Shown here: positions 1 to 64,000 of the stretch, piece after piece
Numbering within the stretch: position 1 is the first letter of the stretch
How the letters are laid out: every line of letters begins with the position of its first letter
Assembly: GCF_019649055.1 (NCBI RefSeq)
Contig: NW_026570254.1
Coordinates: forward strand, 620,001-684,000
From: Paramacrobiotus metropolitanus
Lineage: Eukaryota > Tardigrada > Eutardigrada > Parachela > Macrobiotidae
DNA: 64,000 nt
Direction of reading: 5' to 3'
Translations under genes and position numbers: made by a program
Notes under the pieces: generated by a model
Told to the model about the DNA's origin: nothing
What the model saw: only the letters and a program-made list of their open reading frames with translations
The model's database searches: none

Positions 1-54
1 TTACTGTACTATATTCAAACGTATTGCATTTTGTGATCTTGTGATTCATTGCAG

Positions 55-864
55 TGGCAAAATCTACCACCTCAACTGCGTTATTCCCCCTTTGCAGGTA
101 AGAAAAATGAGGGGCGTTTTAACCTAATCTTAGGTTAGGGTAGCGTACTGGTTTTTTATTAAAGTAAAGAAATGTTATTAGAATCTTCAATCTTGTGTAT
201 TATATATGATTGCGGTTTGCGAGGACATACTGATTACAAAAAAGTGTTGGTTCTAGTTTGTACCTGATGATGAATGGGCTTGTCCTTTGTGCCTCCCTCC
301 CACTGCTGTAGCCAGAACTAATCGCCGAGCCCGTAATGCTCATGTGAACTATAATGAAGACACTGTTACCAACGGTTTCCGAGAAACCACTGACACCAGT
401 GCTGTTAAAACCGAATCGCATACCACCGTGAAACCGGCAAAGCATACCACAAGAGCAGAACGTGCGTCACATCGGAACAAAACTGCCGTGGAGAAGGTGG
501 ATTATCCAGTTGCAGAAAAAACGGACCCTGCTGCCTTCGTTGACGATATGCTGTTAGATGACGGTCTGCGACGCTCGGGTCGAACCCGAAGAGTGAATTA
601 CCGGGAACTGGCTGATGGTTGTAAGAAAGAGGAAACAGTGGAGGAGGAAAACGATAGTGAACCAGAGCAAGAGGATGAGCCCTATTCGGCTGAAAACCAT
701 CGATCGCATTCGTCATCGGAAGAAAGGTCAGCATAATATTTTTCTGTTATTTACGGCGTGTTTGTGTATTCTTTTGTGCCCTGTTGAAATCGACGTTTTG
801 CAGTGAATTCGACCCTGAGACAAAACCGAGGTGGGGAAAGAAGCACAAGCGCCCCAAGCAGTAA
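55..864 (+). CDS. PHD-finger chromatin protein, 3' end (partial)
   Basis: Three exons are visible: 55-97, 257-726 and 804-864 (TAA). The first two join in phase to give the second half of a PHD zinc finger, with YHLNC, then a Pro-Pro-Leu turn, then VPDDEWACPLC; the Cys/His spacing is that of the last two zinc pairs of a PHD finger. The fold is split by a 159-bp intron. After the finger comes a charged tail with an RRSGRTRR cluster, an acidic Glu/Asp stretch and a Lys/Arg-rich C-terminus ending KRPKQ. PHD fingers read histone H3 tails; the layout (PHD, then basic and acidic low-complexity) recalls RSF1 or other chromatin-remodeller subunits, but the diagnostic N-terminal part lies outside the window. 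An AATAAA near 1199 could be the poly(A) signal. The gene converges with cyclin D. Confidence 0.75.
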
Positions 865-1846
865 AAATATCTCATTTTCGTTAAAGCTTGGAATAGCTTT
901 GGTTTTTCTTAAGGGGTTCCCGTCCTGTTTTATGATATGTTCGATCTTGCTTTTTGGACATGATGCACTTGTAGACGAGGTTTTCATGAATGTGTTTTGA
1001 TTTTGAATGTCGGATGTTGATTTTATCTTGTTGTGAGGCTTTCATCGCTTAGCTTGCACTTTTCCGAGGATTCTGGTCGTGTGCATTTTCCTTTCCGTAA
1101 GCTTTCTGTATTTCTGTTATAAAGTTATATGGACTTAGTGAAATTTGTGGTATTTGAGTTGTTCGAAAGTTTACGTAGAATATGCGTTGCAGAAAGTAAT
1201 AAAGTGACTAAACGTACGTCTGCACTTCGGATCATTCTGCTTATTTTAGCCCTGATAGACTCGATGTAACTATCATAATCACATTCTTTGTTATTATGAT
1301 ATGCAGCTAAAGTAAAAACGTTTTAATTACAGAAATTCGTGAGTTTTTTCGTAAATACAGGCAAATTCTTCCACATAATTTTTTACATACCATACATGCG
1401 CTCCCCCAAGAAACAAATTCAGAAGTTATACATAAGTTATGTTACATAAGTTATGTAACATAACGGGTATGCTTAAGCAAAACAACGACAAGAAAACAAG
1501 GCAGGCAAGTAAATAAAAGCAACCGCAACAATCAACATAAATCTGTAGGGACACTGAATTCTTTCAAGCAGGCCAATTATCATAAATCCTCAAGATAGGT
1601 ACTCGTACTGTAAATACAATGTGTCTATACAATATGCGATGCGTAGTAATGTACACAATTCAAGAAATGTACACTCAAGGAAATAATTTCTTAAGTTTTT
1701 TCTATGAGTCTGACTACTTTGACAACTGGGGAATCCGGAACCACGAAAGGTTAACCAGGCGGAAGTGCGGTCTTCTGAGGTTAATATATATTCGACCATT
1801 ATGGCGTCACTTCTCTAAACATAATCCTTTGTAACGTTTTGTGGAT
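865..1846. other. Intergenic region between convergent genes
   Basis: No convincing exon is seen. The left part should be the 3' UTR of the PHD gene, with AATAAA near 1199. Near 1425-1465 there is a short palindromic tandem array built on ACATAAGTTATGT. The right end is the 3' flank of the cyclin D gene. Confidence 0.5.
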
Positions 1847-4800
1847 CTAACGTGAACGCTGATTTCCTTGCCGCACTGGCTTGGGATTAGCGCTGGCTGC
1901 CTCCAGTAAAGGCATGGCTCCAAAAAATGTTTTCATCAACAAAGCAAAGGCGGTAGCGCGTATTGCAGGGAATTTAGTATGCCAACCGTTTACTAAACAG
2001 CGGCTAAGCACGAAATCAGCCATTTCCACAAACTGCAATCCAAAAAGCTTGTGTTAAGGGAAGTGGGCCGGTACATAGTACCAAATTCGTGTACAGGCAC
2101 GAAAACTTTCACTTTCGCGCACTCCCAAACACATTTTTGTTTCGGTTTGTGACATTCTATAGCCAGAAGATCTGTATACACTGGCGTGAAAACCGTTTGT
2201 GCGCGCAACATCCGGTTCGGGAGTTATGGCTGTTAGAAAATTCCAAAAAGTTTAAATGCGTTCAGGTGTACCAAAAGTCTCATTATGGACCGATCTCCCT
2301 CAAATTTTGCACGTAAATGCACATAACCACGAAGATCGTTTTTACACCGATCCACTGTTCTAGAATGTTTTTCAAATTTTAAAATGAATTTCAAAAATTT
2401 TAAAATTCATTTTAAAATTTGAAAAAAATCATGGAAGTCTGGATCGGTGTAAAAACGATCTTCATGCATTTATGCAAAATTTGAGAGGTATCAATCCATA
2501 TCGAACTTTTGTTACCTAATGCATTAAACTTTGAAACCCTCTGACAATATAGCTCCCGAACCGATATTCTCCTTTCAGTGGCACTCTAAACAACTCTGGC
2601 TGTAGAATCATAAACCGAAACAAAAAATAATTTGGGAATAACGCGAAAAGAACAGTCTCGTCTATCTTATCTGGTATCAATAACTTCACCCACTTCTATG
2701 AGACTATTGGTACATTACTACATAGCACTGTGTTCATGTACAACCCCTGGAACTTTCGCTGTTGCGCACTCCCAAACACTTTTTTGCATTGCTTTATGGT
2801 ATTTTGTAGCCAAAAAAATTGTGTACGTAGGTGTGAAATCCGTTTTCGCGCGCAACATCCGGTTGCGGAGTTATGAGGGCAACAAAATTCCAAAAAGTTT
2901 AAATGCATTCAGGTGTACCAAAAGTCTGATTATGGACCGATCTTCTTGAAATTTTGCTCGTAAATGCGCATAATCATGAAGATCGTTCTTACACCGATCC
3001 ACTGTTCTAGCGTGTTTTTCAAATTTTAAAATAAATTTCGAAAATTTTAAAATTCATTTTAAAATTCGAAAAAATCGTGGAAGTCTGAATCCGTGTAAGA
3101 ACGATCTTCATGGTTATGTGCATTTATACGCAAATTGAAAGGATCGGCCATGTTTTGGTACACCTGAATACGCTTTGAGCTTATTACCCTCAACTCTACA
3201 ACCAGATGTTACGCTTGCCAAGTATTTCACACTACATCTCTAAATCTTTTGGCTTCAAAATACCATAAAACAATACAAAAAAAATGAATGAATGCAGTAA
3301 CAAAAGGTCAAATAGATCTTTACGAATTTACAAGTTAAACTATGTTTGTACCGAGCCATGAAATTCAAATCTTGCAATTTGGTGCTAACAAACTCATTAA
3401 TGATTTTTTCGGGTAGCACGGCATTGCTTGTTCATTCGTAATTTTTCGACAAATATTTCTTTAAATTTAGATTTTATGGTCACGGATTAACGATGTTCGG
3501 AATGGTCGCACTTACATATTTAACATGCATCCTTCCCACGTCCGTGAGAGTTTGGATTACTCGCTGGAAAAACACTACTGACGCAACCCCTTTGACCGAT
3601 CCACTGCCATCGTCCAAATCGACCCATGCCTGAAATCCCACCGCCAGAGCAGCAATGGCCGAAGGATGGACATAAGCGCATACGATTTCATCTGCCAAAA
3701 AAGCCATTTAAAATTGCTGCATGAGATTTACAGTTAAATATCTTTACATTCTGTCTTGAGAAACCCTGAACGAAATACTTTATATTCGTGGTTAATTAAC
3801 GCAGCTTACACATCGCAATATAGTGCACCAATAATAAAAGCCAAACGAAATACTAATATTTTCTCATTCATAGGGCTTGCTTACTCCAGCTTGAGGATTA
3901 AGATCATAAATATTTCAGAAATTTATGCGAAAAGCAGGTGGCGAGCAAACAGACCGGGTATGGTAAGCTCGGCTGACTAGGAAAGTAATTAAGCAATACT
4001 ACGCTCTGATCCAGTTCGCATCTCAGGTCAATAACTGAACATATTTCTCCATTTAGCTCAGCAAAATGAATGAATCAACACGGGTTACGAACGGGACCTT
4101 ATTGAATTACCATAATGAATAGCTTACAAACTCGTCACACTTTCTTAACTCTGTCCTCCTTATTAGCCGCTCCGGCGTCACCTGCAGGATGCAGTCTGCT
4201 TGTCTACGTTCGTGGCCTTCTTCTACACATGCGTACTCATGATTCATGCTTGTACTCAGATATTGTACTACGGACGATAATTGCAATTCTGTACCGTAAA
4301 CGGATTATGGTCTGCTCTCCGTCCTAATAAGGGAAGCAAACAGCCAAAAAATTTTCATGGTTTATTTCTCGGCTCTACCATAATCATAAGATAGGCATAA
4401 GGCAAGTCACTAGGCTCTGAGCTCCTTTAAAAACTTAAATTCAATCAACTACTCGAAAACAAAGCCTTGCTAAATAAAAACATGGTATGTATTTTATGCA
4501 TACGAATCTATCAAAAACACTTGTGGACAGACGAGTGGTCACTGCTAGCACTGCAGGTCATAAATGAATCGTACGATCCACAAAGATGTTCTTCGCTGCA
4601 TAGCACAAATTCCCGGTTCAACAGAACGCATAGAGTTCACTTATATTAATTATTCATAAAATCTTCGAAAGGTGCGGCATCTGCACTGCAAAATGCAGAT
4701 CACAAACATCTAATTACCGCCTAATGAGGCATTTTTGCTGTTTATGCGCCAACTGACCTAAAATGGCAGGCATTAAAGGGCGATGACTGCTGGATGTCAG

Positions 4801-7800
4801 ATGACACTTTGTGCACTGACGCGTAGACAGTTCCATATGTAGTGCATCATACGCCCCAAGAGAAACTGCTCTTTTTGCGCAAAACACCTTGCGAAACAAA
4901 AGTGATGACTTCTGGCAGAGCACGCGTTTATCTCGAGTAATCTGTCGCTATTGCACGCTTAGGTTTATTAAGGACGTCTTTCCATTTGCACGCGAAAAAA
5001 TGCCAACTCGCACGGGTGAATATCGACAGAGGACATAAGTAATGTCATGCAACGTGATTTAAGTGACGGCACGAAAAGAAACCTCAGTCAGGTCAACCTG
5101 GTATGGACGTTTTATAATTTTTATAGCAGAATTTAGTATAGTAATTTATTATAGTAAATTAAGTAATTATGGTAAAAAAAAATATTATAAAACAGTCTTT
5201 GTAATTTATGTATATATGTATGACTGAGGTTTCTTTTCGTGCCGTCACTTAAATCACTATTTGTATATTTATGTCCATACGAGGTTGAGCTGATTGAGGT
5301 GTCCATACGAGGTTTGATATAGAGGACATTACACTACAAAGTTAGATCGTACCCTCGTTTTCGTTAGTAATAAGTTGTAAGTGACCTCTATATGAACGCT
5401 TTCATTCAAAAATTATTTTCTGGGTGCGTCAGAATTTTTCACTGGTTTGCAAAGCATTTTGCCAACAAACTCACTCACTGCCGGCTTTCTAGCCAGCTAC
5501 GCTGATCAAGCATGAAACCCGTCGTTCCGTAAAAATTAAAAGCGTTCATCTATCAGTTCTATATGCAGCAGAGCTCTTAACTATCAAGACATAACTATCA
5601 CAATCTGTCTGGATTACAGTAGAAGCCACACAAAATTTGCGGGTCCTGGTCTGGCGGACATGCAGCATATGCATTAGTCACGACAAGCAATAGATTACGA
5701 TAATCAACAATTTCCTTCAGGCTGCAAACGTGCCGCCCGTGAGAAATGGAAACCGGAAGATGGAAACAGAAAGTTATGGTCAATTATCCGCACCCCTAAC
5801 TCACTTGGCTGGAAAAATTCAGAACTATTACAAGCCATCGATCCTAAAGTAATAATCGTGCGGTTTACACCAGAATAAACAGTATCATATAACACTGATG
5901 GTCCAATGAAGCTGCCAGTTCAAACAGCGGTGGCCTGTGTTACACGGTACATTCATGATAGGACAATCATCAAAATTCGGAATAAACCGTACATGTGCTT
6001 CAGTTCATGATCCCACTAGATTCTCTTTTAATAACTTACATTAACATTAATGGTATTTGATAACAATTTTGATTTGAAAAACTTTTTCTCGTAATTCGCT
6101 AAGTAACCCTTACCAAGCACAAACATGGTCGAAACCGATAGCACATGGCTGTGCAAAGCCTCATCCGATCCTAATTGCACAGCTTCCAGGAAATGCGGGA
6201 CAAACGAAGCCGGTGTCCAGTCTATAACTTCCCAATCCGTAACCTGGAGAATTAGTTTCATCGCCACCTAAAAAAGAATCTACTAAAATATATTCCAAAA
6301 TCTACAGATAACATTCATTCTCAAATCACAATGCTGCAACGCTTATACCGTACTGTACCGTACACAAATTTTACAGCGAATACATATTTTCAAATCACTT
6401 TTCCTCTTGTAATAATTAGTTCTGCAAATGATCTACAAACTGGTATGATTTCGTAGTTGTGGCGACTAAGGTAAGTTTTCTTCGTCTGCTCACGAATGCG
6501 TCTACAGATCTGCTTATATTACCGGCGATTAATCAAAATACAGCAATTTGTTTTTGGAAATCGGTGTGCCATTACTAATCATAAACTAGATCTTTCAGTA
6601 CTCGTTAATGTTATAGTACCTGCGAAAAGACGTACTACTGTAATAACTTGTAGTAAGGAGTTATTTACTGAAGATGGAGGCTTCTCGATCTACCGGCACT
6701 CCCTTCTTAGCAAATCTTTTAATACTGATTTAAATCATAATCGTTAACGATTTTAACTTCCCGCAAGATGCGGCAGGTGTGATGCGCTTCAGAGCGGATC
6801 GTAATCGTATGCTTGCAATATAGCTGTTCCACTCGTGCTCGCACTTCGTATTCTTGACGTTCTTGACAACTGTAATAATACGCTGCAAAGCGGAAGAAAG
6901 CGACCCCCTGCTCGGCAGTCATTCTCCACATTTACGCTGTATACATCAATAGCCAGTCGATATACTTCCTTATTCATTTCAAAACTTTTCAAATATTCTA
7001 CGCACACTCCATTCAGAGGGAATTTTCAAGGGAAGATTAGGAGGCCCGGGCGGACGCGCCCCCTCTTTCAGCGCGGATAGATCATTATAAGCCTGGGCTT
7101 GTGCCACACAAGCCCGCATTCTATGCCGTCGCCTTTCATAATATTCATTTTTAAGGTTGGTCAATCGACGCAGGAAGGAGTAATGTAGTATGACAAACAC
7201 GGACTTGTAGGTAAATGGATTTTCGAGCGATTTTAAAATTATAGCCCCCTACAAAGCCTCTTGGAGCCGACAGCCACCTGTCTGCCTTTTCCCCACTTCT
7301 TAAACCGACTGATGAATAAATATAGACCTAATAAACTTCTTACAGAACTAATGCATCGTATCAATTGGATACAATACATTGTCATCCAGCCCAGCGTAAA
7401 CATAGCTCGCATTCTTCGTCTTCAATTTCAATAAGCTATCGAAAGCATGCCAAACTGTAACAGAATATAAAATACTTAAATAATTACTTATGTGTACAGT
7501 GTAAATACAGTACAAACATCAATAACTGCTACTTACAGCATCACCATTAACATTTACAATCACGCAGATTCGCGCTAAAGTTTACGCTACAGTATCAACT
7601 GAAAATAAAAGTTAACAGTACTTTACTCATTAAAGAAATTAATCGAAGCAGAAGGATGCATGATGCAGGAAACGGAAGAAATTCATCTAACCTTCGACAA
7701 CAAACAAGAAGCCTTAATTCTCTGATCACTGGATTTCGGTCGTAAAAAATCTATAGTTGATTCGTTTTCTAAGCATTGAAATATCTATAGTTGATTCGTT

Positions 7801-8810
7801 TTCTACGCATTTTACTAATGCAACAACGATGACCAACCTGTCAGCTTACATGACTGATGGAGATATACTGTACGCAACTACAATACTCAAACGCGGTACA
7901 GACAACCTGCACTGAATTTACACCCACCTATCTGTACACGGGTAACTCATACAGTTTATATTATATACGAGTTTATAGTCCTATTTCAAAAATATTAAAG
8001 TGTTCTTAAATTTTACCGGTGTACAGTCATTTTACCTGTGTACTGTACCTCTGCGGTCATCTTCATAACATCTCATCGTTACTGTATCTGGTATCAGTCT
8101 GTATTTACATATCAGTATTCTACGCAAACCAACCTGAATTTCTTCGTGTCGTCGAGGGACACCGTCTAAAGGTGATTCGTACACTTTACGCAGCGTATAC
8201 TCCGGCGCATCGTCAGCCATTTGCTCGGCAATGGTAACGGCACCATCAAACAGAAACTCTAATGGAGCTTTATCCAGACTGCCATTGTAAACCTGCCGAT
8301 AACGCTTGATAAATCTGTCCATCAGGGATATGGCTAACTGGAGGGATGATTGGGAAAAGTTGTGTTTAATGTAGACCTGTCAAAAAATTTGAGCTGTTGC
8401 CCAACGCCAGAACGCCGTAGTGCACCTTAAGTATAGAAGTATGTCAACTTACACCCATAGCATGGATCCAGTTGTTGCGACGCACGCTAATCTTCGCTCC
8501 CCAGCTCTCCAGATTCAGGGGTATGCCCTGCTCCTCCAGTTTCCGCATCAGAGCACGACTTCCGTGCAGATTCTCATCGGGCGCCGTGTAGGCGATACGC
8601 GACTGCTTCGGGGACACCGCGCCAATGGACCCGGTGGACTCATTGCTCAGTGGACTGGCTTCCATCACCTGGAAGATGACAACGATACTATCGCTTTAAG
8701 CCTGTTGCGCAACATACGTCTGTCTCGTCTCTCTTCAGTTTGTCAGGTTGCTTGTTTACCTCGCTGCAATACAGCACCGTGCTATCCGAATCGCTGTCGC
8801 TGTCCGACAT
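1847..8810 (-). CDS. G1/S-specific cyclin D-like protein
   Basis: Six exons join in perfect phase into 328 aa: 8810-8760, 8668-8453, 8337-8134, 6267-6114, 3691-3516 and 2032-1847. The N-terminus has an Asp/Ser repeat followed by LYCSE at residues 13-17, an LxCxE motif like that by which D-type cyclins dock on retinoblastoma protein. Exons 2-4 carry the cyclin box (NNWIHAMG, LAISLMDRFIKRY, then EEIQVAMKLILQVTDWEV and TPASFVPHFL), and exon 5 the second cyclin fold (YVHPSAIAALAVGF). Length is slightly above the usual 290-300 aa. Cyclin D activates CDK4/6 to release E2F. Introns 3 to 5 are unusually long for this window (1.9, 2.4 and 1.5 kb) and contain repeats. The last exon is joined only by phase, splice signal and coding-like codon use, so the C-terminus is the least certain part. 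Confidence 0.8.
2070..2660. repeat. Foldback (long inverted repeat) element, copy 1
   Basis: The two halves are inverted copies of each other. The centre is an AT-rich palindrome around 2375-2425, flanked by GAAGATCGTTTTTACACCGA near 2330 and its reverse complement near 2445-2465. The outer arms pair as well: the left arm at 2140-2170 (TTTCGGTTTGTGACATTCTA) matches, inverted, the right arm at 2590-2625. Arms are imperfect, roughly 75-90% by eye. It lies in cyclin D intron 5 and has no coding capacity. Confidence 0.8.
2717..3290. repeat. Foldback element, copy 2 of the same family
   Basis: This is a direct repeat of the 2070-2660 element, about 80% identical by eye and about 650 bp downstream. 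Shared blocks include GCGCGCAACATCCGGTT, AAAAAGTTTAAATGC and CAGGTGTACCAAAAGTCT. It keeps the same foldback structure: CAGGTGTACCAAAA near 2910 faces TTTTGGTACACCTGAAT near 3155, and the outermost arms pair near 2785-2820 and 3245-3285. Both copies sit in cyclin D intron 5. Confidence 0.8.
5054..5257. mobile_element. MITE-like element with perfect 37-bp inverted repeats
   Basis: Positions 5054-5090 and 5221-5257 are exact reverse complements over 37 bp (from GTGATTTAAGTGACGG to CCGTCACTTAAATCAC), separated by 130 bp of AT-rich sequence. A second, imperfect inverted block follows: 5082-5110 (ACCTCAGTCAGGTCAACC) pairs with about 5269-5298. It lies in cyclin D intron 4 and has no ORF. A non-autonomous DNA transposon is the simplest reading; no clear target-site duplication was seen. 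Confidence 0.7.
6730..7454 (-). other. Coding-looking exons inside cyclin D intron 3, status unclear
   Basis: Three open segments on the minus strand look protein-coding. Segment 7454-7348 follows a good acceptor and ends in TAG (peptide begins WHAFDSLLKLKTK). Segment 7203 to about 7010 follows TACAAG and is Arg/Tyr-rich (YYERRRHRMRACVAQAQAY). A third reads YLKSFEMNKEVYRLAIDVYS up to a donor at 6936 and joins in phase to 6882-6730 (RIITVVKNVKN..., TAA). The second and third segments are in different frames with no good splice between them. They may be a nested gene, a decayed duplicate or chance ORFs. No family is recognised. Confidence 0.25.
7746..7807 (+). repeat. Short tandem duplication
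   Basis: A unit of about 32 bp containing CTATAGTTGATTCGTTTTCT is present twice in a row with few differences. It lies within cyclin D intron 3. Confidence 0.7.
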
Positions 8811-10322
8811 TTTGAAAAGATTCCAGAAAGAAGCTTGTGGCTAACAACTGTAAATCAAATAACTTTCCGAAAATTTCTCGTAGTGAAATCGGAATACAGC
8901 TGGGCAGCTAACTAATTGTAAGTAAGGAAGAGCATTTTGTCTAGCTGCTTTAATAACGTATTGGCCGAAATGACTTCAAGACGAAGCAACAAGTTGACTG
9001 TAGCGTTGGGAGGAGCTACACCTGTGTGGCCCTAGCAGGCATATTTAGCCGCATGTGCACTGCTATTCGTTGGCGGAACTACACACTTTTATTCAGTATC
9101 CATCCCATATCAGTGAAGCCACCACTGATATCAACAGCGGTAGCGTCGCATGCTCTGTTAAACGTACTGCAACTTCAATTCAAACCATACGTGTACCAAG
9201 GCTTGTACTTTAACAGTCACTTTTTCCATTGCTCTGCTAGCCCAAAAATGGGCTAATAAAAGCGGTTTCTGGACTGGGAGAATTGGCTCACACTTAAGAA
9301 GAGGAAAAATCGCAAGACAAAACTGTCCGAATGACATCGCGAAATTATACTAAGAGTTCTATTCCATAATATGCGTATGATACTGTAATTATCACGCGCG
9401 CAATCGATCATTTGAAATTTTCTATTGTGTAAGTCGCGTTATTGCCAGGAAATTGATCTCTGTAACAAACCAAAAATTGTTTTCATGAAAGGCAAATAAC
9501 ACAGAGGATTTAACTGCCGGCTTAGCTTGATTGTTTCGGCTAAATCGAAAGGTCATGCTAACAGTTGTTGTGGAAATTTTGTAAACTCATGGCCAAAGAA
9601 TCCCGCGCAGAAGCGAATTCGATCAAATTCAAATCCAAATCTCCTCACTGGTCAGAACGTTAACTGAAAGCGACTAGCACGCAACTGCTTTGATTTAATC
9701 AGAAATCAAAATCAAATCTGGTTCAATCGAACCCACAGCCGAATGCATGGAAACTGGCAGGAAATAGTTACTATAATTTACGAGTGCATTTTTCTACTAG
9801 CAGCAATAATGCACCACTTAACGATTTGCGTCAAACATTAACCGAAAGTTCAATGCATGTACAGTGACAATGCAAACAAATACCGCTCTGTGATTATTAT
9901 GCAACTGGAGTGTACGGTATAATAACATATAGTGTAAAACTAAGCAAATGTATATGTGGGCATATGTAAACACAACATATAAACAGAAGAGACATCATAA
10001 AAAATGAAATAACTATACAACGGTACTTACTAATCCATATACATCTTAATCGATTTGCTACTGCTAAACGAAGCGCCGCGCTGGACACAGTGATTTGTAA
10101 TCCAGTCGTGGTCAAAACGGTGCCCAAAAGACTATTTCGCGAAAATATGACAAACAAAAGCCTGGAAGCACAGAGACAACAAAAGATATGATAGGCAAAT
10201 ATGTCAACAATAAACGAACAACACTACCCGCAGCTACCAAAAAAGTAAAATCGCTATTCGTACATGGTAATTAAATTCACTGTAACTGATTGAGATTTCG
10301 TCCTTCGAAGCGCTGCCTGTCT
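8811..10322. other. Intergenic region, 5' of cyclin D
   Basis: The part nearest 8811 should hold the cyclin D promoter. Around 10030-10170 both strands stay open for 40-50 codons (for example plus strand RSAALDTVICNPVVVKTV), but neither reading has a clear partner exon, so no gene is called. Confidence 0.4.
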
Positions 10323-12198
10323 TCAGCGCGCTGGAAAATAACCTTGTTGAAAGTCGTTACTTTTAAGGCGATCGCAGTCGCTGTACAGCCAAGCATCGAA
10401 ATCTGCAATACAAATACGGTAATTTACAACGAAAGCAAAAAGAACTGTCTGTATAGTCATGAATCGATCACACCGGCAAACTAATATCAATACGAGTAAA
10501 TTAGCAAGCGTAAAAAAGGTGCAAGCACCTTTGATAATAGATTCTACGGTGAGAACAAAACGTCTGATCGTGTACTTTACCAAAATGAACGCGCTTCGAT
10601 TTTTTCACCGGGACTAGAGGAAAGTGCTTCTCTCCCAGTTGTTTGTATCTCGGAATTTCCAGTCTGGGGGGACGGCGTCCATAGAAGTTGGGCAAGGGAC
10701 GGCTCTTGGCGCGCTGATCCAGGCTTTTCTCAATTTTTTCGGCGGCTTCTTTCACGTCTTCACAAAGATCTTCTAACAATATTCCGGTCATCTCCATCTC
10801 TGCAACAGCCAAACAGCACATACATATACAAATAACGTTGACAATATCAAAATCAGAATTAATTTTGTGATTTGTGACTATAATTATTTATTACACAGTT
10901 GTCAATTATAAACTAATATTTATTCCTATCACAAGCAATTATCAAGAGTTCAGGTTAACTGCAAACTGTTTGCAATAATTGCAATGCATTGAATGCACAG
11001 TAATCGTACTGGAGTCACAATAATTTATCAGTCTGCGCTTACGATGTGTGTTGGTGTCGCGCAAATACCACTGCGAATGCGGCGGATGTTTTTTGCTGCA
11101 GCCAAGCCACGGCTCAGCTCCACACAAGTCCTCCTTAACCGCTGCCGCTTCCTCCGCACTCCAGCGACGAATGGACACACTGCGGAAGTCATGCTCGTAG
11201 TAGTAGGCCGCTGGCCAGCCGTGTGCGAAACGGTACTTCAGCAAGAGAAATGTGGCGCAGAGCGGATAATGTTCTGCGGCCAATTCCCGGCGAAAATTGT
11301 GGTGTTTCTCATTGATCTCGCAATCGTCAATCGTTACATCATGAGTCTGTAATGATTATCATAAACAGCTAACACACACCGCGCAATGGCTATTGATATG
11401 TAGCCTAATGTGGATAGAATGCGATGCAGTAGTAGACATATTTGTGTAAGCGGTCAGTTTTTGTTACAAATAATCAGCGCCCTTACCCTCTTGCAGTGGC
11501 CGAGATGTGCTTCTGCTCGCCGAATTCCAACTTTATGATGTGGTATCACTGGACACTACACAACACTTTGGTATGAAGTTTCTACACATTCAGGTTTTTT
11601 AAGGAAGTCAAAGCACAACGATTATTAACATCTGTAACAGAGTACTGTTAATTTTTTATTGCAGTCATGTAGTCAATACTTATTTGATTTCAATTACTGT
11701 ACTTAATTTTATTTGATTTAATTACTTAATTAACCAGTAAGTGGTCGAAGGCCGCGGCAATTCAATGTTATTCTCCCACCTGAATTAGATCTCTGGTAGG
11801 ATACGCTTTGTTGTCCGTTAGTCCAATCTGAAATTACAAATTTTAACGTGAAAAGTGAAAAGACTTGCACACAATTCTAACTGTACAATATTAATATATA
11901 TATATAAACTATATCTGTAGACTGTATGCATAAAGCTTCATGATGAATGACAAGTCGTTCGCAGCCACGTACAGCAGTCCCAGAAACGAGCTATGAGCAA
12001 TGCAATACAAAAACAGTAAACAAATGACCAGGTTATCATTGTATCAAGGCTTACATTTGCATGCCGATCGAAGAAATCCTTGTTAACTTTGGCTTCCTTG
12101 ACTTTTCCATATCGGGAAACCTGGTTCGCTTTATAAGCATAGCTTTCTCGCAAAGCTTTCATTCGTTCTTTGATTTTCGGGATTTTGTCTTCCGACAT
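10323..12198 (-). CDS. CHHC zinc-finger protein, unknown function
   Basis: Six exons join in phase to 287 aa: 12198-12055, 11827-11780, 11555-11487, 11346-11043, 10799-10581 and 10402-10323. Residues 65-85 read CPVIPHH...H...C with spacing C-x5-H-x9-H-x3-C, and LIQ precedes the first Cys. That matches the CHHC finger of GTSF1/Asterix, U11-48K and TRM13, which binds RNA. Only one such finger is visible, whereas GTSF1 proteins usually have two. The N-terminus is Lys-rich; the middle is aromatic (GWPAAYYYEHDF) with Trp-rich segments; the C-terminal third starts with an acidic helix (LLEDLCEDVKEAAEKIEKSL) followed by a basic Pro-rich stretch. Nothing outside the finger is recognised. By family, a role in small-RNA or snRNA biology is possible but unproven. 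Confidence 0.65.
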
Positions 12199-12867
12199 TT
12201 TTCACTCGAGGATCACTAGACCGCAAGAAACAAAACCTTCATTTCAAAGCAAAAACACTACAGATACAAAACCCGGAAGTACAGCATTCAAAAATTAACT
12301 AATTAATTAATTAATTTACGAAAATAGCCTTAAATTTCAGCAAGTTTTGATCATACATGGTAGATTACTTACTATACAATTGTACAGACTTCCGATCTGT
12401 AACTACTTAACAGTAAAAGTCTGTAACTACTGTCTGCACAGATCTAGATAGACAAGACAGGCTAGTGTGCTTTCCTTTCAAAAATTCTTGTAACAGGAAA
12501 TGCTAGTCGCTAGAATTCCTGACGAGCTTCCTTAAATCAAAATAAGATTGGGAACAGTCCAGCTATACTCACAAACATCCAAAGACGAAGTTCCCAGATG
12601 GTCACAGCCAGGCAAAAATGATTTCAAGCGGCGTTTTTGTTAGTACTATCCAGGCTATTTTAAGGTTTAAACTAAGAGGAAAGATTGTTGTGCTTTTGAT
12701 GGTCAATGATGGATAACACAAAACTGATATTCACAAGCCGCCAGGAGTTCCGATTGTCTCGAACATGTCCGATTCACTTCCAATTCCAAAACTGCTGACA
12801 AGACACGATCATTCATGCCATGTCTCGTCGATCTCTTGTCACTCTCGAGCAATTAAAAATTAAGTAC
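12199..12867. other. Intergenic region 5' of the CHHC gene
   Basis: No exon or repeat is supported. The last 13 bases (12855-12867) are the left target-site duplication of the adjacent retroelement. Confidence 0.4.
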
Positions 12868-13166
12868 TAGCGGTGGTTGCGAACCACATTATTTCACGAG
12901 CGCGAGCGTCCGTACCACTGGGAAGTGGTATTGGGATTGTGGAACTGGAAAGCGTGACGTATCTGTACGCTCTTCGTGGCGTCAGACAAATTTTATGCTC
13001 TTGACGAAGACTTTTTTATTCTTACATTCAGTTCACACAATGATTTCACAGTAACTTCAAACACGATCACATTAAGCATCAGTCGACAAAGGCGGCCTAA
13101 TCACAGAGAAAATTTGGTCTAAATTTGAAGACTTATTGCAGCACCTCGCGCTTCGCGCTCGGTGCA
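12868..13166 (+). mobile_element. Non-autonomous retroelement (head plus tail only) with target-site duplication
   Basis: The element starts TAGCGGTGGTTGCGAACCAC and ends in the stem-loop GCACCTCGCGCTTCGCGCTC GGTGC plus As. It is flanked by the identical 13-mer AAAAATTAAGTAC at 12855-12867 and 13167-13179. Its first ~90 bp and its tail are the same as the two ends of the longer reverse-transcriptase element at 13217-15081, so it is an internally deleted derivative mobilised by that family. The head holds two hairpins: GTGGTT-GCG-AACCAC and TACCAC-TGGGA-AGTGGTA. A 113-bp insertion interrupts the tail. Confidence 0.75.
13014..13134. mobile_element. Insertion within the element tail, 8-bp duplication
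   Basis: GAAGACTT occurs at 13006-13013 and again at 13127-13134, with 113 bp between. The longer copy has a single GAAGACTT at the same place (about 15039-15046) and no insert. This is the pattern of a small insertion with an 8-bp target duplication. No terminal inverted repeats are evident. Confidence 0.55.
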
Positions 13167-13216
13167 AAAAATTAAGTACGAGTATCTAAGTTTGCGCACA
13201 GTGGCATAATCGTAAC

Positions 13217-15081
13217 TAGCGGTGGTTGCGAACCACACTATTGCACGAGCGCCGATACCACTGGGAAATGGTATTGGGGTTGTGTAATTGGAAAAGCGTG
13301 ACGTACGATCTTAGTCACTGTTCATCGACGACCACGTTCTATCATCCGAATCCGGTGTACAGCAGGGGGATCCATTGGGACCGCTACTATTTTGCCTCGC
13401 ATTGCAATCAGTTATTGCCTCCCTGGATACCGAGCTAAACGCTTGGTACCTTGACGATGGGACGTTGGGCGGGCTTCCTAGTAGTGTACTTGAGAATTTT
13501 GACCGCGTCATCGAAAGAGCACGGGCGACTGGCCTGGAAATTAACGTCGGAAAGTGCGAATTATACGTTGCAGGCGGTTCTGAGATTACAGCAAGAGGCA
13601 ATTACCAATTTTCTTTCAAGGCATCCGGGAATCCGCGTCATGTGCAGCACTAATTTAACGCTTCTAGGAGCCCCTGTGCTGGACGACGCGATTGCCCCTG
13701 TATTTGCCGAGAAAGCGAAGTCGCTGACCGCGGTATGCGAAAGAATGAAATTGCTTCCCGTCACCACGCCTTATTCCTTTTAAGGCACTGTCTCGGAGCA
13801 CCGAAAATCATTTACATGTTGCGGTGTTGCAACGCCTGGAAATATCCTGAGCAATTGTACCAAATCGATGAAGTATTGCGGTCTTGTTTCCAGCTTCTAT
13901 GTAATGTCCGGACAAATCACGATGATTATCCCAGTTGGCGGCAAGCAAGTCTCCCGGTTAGCAGAGGAGGCATTGGTCTACGTCGATCGGAGGAATTAGC
14001 ACTCCCAGCCTTCCTGGCTTCGATTCACTCCGTCGGCGACCTGGTGTCTTTGTTGCTTCCCAGTCGAGAGACTTCAGACATTACCGTTGCTCTAGAAATG
14101 TGGAAGGCAAAGCCCGTTTAACAGAACTGCCCGTTCCAGAATTCCGCAATTCCCAGAAGGCATGGGATTTGCCATTGTGTAATGTATCTCTGGCTGCCCT
14201 GCTAGAAGTATACCGGGATGATGAAATTAATAAGGCGCGTCTGCTTGCCCAGTCGAGACCAGAAGCCGGCATTTGGCTCAACGCGTTGCCTTCCGCCCAT
14301 ATAGGTAACCTCCTCGATGACGATACTCTGAAAATCTCAGTAGGCCTCAGACTCGGCGCCAGGATTTGTGAACCTCACAACTGCACGAAATGTTTAAAGC
14401 CGGTCGACGGATACGCTCATCATGGTCTTTCCTGTACCTTCTCCGCCGGCAGACACCCAAGACATGGTGGCCTTAACAGTATCGTATGTCGGGCTTTTGT
14501 ATCAGCCGGAATCCCAGCTAAACTTGAACCCCGAGGCACTTCCCACACCAACGAACGACGCCCCGATGGCTGCACAACGTTCGCCTGGCAGCGAGGAATG
14601 TGCTTGGCATGGGATGTCACCTGCGTGGATACTGTTGCCGCTTCCCACATCAAATCTACTTCGGCAATTGCGGGATCGGCCGCGTTGCAGGCTGAAGAGA
14701 AGAAGTCTAGGTTCTATTCTTATTTAAACGGCCGCTATATATTCACACCTATCGCTTTTGAAACTATGGGCCCGTGGGGACCAGCGGCCATTGCCATCAT
14801 AAAAGAACTGGGGAAAAGATTACGTTCTCATTCAGGAGAAGCCCGCTCGCACGAATTTCTTCGACAACGTTTGTCCATAGAGATACAGCGTGGTAATGCG
14901 GTTTCTGTTTTGGGCACGGTGGAGAAAGCCGAAATGTTTAACGAGCTGTTGTTTTTGTAACTGTTTCTCTAACACGTGTTTAAGTGATGGTTTGAAATAA
15001 AATGCGACCCGGCGTCAGACAAATTTTATGCTCTTGACGAAGACTTATTGCAGCACCTCGCGCTTCGCGCTCGGTGCAAAA
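13217..15081 (+). mobile_element. Non-LTR-type retroelement copy with conserved hairpin ends
   Basis: Its head (TAGCGGTGGTTGCGAACCAC, then a TACCACTGGGAAATGGTA hairpin and GCGTGACGT) matches the start of the short copy at 12868. Its tail, 15011-15081 (GGCGTCAGACAAATTTTATG through the GCACC...GGTGC stem-loop), matches the short copy's tail. In between is a reverse transcriptase with a C-terminal nuclease-like domain. There is little sequence between head and catalytic domain, so the copy is 5'-truncated or internally deleted. No matching target duplication was seen around it. Confidence 0.75.
13315..14960 (+). pseudogene. Reverse transcriptase with PD-(D/E)XK-like C-terminal domain, frameshifted
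   Basis: The reading opens with FIDDHVLSSESGVQQGDPLG and continues to the catalytic motif YLDDGT, as in retroelement reverse transcriptases. The frame changes about three times (near 13600-13640, near 13783 and near 14100), so no intact protein is possible. The last 286-codon frame has a Cys/His cluster (CTKC, then HH and C) followed by GRHPRHGGLN, then RPDG (about 14559) and WDVTCVD. That order, a zinc-knuckle-like cluster then RPD...D, is typical of the restriction-like endonuclease C-terminus of site-selecting non-LTR elements. The N-terminal part of the polyprotein is missing. A related family is widespread in invertebrate genomes; I cannot assign a clade name. Confidence 0.8.
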
Positions 15082-16100
15082 TATGATACTGTAGCGATAG
15101 TATTTGTACGAACGATAAGACCGCCCAGTTATGATTCATTCCATCGCGTTATGAATTAATGTGTCCACTTTACCGGCTAGTTTCCCTTCTCATGACTTTC
15201 TAGAATTCAGTCTTGTGCTCAGCTTGCTACAGCTTGCATCTACTTGATTGTTTCTCTTGCTGAAACCTTGCTTACAAACTTGCTGTGTTCTTGATTCCCT
15301 TGTCATTAAACATGCCTTGAGTTACGTTGTTGCTTTTGACCGCTTGGGATGAACTAGCGTCATCCCAATCGGAGCCACCTGTGTAATTGCGTTACATCTG
15401 TAAGAGCGTCCTCGGCCAGCATCGTTGCCGGCCGTGCCACCTTTCACACCAACAGCCGTTTAATCGTGGTAAAGGCTGATCGCCACCCCACTAGAACAGT
15501 AGCCAGATAGGCCACTGTTACAATACAGTACTTTACCCTACGTACAGTATGTAACAGCTGTCCACTGTTTACTTTATTTAGCCGCAACCCAATCACGATC
15601 CGAGAATATTTATATTTCGTTAGCAAAAGCCATTTTTGATTAACAGATATCGATCAAAGCTGTGTGCATAATGACATTGCATTGTATCAGCTTGGCTGTC
15701 GGTTAAGCTTTGGCTTAAGTTAAGTTTAAGTTAAGTTTTCTTAAGTCAAGTTCGGTAAAGTTTTCTGCATTGTGTCAGTCGGCAATGTTTTGGCTTTTTC
15801 GAGTTTTTCCCCAAGAATAAATCTACCACTTTCTTCGCTGTTCGTAAATGGTGTGCAAAGGTCGTCAGCCTGCGTCTCCGACTGGTGGAGATGTGATACA
15901 TGATTCAGCACGACATCATGGTGCAATTTATTTCATAATTACTTCGGATAATAATTTTACTCAAACGCAGACAAATCAGATTGCAAAAGACCAGTCAACA
16001 GTAACAAATCGAACGTAACAACGTCGCAAAACTGCGTTGCCGATCACATAGGGACTGTAGGGGGTCAAGGTAATCAAAAAGCGTACAAAAAGGAACAAAA
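15082..16100. other. Intergenic region downstream of the retroelement
   Basis: No supported gene. A short repeat of TTAAGT/CTTAAG units lies at about 15700-15750. The right end is the 3' flank of the NOAH/NompA-like gene. Confidence 0.4.
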
Positions 16101-19100
16101 TCAACAGGCTGAACTGCCCATCGCACTATCGGAGGCCATCGGCACACTGGACATGACCGCATTCCGACGCGTCACCGTGGCATAGGTCACGTACGGACCG
16201 TGGCTGTAGAAGCCTTCAGCGTTCTTCACTTTCTCGCGGAAGTAGTTAATTTTACGCTTTAAGAAGCAAATGCAGCTGATGGCGGTCATCTCCACGATGA
16301 ACCAACATACGGTCAACACGGCCAGGATTTGCGGAAGGAAGCACGAGATACCGGCTGGTTCGCCTTCCCGAACACCTGAAAACCACATAGTGATAGTGTA
16401 TAAGCATGTACAGAGTATGGCATTAATAAGCGCGCCTTACATATATCGTATATGTAATTATCCACGCTTATTCATATTTGTTTGTCATTATTATTTTGAG
16501 TTGATAGCATTTTTATAACATTTGGCATAAAGCAGCCAGCACTGGCTTACCGCTGATGCTTATTTTCAGTGACTTTTCGCTGTTTAATGGCAGAGTGAAT
16601 TTCTGCGAAGTAATGGTGACAGTCTTCCTCAAAGTGTCCCGTGCAATGGCGTCGCCTCCCTCGTGAGCGCCGTCCGCTGCGCGGCGCTTCCGTTTGCCAT
16701 ACGACTCCGCGCCATTCCCGCAGATCACCGGTTTACAGCGGAACCGGCACGTCTGCACTTCTGCGTCGATGATAATGCGGTTGTTGTCCGGGAAAGCGAA
16801 AACTTCCATGCGCGCTTCCAGCGTTTTGGGATTGATTTGGCGGAAGTTGCGAATTAAGTTCTCTGCCGGACAGCTATAAAACAACTCCTGCTTGAATATT
16901 CCGTGTCGGATAAATAATATTAAAACAGAAACTCACCCTTTGACGTCGACAAGGGTCATGTTGTTCTTGCGTCGCCCGTCCGTGGCGAACATGTTGTGAA
17001 TGCTCAAACCGAACACGTCTTCGCTGTCCTCCATGTCAATGCGCACGATCAGTTCACTTCCCAGTTCGGCTTCGCTGATTTCTTCCCCATCCAATCCCAA
17101 TATTCGCATGGTGATTTTTGGCATTTTAACAGTGTGCCGGACAACGCTTTTACTGGCTTCCGGCAACACGCCCAGAGAAAAATTCCTGGAAAGCCCAGAA
17201 CCTCACAGGAAAATTCTTTGTTAAGCAAAAGAATATAAGCAAAAGTGATGTTTAAGCAAAGGAATATGATTAACAAAATAAAATGCCGCAGTAATGTGCG
17301 TTGCATCATCTAACAAGTGTAGTGCTGCACTGATTGATCAAGGGTTTGCTTACACGTTAAACAAATTGGTCAGTTCTTCTTTGGCACGTAAATCGTATTT
17401 GCACTGCAAGCCGAAAGTCTGGTCCATCGCCGTCAAAACATGGGCGTTGTGCTGCAGGACGATAGTGTTGTGAAACTGTCCTTCGTCTTCCAGGAAGGTG
17501 TTGCACGATTCCACAGTGCGGATATTTAAGGGTAAGTTCAGATCGAAACTGAACTGTTGCTTGACCACCTGGGCGCAGTCACCGACATCCGCTTTGCCCT
17601 TCGCGTAGATCATCCCGTCGTATTCCCGGTTGGATTTAACGTGTGCTATCATTGTCGAGCCGCATTCAACCGAAACTACGAAGAAACACGATTGCATCCA
17701 GAAGTTTATTAGAGAACTAGCTACATGAAACGAAAAAGAAAAGAATGAAGGAGCTTCGGTGTATTTTTATTTCTATGTAGACTCCTTGGTAGCTGAAAGG
17801 TACTGCAGTTACGGCTCAATAGAACAGTAGTCAGTATACATATATACGAGTAGATAGCGTCGAAGCAGTTTGGTTAATATGCATTATCTGTACTTCTACG
17901 CTATGTTCGTCTGTTCAGGTACAATATGCGCTTATTTTAAACTGCAGTGTCCTGAACCCTATACTTACAATTACTTTTATCTAAATATACATAGAAGCGT
18001 ATTAAACAGACTTTACAATAATTATAATATTTATTACCAATTGTTGGCATACGTAATAATCATTGATCACAATACCATTTACTACAAATTAAGAAATCAA
18101 AAAAAAGTTTTATTGGTTTAATACGTGATCTGTGATTATACTCACCATTGTAACAAGTCGTTACTTCGCCGTACACGGACTGTGATTCATGGCGTAAAAT
18201 CTGTAAGATATTCTTTAATTTAGCACATGCGGGAACATGGTTAAGTGGAAAATATCGGAATAAAAGTCATTTCGAATGTATGACCGGTAGACACACTAAA
18301 GGTAGAAGTATAGATTGTCTTACCGAGACCTGTGGCGCAGTGGCTTTGGTGTAGTGCGTCAGCATGCAGATGGAGTTGGATACGAAGGCGTAGCGCCGGC
18401 AGTTGAATCCGGTCTGCTGCTGACAGGCTTTTTTGCAATCTTCTTCGCTCGAGATCCCATCCACCACGAGGGCATCGTGTAGACTGATGTCGACGTCTTT
18501 CACCGGATCAAAAAAGCAAAACTGCGTAGGTTCTGCAAACAAATTTAATAAGTGCGCGCTCAAACAAAGTGCTCAGCAGCTACTTCGTATATAGCGCATT
18601 TCATAGTGAATGGATAGAAAAAAACAACATTTACTGCATTAATCAATGATCAGTGAATTCTATGTCCAAGTGATTACACACAACAACAGCAGAATACAGG
18701 TGACGCTGATTCAACGTTTATTATGATAACGCAACATAATCGTACTAACCTTGATAACAGTTGTTTTCATACAGCGTAATTTCCGCTTGGCGCGTCGGCA
18801 CCACCAGATCGCGCAGGTCCATTTGTTTGTAGTTGACCGAATGCCGATCCAGTCGCGATAGTTGACACTCATTCGTTAGGGAATTGTAGTCGAAGGCTTT
18901 GCATTGGAAGCGGTGCTCTTCCAGACAGGCCAGCATGCACTGGCGCGCCGAGAAGGCTTCCACGCGTTTGTCAAAGGTCAACAGCGTCTGGCCGTCGATG
19001 CGTTCGAAGGCCCAGTCGCGTTTGCAGGACACCGGCGAATCCAAGCATATCTTCAGATAGATGCTGACCATGCCGTCGTTCTGGATGCTGTCGCTCTTGT

Positions 19101-20922
19101 ACTGTGTGTAAAAGTTGCATTTGGCATTGGCGTAATCTACGGTCAATCCCACACAGCGACTGTTCTGCCGGCACTGGTCAATGCACAAACTCGGGTTGGA
19201 TAATGGACTGGAACTGGCCGGATCTTCCGCAATGCTCTGAGCGCTCATCAGGACAAAATTCACCGCATCCGATGGGCAACCTGCTCGAATATTAACCATT
19301 TAACGTTACAATTAAATATATTATACGAAAAAGCAAAACGGCATAAAAATATTGATTGCTCAGGATTTTACGCCCAAAAAGAATAATTAAAAACTCACAT
19401 TACAAATTGAAGATGTGCATGATCTTTATTTAGTGCATATTCCAGTCAAATTCATAAAATTCTTTATAAAACACACCTTTTGAAACAGCCGGTTCGTACA
19501 TGTTGACCCCTTCAATGGGAAATATTCCGCCGGGAATCTGGGCCACGGCCGCCACTGGCAAATGCATCAGGCCGCAAAAGCGGCCCAAAATAGTCTCCCC
19601 GAAGAAAAAGGCGCGGCAAGGATAGTCAGGATTCTCATGACATAATTTAGCACACTCCGCTAATGAGATGTCCACATAGTCCGTATCGGAAAAGTGTGTA
19701 GCCAGGTTCCGTGTGACAATATCGTACGAAACATTTGCTACGAGTGCAAGAAAAAAACTGTCATAAATTTGTTGCAGGTACGGTATATGATTTACGAAAG
19801 TGCTACTGTGGTAATTATTATTCCAGTAGTGCGTTTGAGTACCATTCATGCGCAAAACATTGTTACATTAAAAGCATAAAGTCAACACCTTCTATGACGT
19901 CTTACAGTTAAAGTTTTATGCTATTTGTTATACCGACATGTAAATATTATTCACTATACAAAATTCAAAACGCGAAACTGTAGGAAAAACGATCTAACGG
20001 CTAGAATAACACACAAACAAATCTCAATAAGTGCAAATACAACACAACTATTGCAAATTAGTATTTCAACGTAAATTATGTAATATACCTGGTAATTCGT
20101 CTCTGCAATTGTTATCAAAGTAACGAACGTTCTTGTTGGTGTCCTTAAAATCAGTGGGATGTGTGAAGCGATTCGCGTTCCTGAGGGCGCAATCACCGGA
20201 TAACACATCAAAAGTAGCGGAAAGACACGGTGGCTGCGTCCAGGCCAAACACGATTCAAGACAGGTTTTTTCTGTGGAGCCTTTAATAACCGTATCCGGC
20301 GCGCGTTCAAGATCTTTGCCGGTTACCAGCTCGAAAGCGAATAAGCGCTGACATGCACCTATAACGCATCACAGAAATAGCAAAAAAGCGTTTATGCACT
20401 TCCGGAAATGACACAAACGCGCACCTTTTAAGCATTTCTTCTCCAGATAGAATATCGCTAAATCATCCGGTGTCATCGTCCCGTTGGCGACAACGGATGC
20501 GCTCTTGGAATAATACGAACAAAATTCGTTCTTGGGACTATTTTGAATATTCAGCGCCTGACAATTGGGATCGTTGATGCAGCCGTCGATGCAGGCACTC
20601 AGATTGAAGGTTAAAACACTCGATAGTGGATCCACAGTGTGCATTTTATGACTGGTCAACAGAACAAAGGAAACGTCTTCGCCGGCTGGACATTGTTGCT
20701 CTATAATAAAAATGGTTATCACAGACATCGAACTTATGCATCCTCCATATTATTATCATACCGATCTTTTTTCGAAATAGACAAATTTTTGGTCGTAGAA
20801 AAATCGCAGATATTTAACTGTGATTAATAATTGCTATCCTTATGCATACCTTGCGCGTAAAGATACTGGCAGTATAAGGAGAATACAACAGCAATAAATA
20901 AAACACTGCACTGGCAATCCAT
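16101..20922 (-). CDS. NOAH/NompA-like PAN and ZP domain membrane protein
   Basis: Eleven exons join in phase to 947 aa: 20922-20850, 20700-20425, 20358-20089, 19737-19477, 19280-18750, 18532-18324, 18200-18146, 17675-17354, 17185-16937, 16873-16551 and 16375-16101. Order: signal peptide (1-24), six PAN/apple modules (about 25-555, each with CxxxC and a third Cys such as CIDGCINDPNC), a ZP domain (about 560-805, beginning VSVECG and closing with the C...C...C cluster), a furin-type site KRKRR at 809-813, one transmembrane helix (about 869-895) and a short cytoplasmic tail. This is the architecture of C. elegans NOAH-1/-2 and Drosophila NompA, apical-matrix proteins that attach cuticle to epidermis or to mechanosensory dendrites. 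Cleavage at KRKRR would release the matrix-forming ectodomain. The start is fixed by the signal peptide. Confidence 0.9.
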
Positions 20923-23900
20923 TTCCTTCAAATGCTACAGACACCTACATAAAAAAATTCACAGACACATAAGCAATGTTTTATTTTGACATTGGTTATT
21001 AATTTCGTTGCAGTTTCAGTTTTCATCTACCTGTTGCTTAAGAACCAAATTCAACCAACAGCTAAAACTTTACAATAATATATACCGGCTGAAAGTGGAC
21101 GGCGAAAGTAACAATCTGCGCAGCAACATATTTGGTGCTGGCTAATGAACTTTTAAATTCACTGTCAGACATAAAAAACATAGTCATACCTTCTCAACCC
21201 GCCTTAATTAATCACGCAACAATTTAAAGGAGAAATAAAACGAAAGTAATCCATATCAGCTGGGCGTTCAGAATAATTAAAGCCCAATAAAAGAAGTGTG
21301 CGTGACATGAGCTGCTAAATTGCGACAAACAATTTAAATGTTCATTTCAGATCTAACAATTGTAAACATATGTAGTTTCAGAGTAGCGAAGTTAGATTGC
21401 ACGAATTAATGTACTGCGTACCGTACTGCATGAGCGTAAGCCGAAGGAAATTTTATGGTTAGTATAAATCCACCTTTGCTCAACGAAAATCTGAGATGTT
21501 TTGAGTAAATGCACAGTAAATATTACGATGCGAAATAGAGCGAAACGTCTAATTGCATATATAGCCACACTTCAATCAATATAATTTATGCTCGCAACTA
21601 AAGAAATTATTGCCTTCCACTACTCGAGTAGCCACCATGACGGCAGCCATGCAAGCCTTTATATGCAGTAAATTTAATAATTTATAAGCGTTCCCTGTCA
21701 AGTCAAGGATTGTAGCATTGTCTTTGCCGAAAGACTACGTCACGAATTCGTGGGACTAAGGTTAAAGAAACCCAGATGTTGTTGTTGTTACAGTATACTA
21801 TAACGCGTGACAATACCGATTACACAATAGTTTTGGCAAAGCGTATCGCATCGTTTAAAAATATGAAGGTCATCTTCAACACCTTTCCTTCAAGGCATAA
21901 TCAGCCCCATGTTTTGGATATTTATGTAAATTAATTTTCGTCTAAACACAATATAAGGGCCGCCTCACTATCAAGCGAGCGTTTCTCTCGTTTATGTTTT
22001 TGCAGAACGATATCGGCTTAAACTGACTGCTTAGTGACCGTAAATGCGCAATATCTGTTGTAATATTCTCTACAAACTACAATGACTGCGGAATTATATT
22101 ATATACACCCTTTGACAATGGAATAAAAAGCAAAGTCTATGTTTAAATAAACTTAAAAATACAATTCAGAACCTGAAAACAATTAAACACGTAATTTTTC
22201 TGATACTTCTGTACAAATAGATACTAAGTATGTAATTTCACCCGCCTTTTACGGACACTGCAAGATCGAAGCGTATAGTGGGATCAACTAACAAATGTAC
22301 ATACTTAAGTAATTTTTGGTGCTAACACACTTTGAATTTCCTTTCCAGAAGGTAGCATCAAATTTGCGAAAATTAATCCGATAGTGGCACCAAGTACTCG
22401 TATAGTACATGTCCTTTACGCGCCGTCCTCTACAGATACGATATAATTATATCTACATCCTCCTTGATTTTTCAGGCAGGTAAAACACATGACCCGATGT
22501 TGCATGGATTACTGATTACAGTATAATACTTACTTCTGCATTCTGTAAGAAACCTAAGAATACTACATTATAACTGATAAAAAATATCAGCAACAATGCA
22601 ACATTAATCTAATTGTAAGCCATTGTCCACATTGTAGCACGAAATGTTTAATAGGCATATTAGAAGAAAGTAGATCTTCAGTACACATGTCAAGAAAATG
22701 AACAAATGCACTTCGCGTCGAAAAGGTACTCTGTCATTGCGCTGTTACACAGAACTACCACAAATATTTTAAAATCTCTGCGCCTTACTATTTATACTTC
22801 TATACTGCATATACTTAGTATATATATAAGTAGAATATATATATTAGCTGATAATCTTTCATGCTAGCAGATTGTAAACCAAGTGGTCAACAAAATTGAA
22901 GGTGGTGTAAGTGATTATCAGACAAACAAAATAGACGTACCACAGTGCTTCGTTAAGCTTACGGGCGTTTACGCTGGCACATAATGTCTAGTTAGACGTA
23001 TTCTTTACCTGGGAAATAGAGCAGAGTGTTGGCAATTAATTAAGCTGTTACTTCCAAAATTTGGTGTTAGAAACGCCCAGATTCCGGTTTCTAATTACAC
23101 ACCATGCAATAACTTTGGTCTTTAGAATTTCGAATGGAAGCTGCAGAGTAGATTAAAGCGCACTATCATATTAGGAAAATATCCATTCTTATCGCCACAA
23201 TCCCTTCCAGTAGAACAACAAACGCAATTAAACAACTGGCAATGAACTATAAAATAATGATCTGGAGTAATCTGTAGAGATATAAAATTATAGTGGCTAG
23301 TTCCGGCTACTAAGACTACATGTATAAATCTAACTGCAATGTTTTAGTCGCAAAAATTAAACACACTTGACATGTGTCTAACGTGTCATTATCTCAGATT
23401 AAACACTGGTAAAAAACTACATGTACACAAGAAGAGAGTGTCAGACGAAAGACTGAGGCATTTACATGTGAGATGATGGTGATTTGTATATGCACGCGAT
23501 CTTTGTAAATCGTGGGCAGGTGTAATCAACGCATCATCAACATCGCATCATATACAGTATCAAGCTTAAGCAGCCGTAAAAGGTTAAAGCCTGGGTAATT
23601 GTCCGCAGTGCAGGTACAGTTTTTCATTACGGACTTGTCTTCCCGTATGCGATCGCACAGTAGTCGGTCTTTATTGTGCCGGAATAAACTTCCGTTGGTA
23701 TAAAGTGTATTCATGCACAGCCAGGCCCGTATGGTAGCCGTTAAGCGCTTCACACTCGGTGTTACCGTTCACAGCCGCACGCTACGCCAACAATTAAACG
23801 CCTGTTTAAAAGTGCTAATTGATTGCTTCCAGTATTAACCGCTTATGCATTCCGGCATTACGAACATTGACATGGCTACGGTGTGCAAGCGAATCCGTCA

Positions 23901-25983
23901 AGATCCAATTAGATGCAAAGATGCATTTGTTTCGGATCTATCGAGCGCAGATTCCGCTTCGCCAAGATAGACAATCTCATACGCTGTACCGTTGCGGTTG
24001 CTTGAATGAGAGCGATACAGTTCAGCATAAAAAGCCAACCAAGAAACTTTACAGCAGGTCTGCATCTCCCAAAAACTGAATACTACAAAGTATTAAAAAT
24101 AAGCATTAGCGCGGTGCCTGTTCTTCATACACATTATTTCGACACACAGCTTCTTTGAACAGGGCAAGCTTGGTTTCCAGATTTCAGCTATAACTAAAGG
24201 TCAAAAATTTACCGTACGTTATATCACGGCACCAGGTTAGTGCTGCATTTGTACGCTTCCCTAATCATATTAAAATAATTACTATAATAAAAGAAGTTTT
24301 CGCAAGGAACGGAGCATGTGATTTCCGTAACCGCGTTCTAGCTGACTTTTAATAAAATATGAACGGCAGAACTTTTGTACCTCTAGTTAAATTTGTGTCA
24401 CACAACTTCATACGGTCATTCAGAAACTCTTACTGGCACTGGGTGCACAACAGACACCATGATAAAAGCAATCGTTTTAACAACTGAGGCAATCATACTT
24501 TTCAATAATTATTCCTTTCCAGCACTTTAGTAATTGTAACTAGAAACAAACTACTCTATCGTTGTTGTTGTCATTGATTCCATGTATGTACACACAAAAA
24601 ATGCGCCTATGCTCACAGCGCGAGCGGTGCGCACACGATCTACAAAAACCAACAAAACATTTCTCAAAATGTCCTTTGAAGCATCAAGAGCCACAAAGAT
24701 TTACGCTTCCATGCTGTTGATACACTTTGGAAGGTATGGTAAATGTCAAAATAATGTTATAATAAAATAACATTTCGGCCCGAGTATCGAGTATTTCCAG
24801 TATTAGACCTATAATTAAATTACTTACTCAAAACAGTTTTAATTTAAATTTTAAACTACCCCAGCCGGAATGGCTGAATTTGCTGGGGCGTTTGTGCGGC
24901 CGCAATACCGCATTTGAACACATTTTATTCTGTAAGCCGCCAGTCAGCGGGCGAAAACCGGAAATAAACGGCATGTTGAAGCTGCGCCCCCACAGGTGGC
25001 TGCCACGGCTTCCAGTGTACAAGCTACGTAAGGGGCGGGCATTAAACTTCCGCCAATGCCCATTCAGTTTCAGAATTCAAATTTTGCACAGGGCCGCTGC
25101 ACGTTTGAATTTGTTGTTTTCATGTTAGAAGTTTTTTTAGCTGCAGCGAACTCGCCTGTTTGTGTCTATAGTTAGGTTTTGATTTTTCCTTTCAGTTACT
25201 CTTGAGCTTCGAAACCGATTTTTCAAGATGTTCAAACATCTTCTTAGAATTACTATTATTAGTTTGATATTAACGTTGAAATGGAGGTGGAATCGACAGA
25301 GTTGCCAGCTGTGGTAGTACGGTTTTCGATCGAAACCTTTCCACTCTCTTTTTCACTTTCTGGATGTGGAAAGTCTTTGGCTTTCACTGATATGGAAGGC
25401 CGAATTCGAGGCCCGCGATAGCAAGAAATTCAACAGGTAAGCGTATTATAACTCGAGAGTCGAGCGCATTAGAAATTAGCAGTGTGGTTCGTTATCGCCT
25501 TATTGTTGTGACGTTGTCTTATGTGGTGGTGCTATTCGTCAGTCCTTGAATTGTTTTTGGGCATTTACTTTGTTTTGTGCATTTTTTGTTATTTTTTTGT
25601 GTTTTTATGCCCCTTAACAGTTTAAATGGAAATTTACAGCTATGATTATTGCAGGAGCTTCGGGAGCAAATCGTCGTGTCTCAGTCGAAATCGAGGAGCA
25701 CCTGGACTTCGTCTGGTCTTCAAAATGCTATTATTTTGCTATTGTCGGAAAATGTCATTCGAAAACGTTGCGTGAAGGCATTACTCTATAATAGTTTGAT
25801 TTGAATTTTGTGGAATTTTGTTCGTTTATTTTGTTTGTGTGAAATCGACATCGGTCGCTGAATGGTGTATTTTTCATGTAATTTCATGGTATGATTTTAT
25901 TTGTTTTTATTTATTTATTGGAAGCACATTGCAGTGTACAGACTGTGTCGAAACCGGCCGGTGAACGGTATTTTGGTGTTCTA
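20923..25983. other. Gene-poor region, about 5 kb
   Basis: AT-rich sequence without a convincing gene. Two spots stay open in a coding-like way: the minus strand at about 23526-23770 (segment DRLLCDRIREDKSVMKNCTC) and both strands at about 24850-25130, which is GC-richer than its surroundings. Neither has a recognisable domain or clear splice partners. The left end contains the promoter and 5' UTR of the NOAH/NompA-like gene. Confidence 0.4.
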
Positions 25984-26192
25984 TTAAAACCTGCGAATGA
26001 CCTTTTTCTTGCCCCAAAACAGCTGTTTTCTTGCGCCAACGTAGGCCCAGCGCGGGCTCCAAGTGCGTCCGAAATAACGCGTAAAAATGTCCTCCGAGTA
26101 GCGCAACCAATGATCCAGGGTCCGGTCACCTCGGAAAACCCGGCGACCAGGCCTGGATGTACTGGGTGCCCTTTTGTGGGGTTCATGCGAGC
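25984..26192 (-). CDS. Candidate terminal exon, unknown protein
   Basis: After an acceptor (CAATTTTAG) an open frame of about 69 codons runs to TAA. It is rich in Trp, Arg and aromatic residues (TLDHWLRYSEDIFTRYFGRT, then WSPRWAYVGARKQLFWGKKK) and its third codon positions are GC-rich, unlike the surrounding AT-rich s equ ence. The upstream exon was not located. The other minus-strand frame and the plus strand are also open across much of this stretch, so the frame choice is tentative. No family is recognised. Confidence 0.3.
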
Positions 26193-26196
26193 CTAA

Positions 26197-27299
26197 AATT
26201 GCCGACTCATCGCGCCAGCAAATTACTTGTTTAGAACTGGGTACAGCAACCAGAACATACCGAAAATCGCTATTACCGCGCCATAGTTGCTTTTACTGCA
26301 GTAGCTAGGTCCTAGCTGTTGTCAGTGCATTGCGTCTATAAACGTAGTGTACAACAATCGGAACTTTATGTTTCTGATGAGAACACGGCAGCTACGGTAC
26401 TCAGGAGTCAAAACAAAAAGATGCAAAAACCGTAGATAAACACAATTCGACAGCTGTGAGATCTCGATTCTAAAACGTCCAGCTTGAATCTTACAATATC
26501 TATACTTCTACTTCTCTAAAACACAAGAAGCCATTACAAACACCGCTCGAGATTTGGTGGCGGCATTTCCAAATAAACCGGTAATAAATAAATTTCAAAT
26601 TACTATTTTCGTTTTAATACGGTTAATTCATGTAGGGTAATATGCAATTATGTAAAGCCAAGCAAACGCACAAAAATTAACAGTTATAATATATATTTAG
26701 TATCCTTTACTATGCGCAATTATGTATTTCCAAAACCGTTCTATTTAAGGTCGTTGAACACTGTTCGCACGCGGCCATCACTGGCAGTTTATATACTTCC
26801 CACAAATGCACAGGCAACTTAACTAAATGTACATATAAGAAAATTTGACGAACTATAAGAAAAACACGAAATAAAACCTTGCGTATATATCGCACCGCCT
26901 TGACAAAATTTCTTCAAGAACAACGAGGTTGTCTGCTGCTCCAACAACGGTAGAAAAGGAGATGTTGACGGACTGCACGACAAGAAAAACCGTCGTTTCT
27001 TAAGAAGTTTTTTCCATCTGCCACTTAACGACTGGATAACCTGTAGAGACAACTGGCTACCAATGTATCGACCACGTACGGTAACAGCGGACAAAAATCT
27101 TTTACAGCCGGTTCGCTCGTACAAGATTGCCGATAATACAGGTCCACAAAAGCACAATAGCGTGTAAAAATGGCCTCAATTTAATCCTTGAGTTGTTCTG
27201 GTATTTAAACTTATAACAACTTGAAACATTACATTAGTTAAGTCGCTCCTTGTTAAAGAATCGTAGCGTATCTATTTGTGGCCACACTATATCACAAAA
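26197..27299. other. Intergenic region 5' of the Gly-rich gene
   Basis: No supported gene. The right end should contain the promoter and 5' UTR of the Gly-rich secreted protein. Confidence 0.35.
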
Positions 27300-29595
27300 A
27301 TGCTCAATCAGCTAATTGTGGCCATCGTCGGAGTGGTAACCCTGATATCCTGTGTTTTGGCGGTAAGTCAGGAACAATCTCAGCATCGATTTTTCACGCT
27401 AAAATATTGATTACATCTATCGATTTAATGTATATTTGTAACAATTATTGTTGTTTGATTATGCTCTTCGAATAATTTTCTTGTTTCCTGTGACTGCTTA
27501 ATTGCAAGGTGAATTAGCAACAGTCAAATCGAATTATAATGCTAACTTTAAAGTTATTTATGTGATACCTGTATTTATCATTTGATATGTAAGAACGATT
27601 CAGTAAGGAACGTTGTTCTTCCTTACCGGTCAGCAAATCCTGGCTGTACATGTATCACTTACGAGTTACGACTGAAGCTTACAATTAGTAGCTACGTACG
27701 CACTTGAACGCGCTGAAAAACAGTTTGTTAAAAATAAGTTTATTCAAATTTGATTGTAAATTTGCTCTTTAGCTTTTCAAAAGCTTCGAAATGTGAAGTC
27801 TTTGTTTTGATATGTTACCGTTCTTAAATTTACGCACTGAATGTAGCGTAAAATAAGTAGCACCAGGATTGCCTAATTACGCCGTATAAACGATATTTTA
27901 ACTTTGAGCTAATTACAAAGAAGACGAAATGATCACAACTCACAATCAGTAAAACTTACCATTAGTTAATAAGGTTAAGATCAATTAATAGTTCCTTTAT
28001 TTGTGGTTTGCTCTAGTTAATGTGTAGTGCAGTTTGGTAACGAAATTATTTGCATTGTAGTAGTTTTTAGCTCTTGTAAGTTGTCACACAATACGTCGTT
28101 AGTTTCTCTACAGTTTCTACATTTGGAAGTTCATTTATCGGTTAGGATTTCTGTGCTAGACCACAAAGTTACCAACTACTGTATAACGGTGACGGTGACA
28201 ATAATGAACATCTTTCGTTGCAATGCAAGCTTTCCGATGAACATTCCATATCGGTGTAATTACCGGAGTTTACAAAGATAAAAGATATTCCTAGTGGTTG
28301 CTTTTAATGATTCCGGTATCCATCTGGAATAAAATTTTTGTTCCTCCAAATTGACCAATAATGGCACGGAAGGGGTATCGTACTATTTGTTGTGATTTAA
28401 GACGTGCATTTTTCGGCTTAACAGTGTCCACTCTATGCTTCCTCCATTTGATCCAAATGGTATGGTGTATGGGCAAGCCATTCATACGAGTGCTTTTAAT
28501 CTGGCAGATGTGATCGTTTTTAAAGAATTAATCCAGTAAAAAAAAACATGTGAAACTATTTTCGTTTTGGCGTGAAATTGATTTCCCAGCTCTTACCTCG
28601 TACCACCCTCGGAGGATTGTGCCATTCAATCATGAACTGGGAAAAATTACTGACATTGTTAAATAAAATATTTGTATGACCAAAGATTGGCAGATAGAAT
28701 TTTTTTTGTTTTGCTTTGCAGGGAGAGGGTAGTTACGGAAATTACGGATACGGTGGTGGTGGCGGCGGTGGTGGTGGATACGGAGGAGGATATGGCGGTA
28801 AAGATATTAGTGTCCATTCGCGTAATGCGTAAATATATCCCACTGACGCTCGAATTGAATTTAGGCGGGTATGGCGGATCATATGATTATGGACGATATA
28901 TAACCAAAGTCAGTGCAACATTCTCACACTCCAATCTTCAATTTCTAAAACAAAAATAACTCGTTCTGTATCTCTTAGTGGCCTGTTGGTGATATTTATG
29001 GATTCGGAGCCAGCTACGGAGGCGGTGGTGGTGGCTATGGTGGTGGTGGATACGGAAACAGCTATTATGGGGGTAATCACAACTTCTACAAGTGCATCGA
29101 GCTGATAGTTAATTAGCATGAAGCGGAATATAAGCATAAATGCAAATGTATTGCTGCAAAGCTAAATTAAAACATAATTACTTACAAAATTTTTTATCAT
29201 TAAAACCGCTGGCCAGAGCAACAGAGCTCTTAAATTTAATGTTTGCGCGTCACTAAAGAAAAAATCATTTCGACAGCTCCCCCCGTGACATACATTCCCG
29301 GATACGGAAAATATGTACCATAGTAAGTAAAAATTAATGCTGACACACCTATGTATAGATTCTAGCACTGGTTATGTATTAACAACGGTGATTTGCAGCA
29401 CTATGCCTCTTGGTGGCTACTATTATGGCCCTCCAGGTAAGCGAGTAAAGCAAATCAAACCAAAAATAAATCCGTAATTCCCTCAGCTTTTACCGAATCG
29501 ATATCCCGCTAACACGTGATCTGTTCACAGCGCACTCTCCTCACTACGACGGATACGGAGGTTATGGAGGCGGCTATAACGGAAAAAAGCGATAG
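27300..29595 (+). CDS. Secreted glycine/tyrosine-rich protein
   Basis: Seven exons join in phase to 141 aa: 27300-27362, 28722-28797, 28865-28908, 28979-29072, 29277-29322, 29399-29436 and 29531-29595. Exon 1 encodes exactly a 21-residue signal peptide (MLNQLIVAIVGVVTLISCVL then A). The mature part is made of YGG, GYGGG and YGN repeats with Pro/Tyr-rich spacers (PGYGKYVPY, GGYYYGPP) and a basic end, KKR. Small Gly/Tyr-rich secreted proteins are common in cuticle, eggshell, silk-like glue and antimicrobial roles; the sequence does not choose among them. The first intron (1.36 kb) is much longer than the other five (67-204 bp), so it may carry regulatory sequence. No cysteine is seen in the mature part. 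Confidence 0.8.
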
Positions 29596-29918
29596 TATCC
29601 CAATCCATCAAAGTTTTTGTACGAATGTCACCAGCTAAAATACCAGTGCCTTTTGTTGATAATGTGAACGCTCAATCGCTAACATCCTAACTGATCCAGT
29701 CTTGTTATGGTCTTTTTTAATGTCGACTCCATCGAGATGCAAAAAACATCGTGCCCACAAAAATCAATATCGATCTCAAATTACGAAATCTTCACAACAC
29801 TGTCGCCAAATCCTAAACAATTTTCATTGTACAGAAGGATACATAAACAATTAAAAACAAGATATTCATTAAGTGGTTTAGTTAGACAAGTGCACACTAG
29901 GTAGTCTTTAATTACCGT
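29596..29918. other. 3' intergenic region between convergent genes
   Basis: Should contain the 3' ends of the Gly-rich gene and of the gene at 29919. Nothing else is seen. Confidence 0.4.
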
Positions 29919-31190
29919 TTAGGCGGAAGGTTGAACCAGCGGTCCTGTTGCGCAGCGCCGGATTTCAGCAAAAACCGTGCTGGCTGCTTCTCGACACACA
30001 TTTTCCGCTCGCTTGGTAGCTTCTACACTAGCCGGTCCACGAACAGACAACCAGACAGTTCGCAAGTTCATATCGAAATGGAACTGGAATCGTGGTCGCT
30101 TATTCTGCAACATAGTATGCAGATTTTAAAGATACAAGACGAGCCGCATAAGCCAAGATAACAGAGGGAAAGCTGGAAACAAATTATGCAAAAAATCGTA
30201 CACAATTAGATGCCGCGCCTGTCCGTAAATTGTAAGTATAACTACGGCATCCTTTACCAATTTCGAATCTTTCAGCATTGTTTCAGTAGGGAAAAAGACG
30301 TCTTGTCCGAGATGGTTTTGGGTGTAAGCAACTGCGGCTATCACATCTTTAATGTCAAATGCAGACTGCAGCAAAGACACTGACACGGCATTCACTGCAG
30401 ATTCCACTTCCTAACAGTGAACACTGACTAAGATAATCAATAAAGATAAATATACAAAAACCCAAAAACAAAAACGTGTAAAATGTATAAATAACACAAA
30501 ACAACAATATGTACAACAAATATGACAAAACCTGAAAATCTTACACGAGTCTGGACTGTCTGGTTATACGCACTTGTAACTTGTTGAATTAAATTACGGA
30601 AAACGTGAAATTAACGCACCTTTAACTTCAGATCGCGCGAGCTTCCGAATAAAAAAAACCAGCTTTATTTGGTCGTAAATCACATGGACTTACATTAGGT
30701 CCATGCTGTATATTGTGGACGCGGCAGCGTATGCGGGCCTTGAAGAAATTCTTAGAAACGAGTGCATGCTCAAGGGTTCGCAAGGTTGTGCAGGCAGCGC
30801 ACACTGACTGAATCTTCTGAATCCTCCTTGGTCGAGGAACGCGACTCCGCACGTAGGAGACCGCCAAGGTGGGCAGACCATCGCTCCGCAGTGGACCGCG
30901 CTGCGGATACGAAATCACGGCGCACGCTACGTTATCTCCTGCAAAGATGATGGACAGAATAAAGAAGGCTCGGGTCCACTCCACTGTCTTCCTGGATAAT
31001 TACCAGACTTGAACACAGCAGGGCCACCATCCCGACGCACAAAGGATTGTTCGTGATCAACAAGTAGCAGTCGTGGTTCTGCCCGTTCTGGCAAAGACAT
31101 TTTTGATCCGCGAAGAACAGAAGAAGATCCGCACAGAAGATCAGAAGAGTACAGTACGTAGCGCGATATGTACTCACGAGTTCTGAAAAT
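29919..31190 (-). CDS. Membrane protein, possibly a truncated diacylglycerol-lipase relative
   Basis: Exons: about 31180 down to the TCTG/GTAATT donor near 31000; one ending GPN at about 30697; GAAGTGGAATCT from 30413 to about 30186; and AATAAGCGACC from about 30113 to the TAA at 29919. One frame of the first exon has two hydrophobic helices around a Cys-rich loop (LLIFCADLLLFFA; VGMVALLCSSLVII). Later segments (FKARIR; SAFDIKDVIAAVAYTQN; ILTIYGQARHLI; TVWLSVRGPASVEA) fall in the order of DAGL motifs 'DLVPSDIAAGL', 'AAYGWPL' and 'VVAVRGTLS'. The protein stops there, with no GxSxG lipase serine, so if related it is non-catalytic. The first-exon frame and the exact joins are uncertain, and the true start lies further upstream. 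Confidence 0.4.
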
Positions 31191-32535
31191 TTCACGTTTC
31201 AACTACCGGTCTACGGTTCATAACGATTATTAAAAATGTAGAGCGATGCCAAAACCTGATTTAACAAGAGAAAAATAATTTCGCGGTTTTTAAACATCCA
31301 GTTTGACGGTAGTATCTATGCAATTCACTGTTTTTAGTCGCACAGGCGACTGCTGTCGCAAATAAATGAAACGATGCCGAAATCTAAAATATATTGCCGT
31401 ATTATTGCGTATTGCGCAACTGCTGCTTACGGTTTACCGGATTAAAATTCCGAATTCTGGCACGAGGAAACAATCCCAGTTTCCCAACTTACAAACACGA
31501 ATGCGAAAATATCTGCGTACATTTTTTGTTTTTTATAGAAATATACCTTGGCTTCGTCAGAAATAATGAAAATAAATTATTAATTAAATTAATAATCTGC
31601 TATGTCCATTTTGCCGCTGATTTTCGTGTTTCGGCAGAAGGACTACTACTTTACGCTGCGCAACCGAAAGGACAGCCCATACAGACGTAGAAAGTCTATA
31701 CAGTGCGTACACTGTACTTGTACACCAGTGGTGTATTTAAACACCACTGCGTCTGGGCGTGCTGAACGGAGGAAGTACTGTACGACAGCGCACGATAGCA
31801 CATGAAAGCCTACACTGCATGCAAAAATTCCACCTGATCCGCACTTCTTCGGGATTTTGAAGTTTGGAACACTTCTCGACAACTGAGCTTTGAAAGTTTG
31901 CAGTTTTCAACTTTTCATATTTCGAAAGCCCAATAATAACTGAATTGTTTATGGATTGCAATGGCAAGATGTGTGCTATTGAATTAATATCGTTCGATTT
32001 GATCTATTGTCTGAAAGTTCTGAGTCTTGTGTTGTTAAGTTTATTACGAGGTAAGCCGTGCAACAGATTCTTAAAATTGTCATTATCGTACATGTGATTC
32101 GTGTTGTGATAGTTTTCACTGATTAAATATTTTTTGTTTATAAAACGCACTTTCCATTCCGACTAGTGTGCCTGCGTACTAAAACAGAAAGATAAATCTA
32201 TTTTATGAAATCTGTTTCCTGTTTGTTTATCAATGACAGTGAGCTGGAGCTGGTCTTGGTCTGTGAAAGCTTCTGTTTGTCACACCGAAAAATTAAAATA
32301 ATTATGATTCTCTGTCACTGAGTCATCTCCTAGTTTATAAAACGAAATTGGGAAAAATTGTTTTTGTTTTCATTTTGAGTTGGTTTTATTTGATAACGCT
32401 TGAGCAGTTTTTAAAACGGGCCAGAACATGAGATAGGGCCCGGGCGTTGTAATGCGTTTTCTTGAAGATCAATCATCAATGATTCGGTTTCATGCTAGCG
32501 GATATTAGCGCTTATTTCTCATAAATCCAAGACGT
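31191..32535. other. Divergent promoter region
   Basis: Lies between the gene at 29919-31190 (minus) and TMEM131 (plus). At about 31726-31749 there is a near-perfect palindrome, CAGTGGTGT-ATTTAA-ACACCACTG. No exon is supported, though upstream exons of the minus-strand gene could be here. Confidence 0.4.
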
Positions 32536-35500
32536 ATGCTGTATCTGCAGAAATCACCGGTCATATGCGCGGTAAGAATGCTGCCAACGGGAAAGCCTCT
32601 CTTCGTGCTGCTGCTCGTGACGGGCGTCCTCATCCCAGGGATCAATGTCATTGTCACCAGCGCCAACGATGCCACTACCACGTCCGGCGCAGTGTGTACG
32701 GCAGCCAGGTACGAGCCGATGATTTTCTTCGATTAAAGCGCTCGTGTCTGGGGCGGCCGGGCATGATTCGTCGCGTTCTGTTGTTGAACGGTGGCAGTGT
32801 GCATGCGTTAAGATGTGTGCCAGAACCCTAATTGAAAGCGTCAGGGATTTTTAAATTTTCCACATAGCCACACACAGCCCGGTGGCTGGTATAGTTTGCA
32901 TGTGTATGTGGTTTCACCGGAAGAGCTCCGGTGTGTGAGTGCCGTTTCAGCAAGAAATCTCAAGTACCGGAATTTCGATTTTAAACTGTGCCAGTTATGT
33001 GAGAGTCACGCATGGAAAAAAATTCCAGGGAACAGCTTACCGAGAAAATTATGGATAGAATTCTGTGAATTATTTATTTGGTTTTCCTTACTGTGTCGGT
33101 ACGAGGGGAAGTGTAAGTAATCATGTGTTTTAAAAATATGCTTTTTGTGACATTATTGGCACATACCTCGTTAGTCAGGATTTCTTTTCGTGTGAAGTTT
33201 GTGTTTATGAGAGGCTTCCATCAACGATCAAGTTGTGAGTAATTTGGTCATGTTGGACTTCCGTCGGTGTTTACCTATCGTTCAGACTAGAGACGTCACT
33301 CGCTGTGAGATAGGATCTCCATGTCTGGAGACAAGCTGTTTTGTAACATAAGATGTCTGCATTTCTGGTACTCGCAGTCGTACAGTACCTTGATGGCCGA
33401 ATACGTTACGGCGCTTAAAAATTATAATATTTGAACTATAATAAAGTTGTATCATAGTTGTTGTCATAGTTGTATCGTTTTTTCTTTTCTTGTAAACCGC
33501 ATGTAAATTGAATGTCTGGATAAAATCCGCAACATTTTCATGCTTTAAAATCAACCCACAATCAAGAAATTTCATATGCTTCTTAATCGTTGAAAAATGG
33601 AGTTAGCATTTGGTGATAATGGACCTTACTGCCATTCTGCTGGATGGCCGTCATGCAGTTTCTATGAACTGTACTCGAACGCTATTGTCATTTTTAGTAT
33701 CGTTTGATATTTCACGCACTTAAACGATAAGAGACGAATTCTGGCATAGTTAAACTGGTTTCACGATAAGATTATGACTGCACATGCACATTGCACAAAT
33801 GCAAAAGTTTCTGTTCTTGTAATGTTTTGTTGTGGTAATTTTCATCGGCTATAAAAAATTGATTGAAAGATTTTTGCTAATAAGGCTTGTGTCTTGTGAG
33901 AGGGAGAATTTGGCACTCATATTTGTGCCATGGTTATTGTGTTGTTTTTTTCCGGTTGCCTGGAATGTCTGGTCACCAAAACCCTTTGTTCTGCAAAAGG
34001 TTTGCCCTTCCTTTATCTGACCGGAAGTTGACTGAAAATTTTGGTAATGGTATTGTTTTTAAAACTCATCCTTTTGCTACCTAAGAATGTGCCATTTTTT
34101 GTTCATTCCTTTTATTACTGCATTGCGAGATTGTCTGCAAATTTGTGTATACCGCATGGTCGCGAATACAGCACTTTGTCATGCCGTGTGGTAAGAGTTT
34201 GGTAGGGTTATTTCAGGGTTTGCTGACGCCAGTTTTGCATAAGAGCGAAGGCTTTTATATGAATCATAAGCAGGTACCGAGTAGCGATGGGAATTCGATC
34301 TCGGAAGCTTTTTGCCGAACCAGAATGTGCATCCACCAGTTGGATTGCTGTGATAAGGTCGCATAGTTTATTTTGAGCCTGGAACTATTAAGCCATGCGC
34401 TCTGCAAACGCTTGGGTTTGTTTAGAGCCATGAAAATCGTAGCATGACATTTTGAGACCACAAAAGCGTTAGCTGGGTGCTAATACTTCTATGCATAAAG
34501 CGATGTTTCCGCTTGTTTTCAATTTGAAAATGATTGAAGCCCTGCAGTTGCACGCAACGATAAGATAATTTACAGGCGGTGTGGTGAGAAAGCATGAATA
34601 GCCGGGACTAAACTGCTTCAGGCGTTAGTATTTTTTTCATAGACTACCGCTCGCTTTAGGCGGTATTTGTTCTTTTATCCTGTGTTATCAGTAGTGTGCA
34701 TTTGCTGTTAGTAATGAAATTCTGTCATGTTTGCAGAAACAACAGCTGCGCGGAAAAACACAGCAGTCTGCCGGCGGGAATCTACACCATACCGGATCGA
34801 ATAGACTTTGGCTCAATGTATGTTTACTTTTTGCATGCATGGTAAAGCATGTGCAGGGATATCTTACGTAGATCACTTTTCTGCAACTGGCAGCACTTTT
34901 CGTTGCATACTTAAATCAAAATCAGAGATCGGTCAAAATCAAGTTGCGAATGAAAATCTGTTCAGGTTTAACCAGCTTTTTATCCCGCAGGACTCTTGGT
35001 CAAGTTGTTGTGCGGCATTTGCAGCTCCATTCGCCCAACAGTGTAGCGAAGTTAAGAAAAGCTGTACCGTCGGATCCAGCGATGATCTACGTAATATCGA
35101 CCGAGGTGAATAGTTAAAACAGATTAAGATAAAAGGATCTCTGCATTTTAAATGTATCCCGACAACGAACAGTAAAACAGAGGTTCTTAAATGGCTGATT
35201 CGGTTTATTTCCATCCGAGCAGACTATGGAAGATGGTGCGCCATTTCATAAAATCAGGATAGCCATGGTTCCGAAGATTATAGGAATTATTGACACCATG
35301 CTCGTGATTTTCACGAGCTTTGGTCACATTCCTGTGCCGGTTCGTGGCCGACTTCGCACTACGTAATACAGTTTTGAAGCTGAGCGAATGATGGGTAATG
35401 CTCTTAGGTCACGGCGCAAGTTTCGCCAAGCCATTTTAGAGTCTTCCCTATAGAGCATCCTCGCTTACCAATTTGGACCAATTATTCCACCGATATCGTG

Positions 35501-38500
35501 TTATTTAATCCCTTTGATACGACGCTCTTAGTTAGCAAAGTGTACTCCAGTGGAGGACCGTTTCACCTCTTCCTTCCGGAAACGTTACATTTGCCCACAA
35601 ACCAGAGGTTCATACCTAAAAAGAAAAGCTTTTGGGTAATATTTTGAAAGTCAGTTGTTGGCGGTCTGGGATAAGGATCATAAAATTCATATTTCTTGTA
35701 GGAGATACCCGGATTTGAGTCTCGTGTGATAGCATCGTTATTTATTGAACCGATGCAGGCCTTCCGTGAGCAGACTTTTGTACGCGTGAAATTCAACGAT
35801 ACGGATCACGGAGAATTGTTTCTCCCAATTGATGTCAATGTATGGGAAGGTGAGATTTTGTATGCTGCGCATGAAATTGAGGATATCGAGCTTGATTCTT
35901 CACGTTTTGACCAACACCCTTTCTTTTCTTTGGTCATTTATATAGTCTTCAGTCCTTCCTATATAGTCTTCAGTCCTTGGTCAGTCTTCAGTCCTTTTTT
36001 TGCAGGAAGCGGTTTATATGCCGTTGATGGTGTGTTGCATTTCGGTGTGAGAAGATTCAATAATGGACCAATTTTTCTGCCTTTAAAGCTGCGCTTGACA
36101 GAGAATGCTGCAGCTGTGTACATTGATGTAATATGATGTAATATATTTTAGCCCTTCAGAGTGGACCCTCAAGCTGTTTGTTGTTCATTTTGTAGGATAT
36201 TATTGATGCCTCATCGAATGCTGGTGTTAATATTACCATTGTGCAAAGGCATGTGATTGACTACCTTGGAGATACGGTTGTAGCCAACGTGTCGCTAACC
36301 GGTAATCTTTTGAAGCTGAATTAAACTTTGCAAATATGAATTTATATGCGCATTTTACTTCATGAGCGCTTCTAAATTTCAGTGTCAGAGCATCATAAAT
36401 CTGGAATTGTAAATGGGAATGTAGTTGTCAAATCCAGTTCTGGAGAGTTTGTTGTACCATATCGTGCTTTTGTTGTTGTTGGGTAAGTAGGTAAATTATT
36501 TTAGCCCATACGAATCGCTCTTGAAGATTGTTTTTCAGGGATATTATTCCTTCCAAAGATACTAATTTATGGCATTTATCTGCAAATTTGATGGATGCGA
36601 GCGTGGAGACACTGTATATAAAGAATGGATTTACAACGCCTGTTACATTTTTAAAAATTCTTGTTACCCAAAACGCGGCTTTCTCTTCTGTAGAGGTCAG
36701 TAAATTAGCGTTAAAATTAGGGACTGTTTGAAAGGAAACTAGAATTGTTTTAAAAAGGAAGAATGTACTTACTGTTGTAATTGGGCCCATCAGTATAATA
36801 AACCTGGTATCGACGTGTTCCTTGTTATCATGAGTTTGATGTTTTGTCATGAGTTGCAAATCGAAAGGTATAGCTATCTAGCTGGCTAGGATTATCTGCA
36901 TAGGTATATATATGTGCGTGAAACAAAGAAGTGTCTTTCTTTAGAGTATGAAGAATATGGAAATAATGAAATCGAAGAATTACCTCAACAAAGCGTTTTA
37001 CATTTTGCAGTTGATCGAATCTGCAGCTCCAAAGACGATTCTTCCAGGCGAAGAATGCGCGGTTGGCAATTTTCGGGTGGTTGTTCATTCTCGGATTACC
37101 CATACTGTGATAGTGAGGCTGATTACCACGTTATCTGTGTTTGAAATTCCTGTAACTTTGTACACGGGGGATTTGTGGGTAAGGCCAAAACTTATAGTAA
37201 TGCAATACACATTACAGTGCTAAATGAAACAATATGCGTATTCAAGGTGGATCTTTCCAAAATGTTGGATGTCATCCATGACGGAATCGTCAGTGGTGAA
37301 AATTATGATCGACAAATTTGGATACATAATACGAATCCTGTTCCGGTGAGAAAGCGGTTGAAGATTTGAAGTTTCAGTTAATGGAACTCCACTTGTTTTG
37401 AAGGTTTCCGTTCAAGTACAAAGACTGCAGTCCGACTGTATGCGTGTAATCAGAGTAGCATTTTGCGACGCACCTGATCAGTGCACAAAGACTGCACAGT
37501 TCGTGAACAGCTCGGTTCGTAGGTCTTTGCTACGTTCCTTGTGGAATATTGCTGTTAGAGATTTGTCTCATAGGGCACTATTAGAAACGGCTCTGCATTG
37601 CGGTTGGATGTTTCGATTGAGTCACCGATTCTGGAAGGGCATTGTGAAGGCAATCTGGTTCTCAAAACTCCTTTTCAGGTAACAATGTGTTCCGGCTGTA
37701 CAATACTACTGTGCAAACGTAAATCCTTTTATAACTCCATGTCAGTTCCTTATCGACATAAAACGGATACTGGTTTGGAATGAAGGGTTTGAAATTGTCT
37801 GCACTGAAGCCTTGCTTGTGCTGATTACATTACCGTTGTGCCTTATAAAATTCCCATTAATTTACCCATAGTTAAGGATGACTGTAGGCTTTCTATGATT
37901 TGTCAGTTTGTTTGAGGCGCTTGTTATCTCTTACTTATACTCGAAAGAGTGATAGTGGTAATAGTGTAATTACAATGAAATTTTAGTCTAGACGTTTGTT
38001 TTTGCAGACGCTAATCACCAAATTGGATACTGCTGTCTATCCCGGTCGTATCGAGTTGTACGGCCCTGAAACTCCGGTTATTGTGGAGGACATATTTCCC
38101 GTAAAGAGATGCTGTTACTGTACCAGTAGTTGTTTCAACTTGTTTGAACTGATGCAGTCGTGCTTACTTTATTTGTTCGAATTTAGTCCAGTTATGCGCA
38201 AAGAAATCTGACGGTGTTCAGCACTTTCGAAAAGTCCATTGACATTTTAAACATATTCAGCGAGGAATTCCCCCAGTTGAAAATGGTTCCAGCCTTGGAC
38301 GGAATCCAAATTGATCCGAAAACTGGATTAAGTGTGAGCCGCAGTATATTATCTATCCATCAAGTCGCCTTGTCTCCTGCGAAATGCCTTTAGGTTTGAA
38401 TAATTTTTCTCGTAGTTCGATACGTTCACCTTCGATGCCCGTGATCTATGCCAGCAGTTGCCCGGCTTGTGTTACGTTGGGTTTAATCTGGAATCGGCTT

Positions 38501-41500
38501 GTGAAAGTACGTATCTTTGCAAAATTGTTTGAACGTAATGTTTGAATTATTTGCAAAATGATTGGTTGCTTTTTTAGTAGTGTCGTAAGTCACTATAATT
38601 GTACCTGGAATTATGCCCATTAGTACTGCCGCAGTAATGTACACTACCGCAAATGACACATTTAAAACTTTTAATGATCCTTTTAATTTATTCTCAATTT
38701 TTCAATAATAAATGACATTTTGTGAAAGAAAAGAATAAGAAGTTATCAAAAAATTTTAAAGGTTAAAACCGCATTACGCTGGCACACCGGCAGCTGTAAC
38801 TGTTTCAAGCGTCGGGAGCGCGTCGTATTGAATTATTTGAGTATAGCTAGTATGGTCGTGTTGATGGCAACTACCGTTATCAGTGACATTATACAGCCAG
38901 ATTGCATAATGTACCGTCATTATTATAATTAGTATGATTTCACAACTCTCCGATATGTGCGGTGCCATCGTATCTGCTTCATCTTTCTGTGTATATGGTA
39001 TGCTTTATTGATTAGTTGTTTTAGAACAATCATGACATGCGATATGTAGATGCGGTTTCGTGATTAAGTATCCAGAACAGGCTTTGTGCAGCCCAGAGCT
39101 AATTCGGCATTTTTCAGGAACCGAGACATGGAAACGTCCATTTCGGATAATTAATTACAGCTCAGTGGAAATCGATCGAAGATTTCGTGAACGTCAAAGA
39201 ACGCTGTGGAATAATATCAGTGGCGGAAATGATAGCTTCCAGTAAGGCGAAAAGGCATTGATCTGGGTGACAGAGGGTCTGACTGATCAAAGCTTTGCCT
39301 TATAGAATTGATACCAGTGTAAAGGTGACGACCGTGCAGAATTATGCCTTCCAGCTGCCAATTACGCTGAAATTCATCTGGCCTCCTTCGTTAATATCCC
39401 TGTCAGCTGAGCGCTTTGAATTTCCTCTACTGAGCATTGGGAATTCATCGGTAATGACGAAGGTAAATGGATATATGATCTGGCGTGCTTTCATCCTTGG
39501 TGGTTCTTCCAGGAACTGGATGTGGAAGTAGTTAATCCCTCCTACAATGCGCTGTTTGTCCACGCGTACGTTTTCAAAGACGATAAGTCTCAACTGTGGA
39601 ACCGGGATATATTTTACGTCAAATCCATTGTGCCGAAAGTAAGTCATAGCAGAAGTGGGAGCTGAAAATTATTTTTTTTAATATGGGATATCACTACTAT
39701 TATTGAAATTTTTCACAGGGGACTACCACTGGTTTCTATGGAATTGACGACGAACGATTACCGACGAGTGTTCGAATGCCAGCACCGACACGGGGAACTG
39801 CGGCCTTGGTCATTCCTCCTCGCGGCAATTTTCTTGTGCGAATTGCCTTTCAACCACAAGCAGAAACCTGCTACAATGCGCTTTTGTACATTAGGTGGGA
39901 TGATTGTTTCAACGCGAAAGGAGTTCGTAAACCTTCAAAACAGAAAACTAATTTAAATAATTATAGAATGTTAAGAACAATCTCGATCAGTTCTACTATA
40001 CTCTGCCGTAGTATCTTGATTTTGAAATTCGTTTGCAGTACAGCTGGTTACCATATTTTCGTTAAAGGGTTTTTTAATAAATAGTAGTACGTATTTTTCC
40101 ATACGTTAGCTGTGTAAAACAAAAGTTTATCTGTAATATACGAAAGAATTCCATTTTAGAAATAATTTGACCGTTGTGGAAACTGTTAACATCCATGGTT
40201 GTGGCGTGGAACCGAATGTACGAATATCCAGTGAAAATATTTCATCGGAAACAAAAGACTTATCAATTTTGTTTACTGCTGTCGATGCTGTGTACTGCCG
40301 CAACAGTAAGTTTGAGCTGTACTTTACGTTTTAAAGCTGCCAAAATACAAATTAGCGTTTTCCAGAATTTTACATGGTTGACGGAAGTTTTGATGGTTAA
40401 AAACTGCATGTCCGTAGTTACGCAAGAATGCTATACAGTAGATTTATGGTTATAGAGTCTCCTATAAATGGTGATCGGAAGCAGATTCGGCGCATTGGGA
40501 AAATGATTATTCACAATCCCACTGGTGCCTACGTTGCTGTTGACAAGGTGATGATAGACGAGACTGACTGGTATCACAAAAGCTTTGCTGTTTTGGACAG
40601 TGGACCTTTTATCGTCCCGCCGAAAAAATCAAGAAAGGTGTCGGTTGAGTAAGTTTCCGACATTACATTGCTTTATTTTTGCACCGCTCTATTAATGATT
40701 TGTTAAGGTTTAATCCCGATTTTGGAGTGCATTTGAAAACTGCAAAAGCCGTCGTGTTCCTTCGAGACCGGAGTGAACCAGTGTACTTTCAAATAACTGG
40801 AGAAGTTGATGCCCGCGCCGCTAAGCTATGTCGCAGTGTGTTCGGCCGAAGTGAACGTGATATCTGGATTCGTTACATTCTGTTTACCAAGCGTTGGGGA
40901 TGGACATTCTATTTTATACCACTTATTTTGTTGGGATTTTATGTCCTTTATATTCGAAAATGGTATACGAGACGATTGAGGGACCAGTTCATTCGAAGGT
41001 AATTGATTGATCAACGTTTTAGCTGGATTTCGTAAAAACAATAATGGATTTCTAAAAATTTTGCACTAGATAAGCTGATATTTTATTGTAAACGTTTTCG
41101 TGATGTCGCTGCTGAAATGGTTACGGCAGCAGGTTGTGTACTTGCGTGCGCAAGATCTCTAGAGGGTATATCGCTCTGTAATATTGTCTTTCTACGTAGT
41201 TTCTACTCGTACTGTCACATGGGTATGCTATTTTTGCGGTCTTTCTGGATATTACCGTAATTGATTTTGCACGTCAGAATAAATTTCTTGATAGATTCAC
41301 CGTCCAATTCACTCAGGAAAGGCGGAAATCCGAGGGCAGTACGAAACCAAAGGTCACATGTGGCTTGAAACCAAGTGATTTTGGATGCGGAGAGTCACGT
41401 CAGTCTGATTATGGAACTGTAACTAAGCGAAAGACAAATCGATGCCGGGAAGGCGGAACGCTACGAGAAACAAGCGAATCACCGTCCAAGCCAGGTGCGC

Positions 41501-44500
41501 AATCATTTAGATCGCTGCGCCAGTTGATCGAAAGCGAGATTCCGGAGGATTTATGGGAATTATGCGCCGTTGCGTATTACGCGTCCAGTCCCGTAACCTA
41601 TGTGATAAATTTTCGCTTTCCGCAACGTTCAAAGTATCGGGTTTTTTTTCTACTGGAAACTGTGGCTTGGCCAGCACGCGGTCTATTTTGGATTGTTTCT
41701 CGGGCAGTGCAGTGGTTATTAGCAGCCTTCGGTTATAGATTACAGAGTTCCGATAGTACGGAGTTTGACACACCATTAATTTTCGATAAATATATGGAAA
41801 ACGGAACAGTATCCAAGGCCTATCCTTTGGCTGTGTTTGGTTGGATATTTTTTTGGAACTGGAATTTTTCCCGGTGGTTCTGTGCCATTTTTCGGTGGAA
41901 TAAGACCATGTCCGAACCAGTCGTGGAGGTCGCTTTCAACGTGAACGTGGTCGAGTCTGTTGAGAACATTGCGGAAGTTGTTGCATTGAAACCTGATATT
42001 TTGGGGAAAGTGAAAGAGCGAGTAAAAGCTTTGAATTCAGACATCACAGAACAGTAAGTGAAAAGACGGAAACATTTAAACAGCGCAAATTTTGATAAAA
42101 GTGCGGTAATCGTATAGGTACAACGTAAAAGATGTGGTTAGAATCGTTAGGTAACAATAACGGACGACAAGGCTTTAAATTCAAAAGCCGAGCTCGTCGT
42201 TAACAACAAATTAGAAACTATGTAGTGATTGGTGGCAAAACTGAATCCTTTGTGGGTAGTTCTGACTTAACCTGTTCTGTTAGTTGTTTGTAGAGATAGG
42301 GGTATCATAACTGATGCCAGAGTGCAGTAAAATTTTACGGTAGGATACTGCCGTTTTACTGCCTTTTTTTGCTGGAGATACGATGTATGGTTAGTTTTCA
42401 GTACTTCATTACCAAATCTGACTTGCACTGTTTTATGTGGCTCAAGGCTTATTTTCTGAACTGTTGGCAAAATCCTCTCTATTTTGCGCCGTATACATGT
42501 CTAATATTTTTTTGTTGAATAGCGCAATATCTGGCAGCTCCTGGTCTAATCCGGAAACGGTAGATGAAGGTATCTGCTCGGGTTCCGAGAGCAAGAATAG
42601 ATCAATGGATGTTTTTGCTGACTACAGCAAACGAGATGTTGCGCAACAGCAGCTAGTATCATCCAGTCGTGGTGTTGATTCCCCTCGGCCGACTTCCTCA
42701 CGGGAATCTAGTGTGGATGACGAGTTGCGCAAAAGCTGTGATGAAACAGACCGCGCCGCATCCCCCGATGGTGGGAATGGCTTTAAAACCGCCCGGAAAA
42801 TGCGACGCAGACAGCTGCTTTTGGCCAAACGGGAAGCGGATAAAGCTGCAAAATTAGCAAAAAACTACAATAAAGCTCAACGAAAAGCCGAGGAGCGGAA
42901 GCTTTTAGATGCCAAAGCCCAACGCATTTTAGCGGTGGAGGACGGTGAGGTCACCGGTGGGGCTGATAGCGAATTTGACACGGATCGTGAGCGGAATTTA
43001 GCCGCCAAGCGCCGTGCCAAACAAGAAGCAGAAAAGATCGCGGCAAAATTAGCGGAAAGGAAGAAGTTTCCGACCATGGCACGGGTGGTCTCACCTAGTT
43101 TTGATATCAACCACCATCATCCCCACCACAATAACCGCCCAGTGACGTATCCACCGCAGTGTGACGTTATTCAACACGCTTTCTATCGAGTGGAGCCGAA
43201 AGAAAATGGTCTGATGTTTACGGAAATGAATCGTGATCAGTCTCTGCAGCTGGTCAAACAATTGAAACGAGATCACCCAAATTTGTTCACGTTGGATCCG
43301 AAGGTATGGTTCACATTTTTCCGTTGCTGTGTATGTATGAGCCGTGTCATATTATATCACATTACTGTTTCACGTCGAGATTGGCAGTCGTGCAATGCGC
43401 AGCTGCCTCACAGAATTATGGTTACGTAAATCATTGCCGTTTTAAATTTCTCTGTCATGCAAAATGTGCCAGTAAAATGGGAAGACAAGCACATCGCATT
43501 TTTATATACGACACTTTCCTTTTGCTGGTTGCTTTTCGAGGCTTTTCAAGTAACTGATGGAATTAATGATGGATAATTTTAGACCGCGGTGGATTTATTG
43601 ATCGAAAGCACGAAAACGAATCGATACCGCATTGATGGCGATTATGTTGATCTGGCTAAAAAATCCAACGTAATTGGTTATACCAGTACAAACAGAAGGT
43701 AAGTAGTTAATGTCATGTCGTCAAGGTACAAGTAATGCGAGCGGCTCTCATCCTTTCGATCATTCCAGGCGTTCTCAAGAGGCTGGCAAATCGCTGCTAA
43801 AACAGCAGCCGGTGTATTCCAGTATTAGAAGAGGTACAGTCATTGAATAAAAAGTACCGGTGACTGTTTTTCGATTTGCGAAAAAAAACCCATAATCAGC
43901 AAACAAAAAATACTGAACTTCCCGTGAAATACTGAATACGTGATGTCCCGTGGTTGATTTGTTTTCCCTTTGTCTTGTGATGAATATACCGTAGCTACGG
44001 TTGAATTACTAGGTGCAGTAGTTGCACTTTTATTATTCGTGTCCGACATATGAAGCTGTATACCGGTTATGCCTTATGGTGTGCCATTTATTTGTAAAAC
44101 GCCACTATCCATGTTATTAAGCAGTATGTGTTAATTACTTAAACTTTATTATCGCAGCATCGCCACCCAACCCGTGGAATACCAGTGTAGGTAGCACGGC
44201 ATCACTGCATTCGAAGCCACTAATCGACGATCGGTGGTCGGGTTCTCAGTCGCCAAATGGTTCGGATAACGGTAGTTGGGAATTCAGTCGGGCCGACAGT
44301 CGATTATCACCGCTGTCCGTGACCTATGCCGATGTTGCCGGTACTAACAACCATCAGCCTTTGTCACGTAAATCATCCAACGATAATTCCATTCGCAATA
44401 CCGCTTCCCCTTGGCGCTCCTCCCATACACCATCCGGCACCGAGATCGCTACGTCGGGTGCCCGTTTTATGATTACAGCCAAGGACCCGGTCCTAGAATG

Positions 44501-45332
44501 TGCACCAAATGTGTCAGCGCTAGTCAGCTGTCTGGACGATTTTGATATGAGTAGCGATCTGGCTGACTTCGATAGCCGACTGGAACAAAAATTCGGCAAG
44601 AAAGCGAATGGCAAAGGTATGAAGAGTGTTTTTCCTGGGCGGTGTTAAAGTCCGGCGGTGGTACAAAAATCTCAGTTTGAAACATGTGCATTTGAATGAT
44701 GCAGGTAAAGGAGGGAAAGAAAAGGACTTAACGAAAAAAGAAGCAAACAAAAGAGTGGATAGCAGTCATCAGCCTGTGAAAAGCACTACGGCATTCAGTT
44801 TGGGAGCAGAGTAAGCTTAGAATGTAATTAATCTGTCAGGTTTTCTCGACTTTGGCTGTTATTCGGACCTATTTGGGTTTATTATCATGATTAGTGTGAT
44901 AAGGAACTGAAGACTTAAGAGGTACTAAAGACTTAAGAGTTAATTGTATTTTATAGTCCCCAATCCGTATGGTTGGATGGAACTGAGAAGGATAATGCAA
45001 AACTAACCTCTGGTACATGGGAAAGTGATTTGTCTGCTGTGTGGCAGACAAGTATTAGCAGTCCATTTGAGTCGTGGCATGCCAGTGATATTACTTTGGA
45101 TTGCGAAATTCGACCTTTCACATGGAATAAATCCGACACTACGAAATCTGAAATTCTGTCGACTTTGGATGAATCAAAATCCAGCGCCAAGGATTACTGG
45201 TCCCAGTCAGTGTGGAACACATCATCGTTTTTCCTCGCGGATGAGAACGATAAAGCCAGTGATGAAACCGCGAACAGTCAACAACAGACAAAAATCGGTG
45301 TGATCGGAGACTGTCTTAAGAACCCGAAATAA
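32536..45332 (+). CDS. TMEM131: TMEM131 homologue (PapD-like collagen-secretion factor)
   Basis: About 31 exons encode roughly 1,980 aa (human 1,883). A hydrophobic N-terminal signal is followed by a long luminal part of PapD-like beta segments. Recognisable matches to TMEM131 include VYSSGG followed by a hydrophobic run (exon 35406-35605), SIESPILEGHCEGNL (37.6 kb), NLTVFSTFEKS (38.2 kb) and NNLTVVETVNIHGCG (40.2 kb). One transmembrane helix (FYFIPLILLGFYVLYI, about 40930) precedes a long cytoplasmic tail with a Lys/Ala/Glu coiled-coil-like region (42.8-43.05 kb) and Ser/Trp-rich repeats (WSGS, WNTS, WNKS) to 45332. TMEM131 recruits procollagen in the ER, and its tail links to TRAPPIII for export. 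Start choice: ATG 32536, or ATG 32578 directly before the hydrophobic stretch. The tail exon 41295-42053 has extra hydrophobic stretches. Confidence 0.9.
35930..36004 (+). repeat. Pyrimidine-rich tandem repeat before a splice acceptor
   Basis: The unit AGTCTTCAGTCCTT is repeated three times just before TTTTTTTGCAG, so the duplication lengthens the polypyrimidine tract of a TMEM131 intron. Confidence 0.7.
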
Positions 45333-46562
45333 AACTGAATATGTCGTCGTGCCGGTAGTGCGACCGTTGTGTACTATAGCGTCCCTTACGGAATCCGAGA
45401 ACGGAGAAGTTGTTTATTTTACAGATTTGAATGTTTTATTTGACCACTTGGAAGCTGCGGCTTCTCTTTTGAATTTGTTGTTTTAATTTTGAACCGACCT
45501 GGTGTGTTACTGGCAAGCAATCCTAGTGGGTTGTGAATCCTCATGGAGGAAGGAAGAAAGGGGTGAATTCAAAGCCGAAAACGGGAAATAAAATGGGTAA
45601 CAGATTGCAGAAGCTGGTTTTTTCACGGTTAATAATGTAAATCAACTAACCATAAGAGTTTAATAGAACTGACGTAGTGCTGTATGTACCTATTTAAATG
45701 GCTAAATTCAGTATCCGCCAATGAAGTCACTTTTTTATCTTGACAAAGCCAGAAACTCAAAAAAGCATACAGTATCTGTTTCTCAAAAAAGCTGGAAACT
45801 CTTACTCGGATTGTAATCATTTACGGGATTTTATGGCCAGAGTCGCCAGACCAGACAAATAAAATATACATTTTAGTTTACGGTTGCAAACTCGACACTG
45901 TCCACAATCAGCATCCGAAAACAACACAATCGATGTACAGTATTGTCCGAGTGGAATTCCACATAGCCACAGGAGATCCGATTAAATTTTCAGAAGGCAA
46001 GCTGCAAGCAGCTGCGTTTTTCCAGCTACTTTTTAAGCTTCCTCAAAATGACCACTACTCTATACGTTTAATGAACACCTAGCTCTTTACTGACACACCA
46101 AAGGATCCCGGTTTTGATTTTTTGGGTTTGCAATATAAAGTGGCTCACGCTAAAATCGAGAAAAAACGAAACGATTATGGGAATAATTGAAAAACTGCTT
46201 AACCCCACCCAACTGGCCCGAATTTGGCGGAGTTGCCGCCTTCGGAAGCTGTTCAACATCCCAAAAATGTGTACGCACGTAACCACACCGCGTTGCGGTA
46301 GGAGCTCGCACTGGGATTGCGCAATTTCAGCCAGGTAGTCTTACTATTTTGAAAATGAAAGTTTCTAATAAACTTTTTTTTTGCAGAACTGACCATGGTG
46401 AGAACACGTAATTTATAGCTAGTGCCGGATTGTTTGATTTTCCCGTAAACGCTCGCAATCGCAGGTTTTCTCGGTCGGAAACTGCGAGCGATAAAATCGA
46501 AGCAGATCTTGGGCCAGTCTAAGTCAATGGATTAGCTGCAGAATTGCTGTTAGTTCTCTGGA
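45333..46562. other. Intergenic region between TMEM131 and WDR3
   Basis: Should contain the TMEM131 3' UTR and the WDR3 5' UTR. An acceptor-like TTTTTTTTGCAG at about 46373-46384 may mark a non-coding leader exon. No gene is supported. Confidence 0.4.
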
Positions 46563-49500
46563 ATGGGCCTCACGAAGCAATATCTCCGGTACGCGAGTGC
46601 TGGTGTCCTGAACTTCCTCTTAGCATCTCCGCGCTCCAACATTGCCGTCATTCAGGCTCCCACGGAAGGCAAAGGCCGCAGTGCGCGCTCCTATTGGATA
46701 TGCTTTGCATGTGCAGAGCGCATATTTGTCTGGGATCTGCGCAAAAACGAAAAGGTACTTGCGTTCTTAACAGACTAAGCTGTCAAAATGCGCCGAAAAC
46801 CGCGTCTTTTTACGCAGCATAGTGCATACCCTTCATCTGCGTAACATTATTCTGAAACGGACCCAATTTTGGTTATAGGCGTTGGAATTCTCTTCGGTCG
46901 CACACGAAGTGACTGTTCTGACTTTTCTAGCAAATGAAAAGTTGTTGGCAGCAGGTTATAGTGACGGCTCGGTGGCCGTGTATAATTTGTTAACGGAACA
47001 GTTGTTATTCACGCAAAAAGGACATCGTTCCTCTGTTACATGTATGGCATTTCTCGTGGATGGATCCCTCTTGGCATCGGCTTCACTGGTTAGATTTAGA
47101 ATATCATGGATATCTAAAATTAAGATTTTATAAAAGTTAATATTATTAAAAGTAAATATTATTGAAACTGACTTCAAAAGTAAGGAACTTTCGAAGACAG
47201 TTAGAGTTTGCATCAGATATTTATAAAATCAGTTACAATTCCTTTCATCAACAGTTGATTGGAAGAAAAAATAATTCATAGTTGATTTATTAGTTTGCGG
47301 ATTTAATGCGCACCTGTTGCTTATGACAATTAGCTACAATATCTAATTATCAATAAATATTTGTTTAAGTGACTTTCTCTCACACTGCCGAATGGTTTGA
47401 AAAATATTTGTAACTTTGTTTTGTTAATTTACGGAACCAATACACAACGTTCGTACCTGATAATAATAATTCACTGTAAAGAATTAGTTGTCCTATTGTT
47501 GCTTCTGGTTAAATAGCAGGTGGGGTGGTTAACTTTTTTTTATATGTACTTATGCGCTTATGGTGTTTCGTTTGATGTGCAGGATACGGAAGTTGCCTTG
47601 TGGGACGTTGTCGGGCAAACAGTAATCTGCAATTTGAAGGGCCATAAATCTCTGATAACGGACTGCCATTTCATGGTCAGACACCCTTATCTCGTTACCA
47701 GTTCGAAAGATGCTTTAGTGAAAATCTGGGATTACCAAACGTACCGCTGCTGCGCCACATTGGTGGGCCACCGAGCGGAGGTAGGTCGCTGCGAAAGCAT
47801 TTTCCCAAGTTTTATTTGCACGATTTCCCAGTATTTACGAATGACGCGGAAATTTTTTAACTGAGAGTGATGGCATTTTAATCTGTTTCTACAGAGTTCT
47901 GTTTAATTTCGAGAATTTATTAATGGTTTTTAATCGTATTTCTTAGAACGTTCGTTCAATTCTTTCTTTACTTTACCGTTCCAGATCTGCCGGTTCGTTT
48001 TGTTGAATGATGATAAGCGCATTATAACCGGTTCAAATGATGCTGAAATTCGGATTTTCGACCTGGAATTCAAAGGCGAAGGCAACGATGTTAGTACGAT
48101 TGCATGTGTAATACGGCTGCAAACATTGGTCTCTAAATTGCAGTACTGGTTATTTTGATAATTTCTTCCAGGGACGTTTCGTTGAGACCACTGAAGACAT
48201 AATAGCTAGTGCAATCGAAAACGAAAATGCAACCAGTCCTGTCAGGTGGATTTTACGAGGCTCTGTCATTCGGCAGGCCAAGGAAAGAATCACGAAGATG
48301 GTTGCCGATCCAACGGGGTCGGTCGTGGTTTTTCATGTACGTCTTTTTTGTGACTGCATATCATTTACGCGGAATTGCAGTTGAATTGCTATGGCAGGGT
48401 AATGATCCATGGCTGGAAGGTGTACGGTTATACAGCGATCCACAAGTCAGCGAAACACTGGAAAAAAGAACTAAAAAGAAAAGAAAGAAGCTTAAAAAGT
48501 GAGTTTGCCGGTTTGACCTTAATTACAGTTTTTGATTTTCAACTGGATCTTTTAGACTAGCAAACGATGAAAGCAGTGTGGTTAACGCAGAAATACAGGA
48601 TGAAGAACCCACCCCTACGGAGATTTTTGAGGCGCAGGTGGTGAAGCTTCCTCCTGTGAGATGCAGCGGCAAGATTGCATCTGTTGCATTTCTGAAGAAA
48701 CCAGTCGGAGAAGCGCCAGCGGTAAATCATTTGATGTTCCCGTTGCCTTTATCTGTGTTATATGTACAGTATACCAGCAGTTGTTTATGACGAGCAGGTT
48801 TTGGTTAATTTGGCCGATTCCCTTGCAACATATTCCATGGATATATCGTCCAATACCTTCAATCAAACCAGCTTAGTTCCGCTGCCGGCACATCGTTTTG
48901 ATATGCGCACATGTGCCGTTGCGTCCGATGGGGAAGTGATTGTAACAGCATCTTCGGATTCGTTACGTGTGTGGAACAGGTAAACGCATTTCGAGCCGTT
49001 TGTAATTTAAAAAGAACAGCGTTTTAAAATGCTGCTTTTCAGGGAAGCAGAACAATGTGTCCATACTTTGCCTTGTGATTACGCTGTATCGTCTGCCGTG
49101 ATTCCCGGCGATCGCTACTGTGTGGTGGGAACTAAGGTTAGCCGTTAGCCTATTCTTTTCAAAATTCTGTATCATATAACTTTGACACAGCGCGCTTTTT
49201 TTCTGTATTTTACAGAGCGGGAAATTGGAGTTGTTTGATTTTGTGGAAGGCAGTATGCACGAATCTGTACAAGCGCATGCAAGTGCTGTCTGGGCTGTGT
49301 GCATACTTCACGAGTCGAAGGTACACGTATCATTCTTCATCCCTCCTTTCGTTTTCTTCTGTGTTAAGACCTTCATCATGGTTTAAGTTGAAATGTGCTA
49401 TAGAAAGGCGTGATATCGGGAAGTGAAGATAAAGAAATAAAGTTTTGGGATTTGAGCTTTGGAGAAAACATTTCCGAGCGGTAGGATGGTTGATGCAAAA

Positions 49501-51640
49501 GTTGACAATATTAAATGATTAATCATCTTTAATTTTTGCAGGAAAATGGCATTAGTATGCAGAAAATCTTTACAAATGGAGGAATCCGTTTTATCTCTGC
49601 GATTGAGGTGACTTACATCTTGGTGCCTCGATTCAAGAAAGTGATTATTTTGACCGATTTTTTTATGTTTGCAGTCCAGATCAACGGTTGCTGGCTATTG
49701 CGCTGACGGATAGCACCGTGAAAATTGTTTTTGCTAACACACAGAAGGTAACGCCAGCACGATTTCTCTGTATGCTCCTACCGTATGTCTGAATGTATAT
49801 TACTACATAAGAATACTTAAGCCGCATCTTGCGATATGTTACTGTGTATTAGTTATGTGATGAGAAAACCTGGGCTGCTTTTCAGTTTTTTCTTAGCCTT
49901 TACGGCCATGCGCTTCCTGTTCTTTGTTTGGACATTTCATCCGATAGCCAGTTGATCGTTACGGGATCTCAGGATAAAAGTGTTAAAATATGGGGGCTCG
50001 ATTTTGGGGATTGCCATAAATCGTTGTTTGCGCACGATGAAGAGTGAGTTTTTAAGTGAATATTGCTCGACTAATTGAAGATGTGGGCTTTCCGTGTTTT
50101 AGCGTGACGAGCGTGGTATTTATTCCACGCACACATCTTTTTTTCTCCGCTGGCCGTGATGGGAAAATTAAGCAATGGGATGCCGACAAATTTGAAAGGA
50201 TCACCACACTGATTGGTCACCATAGCGCCGTATGGTCTTTAGCGTTGACAGGAAACGGCAATTTGTTGGTCTCCACTTCTCATGACCACTCTATTAGAGT
50301 ATGGGAGAAGACGCAAGAGATTTTGGTCCTTGAAGAAGAAAGAGAAATGGAACGAGAAAAAGTAGGCACATTATCGAAACTTTTAATTATTTATTTGGAA
50401 ATATTTATATTCGGTAATCGAAGGCAGTTGTTTGTGCTGATTTTCTGACTGTTACGTGATTTCCGGTTAAACCTCATCTTGATTGCTACAGGAGCAGGAT
50501 GAGGAGGACGAGAAACAGGAAACCGGTGAAGTTGCGGTACGGCAAAATCGTCGGACCCCTAATTACTGTAAAGATTGTGATGGTTCTACGATTGTTTACA
50601 GATTCCTGGAGAATCTAACAAAGATATTGGAATTGCTGGAAGGAAGTCCCTTTCTGCTTTATTAGCAGTACGTTGCACCAATTTTCTTGTACTTACTGAT
50701 TTAGTGTAATACTGATTTTCTGTTTTCTTCTTTTACCTGTTAGGCAGAAAAACTTAGTGAAGCGCTGACTATAGTGAAGGAAGAAGCAGAAAAAGCGGAT
50801 GCTGGTATCAAGGTACGGTTTGTGCTTCCGTTTTTCTGACTTTTTACATTCATTGTTTTGATAATCTCTGATTGTAGGATCAACCTAATGCAATTCTTGT
50901 TGCGTTTGGAAATATTTCACCTGGGAAATACGTCTTGGAAGTTCTTAAAAAAGTGAAACCTGGGTACGAAAAGCGGCATTGCTTGGGCGGTTTTGTATAG
51001 TTGTCCGCTGTTCATATCCGCTATGTTGGCATTACTTTGCTGTTGATATTAGGGATTTGCAAGGATGCTTGATCGCACTTCCGCTAAATGACGCCGTGAG
51101 TCTGGTGCAAGTTTTAGAGAAGCTGTTGGCGGAGAATCCGCAGATGGAGTTGATTATGAAGTGTTTGACTTATCTTTTAAGGTAATGATCTTCTTTCCTA
51201 GTGACTTTTTTTAAAATTAATCTGTTGCGTTATGATTCAAAACAGAATTAATGCCTTGCAAGTGGAATCGAATAAGCTACTTTTGCCTGAGCTGGACGAA
51301 CTTCGCAGTCGAGGTCAAGAGCACATCAGGAATTTTAGGGTAAGGTTTCTGTTCTTTTACATTTTCCTTAAGAGAATGTTTGGGATGCTCCTGTTCATGA
51401 TTGCATGTACCTGTGCCTCTGCTTCGATACCGGCGTGCGCCGTGCATCTGGTGGTAGGGAGTGACATAATGTACAAACTTCATTCATTTTCTTCAGAACC
51501 TGGTGGGATTTAACCGATCCGCCTTGGAAATGCTTCAGCAGCAAATTGAAGCCAGAGAAGAAGTTAGACTGTTCGACGACGCTACAAAGCAGTTTGCAGA
51601 GAAAAGAAAAAACAAAAAAGCAGAGCAATTCTTGCAATGA
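46563..51640 (+). CDS. WDR3: WDR3 / Utp12 homologue, SSU processome WD40 protein
   Basis: The first exon begins [15 protein letters not shown], the family's conserved start, and the last ends at TGA 51640. About 20 exons encode two WD40 propellers: N-terminal blades such as [21 protein letters not shown] and VKIWDYQTY, a Lys-rich linker ([14 protein letters not shown]), and second-propeller blades such as [16 protein letters not shown] and [20 protein letters not shown], nearly identical to other animals. A charged linker ([11 protein letters not shown]) and the helical Utp12 C-terminal domain follow. Utp12/WDR3 is in the UTP-B complex that processes 18S pre-rRNA in the nucleolus. Near 50.5 kb a short intron with donor GTACGG must be removed to give the conserved IPGES segment. 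The exon around 48.4 kb uses the acceptor TATGGCAG, giving GNDPWLE. Confidence 0.93.
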
Positions 51641-52484
51641 GTGGATCTTAATTAACCAGAAGTGAGAGAAAAATTGTTTTTTACTTTACGATTATGGAAA
51701 TTATTGGACATTTAACTTACGGGACGGGACATTCGATAAAAATAAAAGGGTCTGTGGTGAGATTCGAGAACGATGTCTTATGTGATAACTTCTCGTACCA
51801 TGGTGCTGATAGCATAAAGGTAAAATAAGTTTAAAACGAAGCCGTAATTGTTTTTGGATTTGAGATACATATACGCTTTAAGCGCACTAGACGGTACAGG
51901 CAAAAAATACCGTTAAATAGTATGAGGCGAATTCTGCGACAACGTAATTTCGTTATGTGAAATACATAACTGTAGTGCTCTCCTTAACTCGCAAACCTGA
52001 CACATATAACCCCATAACACAAAAATTTGTTGACGAACTTAGATTTCAGAATTAAAGGTAACAAAAAAATCTTTGCCGACAACTACACAGTACAGCATAT
52101 GACTGTAGCTAATTATATCTATATAATAACACATACAGCCAGGTACGCAGTGCGCACCGAATTACCAAACGACTTACTAAAAAGTATAACAGGAAGAGCA
52201 AAAGCGTTTACGCAAATTGCAGTAAATAAAAAGTAATAATTCAAAAAACTGTTTTCACGGTGCACCCAACTTAACAAAAGCTTTCAGGCAGGCTCGTTTA
52301 GACTTTTACTAAATGACAACGAACGCCAGTCGACATCCACATCGGAATCCCACTCGTCAGGCGCGTCCACAACTTCAAACTATAGAGGACACGTACTTTT
52401 TTACTACGAACGCGCTATGATGTACTAACTTACGATAAATAAGTAATTTCGTATTATTTTTACACCATCCGAAATAAAAAGCTC
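51641..52484. other. 3' intergenic region between convergent WDR3 and PB1 gene
   Basis: AAAATAAAAG near 51740 could be the WDR3 poly(A) signal. No exon is supported. Confidence 0.4.
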
Positions 52485-55400
52485 TTAAAGGTGCTCAACA
52501 CGCATTACCTCGCTGTCGAATTCGGAGAAGACGGCCTCGAATTCCCTCTCACCCACAACAATGGGACATGAATCAGTGCTAGGTGTCAGTATCATGAACT
52601 CTCCACTCGCCGAAGAACAGGGACGCGGAGTGGCTGCACCCTCATCCAGTGCGTCCAAAAGGTCATTTTCCTTTGGCTCTTCATTCTGTCCGCTTTTCAG
52701 CACATCCGCTGTATCAGTTTGCGGGCTTCTGGTGTCCTCAGGGTCAGGAACAGCGGTCACCGGAACAATAGGAATTTCAATGCTTTCGTTGTGAGTTTCT
52801 TCATGATTTGGCACTGGTGCCGCGCAGAACTGCACCGATTTCAGAGCGGCCTACAAATCGTAGCGTTTGCAAAACTCATTCACGTCTAGTTTTCAGATAT
52901 CGCTAGTTAAGAAGATGCAATATTACTTCTAAATTTTGTCGGACATTGTCCACTAGTTCTGCCAGTGTGGGGTCTTCGGGCATTAATGACACCCTGAAAT
53001 CCTTTCCCTTCCTTTCAAAATTATTTCGGTTCATGCCGGCCGCCGGCATCCACCGAGTGTTGTCAGCTTTAGTTGGCATTGGCCCATATGGCCTGGAGAG
53101 GTGTTCCTGCACCATCCGATCCTTATTGTTGGAATTCATAGGCTGAAACACAAAACTTAGTAAATACGACATTCGGCGACCTGTAAGCAGAATGAGGTTT
53201 CTTTTCACTTCATAAAGCGGTTGGTTTATAATCTCATAATCTCATGCTGTACGAACACACAAGTAATCTAAAATCGGCTAAAAACAAGATAAATTTATTA
53301 ACGATCAAATAAATATATTCATGCAGTGTTACTAACTATAAGCGGCGACGCTTTAAGCACTTGCAGTTACTTAAACTATACTAAAACGCCAATGAAAAGC
53401 GTTAAAAAAGGAAAACCCTTCGCTGTTTAACATCTCTAATATCATGTAACTGCTAATTTCGTAATTTCATCAATAAATGGCTTTATTGTAGCGACAAAAA
53501 TTACGATTTATTTTAGACCTGCAAGCAGCGCAATTTCTTAAAATTTTTTGGCACCATCGCTGGTGCATACAGCCTTTAGAAGCTACAATGATAACAGCCT
53601 TATGCGAGCTCCATCTCCAGTCAGTCGGGATGACGAAATACATTTTTATAACCAGCAAAGTTCAACGAACAGTATGCGCTTAAAGCGCAAATTATTTTAA
53701 CGCGTGTTGGGAACCTTCAAGCCGCACATAAGTTGAGTACAACTGACGTACATACATTCCACATTTACTGTTGCGTCGGATCATGCGTAAACTGAAATTT
53801 AGAGAAGCGGCAAAAGGTGACCAGCAAAAAGATTAAAAAATACTTTTTTGAATTTCAACTGCACAGTTATACTCCAGGGTAGTTTACAAAAAAATGCGTG
53901 GACGTGCTTTCAGAAAGGGTGCACTCTATATTCACAGAAGCATACGAGTATTTAGTGAATTACAGTGGTGAATGCACTTTTTTGTGGTATACCAGTACTG
54001 AAATTTGTTTTGATTTGTTCTGAATTGTTTCTGTAAAGTACTCATCATTATTTTCATTTGTATTGTGTCTAAACATTTCGGCTTATAATGCCAGCGACGG
54101 TTGAAAGTACTCGAATAAATACTGTTTTTATTAAGTATTTAATTTACCCGGTTAGCCGCACGCAGAGTCAGACTGTTGGACCGGCTTCTAATTGCTCCAT
54201 TTCCCATAAATTCCGGTGGAGGTCCTGTTCAACAATGCTAAGTATTATAAAGATATAGTAGCGATAGAACAACTGTTCGTGGCCACGGAAATTAGACAAT
54301 TAGCCAACGGTCAAATAAGTTGATATAATTCTAGATAGGTATGCTGAACGAGAACCTATGCAAATGAAAATCTGATACTTCGATGTTCCTGTCTGTTGTA
54401 TTCCGGCTTTTTTGGTGCACTGCATAGAGTGCACAATTACTTACTAACAAACTGTAGAGTTTGACTTTGAGCTGTTGTGTTATTGAAAACGTCAACTCTA
54501 TTGCATCAGCCGGAAAACGCCAAACCAGGTCAGCATGTAAACCGAAACAAAGATATGTGATTGCGCAATGGAAACGGCTGCAGCGAGAGTACTGCACTTG
54601 TATGACGTATCGATCGACCGGAAAAGACAGTAATAGCAACCACTCCTTATTAAAATCCTACCACAAAAACTGTTTTCCCTCAAGTGTCCGCCAAAAATGT
54701 ACGGAAATTTGATGTAAGGTGATTTATTACTCAATTAAGATGGTCGCCAAACATGAACACAACTGATTCTGAGCTTTTATTGCCAGACGAAATTAAGTAT
54801 ATGCTTATGCACAGAATGCTCGATGGCGCTGACTGATTATGCGGAGTAAACATTTCAAAGTCTAATAACTATTCCCAATTTCCCATGGTTCAGTTTACGT
54901 GTACCGCTTAAGATGTTGTTACAAAATTATATGACAAAGAAATTTTGACACTTACGAACTCCTTTGACGTAGACATGCAGAGGTGCCCGTGGACTAAGAC
55001 GCCGCAGAGCATCTATCAACATGCGGTCGGACAACAGTGGCATCAGGTTGTTGTCCTCATCTGGAACACACATAAACCGGCATGTTCGCTTTTGTTCAAA
55101 ACTAGGTTCCCTGTCGGCAATCACATATGACACAATGCATAAAAAACCGGTTAAGGAAGTAGTGCAAAACAATAACGGTGCCGGCACCCTATATCCGTAA
55201 AAACTGTTAAGAACCAGAAGCGATTACAGCACTAGCGAGAACAATCTACTGCAAAATGCCTTTTTATGCCAAATAGGTTTTCAAAGCAGCTATTTATGAA
55301 TACTCTATCCCTAATTCATATTAAAATACAAAATATTTCATATCACTGTACTTAATATTTGTGCAGCCACTGAACCACAGATCTACAGTAAAATCTACCG

Positions 55401-55685
55401 TCTGTTTTAGAAAACAATTACGAGCTATTAGCTGCCCTGTATTAGACGCACTTAAGCACTACCAGCTGATTTCCGAGTTTTAAAATGTGTCATGTGTGCA
55501 CTAATTTTGCATGCAGTTTAGCATATTCCAACATATCCGTTGCCTTCGAAATCGATATCTTTAAGTAAGAAATTATACGGTGTATTTTCGCATCATGGAA
55601 GTGGTAAACCGTACCTGCCCACATCATCCGGAAGTTCCGGAATGGGTCCATATTTGGGCTGCCATAACCGGACACGACACGGCAT
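52485..55685 (-). CDS. PB1-domain adaptor-like protein
   Basis: Five exons join in phase to 294 aa: 55685-55615, 55110-54956, 54224-54148, 53142-52927 and 52850-52485. Residues 1-75 look like a PB1 domain whose OPCA motif is PDEDNNL plus LLSDRMLIDAL (40-58), followed by the last strand LHVYVKG. Next is a basic Arg/Ser stretch (RSRSNSLTLRAANR), a conserved-looking middle (SRPYGPMPTKADNTRWMP) and a helix (LAELVDNVRQNLEAALKSV). The acidic C-terminal third contains EFMIL (257-261), which fits an Atg8/LC3-interacting motif, and ends FEAVFSEFDSEVMRV. PB1 plus a possible LIR recalls p62/NBR1 selective-autophagy receptors, but no ZZ finger, FW or UBA domain is visible. Other PB1 families (TFG, PAR6, MEKK) cannot be excluded. 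Confidence 0.7.
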
Positions 55686-57368
55686 AGCGTCCCGAATGGC
55701 GAAGGAATATGATCGGGCAAATTCAGCCGTCGGCTTTCACGAACATCCACAAAGAAAATTACAAAGCTTGGCATGTTTTTCAATTAGAATGTGCAATTTA
55801 GTAATGTGAAGATCAGGTTTTGATTCGTTGGTGACTGCGCGTACGGGCATGCTCACTTTGCTAGAGCAGGAAGAAACGGAGTGTTGCAAAATCGGACTGA
55901 CACAGAATTCACAAGATCACTCGTGGACTCCACGTTGAAGAGTGCGCCTTTCACCATTAAACGCAAACAGGAATATCATCAATCGTCTACAAACGGGTAT
56001 GTACGGTACATGTGGCTCGTCGAATGCGGCAACGGTCGTGTGCAAACCGAAACATAACGAACATGTGCTTAAATAAAAGAAGGCAGCGGCTAGCGCGGTG
56101 TCGTAACCCTCCTATCGATAGCAGCTGGTGCCACACGTGGACCTCGTGCACAGATTGCGCAATACGTGAGACACCAGCCAATCACAGAACACGGCCCAGA
56201 CCGACAATGAGTGCGTCAGACAGCAAACTTGGCAAAATTTGAAATAAAAGTTTTATAACAAGAGGGTCATGTGGTGCCTTTGCCTGCCACAAGCCATTTT
56301 GTTCAGATTTGCCAACATACGGTTCGTACCTAATTAACTTAAGTAAGTAAGTAAAGTAAGTAACGCTCCGTACATTGAAAACTGGCTAAAACTTGCATCC
56401 CGTGCCTTCGAAGCTTGACTGACCGCACAGACGAAATTATATTAAATTATTGATACGCACAAAAAGCATCCGTAACAAGGCCAGCGACTCGCCCAGCGGT
56501 AGAAGTCTATGGGGCTTTGAAAAATACAAAATATTACGACGATCTTTAAGACAAGGACATGTTAAAAGCAGCGGTTAGCATACTTGGATCTCACGCATAA
56601 GCCCCGTCAGTCATTCACAAACGAAAAGTAGATCACAATATGAGTCATTTTATTGATCGCGTGGACGCGTACAAAGCAGGCCAAATCCCATCGGTTGACT
56701 CGGGCTGAGCGAAAGGAACAACAAGGATGAAATCGCAAGATTAGCCAGAACTTCCATAATAAGCTGGTGCACGGCGAAAAAAACCTACTGAAAGGACATT
56801 CTGTGAACAAGGAACAATTCCAACAAAAGGCTGGCAAAGGTAACCCCGAATTTCTACTTGCGGCTGTCCGCTTCCGGTCAGCCCTGACTTAAGAATTACA
56901 GATGATTTGTATGCAGTGATGTATGCAGTGATGTTGGTGATGATTTGTATGCACTGCAATTCTGAATATTAATAAAATTATGCAATTTATGCAACTTTTC
57001 ATAGGTACGTGGTGTGGGCGTTCGGTGTCTGAACTATCCGAAATTAAGCACAAAATATCTCCACGAATTTAATCCACATTCACTTAGCTGGTTACCTGAC
57101 TGCTTCCATAGTAAATTTCAAAGAAACCGCTATAGCACTCTTCGTCTGCAGTGTCGCTTTATTTCCAACGGTAACGCAAAAACACATAACAGCCTGTTCA
57201 CAAAACAATTCTCTAAAACCGACAATAAAAGCCTATTTCCGTTCTGGCTCCAACAGACAACGCACCGGTCACCCAAATGGAAACTCAAAAATTCAAAGAA
57301 AAAACCGACAATCTCAAAGAACAAGAGTACGAAACCAGGAATTACAGTACTTTAAGCATTCTATTGCA
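55686..57368. other. Intergenic region between PB1 gene and IFRD
   Basis: Both neighbours are on the minus strand, so this holds the PB1 gene promoter and the IFRD 3' flank. A simple (AAGT)n-like run lies at about 56337-56365. No exon is supported. Confidence 0.4.
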
Positions 57369-60300
57369 CTATTCGTCATCATCAAAATTTGCGTTACCGG
57401 CTTGCTTATTTCCCCGATGCATGTTGCGAGACATGGTGCGGTTCTTCTCCATAGCGCTTTGCTGGAGTTGCTACAATAAACAGAACATTTGTTTTAAAAT
57501 ACGTCAACTGATTACTTATTCAGAGAATTCACATCCAAAAGCGCAAAATCCATAAGTCACACGAGGTAAATAATTAGTAGCGCAGCAATAGTATCTACTT
57601 GTACGACAACATACAATTTAAAACTAATTGGTCGCGTGGGATCGCGCGACCATTTAGTCTTGAATTGTACTCTTAAAGTGGTCCTGCAATACTACTGGCC
57701 TCAAACAATAATAAGTTTAGTTACACATAAGTACTATCGCATCCATAATTCTAGCCACAGAACATGCTAAATAAGTGCTAGAGTAACTAGCATGTTTTCA
57801 GAAACTAATCATTAACTGGCTCTCAAACAAAAACTTACTCTATGAAATTTATCAGCTTTCTTTGAACCACTGAACATTAAGTCGTCCAAAATAGGCTCTC
57901 CGAGATCAAATACTTGTCGAATCAGCGAATTCATACGTAAATGGAAGTTCATCCCTGTTCGTAAAACATTGCAAAACGTTTGATACTGATGTTTTGCACG
58001 CCATGTATGCAGATCCAAAACTTCCTTGCCAAAACGGACGCGCTGGAAGACGCCGTCATCGTCCTTCAAAGGAAAAACACGTTAAACATAGTACATGCAT
58101 ACCGCATACGCACCTAAAAAGGTGTTCCGGAATTTTATAACTCTGCTAATGGGCAAAAAGGCCCGCAGCCCGCATACAGCGAAATATGCTGGTATGCAAA
58201 TTAACAAAACTCTTAATTATTCGGGAATGCGCTAGAGAAAAAGTTTAAAAACGAAATACTAATATGCACGAATAAAATGTTTTATAAACCCTTCAGACTC
58301 TGGAAAAACCAATGGTCAACTGGACCAAATCCCGTCACCTGAAATGATACCTCAACAGAATGCAGAATATCACGGAAACTGGATCGCTGCTGTTTCTTGT
58401 CTTTTTTGGCAACATGCTTAGTACTTTCGGTTGCCAGTTCACGCAGTCGATTGCACAAGGACACCACGTCCGGTTTCTTAGCCTTTTCCATGTGCACATC
58501 CCGCGTTATTTCCTTCATAAGGGCAATCGCTTCACCAGCTGCAATGCGTAAATCAACATCGCCGGACTCCAGTAATTCCGGCAAACGACGCAAATGCCTA
58601 TCATGTTGTCAAATGAGTTGAAACAACTGATCCTCGTTTCGAATCAACAATCTTACAACATAAAAAGCCACAGATTTATAGAAACTTACAGGTTCAGTTC
58701 GTCCACAGCAATGGATTCCGATGCAACGGACATCAGAAGACACCATGCAATTAAGCTCTGAGCATGCAATGCCGTAACTTCCGGAGGATACTGCGGAGCA
58801 GTTTTATCACCTTTGAAATAGGAAAGAGCAAAAGTTTTGCTCAGTTTGCGCAAAGTGTCAGAAAACGTCTGCAAGAAAATGTGAAATGGTTAGTCGATTA
58901 TACTTCCGAAACAAGTTACTAGAATCTCACTTCCGGTTCCTCGTCGGCGATGAAGCTGCCAATACTCAATACTTCAGCACACTGTAAGAAATCGCGGAAG
59001 TTATATAGCATTTAAAGAACATTCGCCAGAGCACTTACGGCACTGCGAGCTGCAGCCGGCACTGATGCATTGGTGTGCGTCGTGAGAAGCAAATTACGGA
59101 TCTTTCCATAGAATTCTCCACAGTCGCTTCCCAGCTGCACAAAAATCAGGGAGGCTAATCTCCCAGCGAGAACCTGTTCCGTAGTCTTCCCGCGGTGCAA
59201 AGAACGTTCCACAATATCAGCAAGGGTATCTTCACGGCCCGCGATGAAGTCGTACAACAGTCGACGCTCGAAACCTGAACATAGTTCCGCCAGTGAAGCC
59301 TCTCGGGACTTAGCACTATATTAAAAATTTGGCAATGCACAAGTCATTCATTCTGAAATTATCAAAAACAAAGTCATTCGTTACCTGTTATCCGTTGCAT
59401 TTTCAATGGCATCTTTTAATTTTTCTTCCAGTAAATCAATGGATCCAGCTGCGTATGCCTGATCTTCAGTTCCATCTGCGCCGATTCCTAAACACAAAAT
59501 TACCATTACGATACCCATATTAAACCGTACAGTTCTCCCTGCTTTTATATGATGAAATTCAAGCAAGCTGCCGTGAAATTAATTCAAATGACGCCAACAG
59601 CCTACATAGCATAACATCATGCCAAAACTGAAATTGTTCGAATATACCGGTAATTCTGGTTAGGGTGCAACTAGAGACGATAATGTCCCCATGTAACTTA
59701 AAAAATTTCAAGTCAATCTGTTCGAAATTTCACTAATTATTTCCATTTATTCAGTCTAAACACAAAATACGCCAAAATCTCGCAAATCTCGTGGCAATAT
59801 TGTTAGTTGTTACGGGATATGGGATTTACATTACTGTACTTAATATTCCACAAGCATCGTGGATCCAAAAATGTTTCCGTCAATAATATCATACACCGTA
59901 CATACAAGTGTGTTATTATTATAACTTTGCAGGCTACGTAACGATAACGATAACATACCGTCATCCAAATTGATCGTGTGAACATCGGATCCAGAACTGA
60001 TGACAGTACCGGCGTCTGATTTGTCATCGGCAACGTCTGCTACAGGAGAGACAGGAGGTTTCTTCCCTGTGGAAAAAGCCAAGCATTACCAAGCCAGTAA
60101 CCACTCGGAAAATGACGCAGTGAACAGATCCATCTCTACTCCTACTTCCAGCACCCAAATCGGGCCAAATGGTAAGAAAACCAATTCAAACTACGACTAC
60201 AAGTACATCTTTACATATTCTACATACAATATTATCTGCAGTCATAACCAAACGCGTTCAGTTATAGCAATTTAAAACAAGTACTAACATTACTAATACC

Positions 60301-61028
60301 GACGATAATGTCTCTGGCGCGGGACGATAGCAGCAAAACATAAACCCTGTCAGGTTGTGCGACTATCACTCAGACAAGACTCAAGAAAATTATAGGCCGG
60401 AAGACTCGGGAAAACACAAGTACAGGCTGTACAGCACTTGTAGACGTAGTCGTAGCCATAGTATTCATATGAACTTGAATATTATGTAACAGAACGACCT
60501 ATGAACCGTTTCGTTTCGCCGTTTTTGAGAGAACAACGTCAGCAAAAATAGCGACCCTTCATATTTACACCACAAGTCAAATTCTTGATTAAAAATTTGA
60601 AGATTATACTAAAACTCCTTTGAAATAATAATGTCTGGTGACTAGAGTCACTACACTAATTTTGCTTAACAATTCGACGATACAATCTGTATGCTGATTC
60701 ACACGCGAAAATTACTTACAAACAAAGTTCAAGTACTTACAAATAACATGTAAGTCAAAAATAATTTAACAATAATGATTAACAATTGAGAATTTTTTTA
60801 ACGTTGCAATCAAATACTGTACTGATAGTGTTATATTGTTATGGCGCCACTTATGACCAGTTCTAAGCTGCTTAGAAATTCCGCCACAAATGACAACAAG
60901 GAGCCAGATAGAACCCGAACAGAGAGGCAGACGGCCCACTTCACAATTTTCAAATTTTCATTGCAGTCCAGAAATTTATGTCACTGTTCAAACTGCGTAC
61001 CTGCATCCTTTTTCCGTCCTTTCGGCAT
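57369..61028 (-). CDS. IFRD1: Interferon-related developmental regulator (IFRD1/IFRD2)
   Basis: Nine exons join in phase to 439 aa (human IFRD1 451, IFRD2 442): 61028-61001, 60066-59959, 59487-59385, 59315-59039, 58981-58931, 58868-58690, 58597-58351, 58063-57839 and 57470-57369. The basic start MPKGRKKDAG is the family's usual N-terminus. Matches along the HEAT-like body include RRLLYDFIAGREDTLADIVE, DVDLRIAAGEAIALM, KKDKKQQRSSFRDILHSVE and DDDGVFQRVRFG. The basic tail ends GNANFDDDE. IFRD proteins act as transcriptional co-regulators, and IFRD2 also binds idle ribosomes; the single gene here could represent the ancestor of both, so the symbol is provisional. Intron 1 is 934 bp. Confidence 0.93.
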
Positions 61029-62511
61029 GATCCCGATAAATTACAAATAAAAACTAACAAATCACAAACACTGACGACGTAGACTGTGTCAGCACGTGAA
61101 GCGGCTTCCCCACAGGATACGGAGCGCAAATCGTGGATGCAGAAAATTATTAATTGCAGACATGGGTCTATGGCAATTATATAACCAATTTTCGAAATCC
61201 ATAGCGTTTTAGGATAAGAAGTATTCAGAGCAGAATGAAACCCATCAAACACGAAGGATCAAGACCTTGAAGAATGATGTAATAATTTGTAATCCTAAAT
61301 TCAGAAGTTGAAAAGAACTTGTCGCAGCGCGCGGTCGTCATCTTTTTCGTTCGTTCGTTCTTGGCAAAACAGAGCCGAGCCAGACTGTCGAAATCCGTGG
61401 GTATCGGTTGGACTCGACTCGCAAAAATACAGTACTAGTACTTCTACTGTACTTTTAGTTCAACTCTGTTCTGTTTCTCCCTCTCTTTACTTGCGTTACG
61501 TAATTTATGATTGTGCCTAATTCTAATTGGTATTTTGTAGTACGTTAGGGAGCACCGCCAAATAACGTCATTAGAAAAAATCGGCAAATACACGCCTCAC
61601 TTTGATTCGTTTTCCTGACTCCTGTTCGAGTCAAATTTCGATTCGACTTGGTATCACTGTGCCAGTCGAAATACACGTACAGTCAGTATGTCGTTGAATT
61701 ATCGGAAGTTTCATAAAAAATTTGAATTATGCAAAAAATACGAATAAATTCAGAAGTAGCTGTTTTAACTTTTCTGAGTTGTCAAAATAATGTAAATCAC
61801 TACAAAGGTTTGGTGGGTCTGAGTGCAGCATTCCAGGTTTTCAGTCGAAGTTTCCATTGTTGAACTTTTATTAAGTAAATCCCGTACGATGAATAGGCTT
61901 TTGATCTTGTCATCTGTGCGACACTGAATTGAGCCGCGAATTTGAATTGCACTGTCTGGTTTGGCGTAAAGCGGACCGCCAGGATCACTATGGATGCCTC
62001 TCTCCATTTTGGTTCTGGTACTATTTCCGCCGATGGGATTCGGCAAACCAAAGATGGACTTTTTGCTGAAATCCTTGCATCCAGTCAAAAAATTGTGAAT
62101 GTGATTCAGCAGCGCCGTTGCCGCAGCTACCAGAACTTGGTAGCACGGATGGTATGCGACATGGTCTTTTCGTATTCTCGCATTTCTCCCTACCCGATGG
62201 CCGATAGTCTTGGCTCGTGGATATTTATTCTTTGTGTTATGGGTAGATTTTCTGGAGTTCTCTGGATCTTTATTGCGGAACGTAATTTCGGGAGACGTTT
62301 CCGTTGACGCTGGATTACAGAGAATAAGGCCCCACTTGGTTAGAAATACTAAATCTGTTAAATAGTTAAATTTATTTATATTTATTCACAGTTTGTCTTT
62401 TGTAATATGGTAAAATTTAAAAGAAATTTTATTATTTTTGTATAACAAAATATAATAGTTAAAAAATTATGAGGCACAAATACTCGTCTAACAGTGTGAT
62501 TGCCCTGGCAG
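61029..62511. other. Divergent region between IFRD and THOC2
   Basis: Should hold the promoters of IFRD (minus) and THOC2 (plus) and the unidentified first exon(s) of THOC2. A long minus-strand open frame at 61765 to about 62360 is listed separately. Confidence 0.4.
61765..62360 (-). other. Long open reading frame, unknown
   Basis: The minus strand is open for about 195 codons without interruption, ending in TAA at 61765 (segments include PENSRKSTHNTKNKYPRAKT and HSDPGGPLYAKPDSAIQIRG). It is Ser/Thr/Lys/Asn-rich, with no in-frame ATG near its start. The plus strand is also open for 121 codons over the same place. It could be an exon, a transposon remnant or chance. No family is recognised. 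Confidence 0.25.
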
Positions 62512-64000
62512 GAAACGTATTCGGGACTTGTGCCATTTTTTCTGGAACAATTGCAGCTTGTTGGTAAGCGAGCGCATATTACAACTTTGTTTTGCTGTCC
62601 AAATAATCATCCGAGGTGGATCTTAATTTCTAGAGTACAGCCTCGAAGCTGAGTCTGAGGAAGTGGCCAGATTCAACGACTTCAGTCGTCAGCTCACCGT
62701 AAGCAAGATAAAGCATGAACAGTTTTTTGCATAGATATCACGAAATTTACGTGAATATAGACCGGAGTCAGGTTTTAAGCTTTATACGTTTGTAGCCTTT
62801 ACCTCACGTGGCTGCGGACGCTCGTGAAAGATTGGAGCAGGAAGTCCTGCAGACACTGGGTTTGTCGGACAAGAATCAGTGGGATACGCGATATGTGCGG
62901 ACCAAGACAAAGTGGTTGTACGTATCGGCACTGCACGACAGCATCGTGTGCAAGCATTTTTAAAATTGTATGTTGCAGCTTCAAACTTCAAAAGTTCAAC
63001 TTATTACGAGAAGAACCGGAAGGATTTGCTGAGTTAATTGACGTGTTGGACCTCGCTGAAGGTGCTGCTACGTCCGCCATAATTGATAAAATTATGGAAA
63101 TAGCAGGTAAATTCGCTGCAGTTCTCTGTAATTTACGCAATATTAGAGGAGTGGAGGGTTGACTGGAAATCGGTATAGTAGACAGACAGTATATTGTTGG
63201 ATTGTTTTGCGAATATTTGTTGACAAATGTTTTTGGTCTTCGTTTATTACCATGATGTAGATGTCAAAATGTACATCCAAAACCCTTTAAGAAATGCAAA
63301 ATATTTTTGTTCAGCGCTGGTTTATTATGAAATGCCCTGACAATTCAGTTCCTTCCGACTGCGCCTTTGCCAGGAGTGTTCCTTGGTATATGCCTCTTTT
63401 GGTGTTCCGTTTCTTTTGGGATTATTGACTGAAACATAATTTTTTAGTTTCTCTGAATGACTGAGTAGGAAGTCTGCGTTTATATACCGCTTAGATCAGC
63501 TGTGGAATGGAAGCTGCAGTCGGGAACTGGAAGTCCCTTGGCTGTTTTTGACAATAACTTCTACTGTTACCACTTACCAGCATTCTCTCCGTTAGAGTCA
63601 GAAAGATGTGTGTAATACGAGGGACTGGCTGCAGGTTGAGCAGCTGCTTTTAGAAAACACCCTTCATGTTGCAGGGAAATATGATTTGGATGTTTATCGG
63701 ATCGTGGAAACCATGCTGACTGCTTGCTCTCACGCTCCCGCTTCTCTGTCCAGAGTGCTAGCGGAATTTTGTGAGAATGTTGACTTCGACGTGAATACTT
63801 TAATGGCTATGCTCGGCAACACTTTTAAAGTGGCCGTTCAGGTATGTTTGTGATCTTAACAAGGATTTCATTGGAGTTCATTTAAGAAATGAACAAGCGG
63901 CTTTTTCCTAGAAAATTGTTAAAGAGCCTCATCGGGTCCGCGCTTTATGCGAAGTGGCATGCCATCTTGTGGAACAAAAATTAGCAACGTGGGAAGATAT
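62512..64000 (+). CDS. THOC2: THO complex subunit 2 (THOC2), 5' part, partial
   Basis: Six exons are visible and join in phase: 62512-62563, 62634-62698, 62796-62917, 62979-63106, 63675-63841 and 63912 onward, running off the window. The decisive match is the join of exons 3 and 4, KTKWFFKLQKFNLLREEPEG, almost the animal THOC2 signature, followed by the N-terminal helical repeat (YDLDVYRIVE, then FCENVDFDVNTLMAMLGNTF). THOC2 is the scaffold of the THO/TREX complex that couples transcription to mRNA export in the nucleus. The first visible exon corresponds to roughly residue 80-100 of the human protein; the start codon was not located and probably lies upstream in a short exon. Intron 4 (568 bp) is longer than the others. 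Confidence 0.88.

Follow-up and report, generated by a model that had tools for sequence, protein, structure and literature searches.

The two repeats lying side by side in the window (the whole stretch of 64,000 bp that was analysed, C34:620001-684000, from the tardigrade Paramacrobiotus metropolitanus) are almost certainly non-autonomous, internally deleted Helitron2-like rolling-circle transposons, inserted on the minus strand and mobilised in trans by the Rep-helicase that a full-size Helitron encodes. The Helitron2-like assignment was made from the ends, the inverted repeat, the Rep/PIF1 domains and the insertion sites. The first repeat (copy 1, 12866-13167, minus strand) was recognised by genome search and alignment to a 176-bp element as a copy of this type with a nested insert, and the second (copy 2, 13215-15079), 47 bp from copy 1, is split by part of a LINE. 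The sequence-only reading had described the pair as a non-LTR retroelement and its derivative, a class that is contradicted by the Rep and PIF1 domains of a full-size element on C37 and by the lack of any duplication at six empty sites. What had been taken for a 'retroelement with defined head and tail' is spurious, and in its place stands a well-supported Helitron family, for which one genome offers a full-size copy, several derivative size classes, a target rule and empty sites. The family is new; the Helitron2 arrangement itself was already known.

By analogy with known Helitrons, a full-size element with the same termini, such as the one at C37:852123-860416, would supply the Rep-helicase in trans. 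Rep would nick at the 5' end, and a single strand would be copied and displaced. The end of the element would be marked by the 3' hairpin together with base pairing between the repeat arms, and the copy would be joined into a host site at TWNT^.

Element ends and the full-size partner

The genome (169.8 Mb, 533 contigs) was searched for the short element with window positions 12864-13169 as query, giving 80 rows (best 40 of 378 candidates scored). A pattern search of the genome with up to 3 mismatches found 118 heads and 145 tails (the head being the 3' end and the tail the 5' end of the element in the minus-strand reading), and the same end patterns read backwards, used as a control, gave 0 matches. 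Pairing was based on the 100 heads and 100 tails that were listed; 56 listed heads found a partner among the listed tails, at a spacing of 130-148 bp in 52 cases, the exceptions being 195 (C33), 265 (window copy 1), 976 (C2) and 1,828 bp (window copy 2). The fetched short loci contained 72 tails, 16 of which had no head inside the fetched stretch. Four of these (L046, L047, L048 and L053), the ones that were traced far upstream, all had their 3' end 0.55-8.3 kb away. L041 and one copy at L043 were dropped as candidate head-less copies, since they merely have no head in a short fetched stretch and could be long elements.

The head and tail common to both window copies (repeat families D1-D4) are 85-98% identical, and the three hairpins named by the sequence-only reading are all present on the plus strand: GTGGTT-GCG-AACCAC (12873-12887), TACCACT...AGTGGTA (12913-12930) and GCACC...GGTGC (13141-13165). 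In 56 both-ended copies the plus-strand reading is ACTAGCGG...GGTGCAA; read on the minus strand, the element starts TTGCACCGAGCGCGAAGCGCGAGGTGC and ends AATGTGGTT-NNN-AACCACCGCTAGT. The minus-strand anatomy is that of a 5' hairpin holding one arm of an inverted repeat, a second arm just inside the 3' hairpin, and then CTAG. In copy 1, the Helitron 5'-terminal hairpin (GCACC..GCGC-TTC-GCGC..GGTGC, 13141-13165, minus strand; DNA fold -9.7 kcal/mol, z -1.93) together with 13166-13167 contains the 5' arm TTGCACCGAGCGCGA of the asymmetric inverted repeat. The 3' arm (12892-12905, minus strand) is imperfect in this copy, intact as TCGCGCTCGGTGCAA in the full-size C37 copy, and one base short in family A. 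The 3'-terminal hairpin, GTGGTT-CGC-AACCAC in the minus reading (12873-12887, minus strand; DNA fold -4.4 kcal/mol, z -1.32), is followed by CGCTAGT. The folding scores of the hairpins are modest (z -0.99 to -1.93), and among the listed head letters the changes in the hairpin are mostly one-sided. Recognition by the transposition machinery is very probably through the hairpin ends, as the sequence-only reading had proposed. Its further suggestion that the head could be a self-cleaving RNA (HDV-like or hammerhead) was abandoned: Rfam gave no match, ribozymes included, in window 12700-15200 (E up to 5), and none in 20 loci (E up to 2).

The genome contained 79 Helitron_like_N matches, one of which, on C37, lay 4.5 kb from a listed tail. 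The element at this place could be followed from end to end (C37:852123-860416, 8,294 bp). Its ends comprise a 27-nt 5' end identical to that of the short element, the arms TTGCACCGAGCGCGA and TCGCGCTCGGTGCAA, the 3' hairpin and CTAGT; the first 15 bases are complementary to the arm just inside the 3' hairpin, with TTGCACCGAGCGCGA at position 1 and the complementary arm stopping 26 bp from the 3' end. Two ORFs, 905 and 463 aa long, matched Helitron_like_N (PF14214, E 1.5e-32), DUF6570 and PIF1 (PF05970, E 6.3e-24), and two further ORFs had no Pfam match. Strings present in a C37 ORF, 'PHVHG' and 'KYAAKYASK', are what we take to be the HUH and Y2 motifs of Rep. The Rep ORF, compared with solved structures, hit no PDB chain at E 0.01. 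Since Rep and helicase are read in two different frames, this C37 copy may be inactive. Three more elements (554, 1,141 and 1,800 bp) have both ends, and similarity between C37 and the short family's 5' part continues past the hairpin (GTCAAGAGC.TAAAATTTGTCTGACGCCA), as fits an internally deleted derivative of a C37-type element. The sequence-only reading was right to see in the short element an internally deleted form of something larger, with both ends retained; the larger element is of this C37 type and not the neighbouring reverse-transcriptase copy.

Target sites and the flanking 13-mer

Flank statistics were taken from the 56 both-ended copies found by pattern in the window and in the fetched loci up to L080. 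Host positions +1 and +4 of the right flank were A in all 56, and the full ANWA was found in 52, compared with 5.1% of positions in a 127-kb pool from the same genome; in the minus-strand reading the target is TWNT^. The right flanks of window copy 1 (AAAA) and copy 2 (AATA) both fit ANWA. The first base of the element is an A, as is the host base at this place, which leaves the boundary ambiguous by one base.

Empty sites were sought with the joined flanks of 31 and then 18 sites, the best 40 candidates being scored each time, and paralogous sites were found for 4 of the 31 (L012, L033, L070 and L021) and 4 of the 18 (L034, L064, L065 and C37). Six of these (L012, L033, L070, L034, L065 and C37) lack the element cleanly, with neither duplication nor loss, and differ at the junction only as expected of diverged paralogues; L064 was left out as unreadable. 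For C37 the empty site is a single paralogue, whose similarity spans about 17 bp on one side and 34 bp on the other. Insertion without target-site duplication at TWNT^ was thus observed at five short-copy sites and at C37, the window copy not being among them. An IS200/605-like single-strand transposase, suggested by an NTAC left flank and the end hairpins, was rejected, because the empty sites show the AC to belong to the element and because there is a Helitron partner.

Copy 1 is flanked by an exact 13-nt direct repeat, AAAAATTAAGTAC (12855-12867 and 13167-13179, plus strand; repeat family D6), which the sequence-only reading had taken for a target-site duplication. The repeat stands; its interpretation probably does not. 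Flanking direct repeats scoring at least 10 occur in 3 of the 56 copies, namely window copy 1, L076 and L074. In a first scoring these reached 13, 14 and 11, respectively, and a control with re-paired flanks 11 or more in 0 of 3,080 cases, against which a duplication looked real; among 4,000 host ANWA sites (127 kb), in a scoring that differs slightly from the former in the allowed offsets, 2.3% scored at least 10, so that 1.3 such cases are expected per 56, against which it did not. The host-site control was preferred because it keeps local host repeats. On this ground the 13-mer is read, with some doubt, as a repeat that was probably present before insertion; the joined-flank search (best 40 candidates scored) found no empty site for copy 1. 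If the 13-mer was there beforehand, an allele without copy 1 should read AAAATTAAGTAAAATTAAGT, and if it is a true duplication, a single AAAATTAAGT. In AT-rich DNA, as this case shows, direct repeats on the two sides of an insertion can pass for a target-site duplication.

A Helitron-like element with two modes of insertion, one usual and free of duplication, the other occasional and producing 7-19 bp of it, the window copy representing the second mode, is improbable. The exact 13-nt repeat and the similar ones in L076 and L074 speak for it, as do the CRe elements of Chlamydomonas, Helitron2 elements some of which are reported to have duplications of about 7-19 bp (PMC3627910, in the portion available). 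Against it stand the frequency of such repeats at host ANWA sites, the flanks of L076, which continue as a degenerate tandem array, and the fruitless search for an empty site of the window copy.

One paralogue comparison gave a different picture. At L021 the 5' hairpin end is kept, the 3' end is absent, and about 140 bp of the host is missing. Copies with other end points would, by the terms of the sequence-only reading, count against it, and there is at least one, this copy without head. It fits a one-ended insertion, though a retroposition-like process could also explain it. One-ended copies have been reported for Chlamydomonas Helitron2, but those described in the available part of that report are 5'-truncated (PMC3627910). 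As a side observation, the head-less copy at L021 (C9:104618-105840) interrupts a multi-copy gene, the missing stretch being part of this gene. The protein of the gene (HWIALYQEQAGKMEMFDSYGKT) may resemble the adenovirus-type protease of Polintons.

Sequences nested in the two copies

Copy 1 totals 302 bp, with a 176-bp element and a nested insert of 113 bp. Elsewhere in the genome, query positions 1-153 join 264-306 directly (short-element search, best 40 of 378 candidates scored), and the middle of the window copy is therefore an extra insert (13014-13126, minus strand). An 8-bp duplication, GAAGACTT, flanks it at 13006-13013 and 13127-13134, and the short-element search placed it at one other genomic position, C5:708004-708116 (L080), with the same length and 97% identity. 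The 0.3-kb element of the sequence-only reading has the repeated ends ascribed to it and is not a single unit. As its minus-strand reading ends AATAAAAAA, the insert is probably a retroposed fragment, possibly a small retroposon; in the proposed history it would be a bystander insertion.

Copy 2 consists of a 3' part with the 3' hairpin and 3' arm (13215-13312, minus strand; shared-repeat families D1 and D4), a nested 5'-truncated LINE ending about AATAAAATGCGAC (13311-15010, plus strand), and a 5' part with the 5' hairpin (15011-15079, minus strand; families D2 and D3). The LINE splits the copy at about 13312/15011, the junctions being uncertain by 2-3 bases, and with the LINE removed the outer parts align to the 176-bp element, a few bases differing at the junction. 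The reverse-transcriptase part of the LINE (13315-13653) matched RVT_1 (Pfam, E 2.4e-8) and contains LDDG; the coding frame is broken. The C-terminal ORF had no Pfam match, and this part presumably resembles a restriction-like endonuclease.

Used as a genome query, the 1.9-kb copy gave 45 rows (best 40 of 731 candidates scored). One is the query itself, 3 are pieces of copy 1, and the other 41 lie elsewhere. These 41 are all confined to query positions 101-1798, which is the LINE part, and none reaches head or tail. A script search of 24 fetched LINE loci (L037-L040 and L081-L100) found no tail, and one head was seen, about 0.7 kb upstream of the LINE at L037 and on the opposite strand. There are 39 other LINE copies among the best 40 of the 731 candidates, with identity down to about 70%; two, at L037 and L038, are 99.6% identical to the window LINE, over 13311-15008 and 13311-15006, respectively. 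Three LINE copies, set against the window LINE and against one another, have different 5' start points, and the 3' end, where readable, is mostly AATAAA plus a few bases. Because LINE rows elsewhere are without the ends and the outer parts align to the 176-bp element, copy 2 is a short element split by a LINE, and the reverse transcriptase is an unrelated LINE fragment that inserted into it. In the proposed history it would be a bystander, a 5'-truncated LINE having jumped into copy 2.

The LINE bears on two further readings. A SINE whose 5' head is conserved and which is moved, through target-primed reverse transcription, by a LINE with the same stem-loop tail, the adjacent reverse-transcriptase copy being that LINE, would account for the fixed tail with its A-rich end, the 13-bp repeat flanking the window copy and at least one head-less copy. 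It is nevertheless very unlikely, as the tail is found in none of the 41 rows of the window LINE (best 40 of 731 scored) and in none of the 24 fetched LINE loci, the ends form a Helitron2 inverted repeat, and target-site duplications, expected in most copies, give way to the 3 repeats of at least 10 in 56 copies, with 1.3 expected from host sites. The reading was dropped on the six readable empty sites, which are free of duplication, and on the 8.3-kb element with the same two ends, whose Rep-helicase contradicts it strongly. That the 1.9-kb copy is autonomous and gave rise, by deletion of all but head and tail, to the short element, as the sequence-only reading held from ends that the two do indeed have in common 47 bp apart, can practically be dismissed, a spacing of this size being unique to the window copy among the paired listed copies and the LINE occurring elsewhere without the ends and with differing 5' truncation points. 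The case shows how nested insertions can imitate an autonomous/non-autonomous pair.

Known Helitron groups and neighbouring copies

The comparison with known groups follows the cited papers as far as their available excerpts go. In Helitron2 (Bao and Jurka 2013, PMC3627910) hairpins are likewise present at both ends, and the short asymmetric inverted repeat has its 5' arm within the 5' hairpin and its 3' arm just upstream of the 3' hairpin. In the layout described, the 5' arm lies 0-2 bp and the 3' arm about 20-30 bp from the respective end (PMC3627910, PMC5148889). The 5' T, a Rep-helicase partner and the lack of duplication, as in Helitron-1N1_CRe, are also shared, whereas the target is TWNT^ here and TTTT^ in Chlamydomonas, and the 3' end here is CTAG(T) (PMC3627910). 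The Helitron2 features found in the present family are the asymmetric repeat (one base short in family A), both hairpins (with modest z) and Rep plus PIF1 (in two frames). FoHeli1/2 of Fusarium oxysporum have an inverted repeat and a hairpin at both ends as well, and their target, TNAT^ followed by A or T, is near TWNT^, with the same one-base ambiguity of the boundary; they differ in their terminal sequences (TCAG...ATTTT) and in a 3' hairpin that lies farther from the 3' end (PMC5148889). Helentrons and HINE/DINE-1 (PMC4067079) resemble the present family in short non-autonomous derivatives, subterminal inverted repeats, a 3' palindrome and no target modification. Helentrons differ in their TT target, against TWNT^ here. 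They also carry an endonuclease domain (PMC4067079); Pfam showed none in the four ORFs tested from C37, although the frame there is broken. Canonical Helitron1 shares the 3' CTRR (here CTAG), the 3' hairpin and the lack of duplication, but here the 5' end is TT(T)GC and not TC, the hairpin lies 2 nt and not 10-12 nt from CTAG, and a 5' hairpin and an asymmetric inverted repeat are present (PMC5148889).

Close copies in the same orientation were seen in the window pair (47 bp), on C20 (three in a row), on C25 (6 bp) and on C2 (one of them without the terminal hairpin). Their spacers, of about 6-50 bp, are unlike one another (L001, C20:1216451-1217070; L052, C25:649900-650630; L061, C2:3675150-3676600; window 12866-15079). 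An exact pattern search found same-orientation pairs within 60 bp at three places (C20, C25 and C34) and no 3'-facing pairs; a search for 5'-facing pairs, made with a pattern that was too short, gave 13 distinct places, the control giving 2. One opposite-orientation pair, on C329, is now separated by other DNA. New copies might preferentially insert no more than about 50 bp from a resident one and in its orientation, directed by Rep or by the resident ends, a suggestion that we regard as doubtful; if insertion were directed in this way, the neighbour pairs whose spacers are unlike (those of the window, C25 and C2 and two on C20) would be its product. A comparable closeness is recorded in the available part of the Fusarium account, where one FoHeli4 is reported 2 bp from another (PMC5148889).

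Two further loci gave side observations. At L035 (C117:173836-175060) one copy ends in several consecutive repeats of the 3' hairpin region. The flanks of L068 (C231:7350-7980) and L069 (C259:41660-42290) are 98% alike, and the assembly may for this reason hold some allelic contigs twice.
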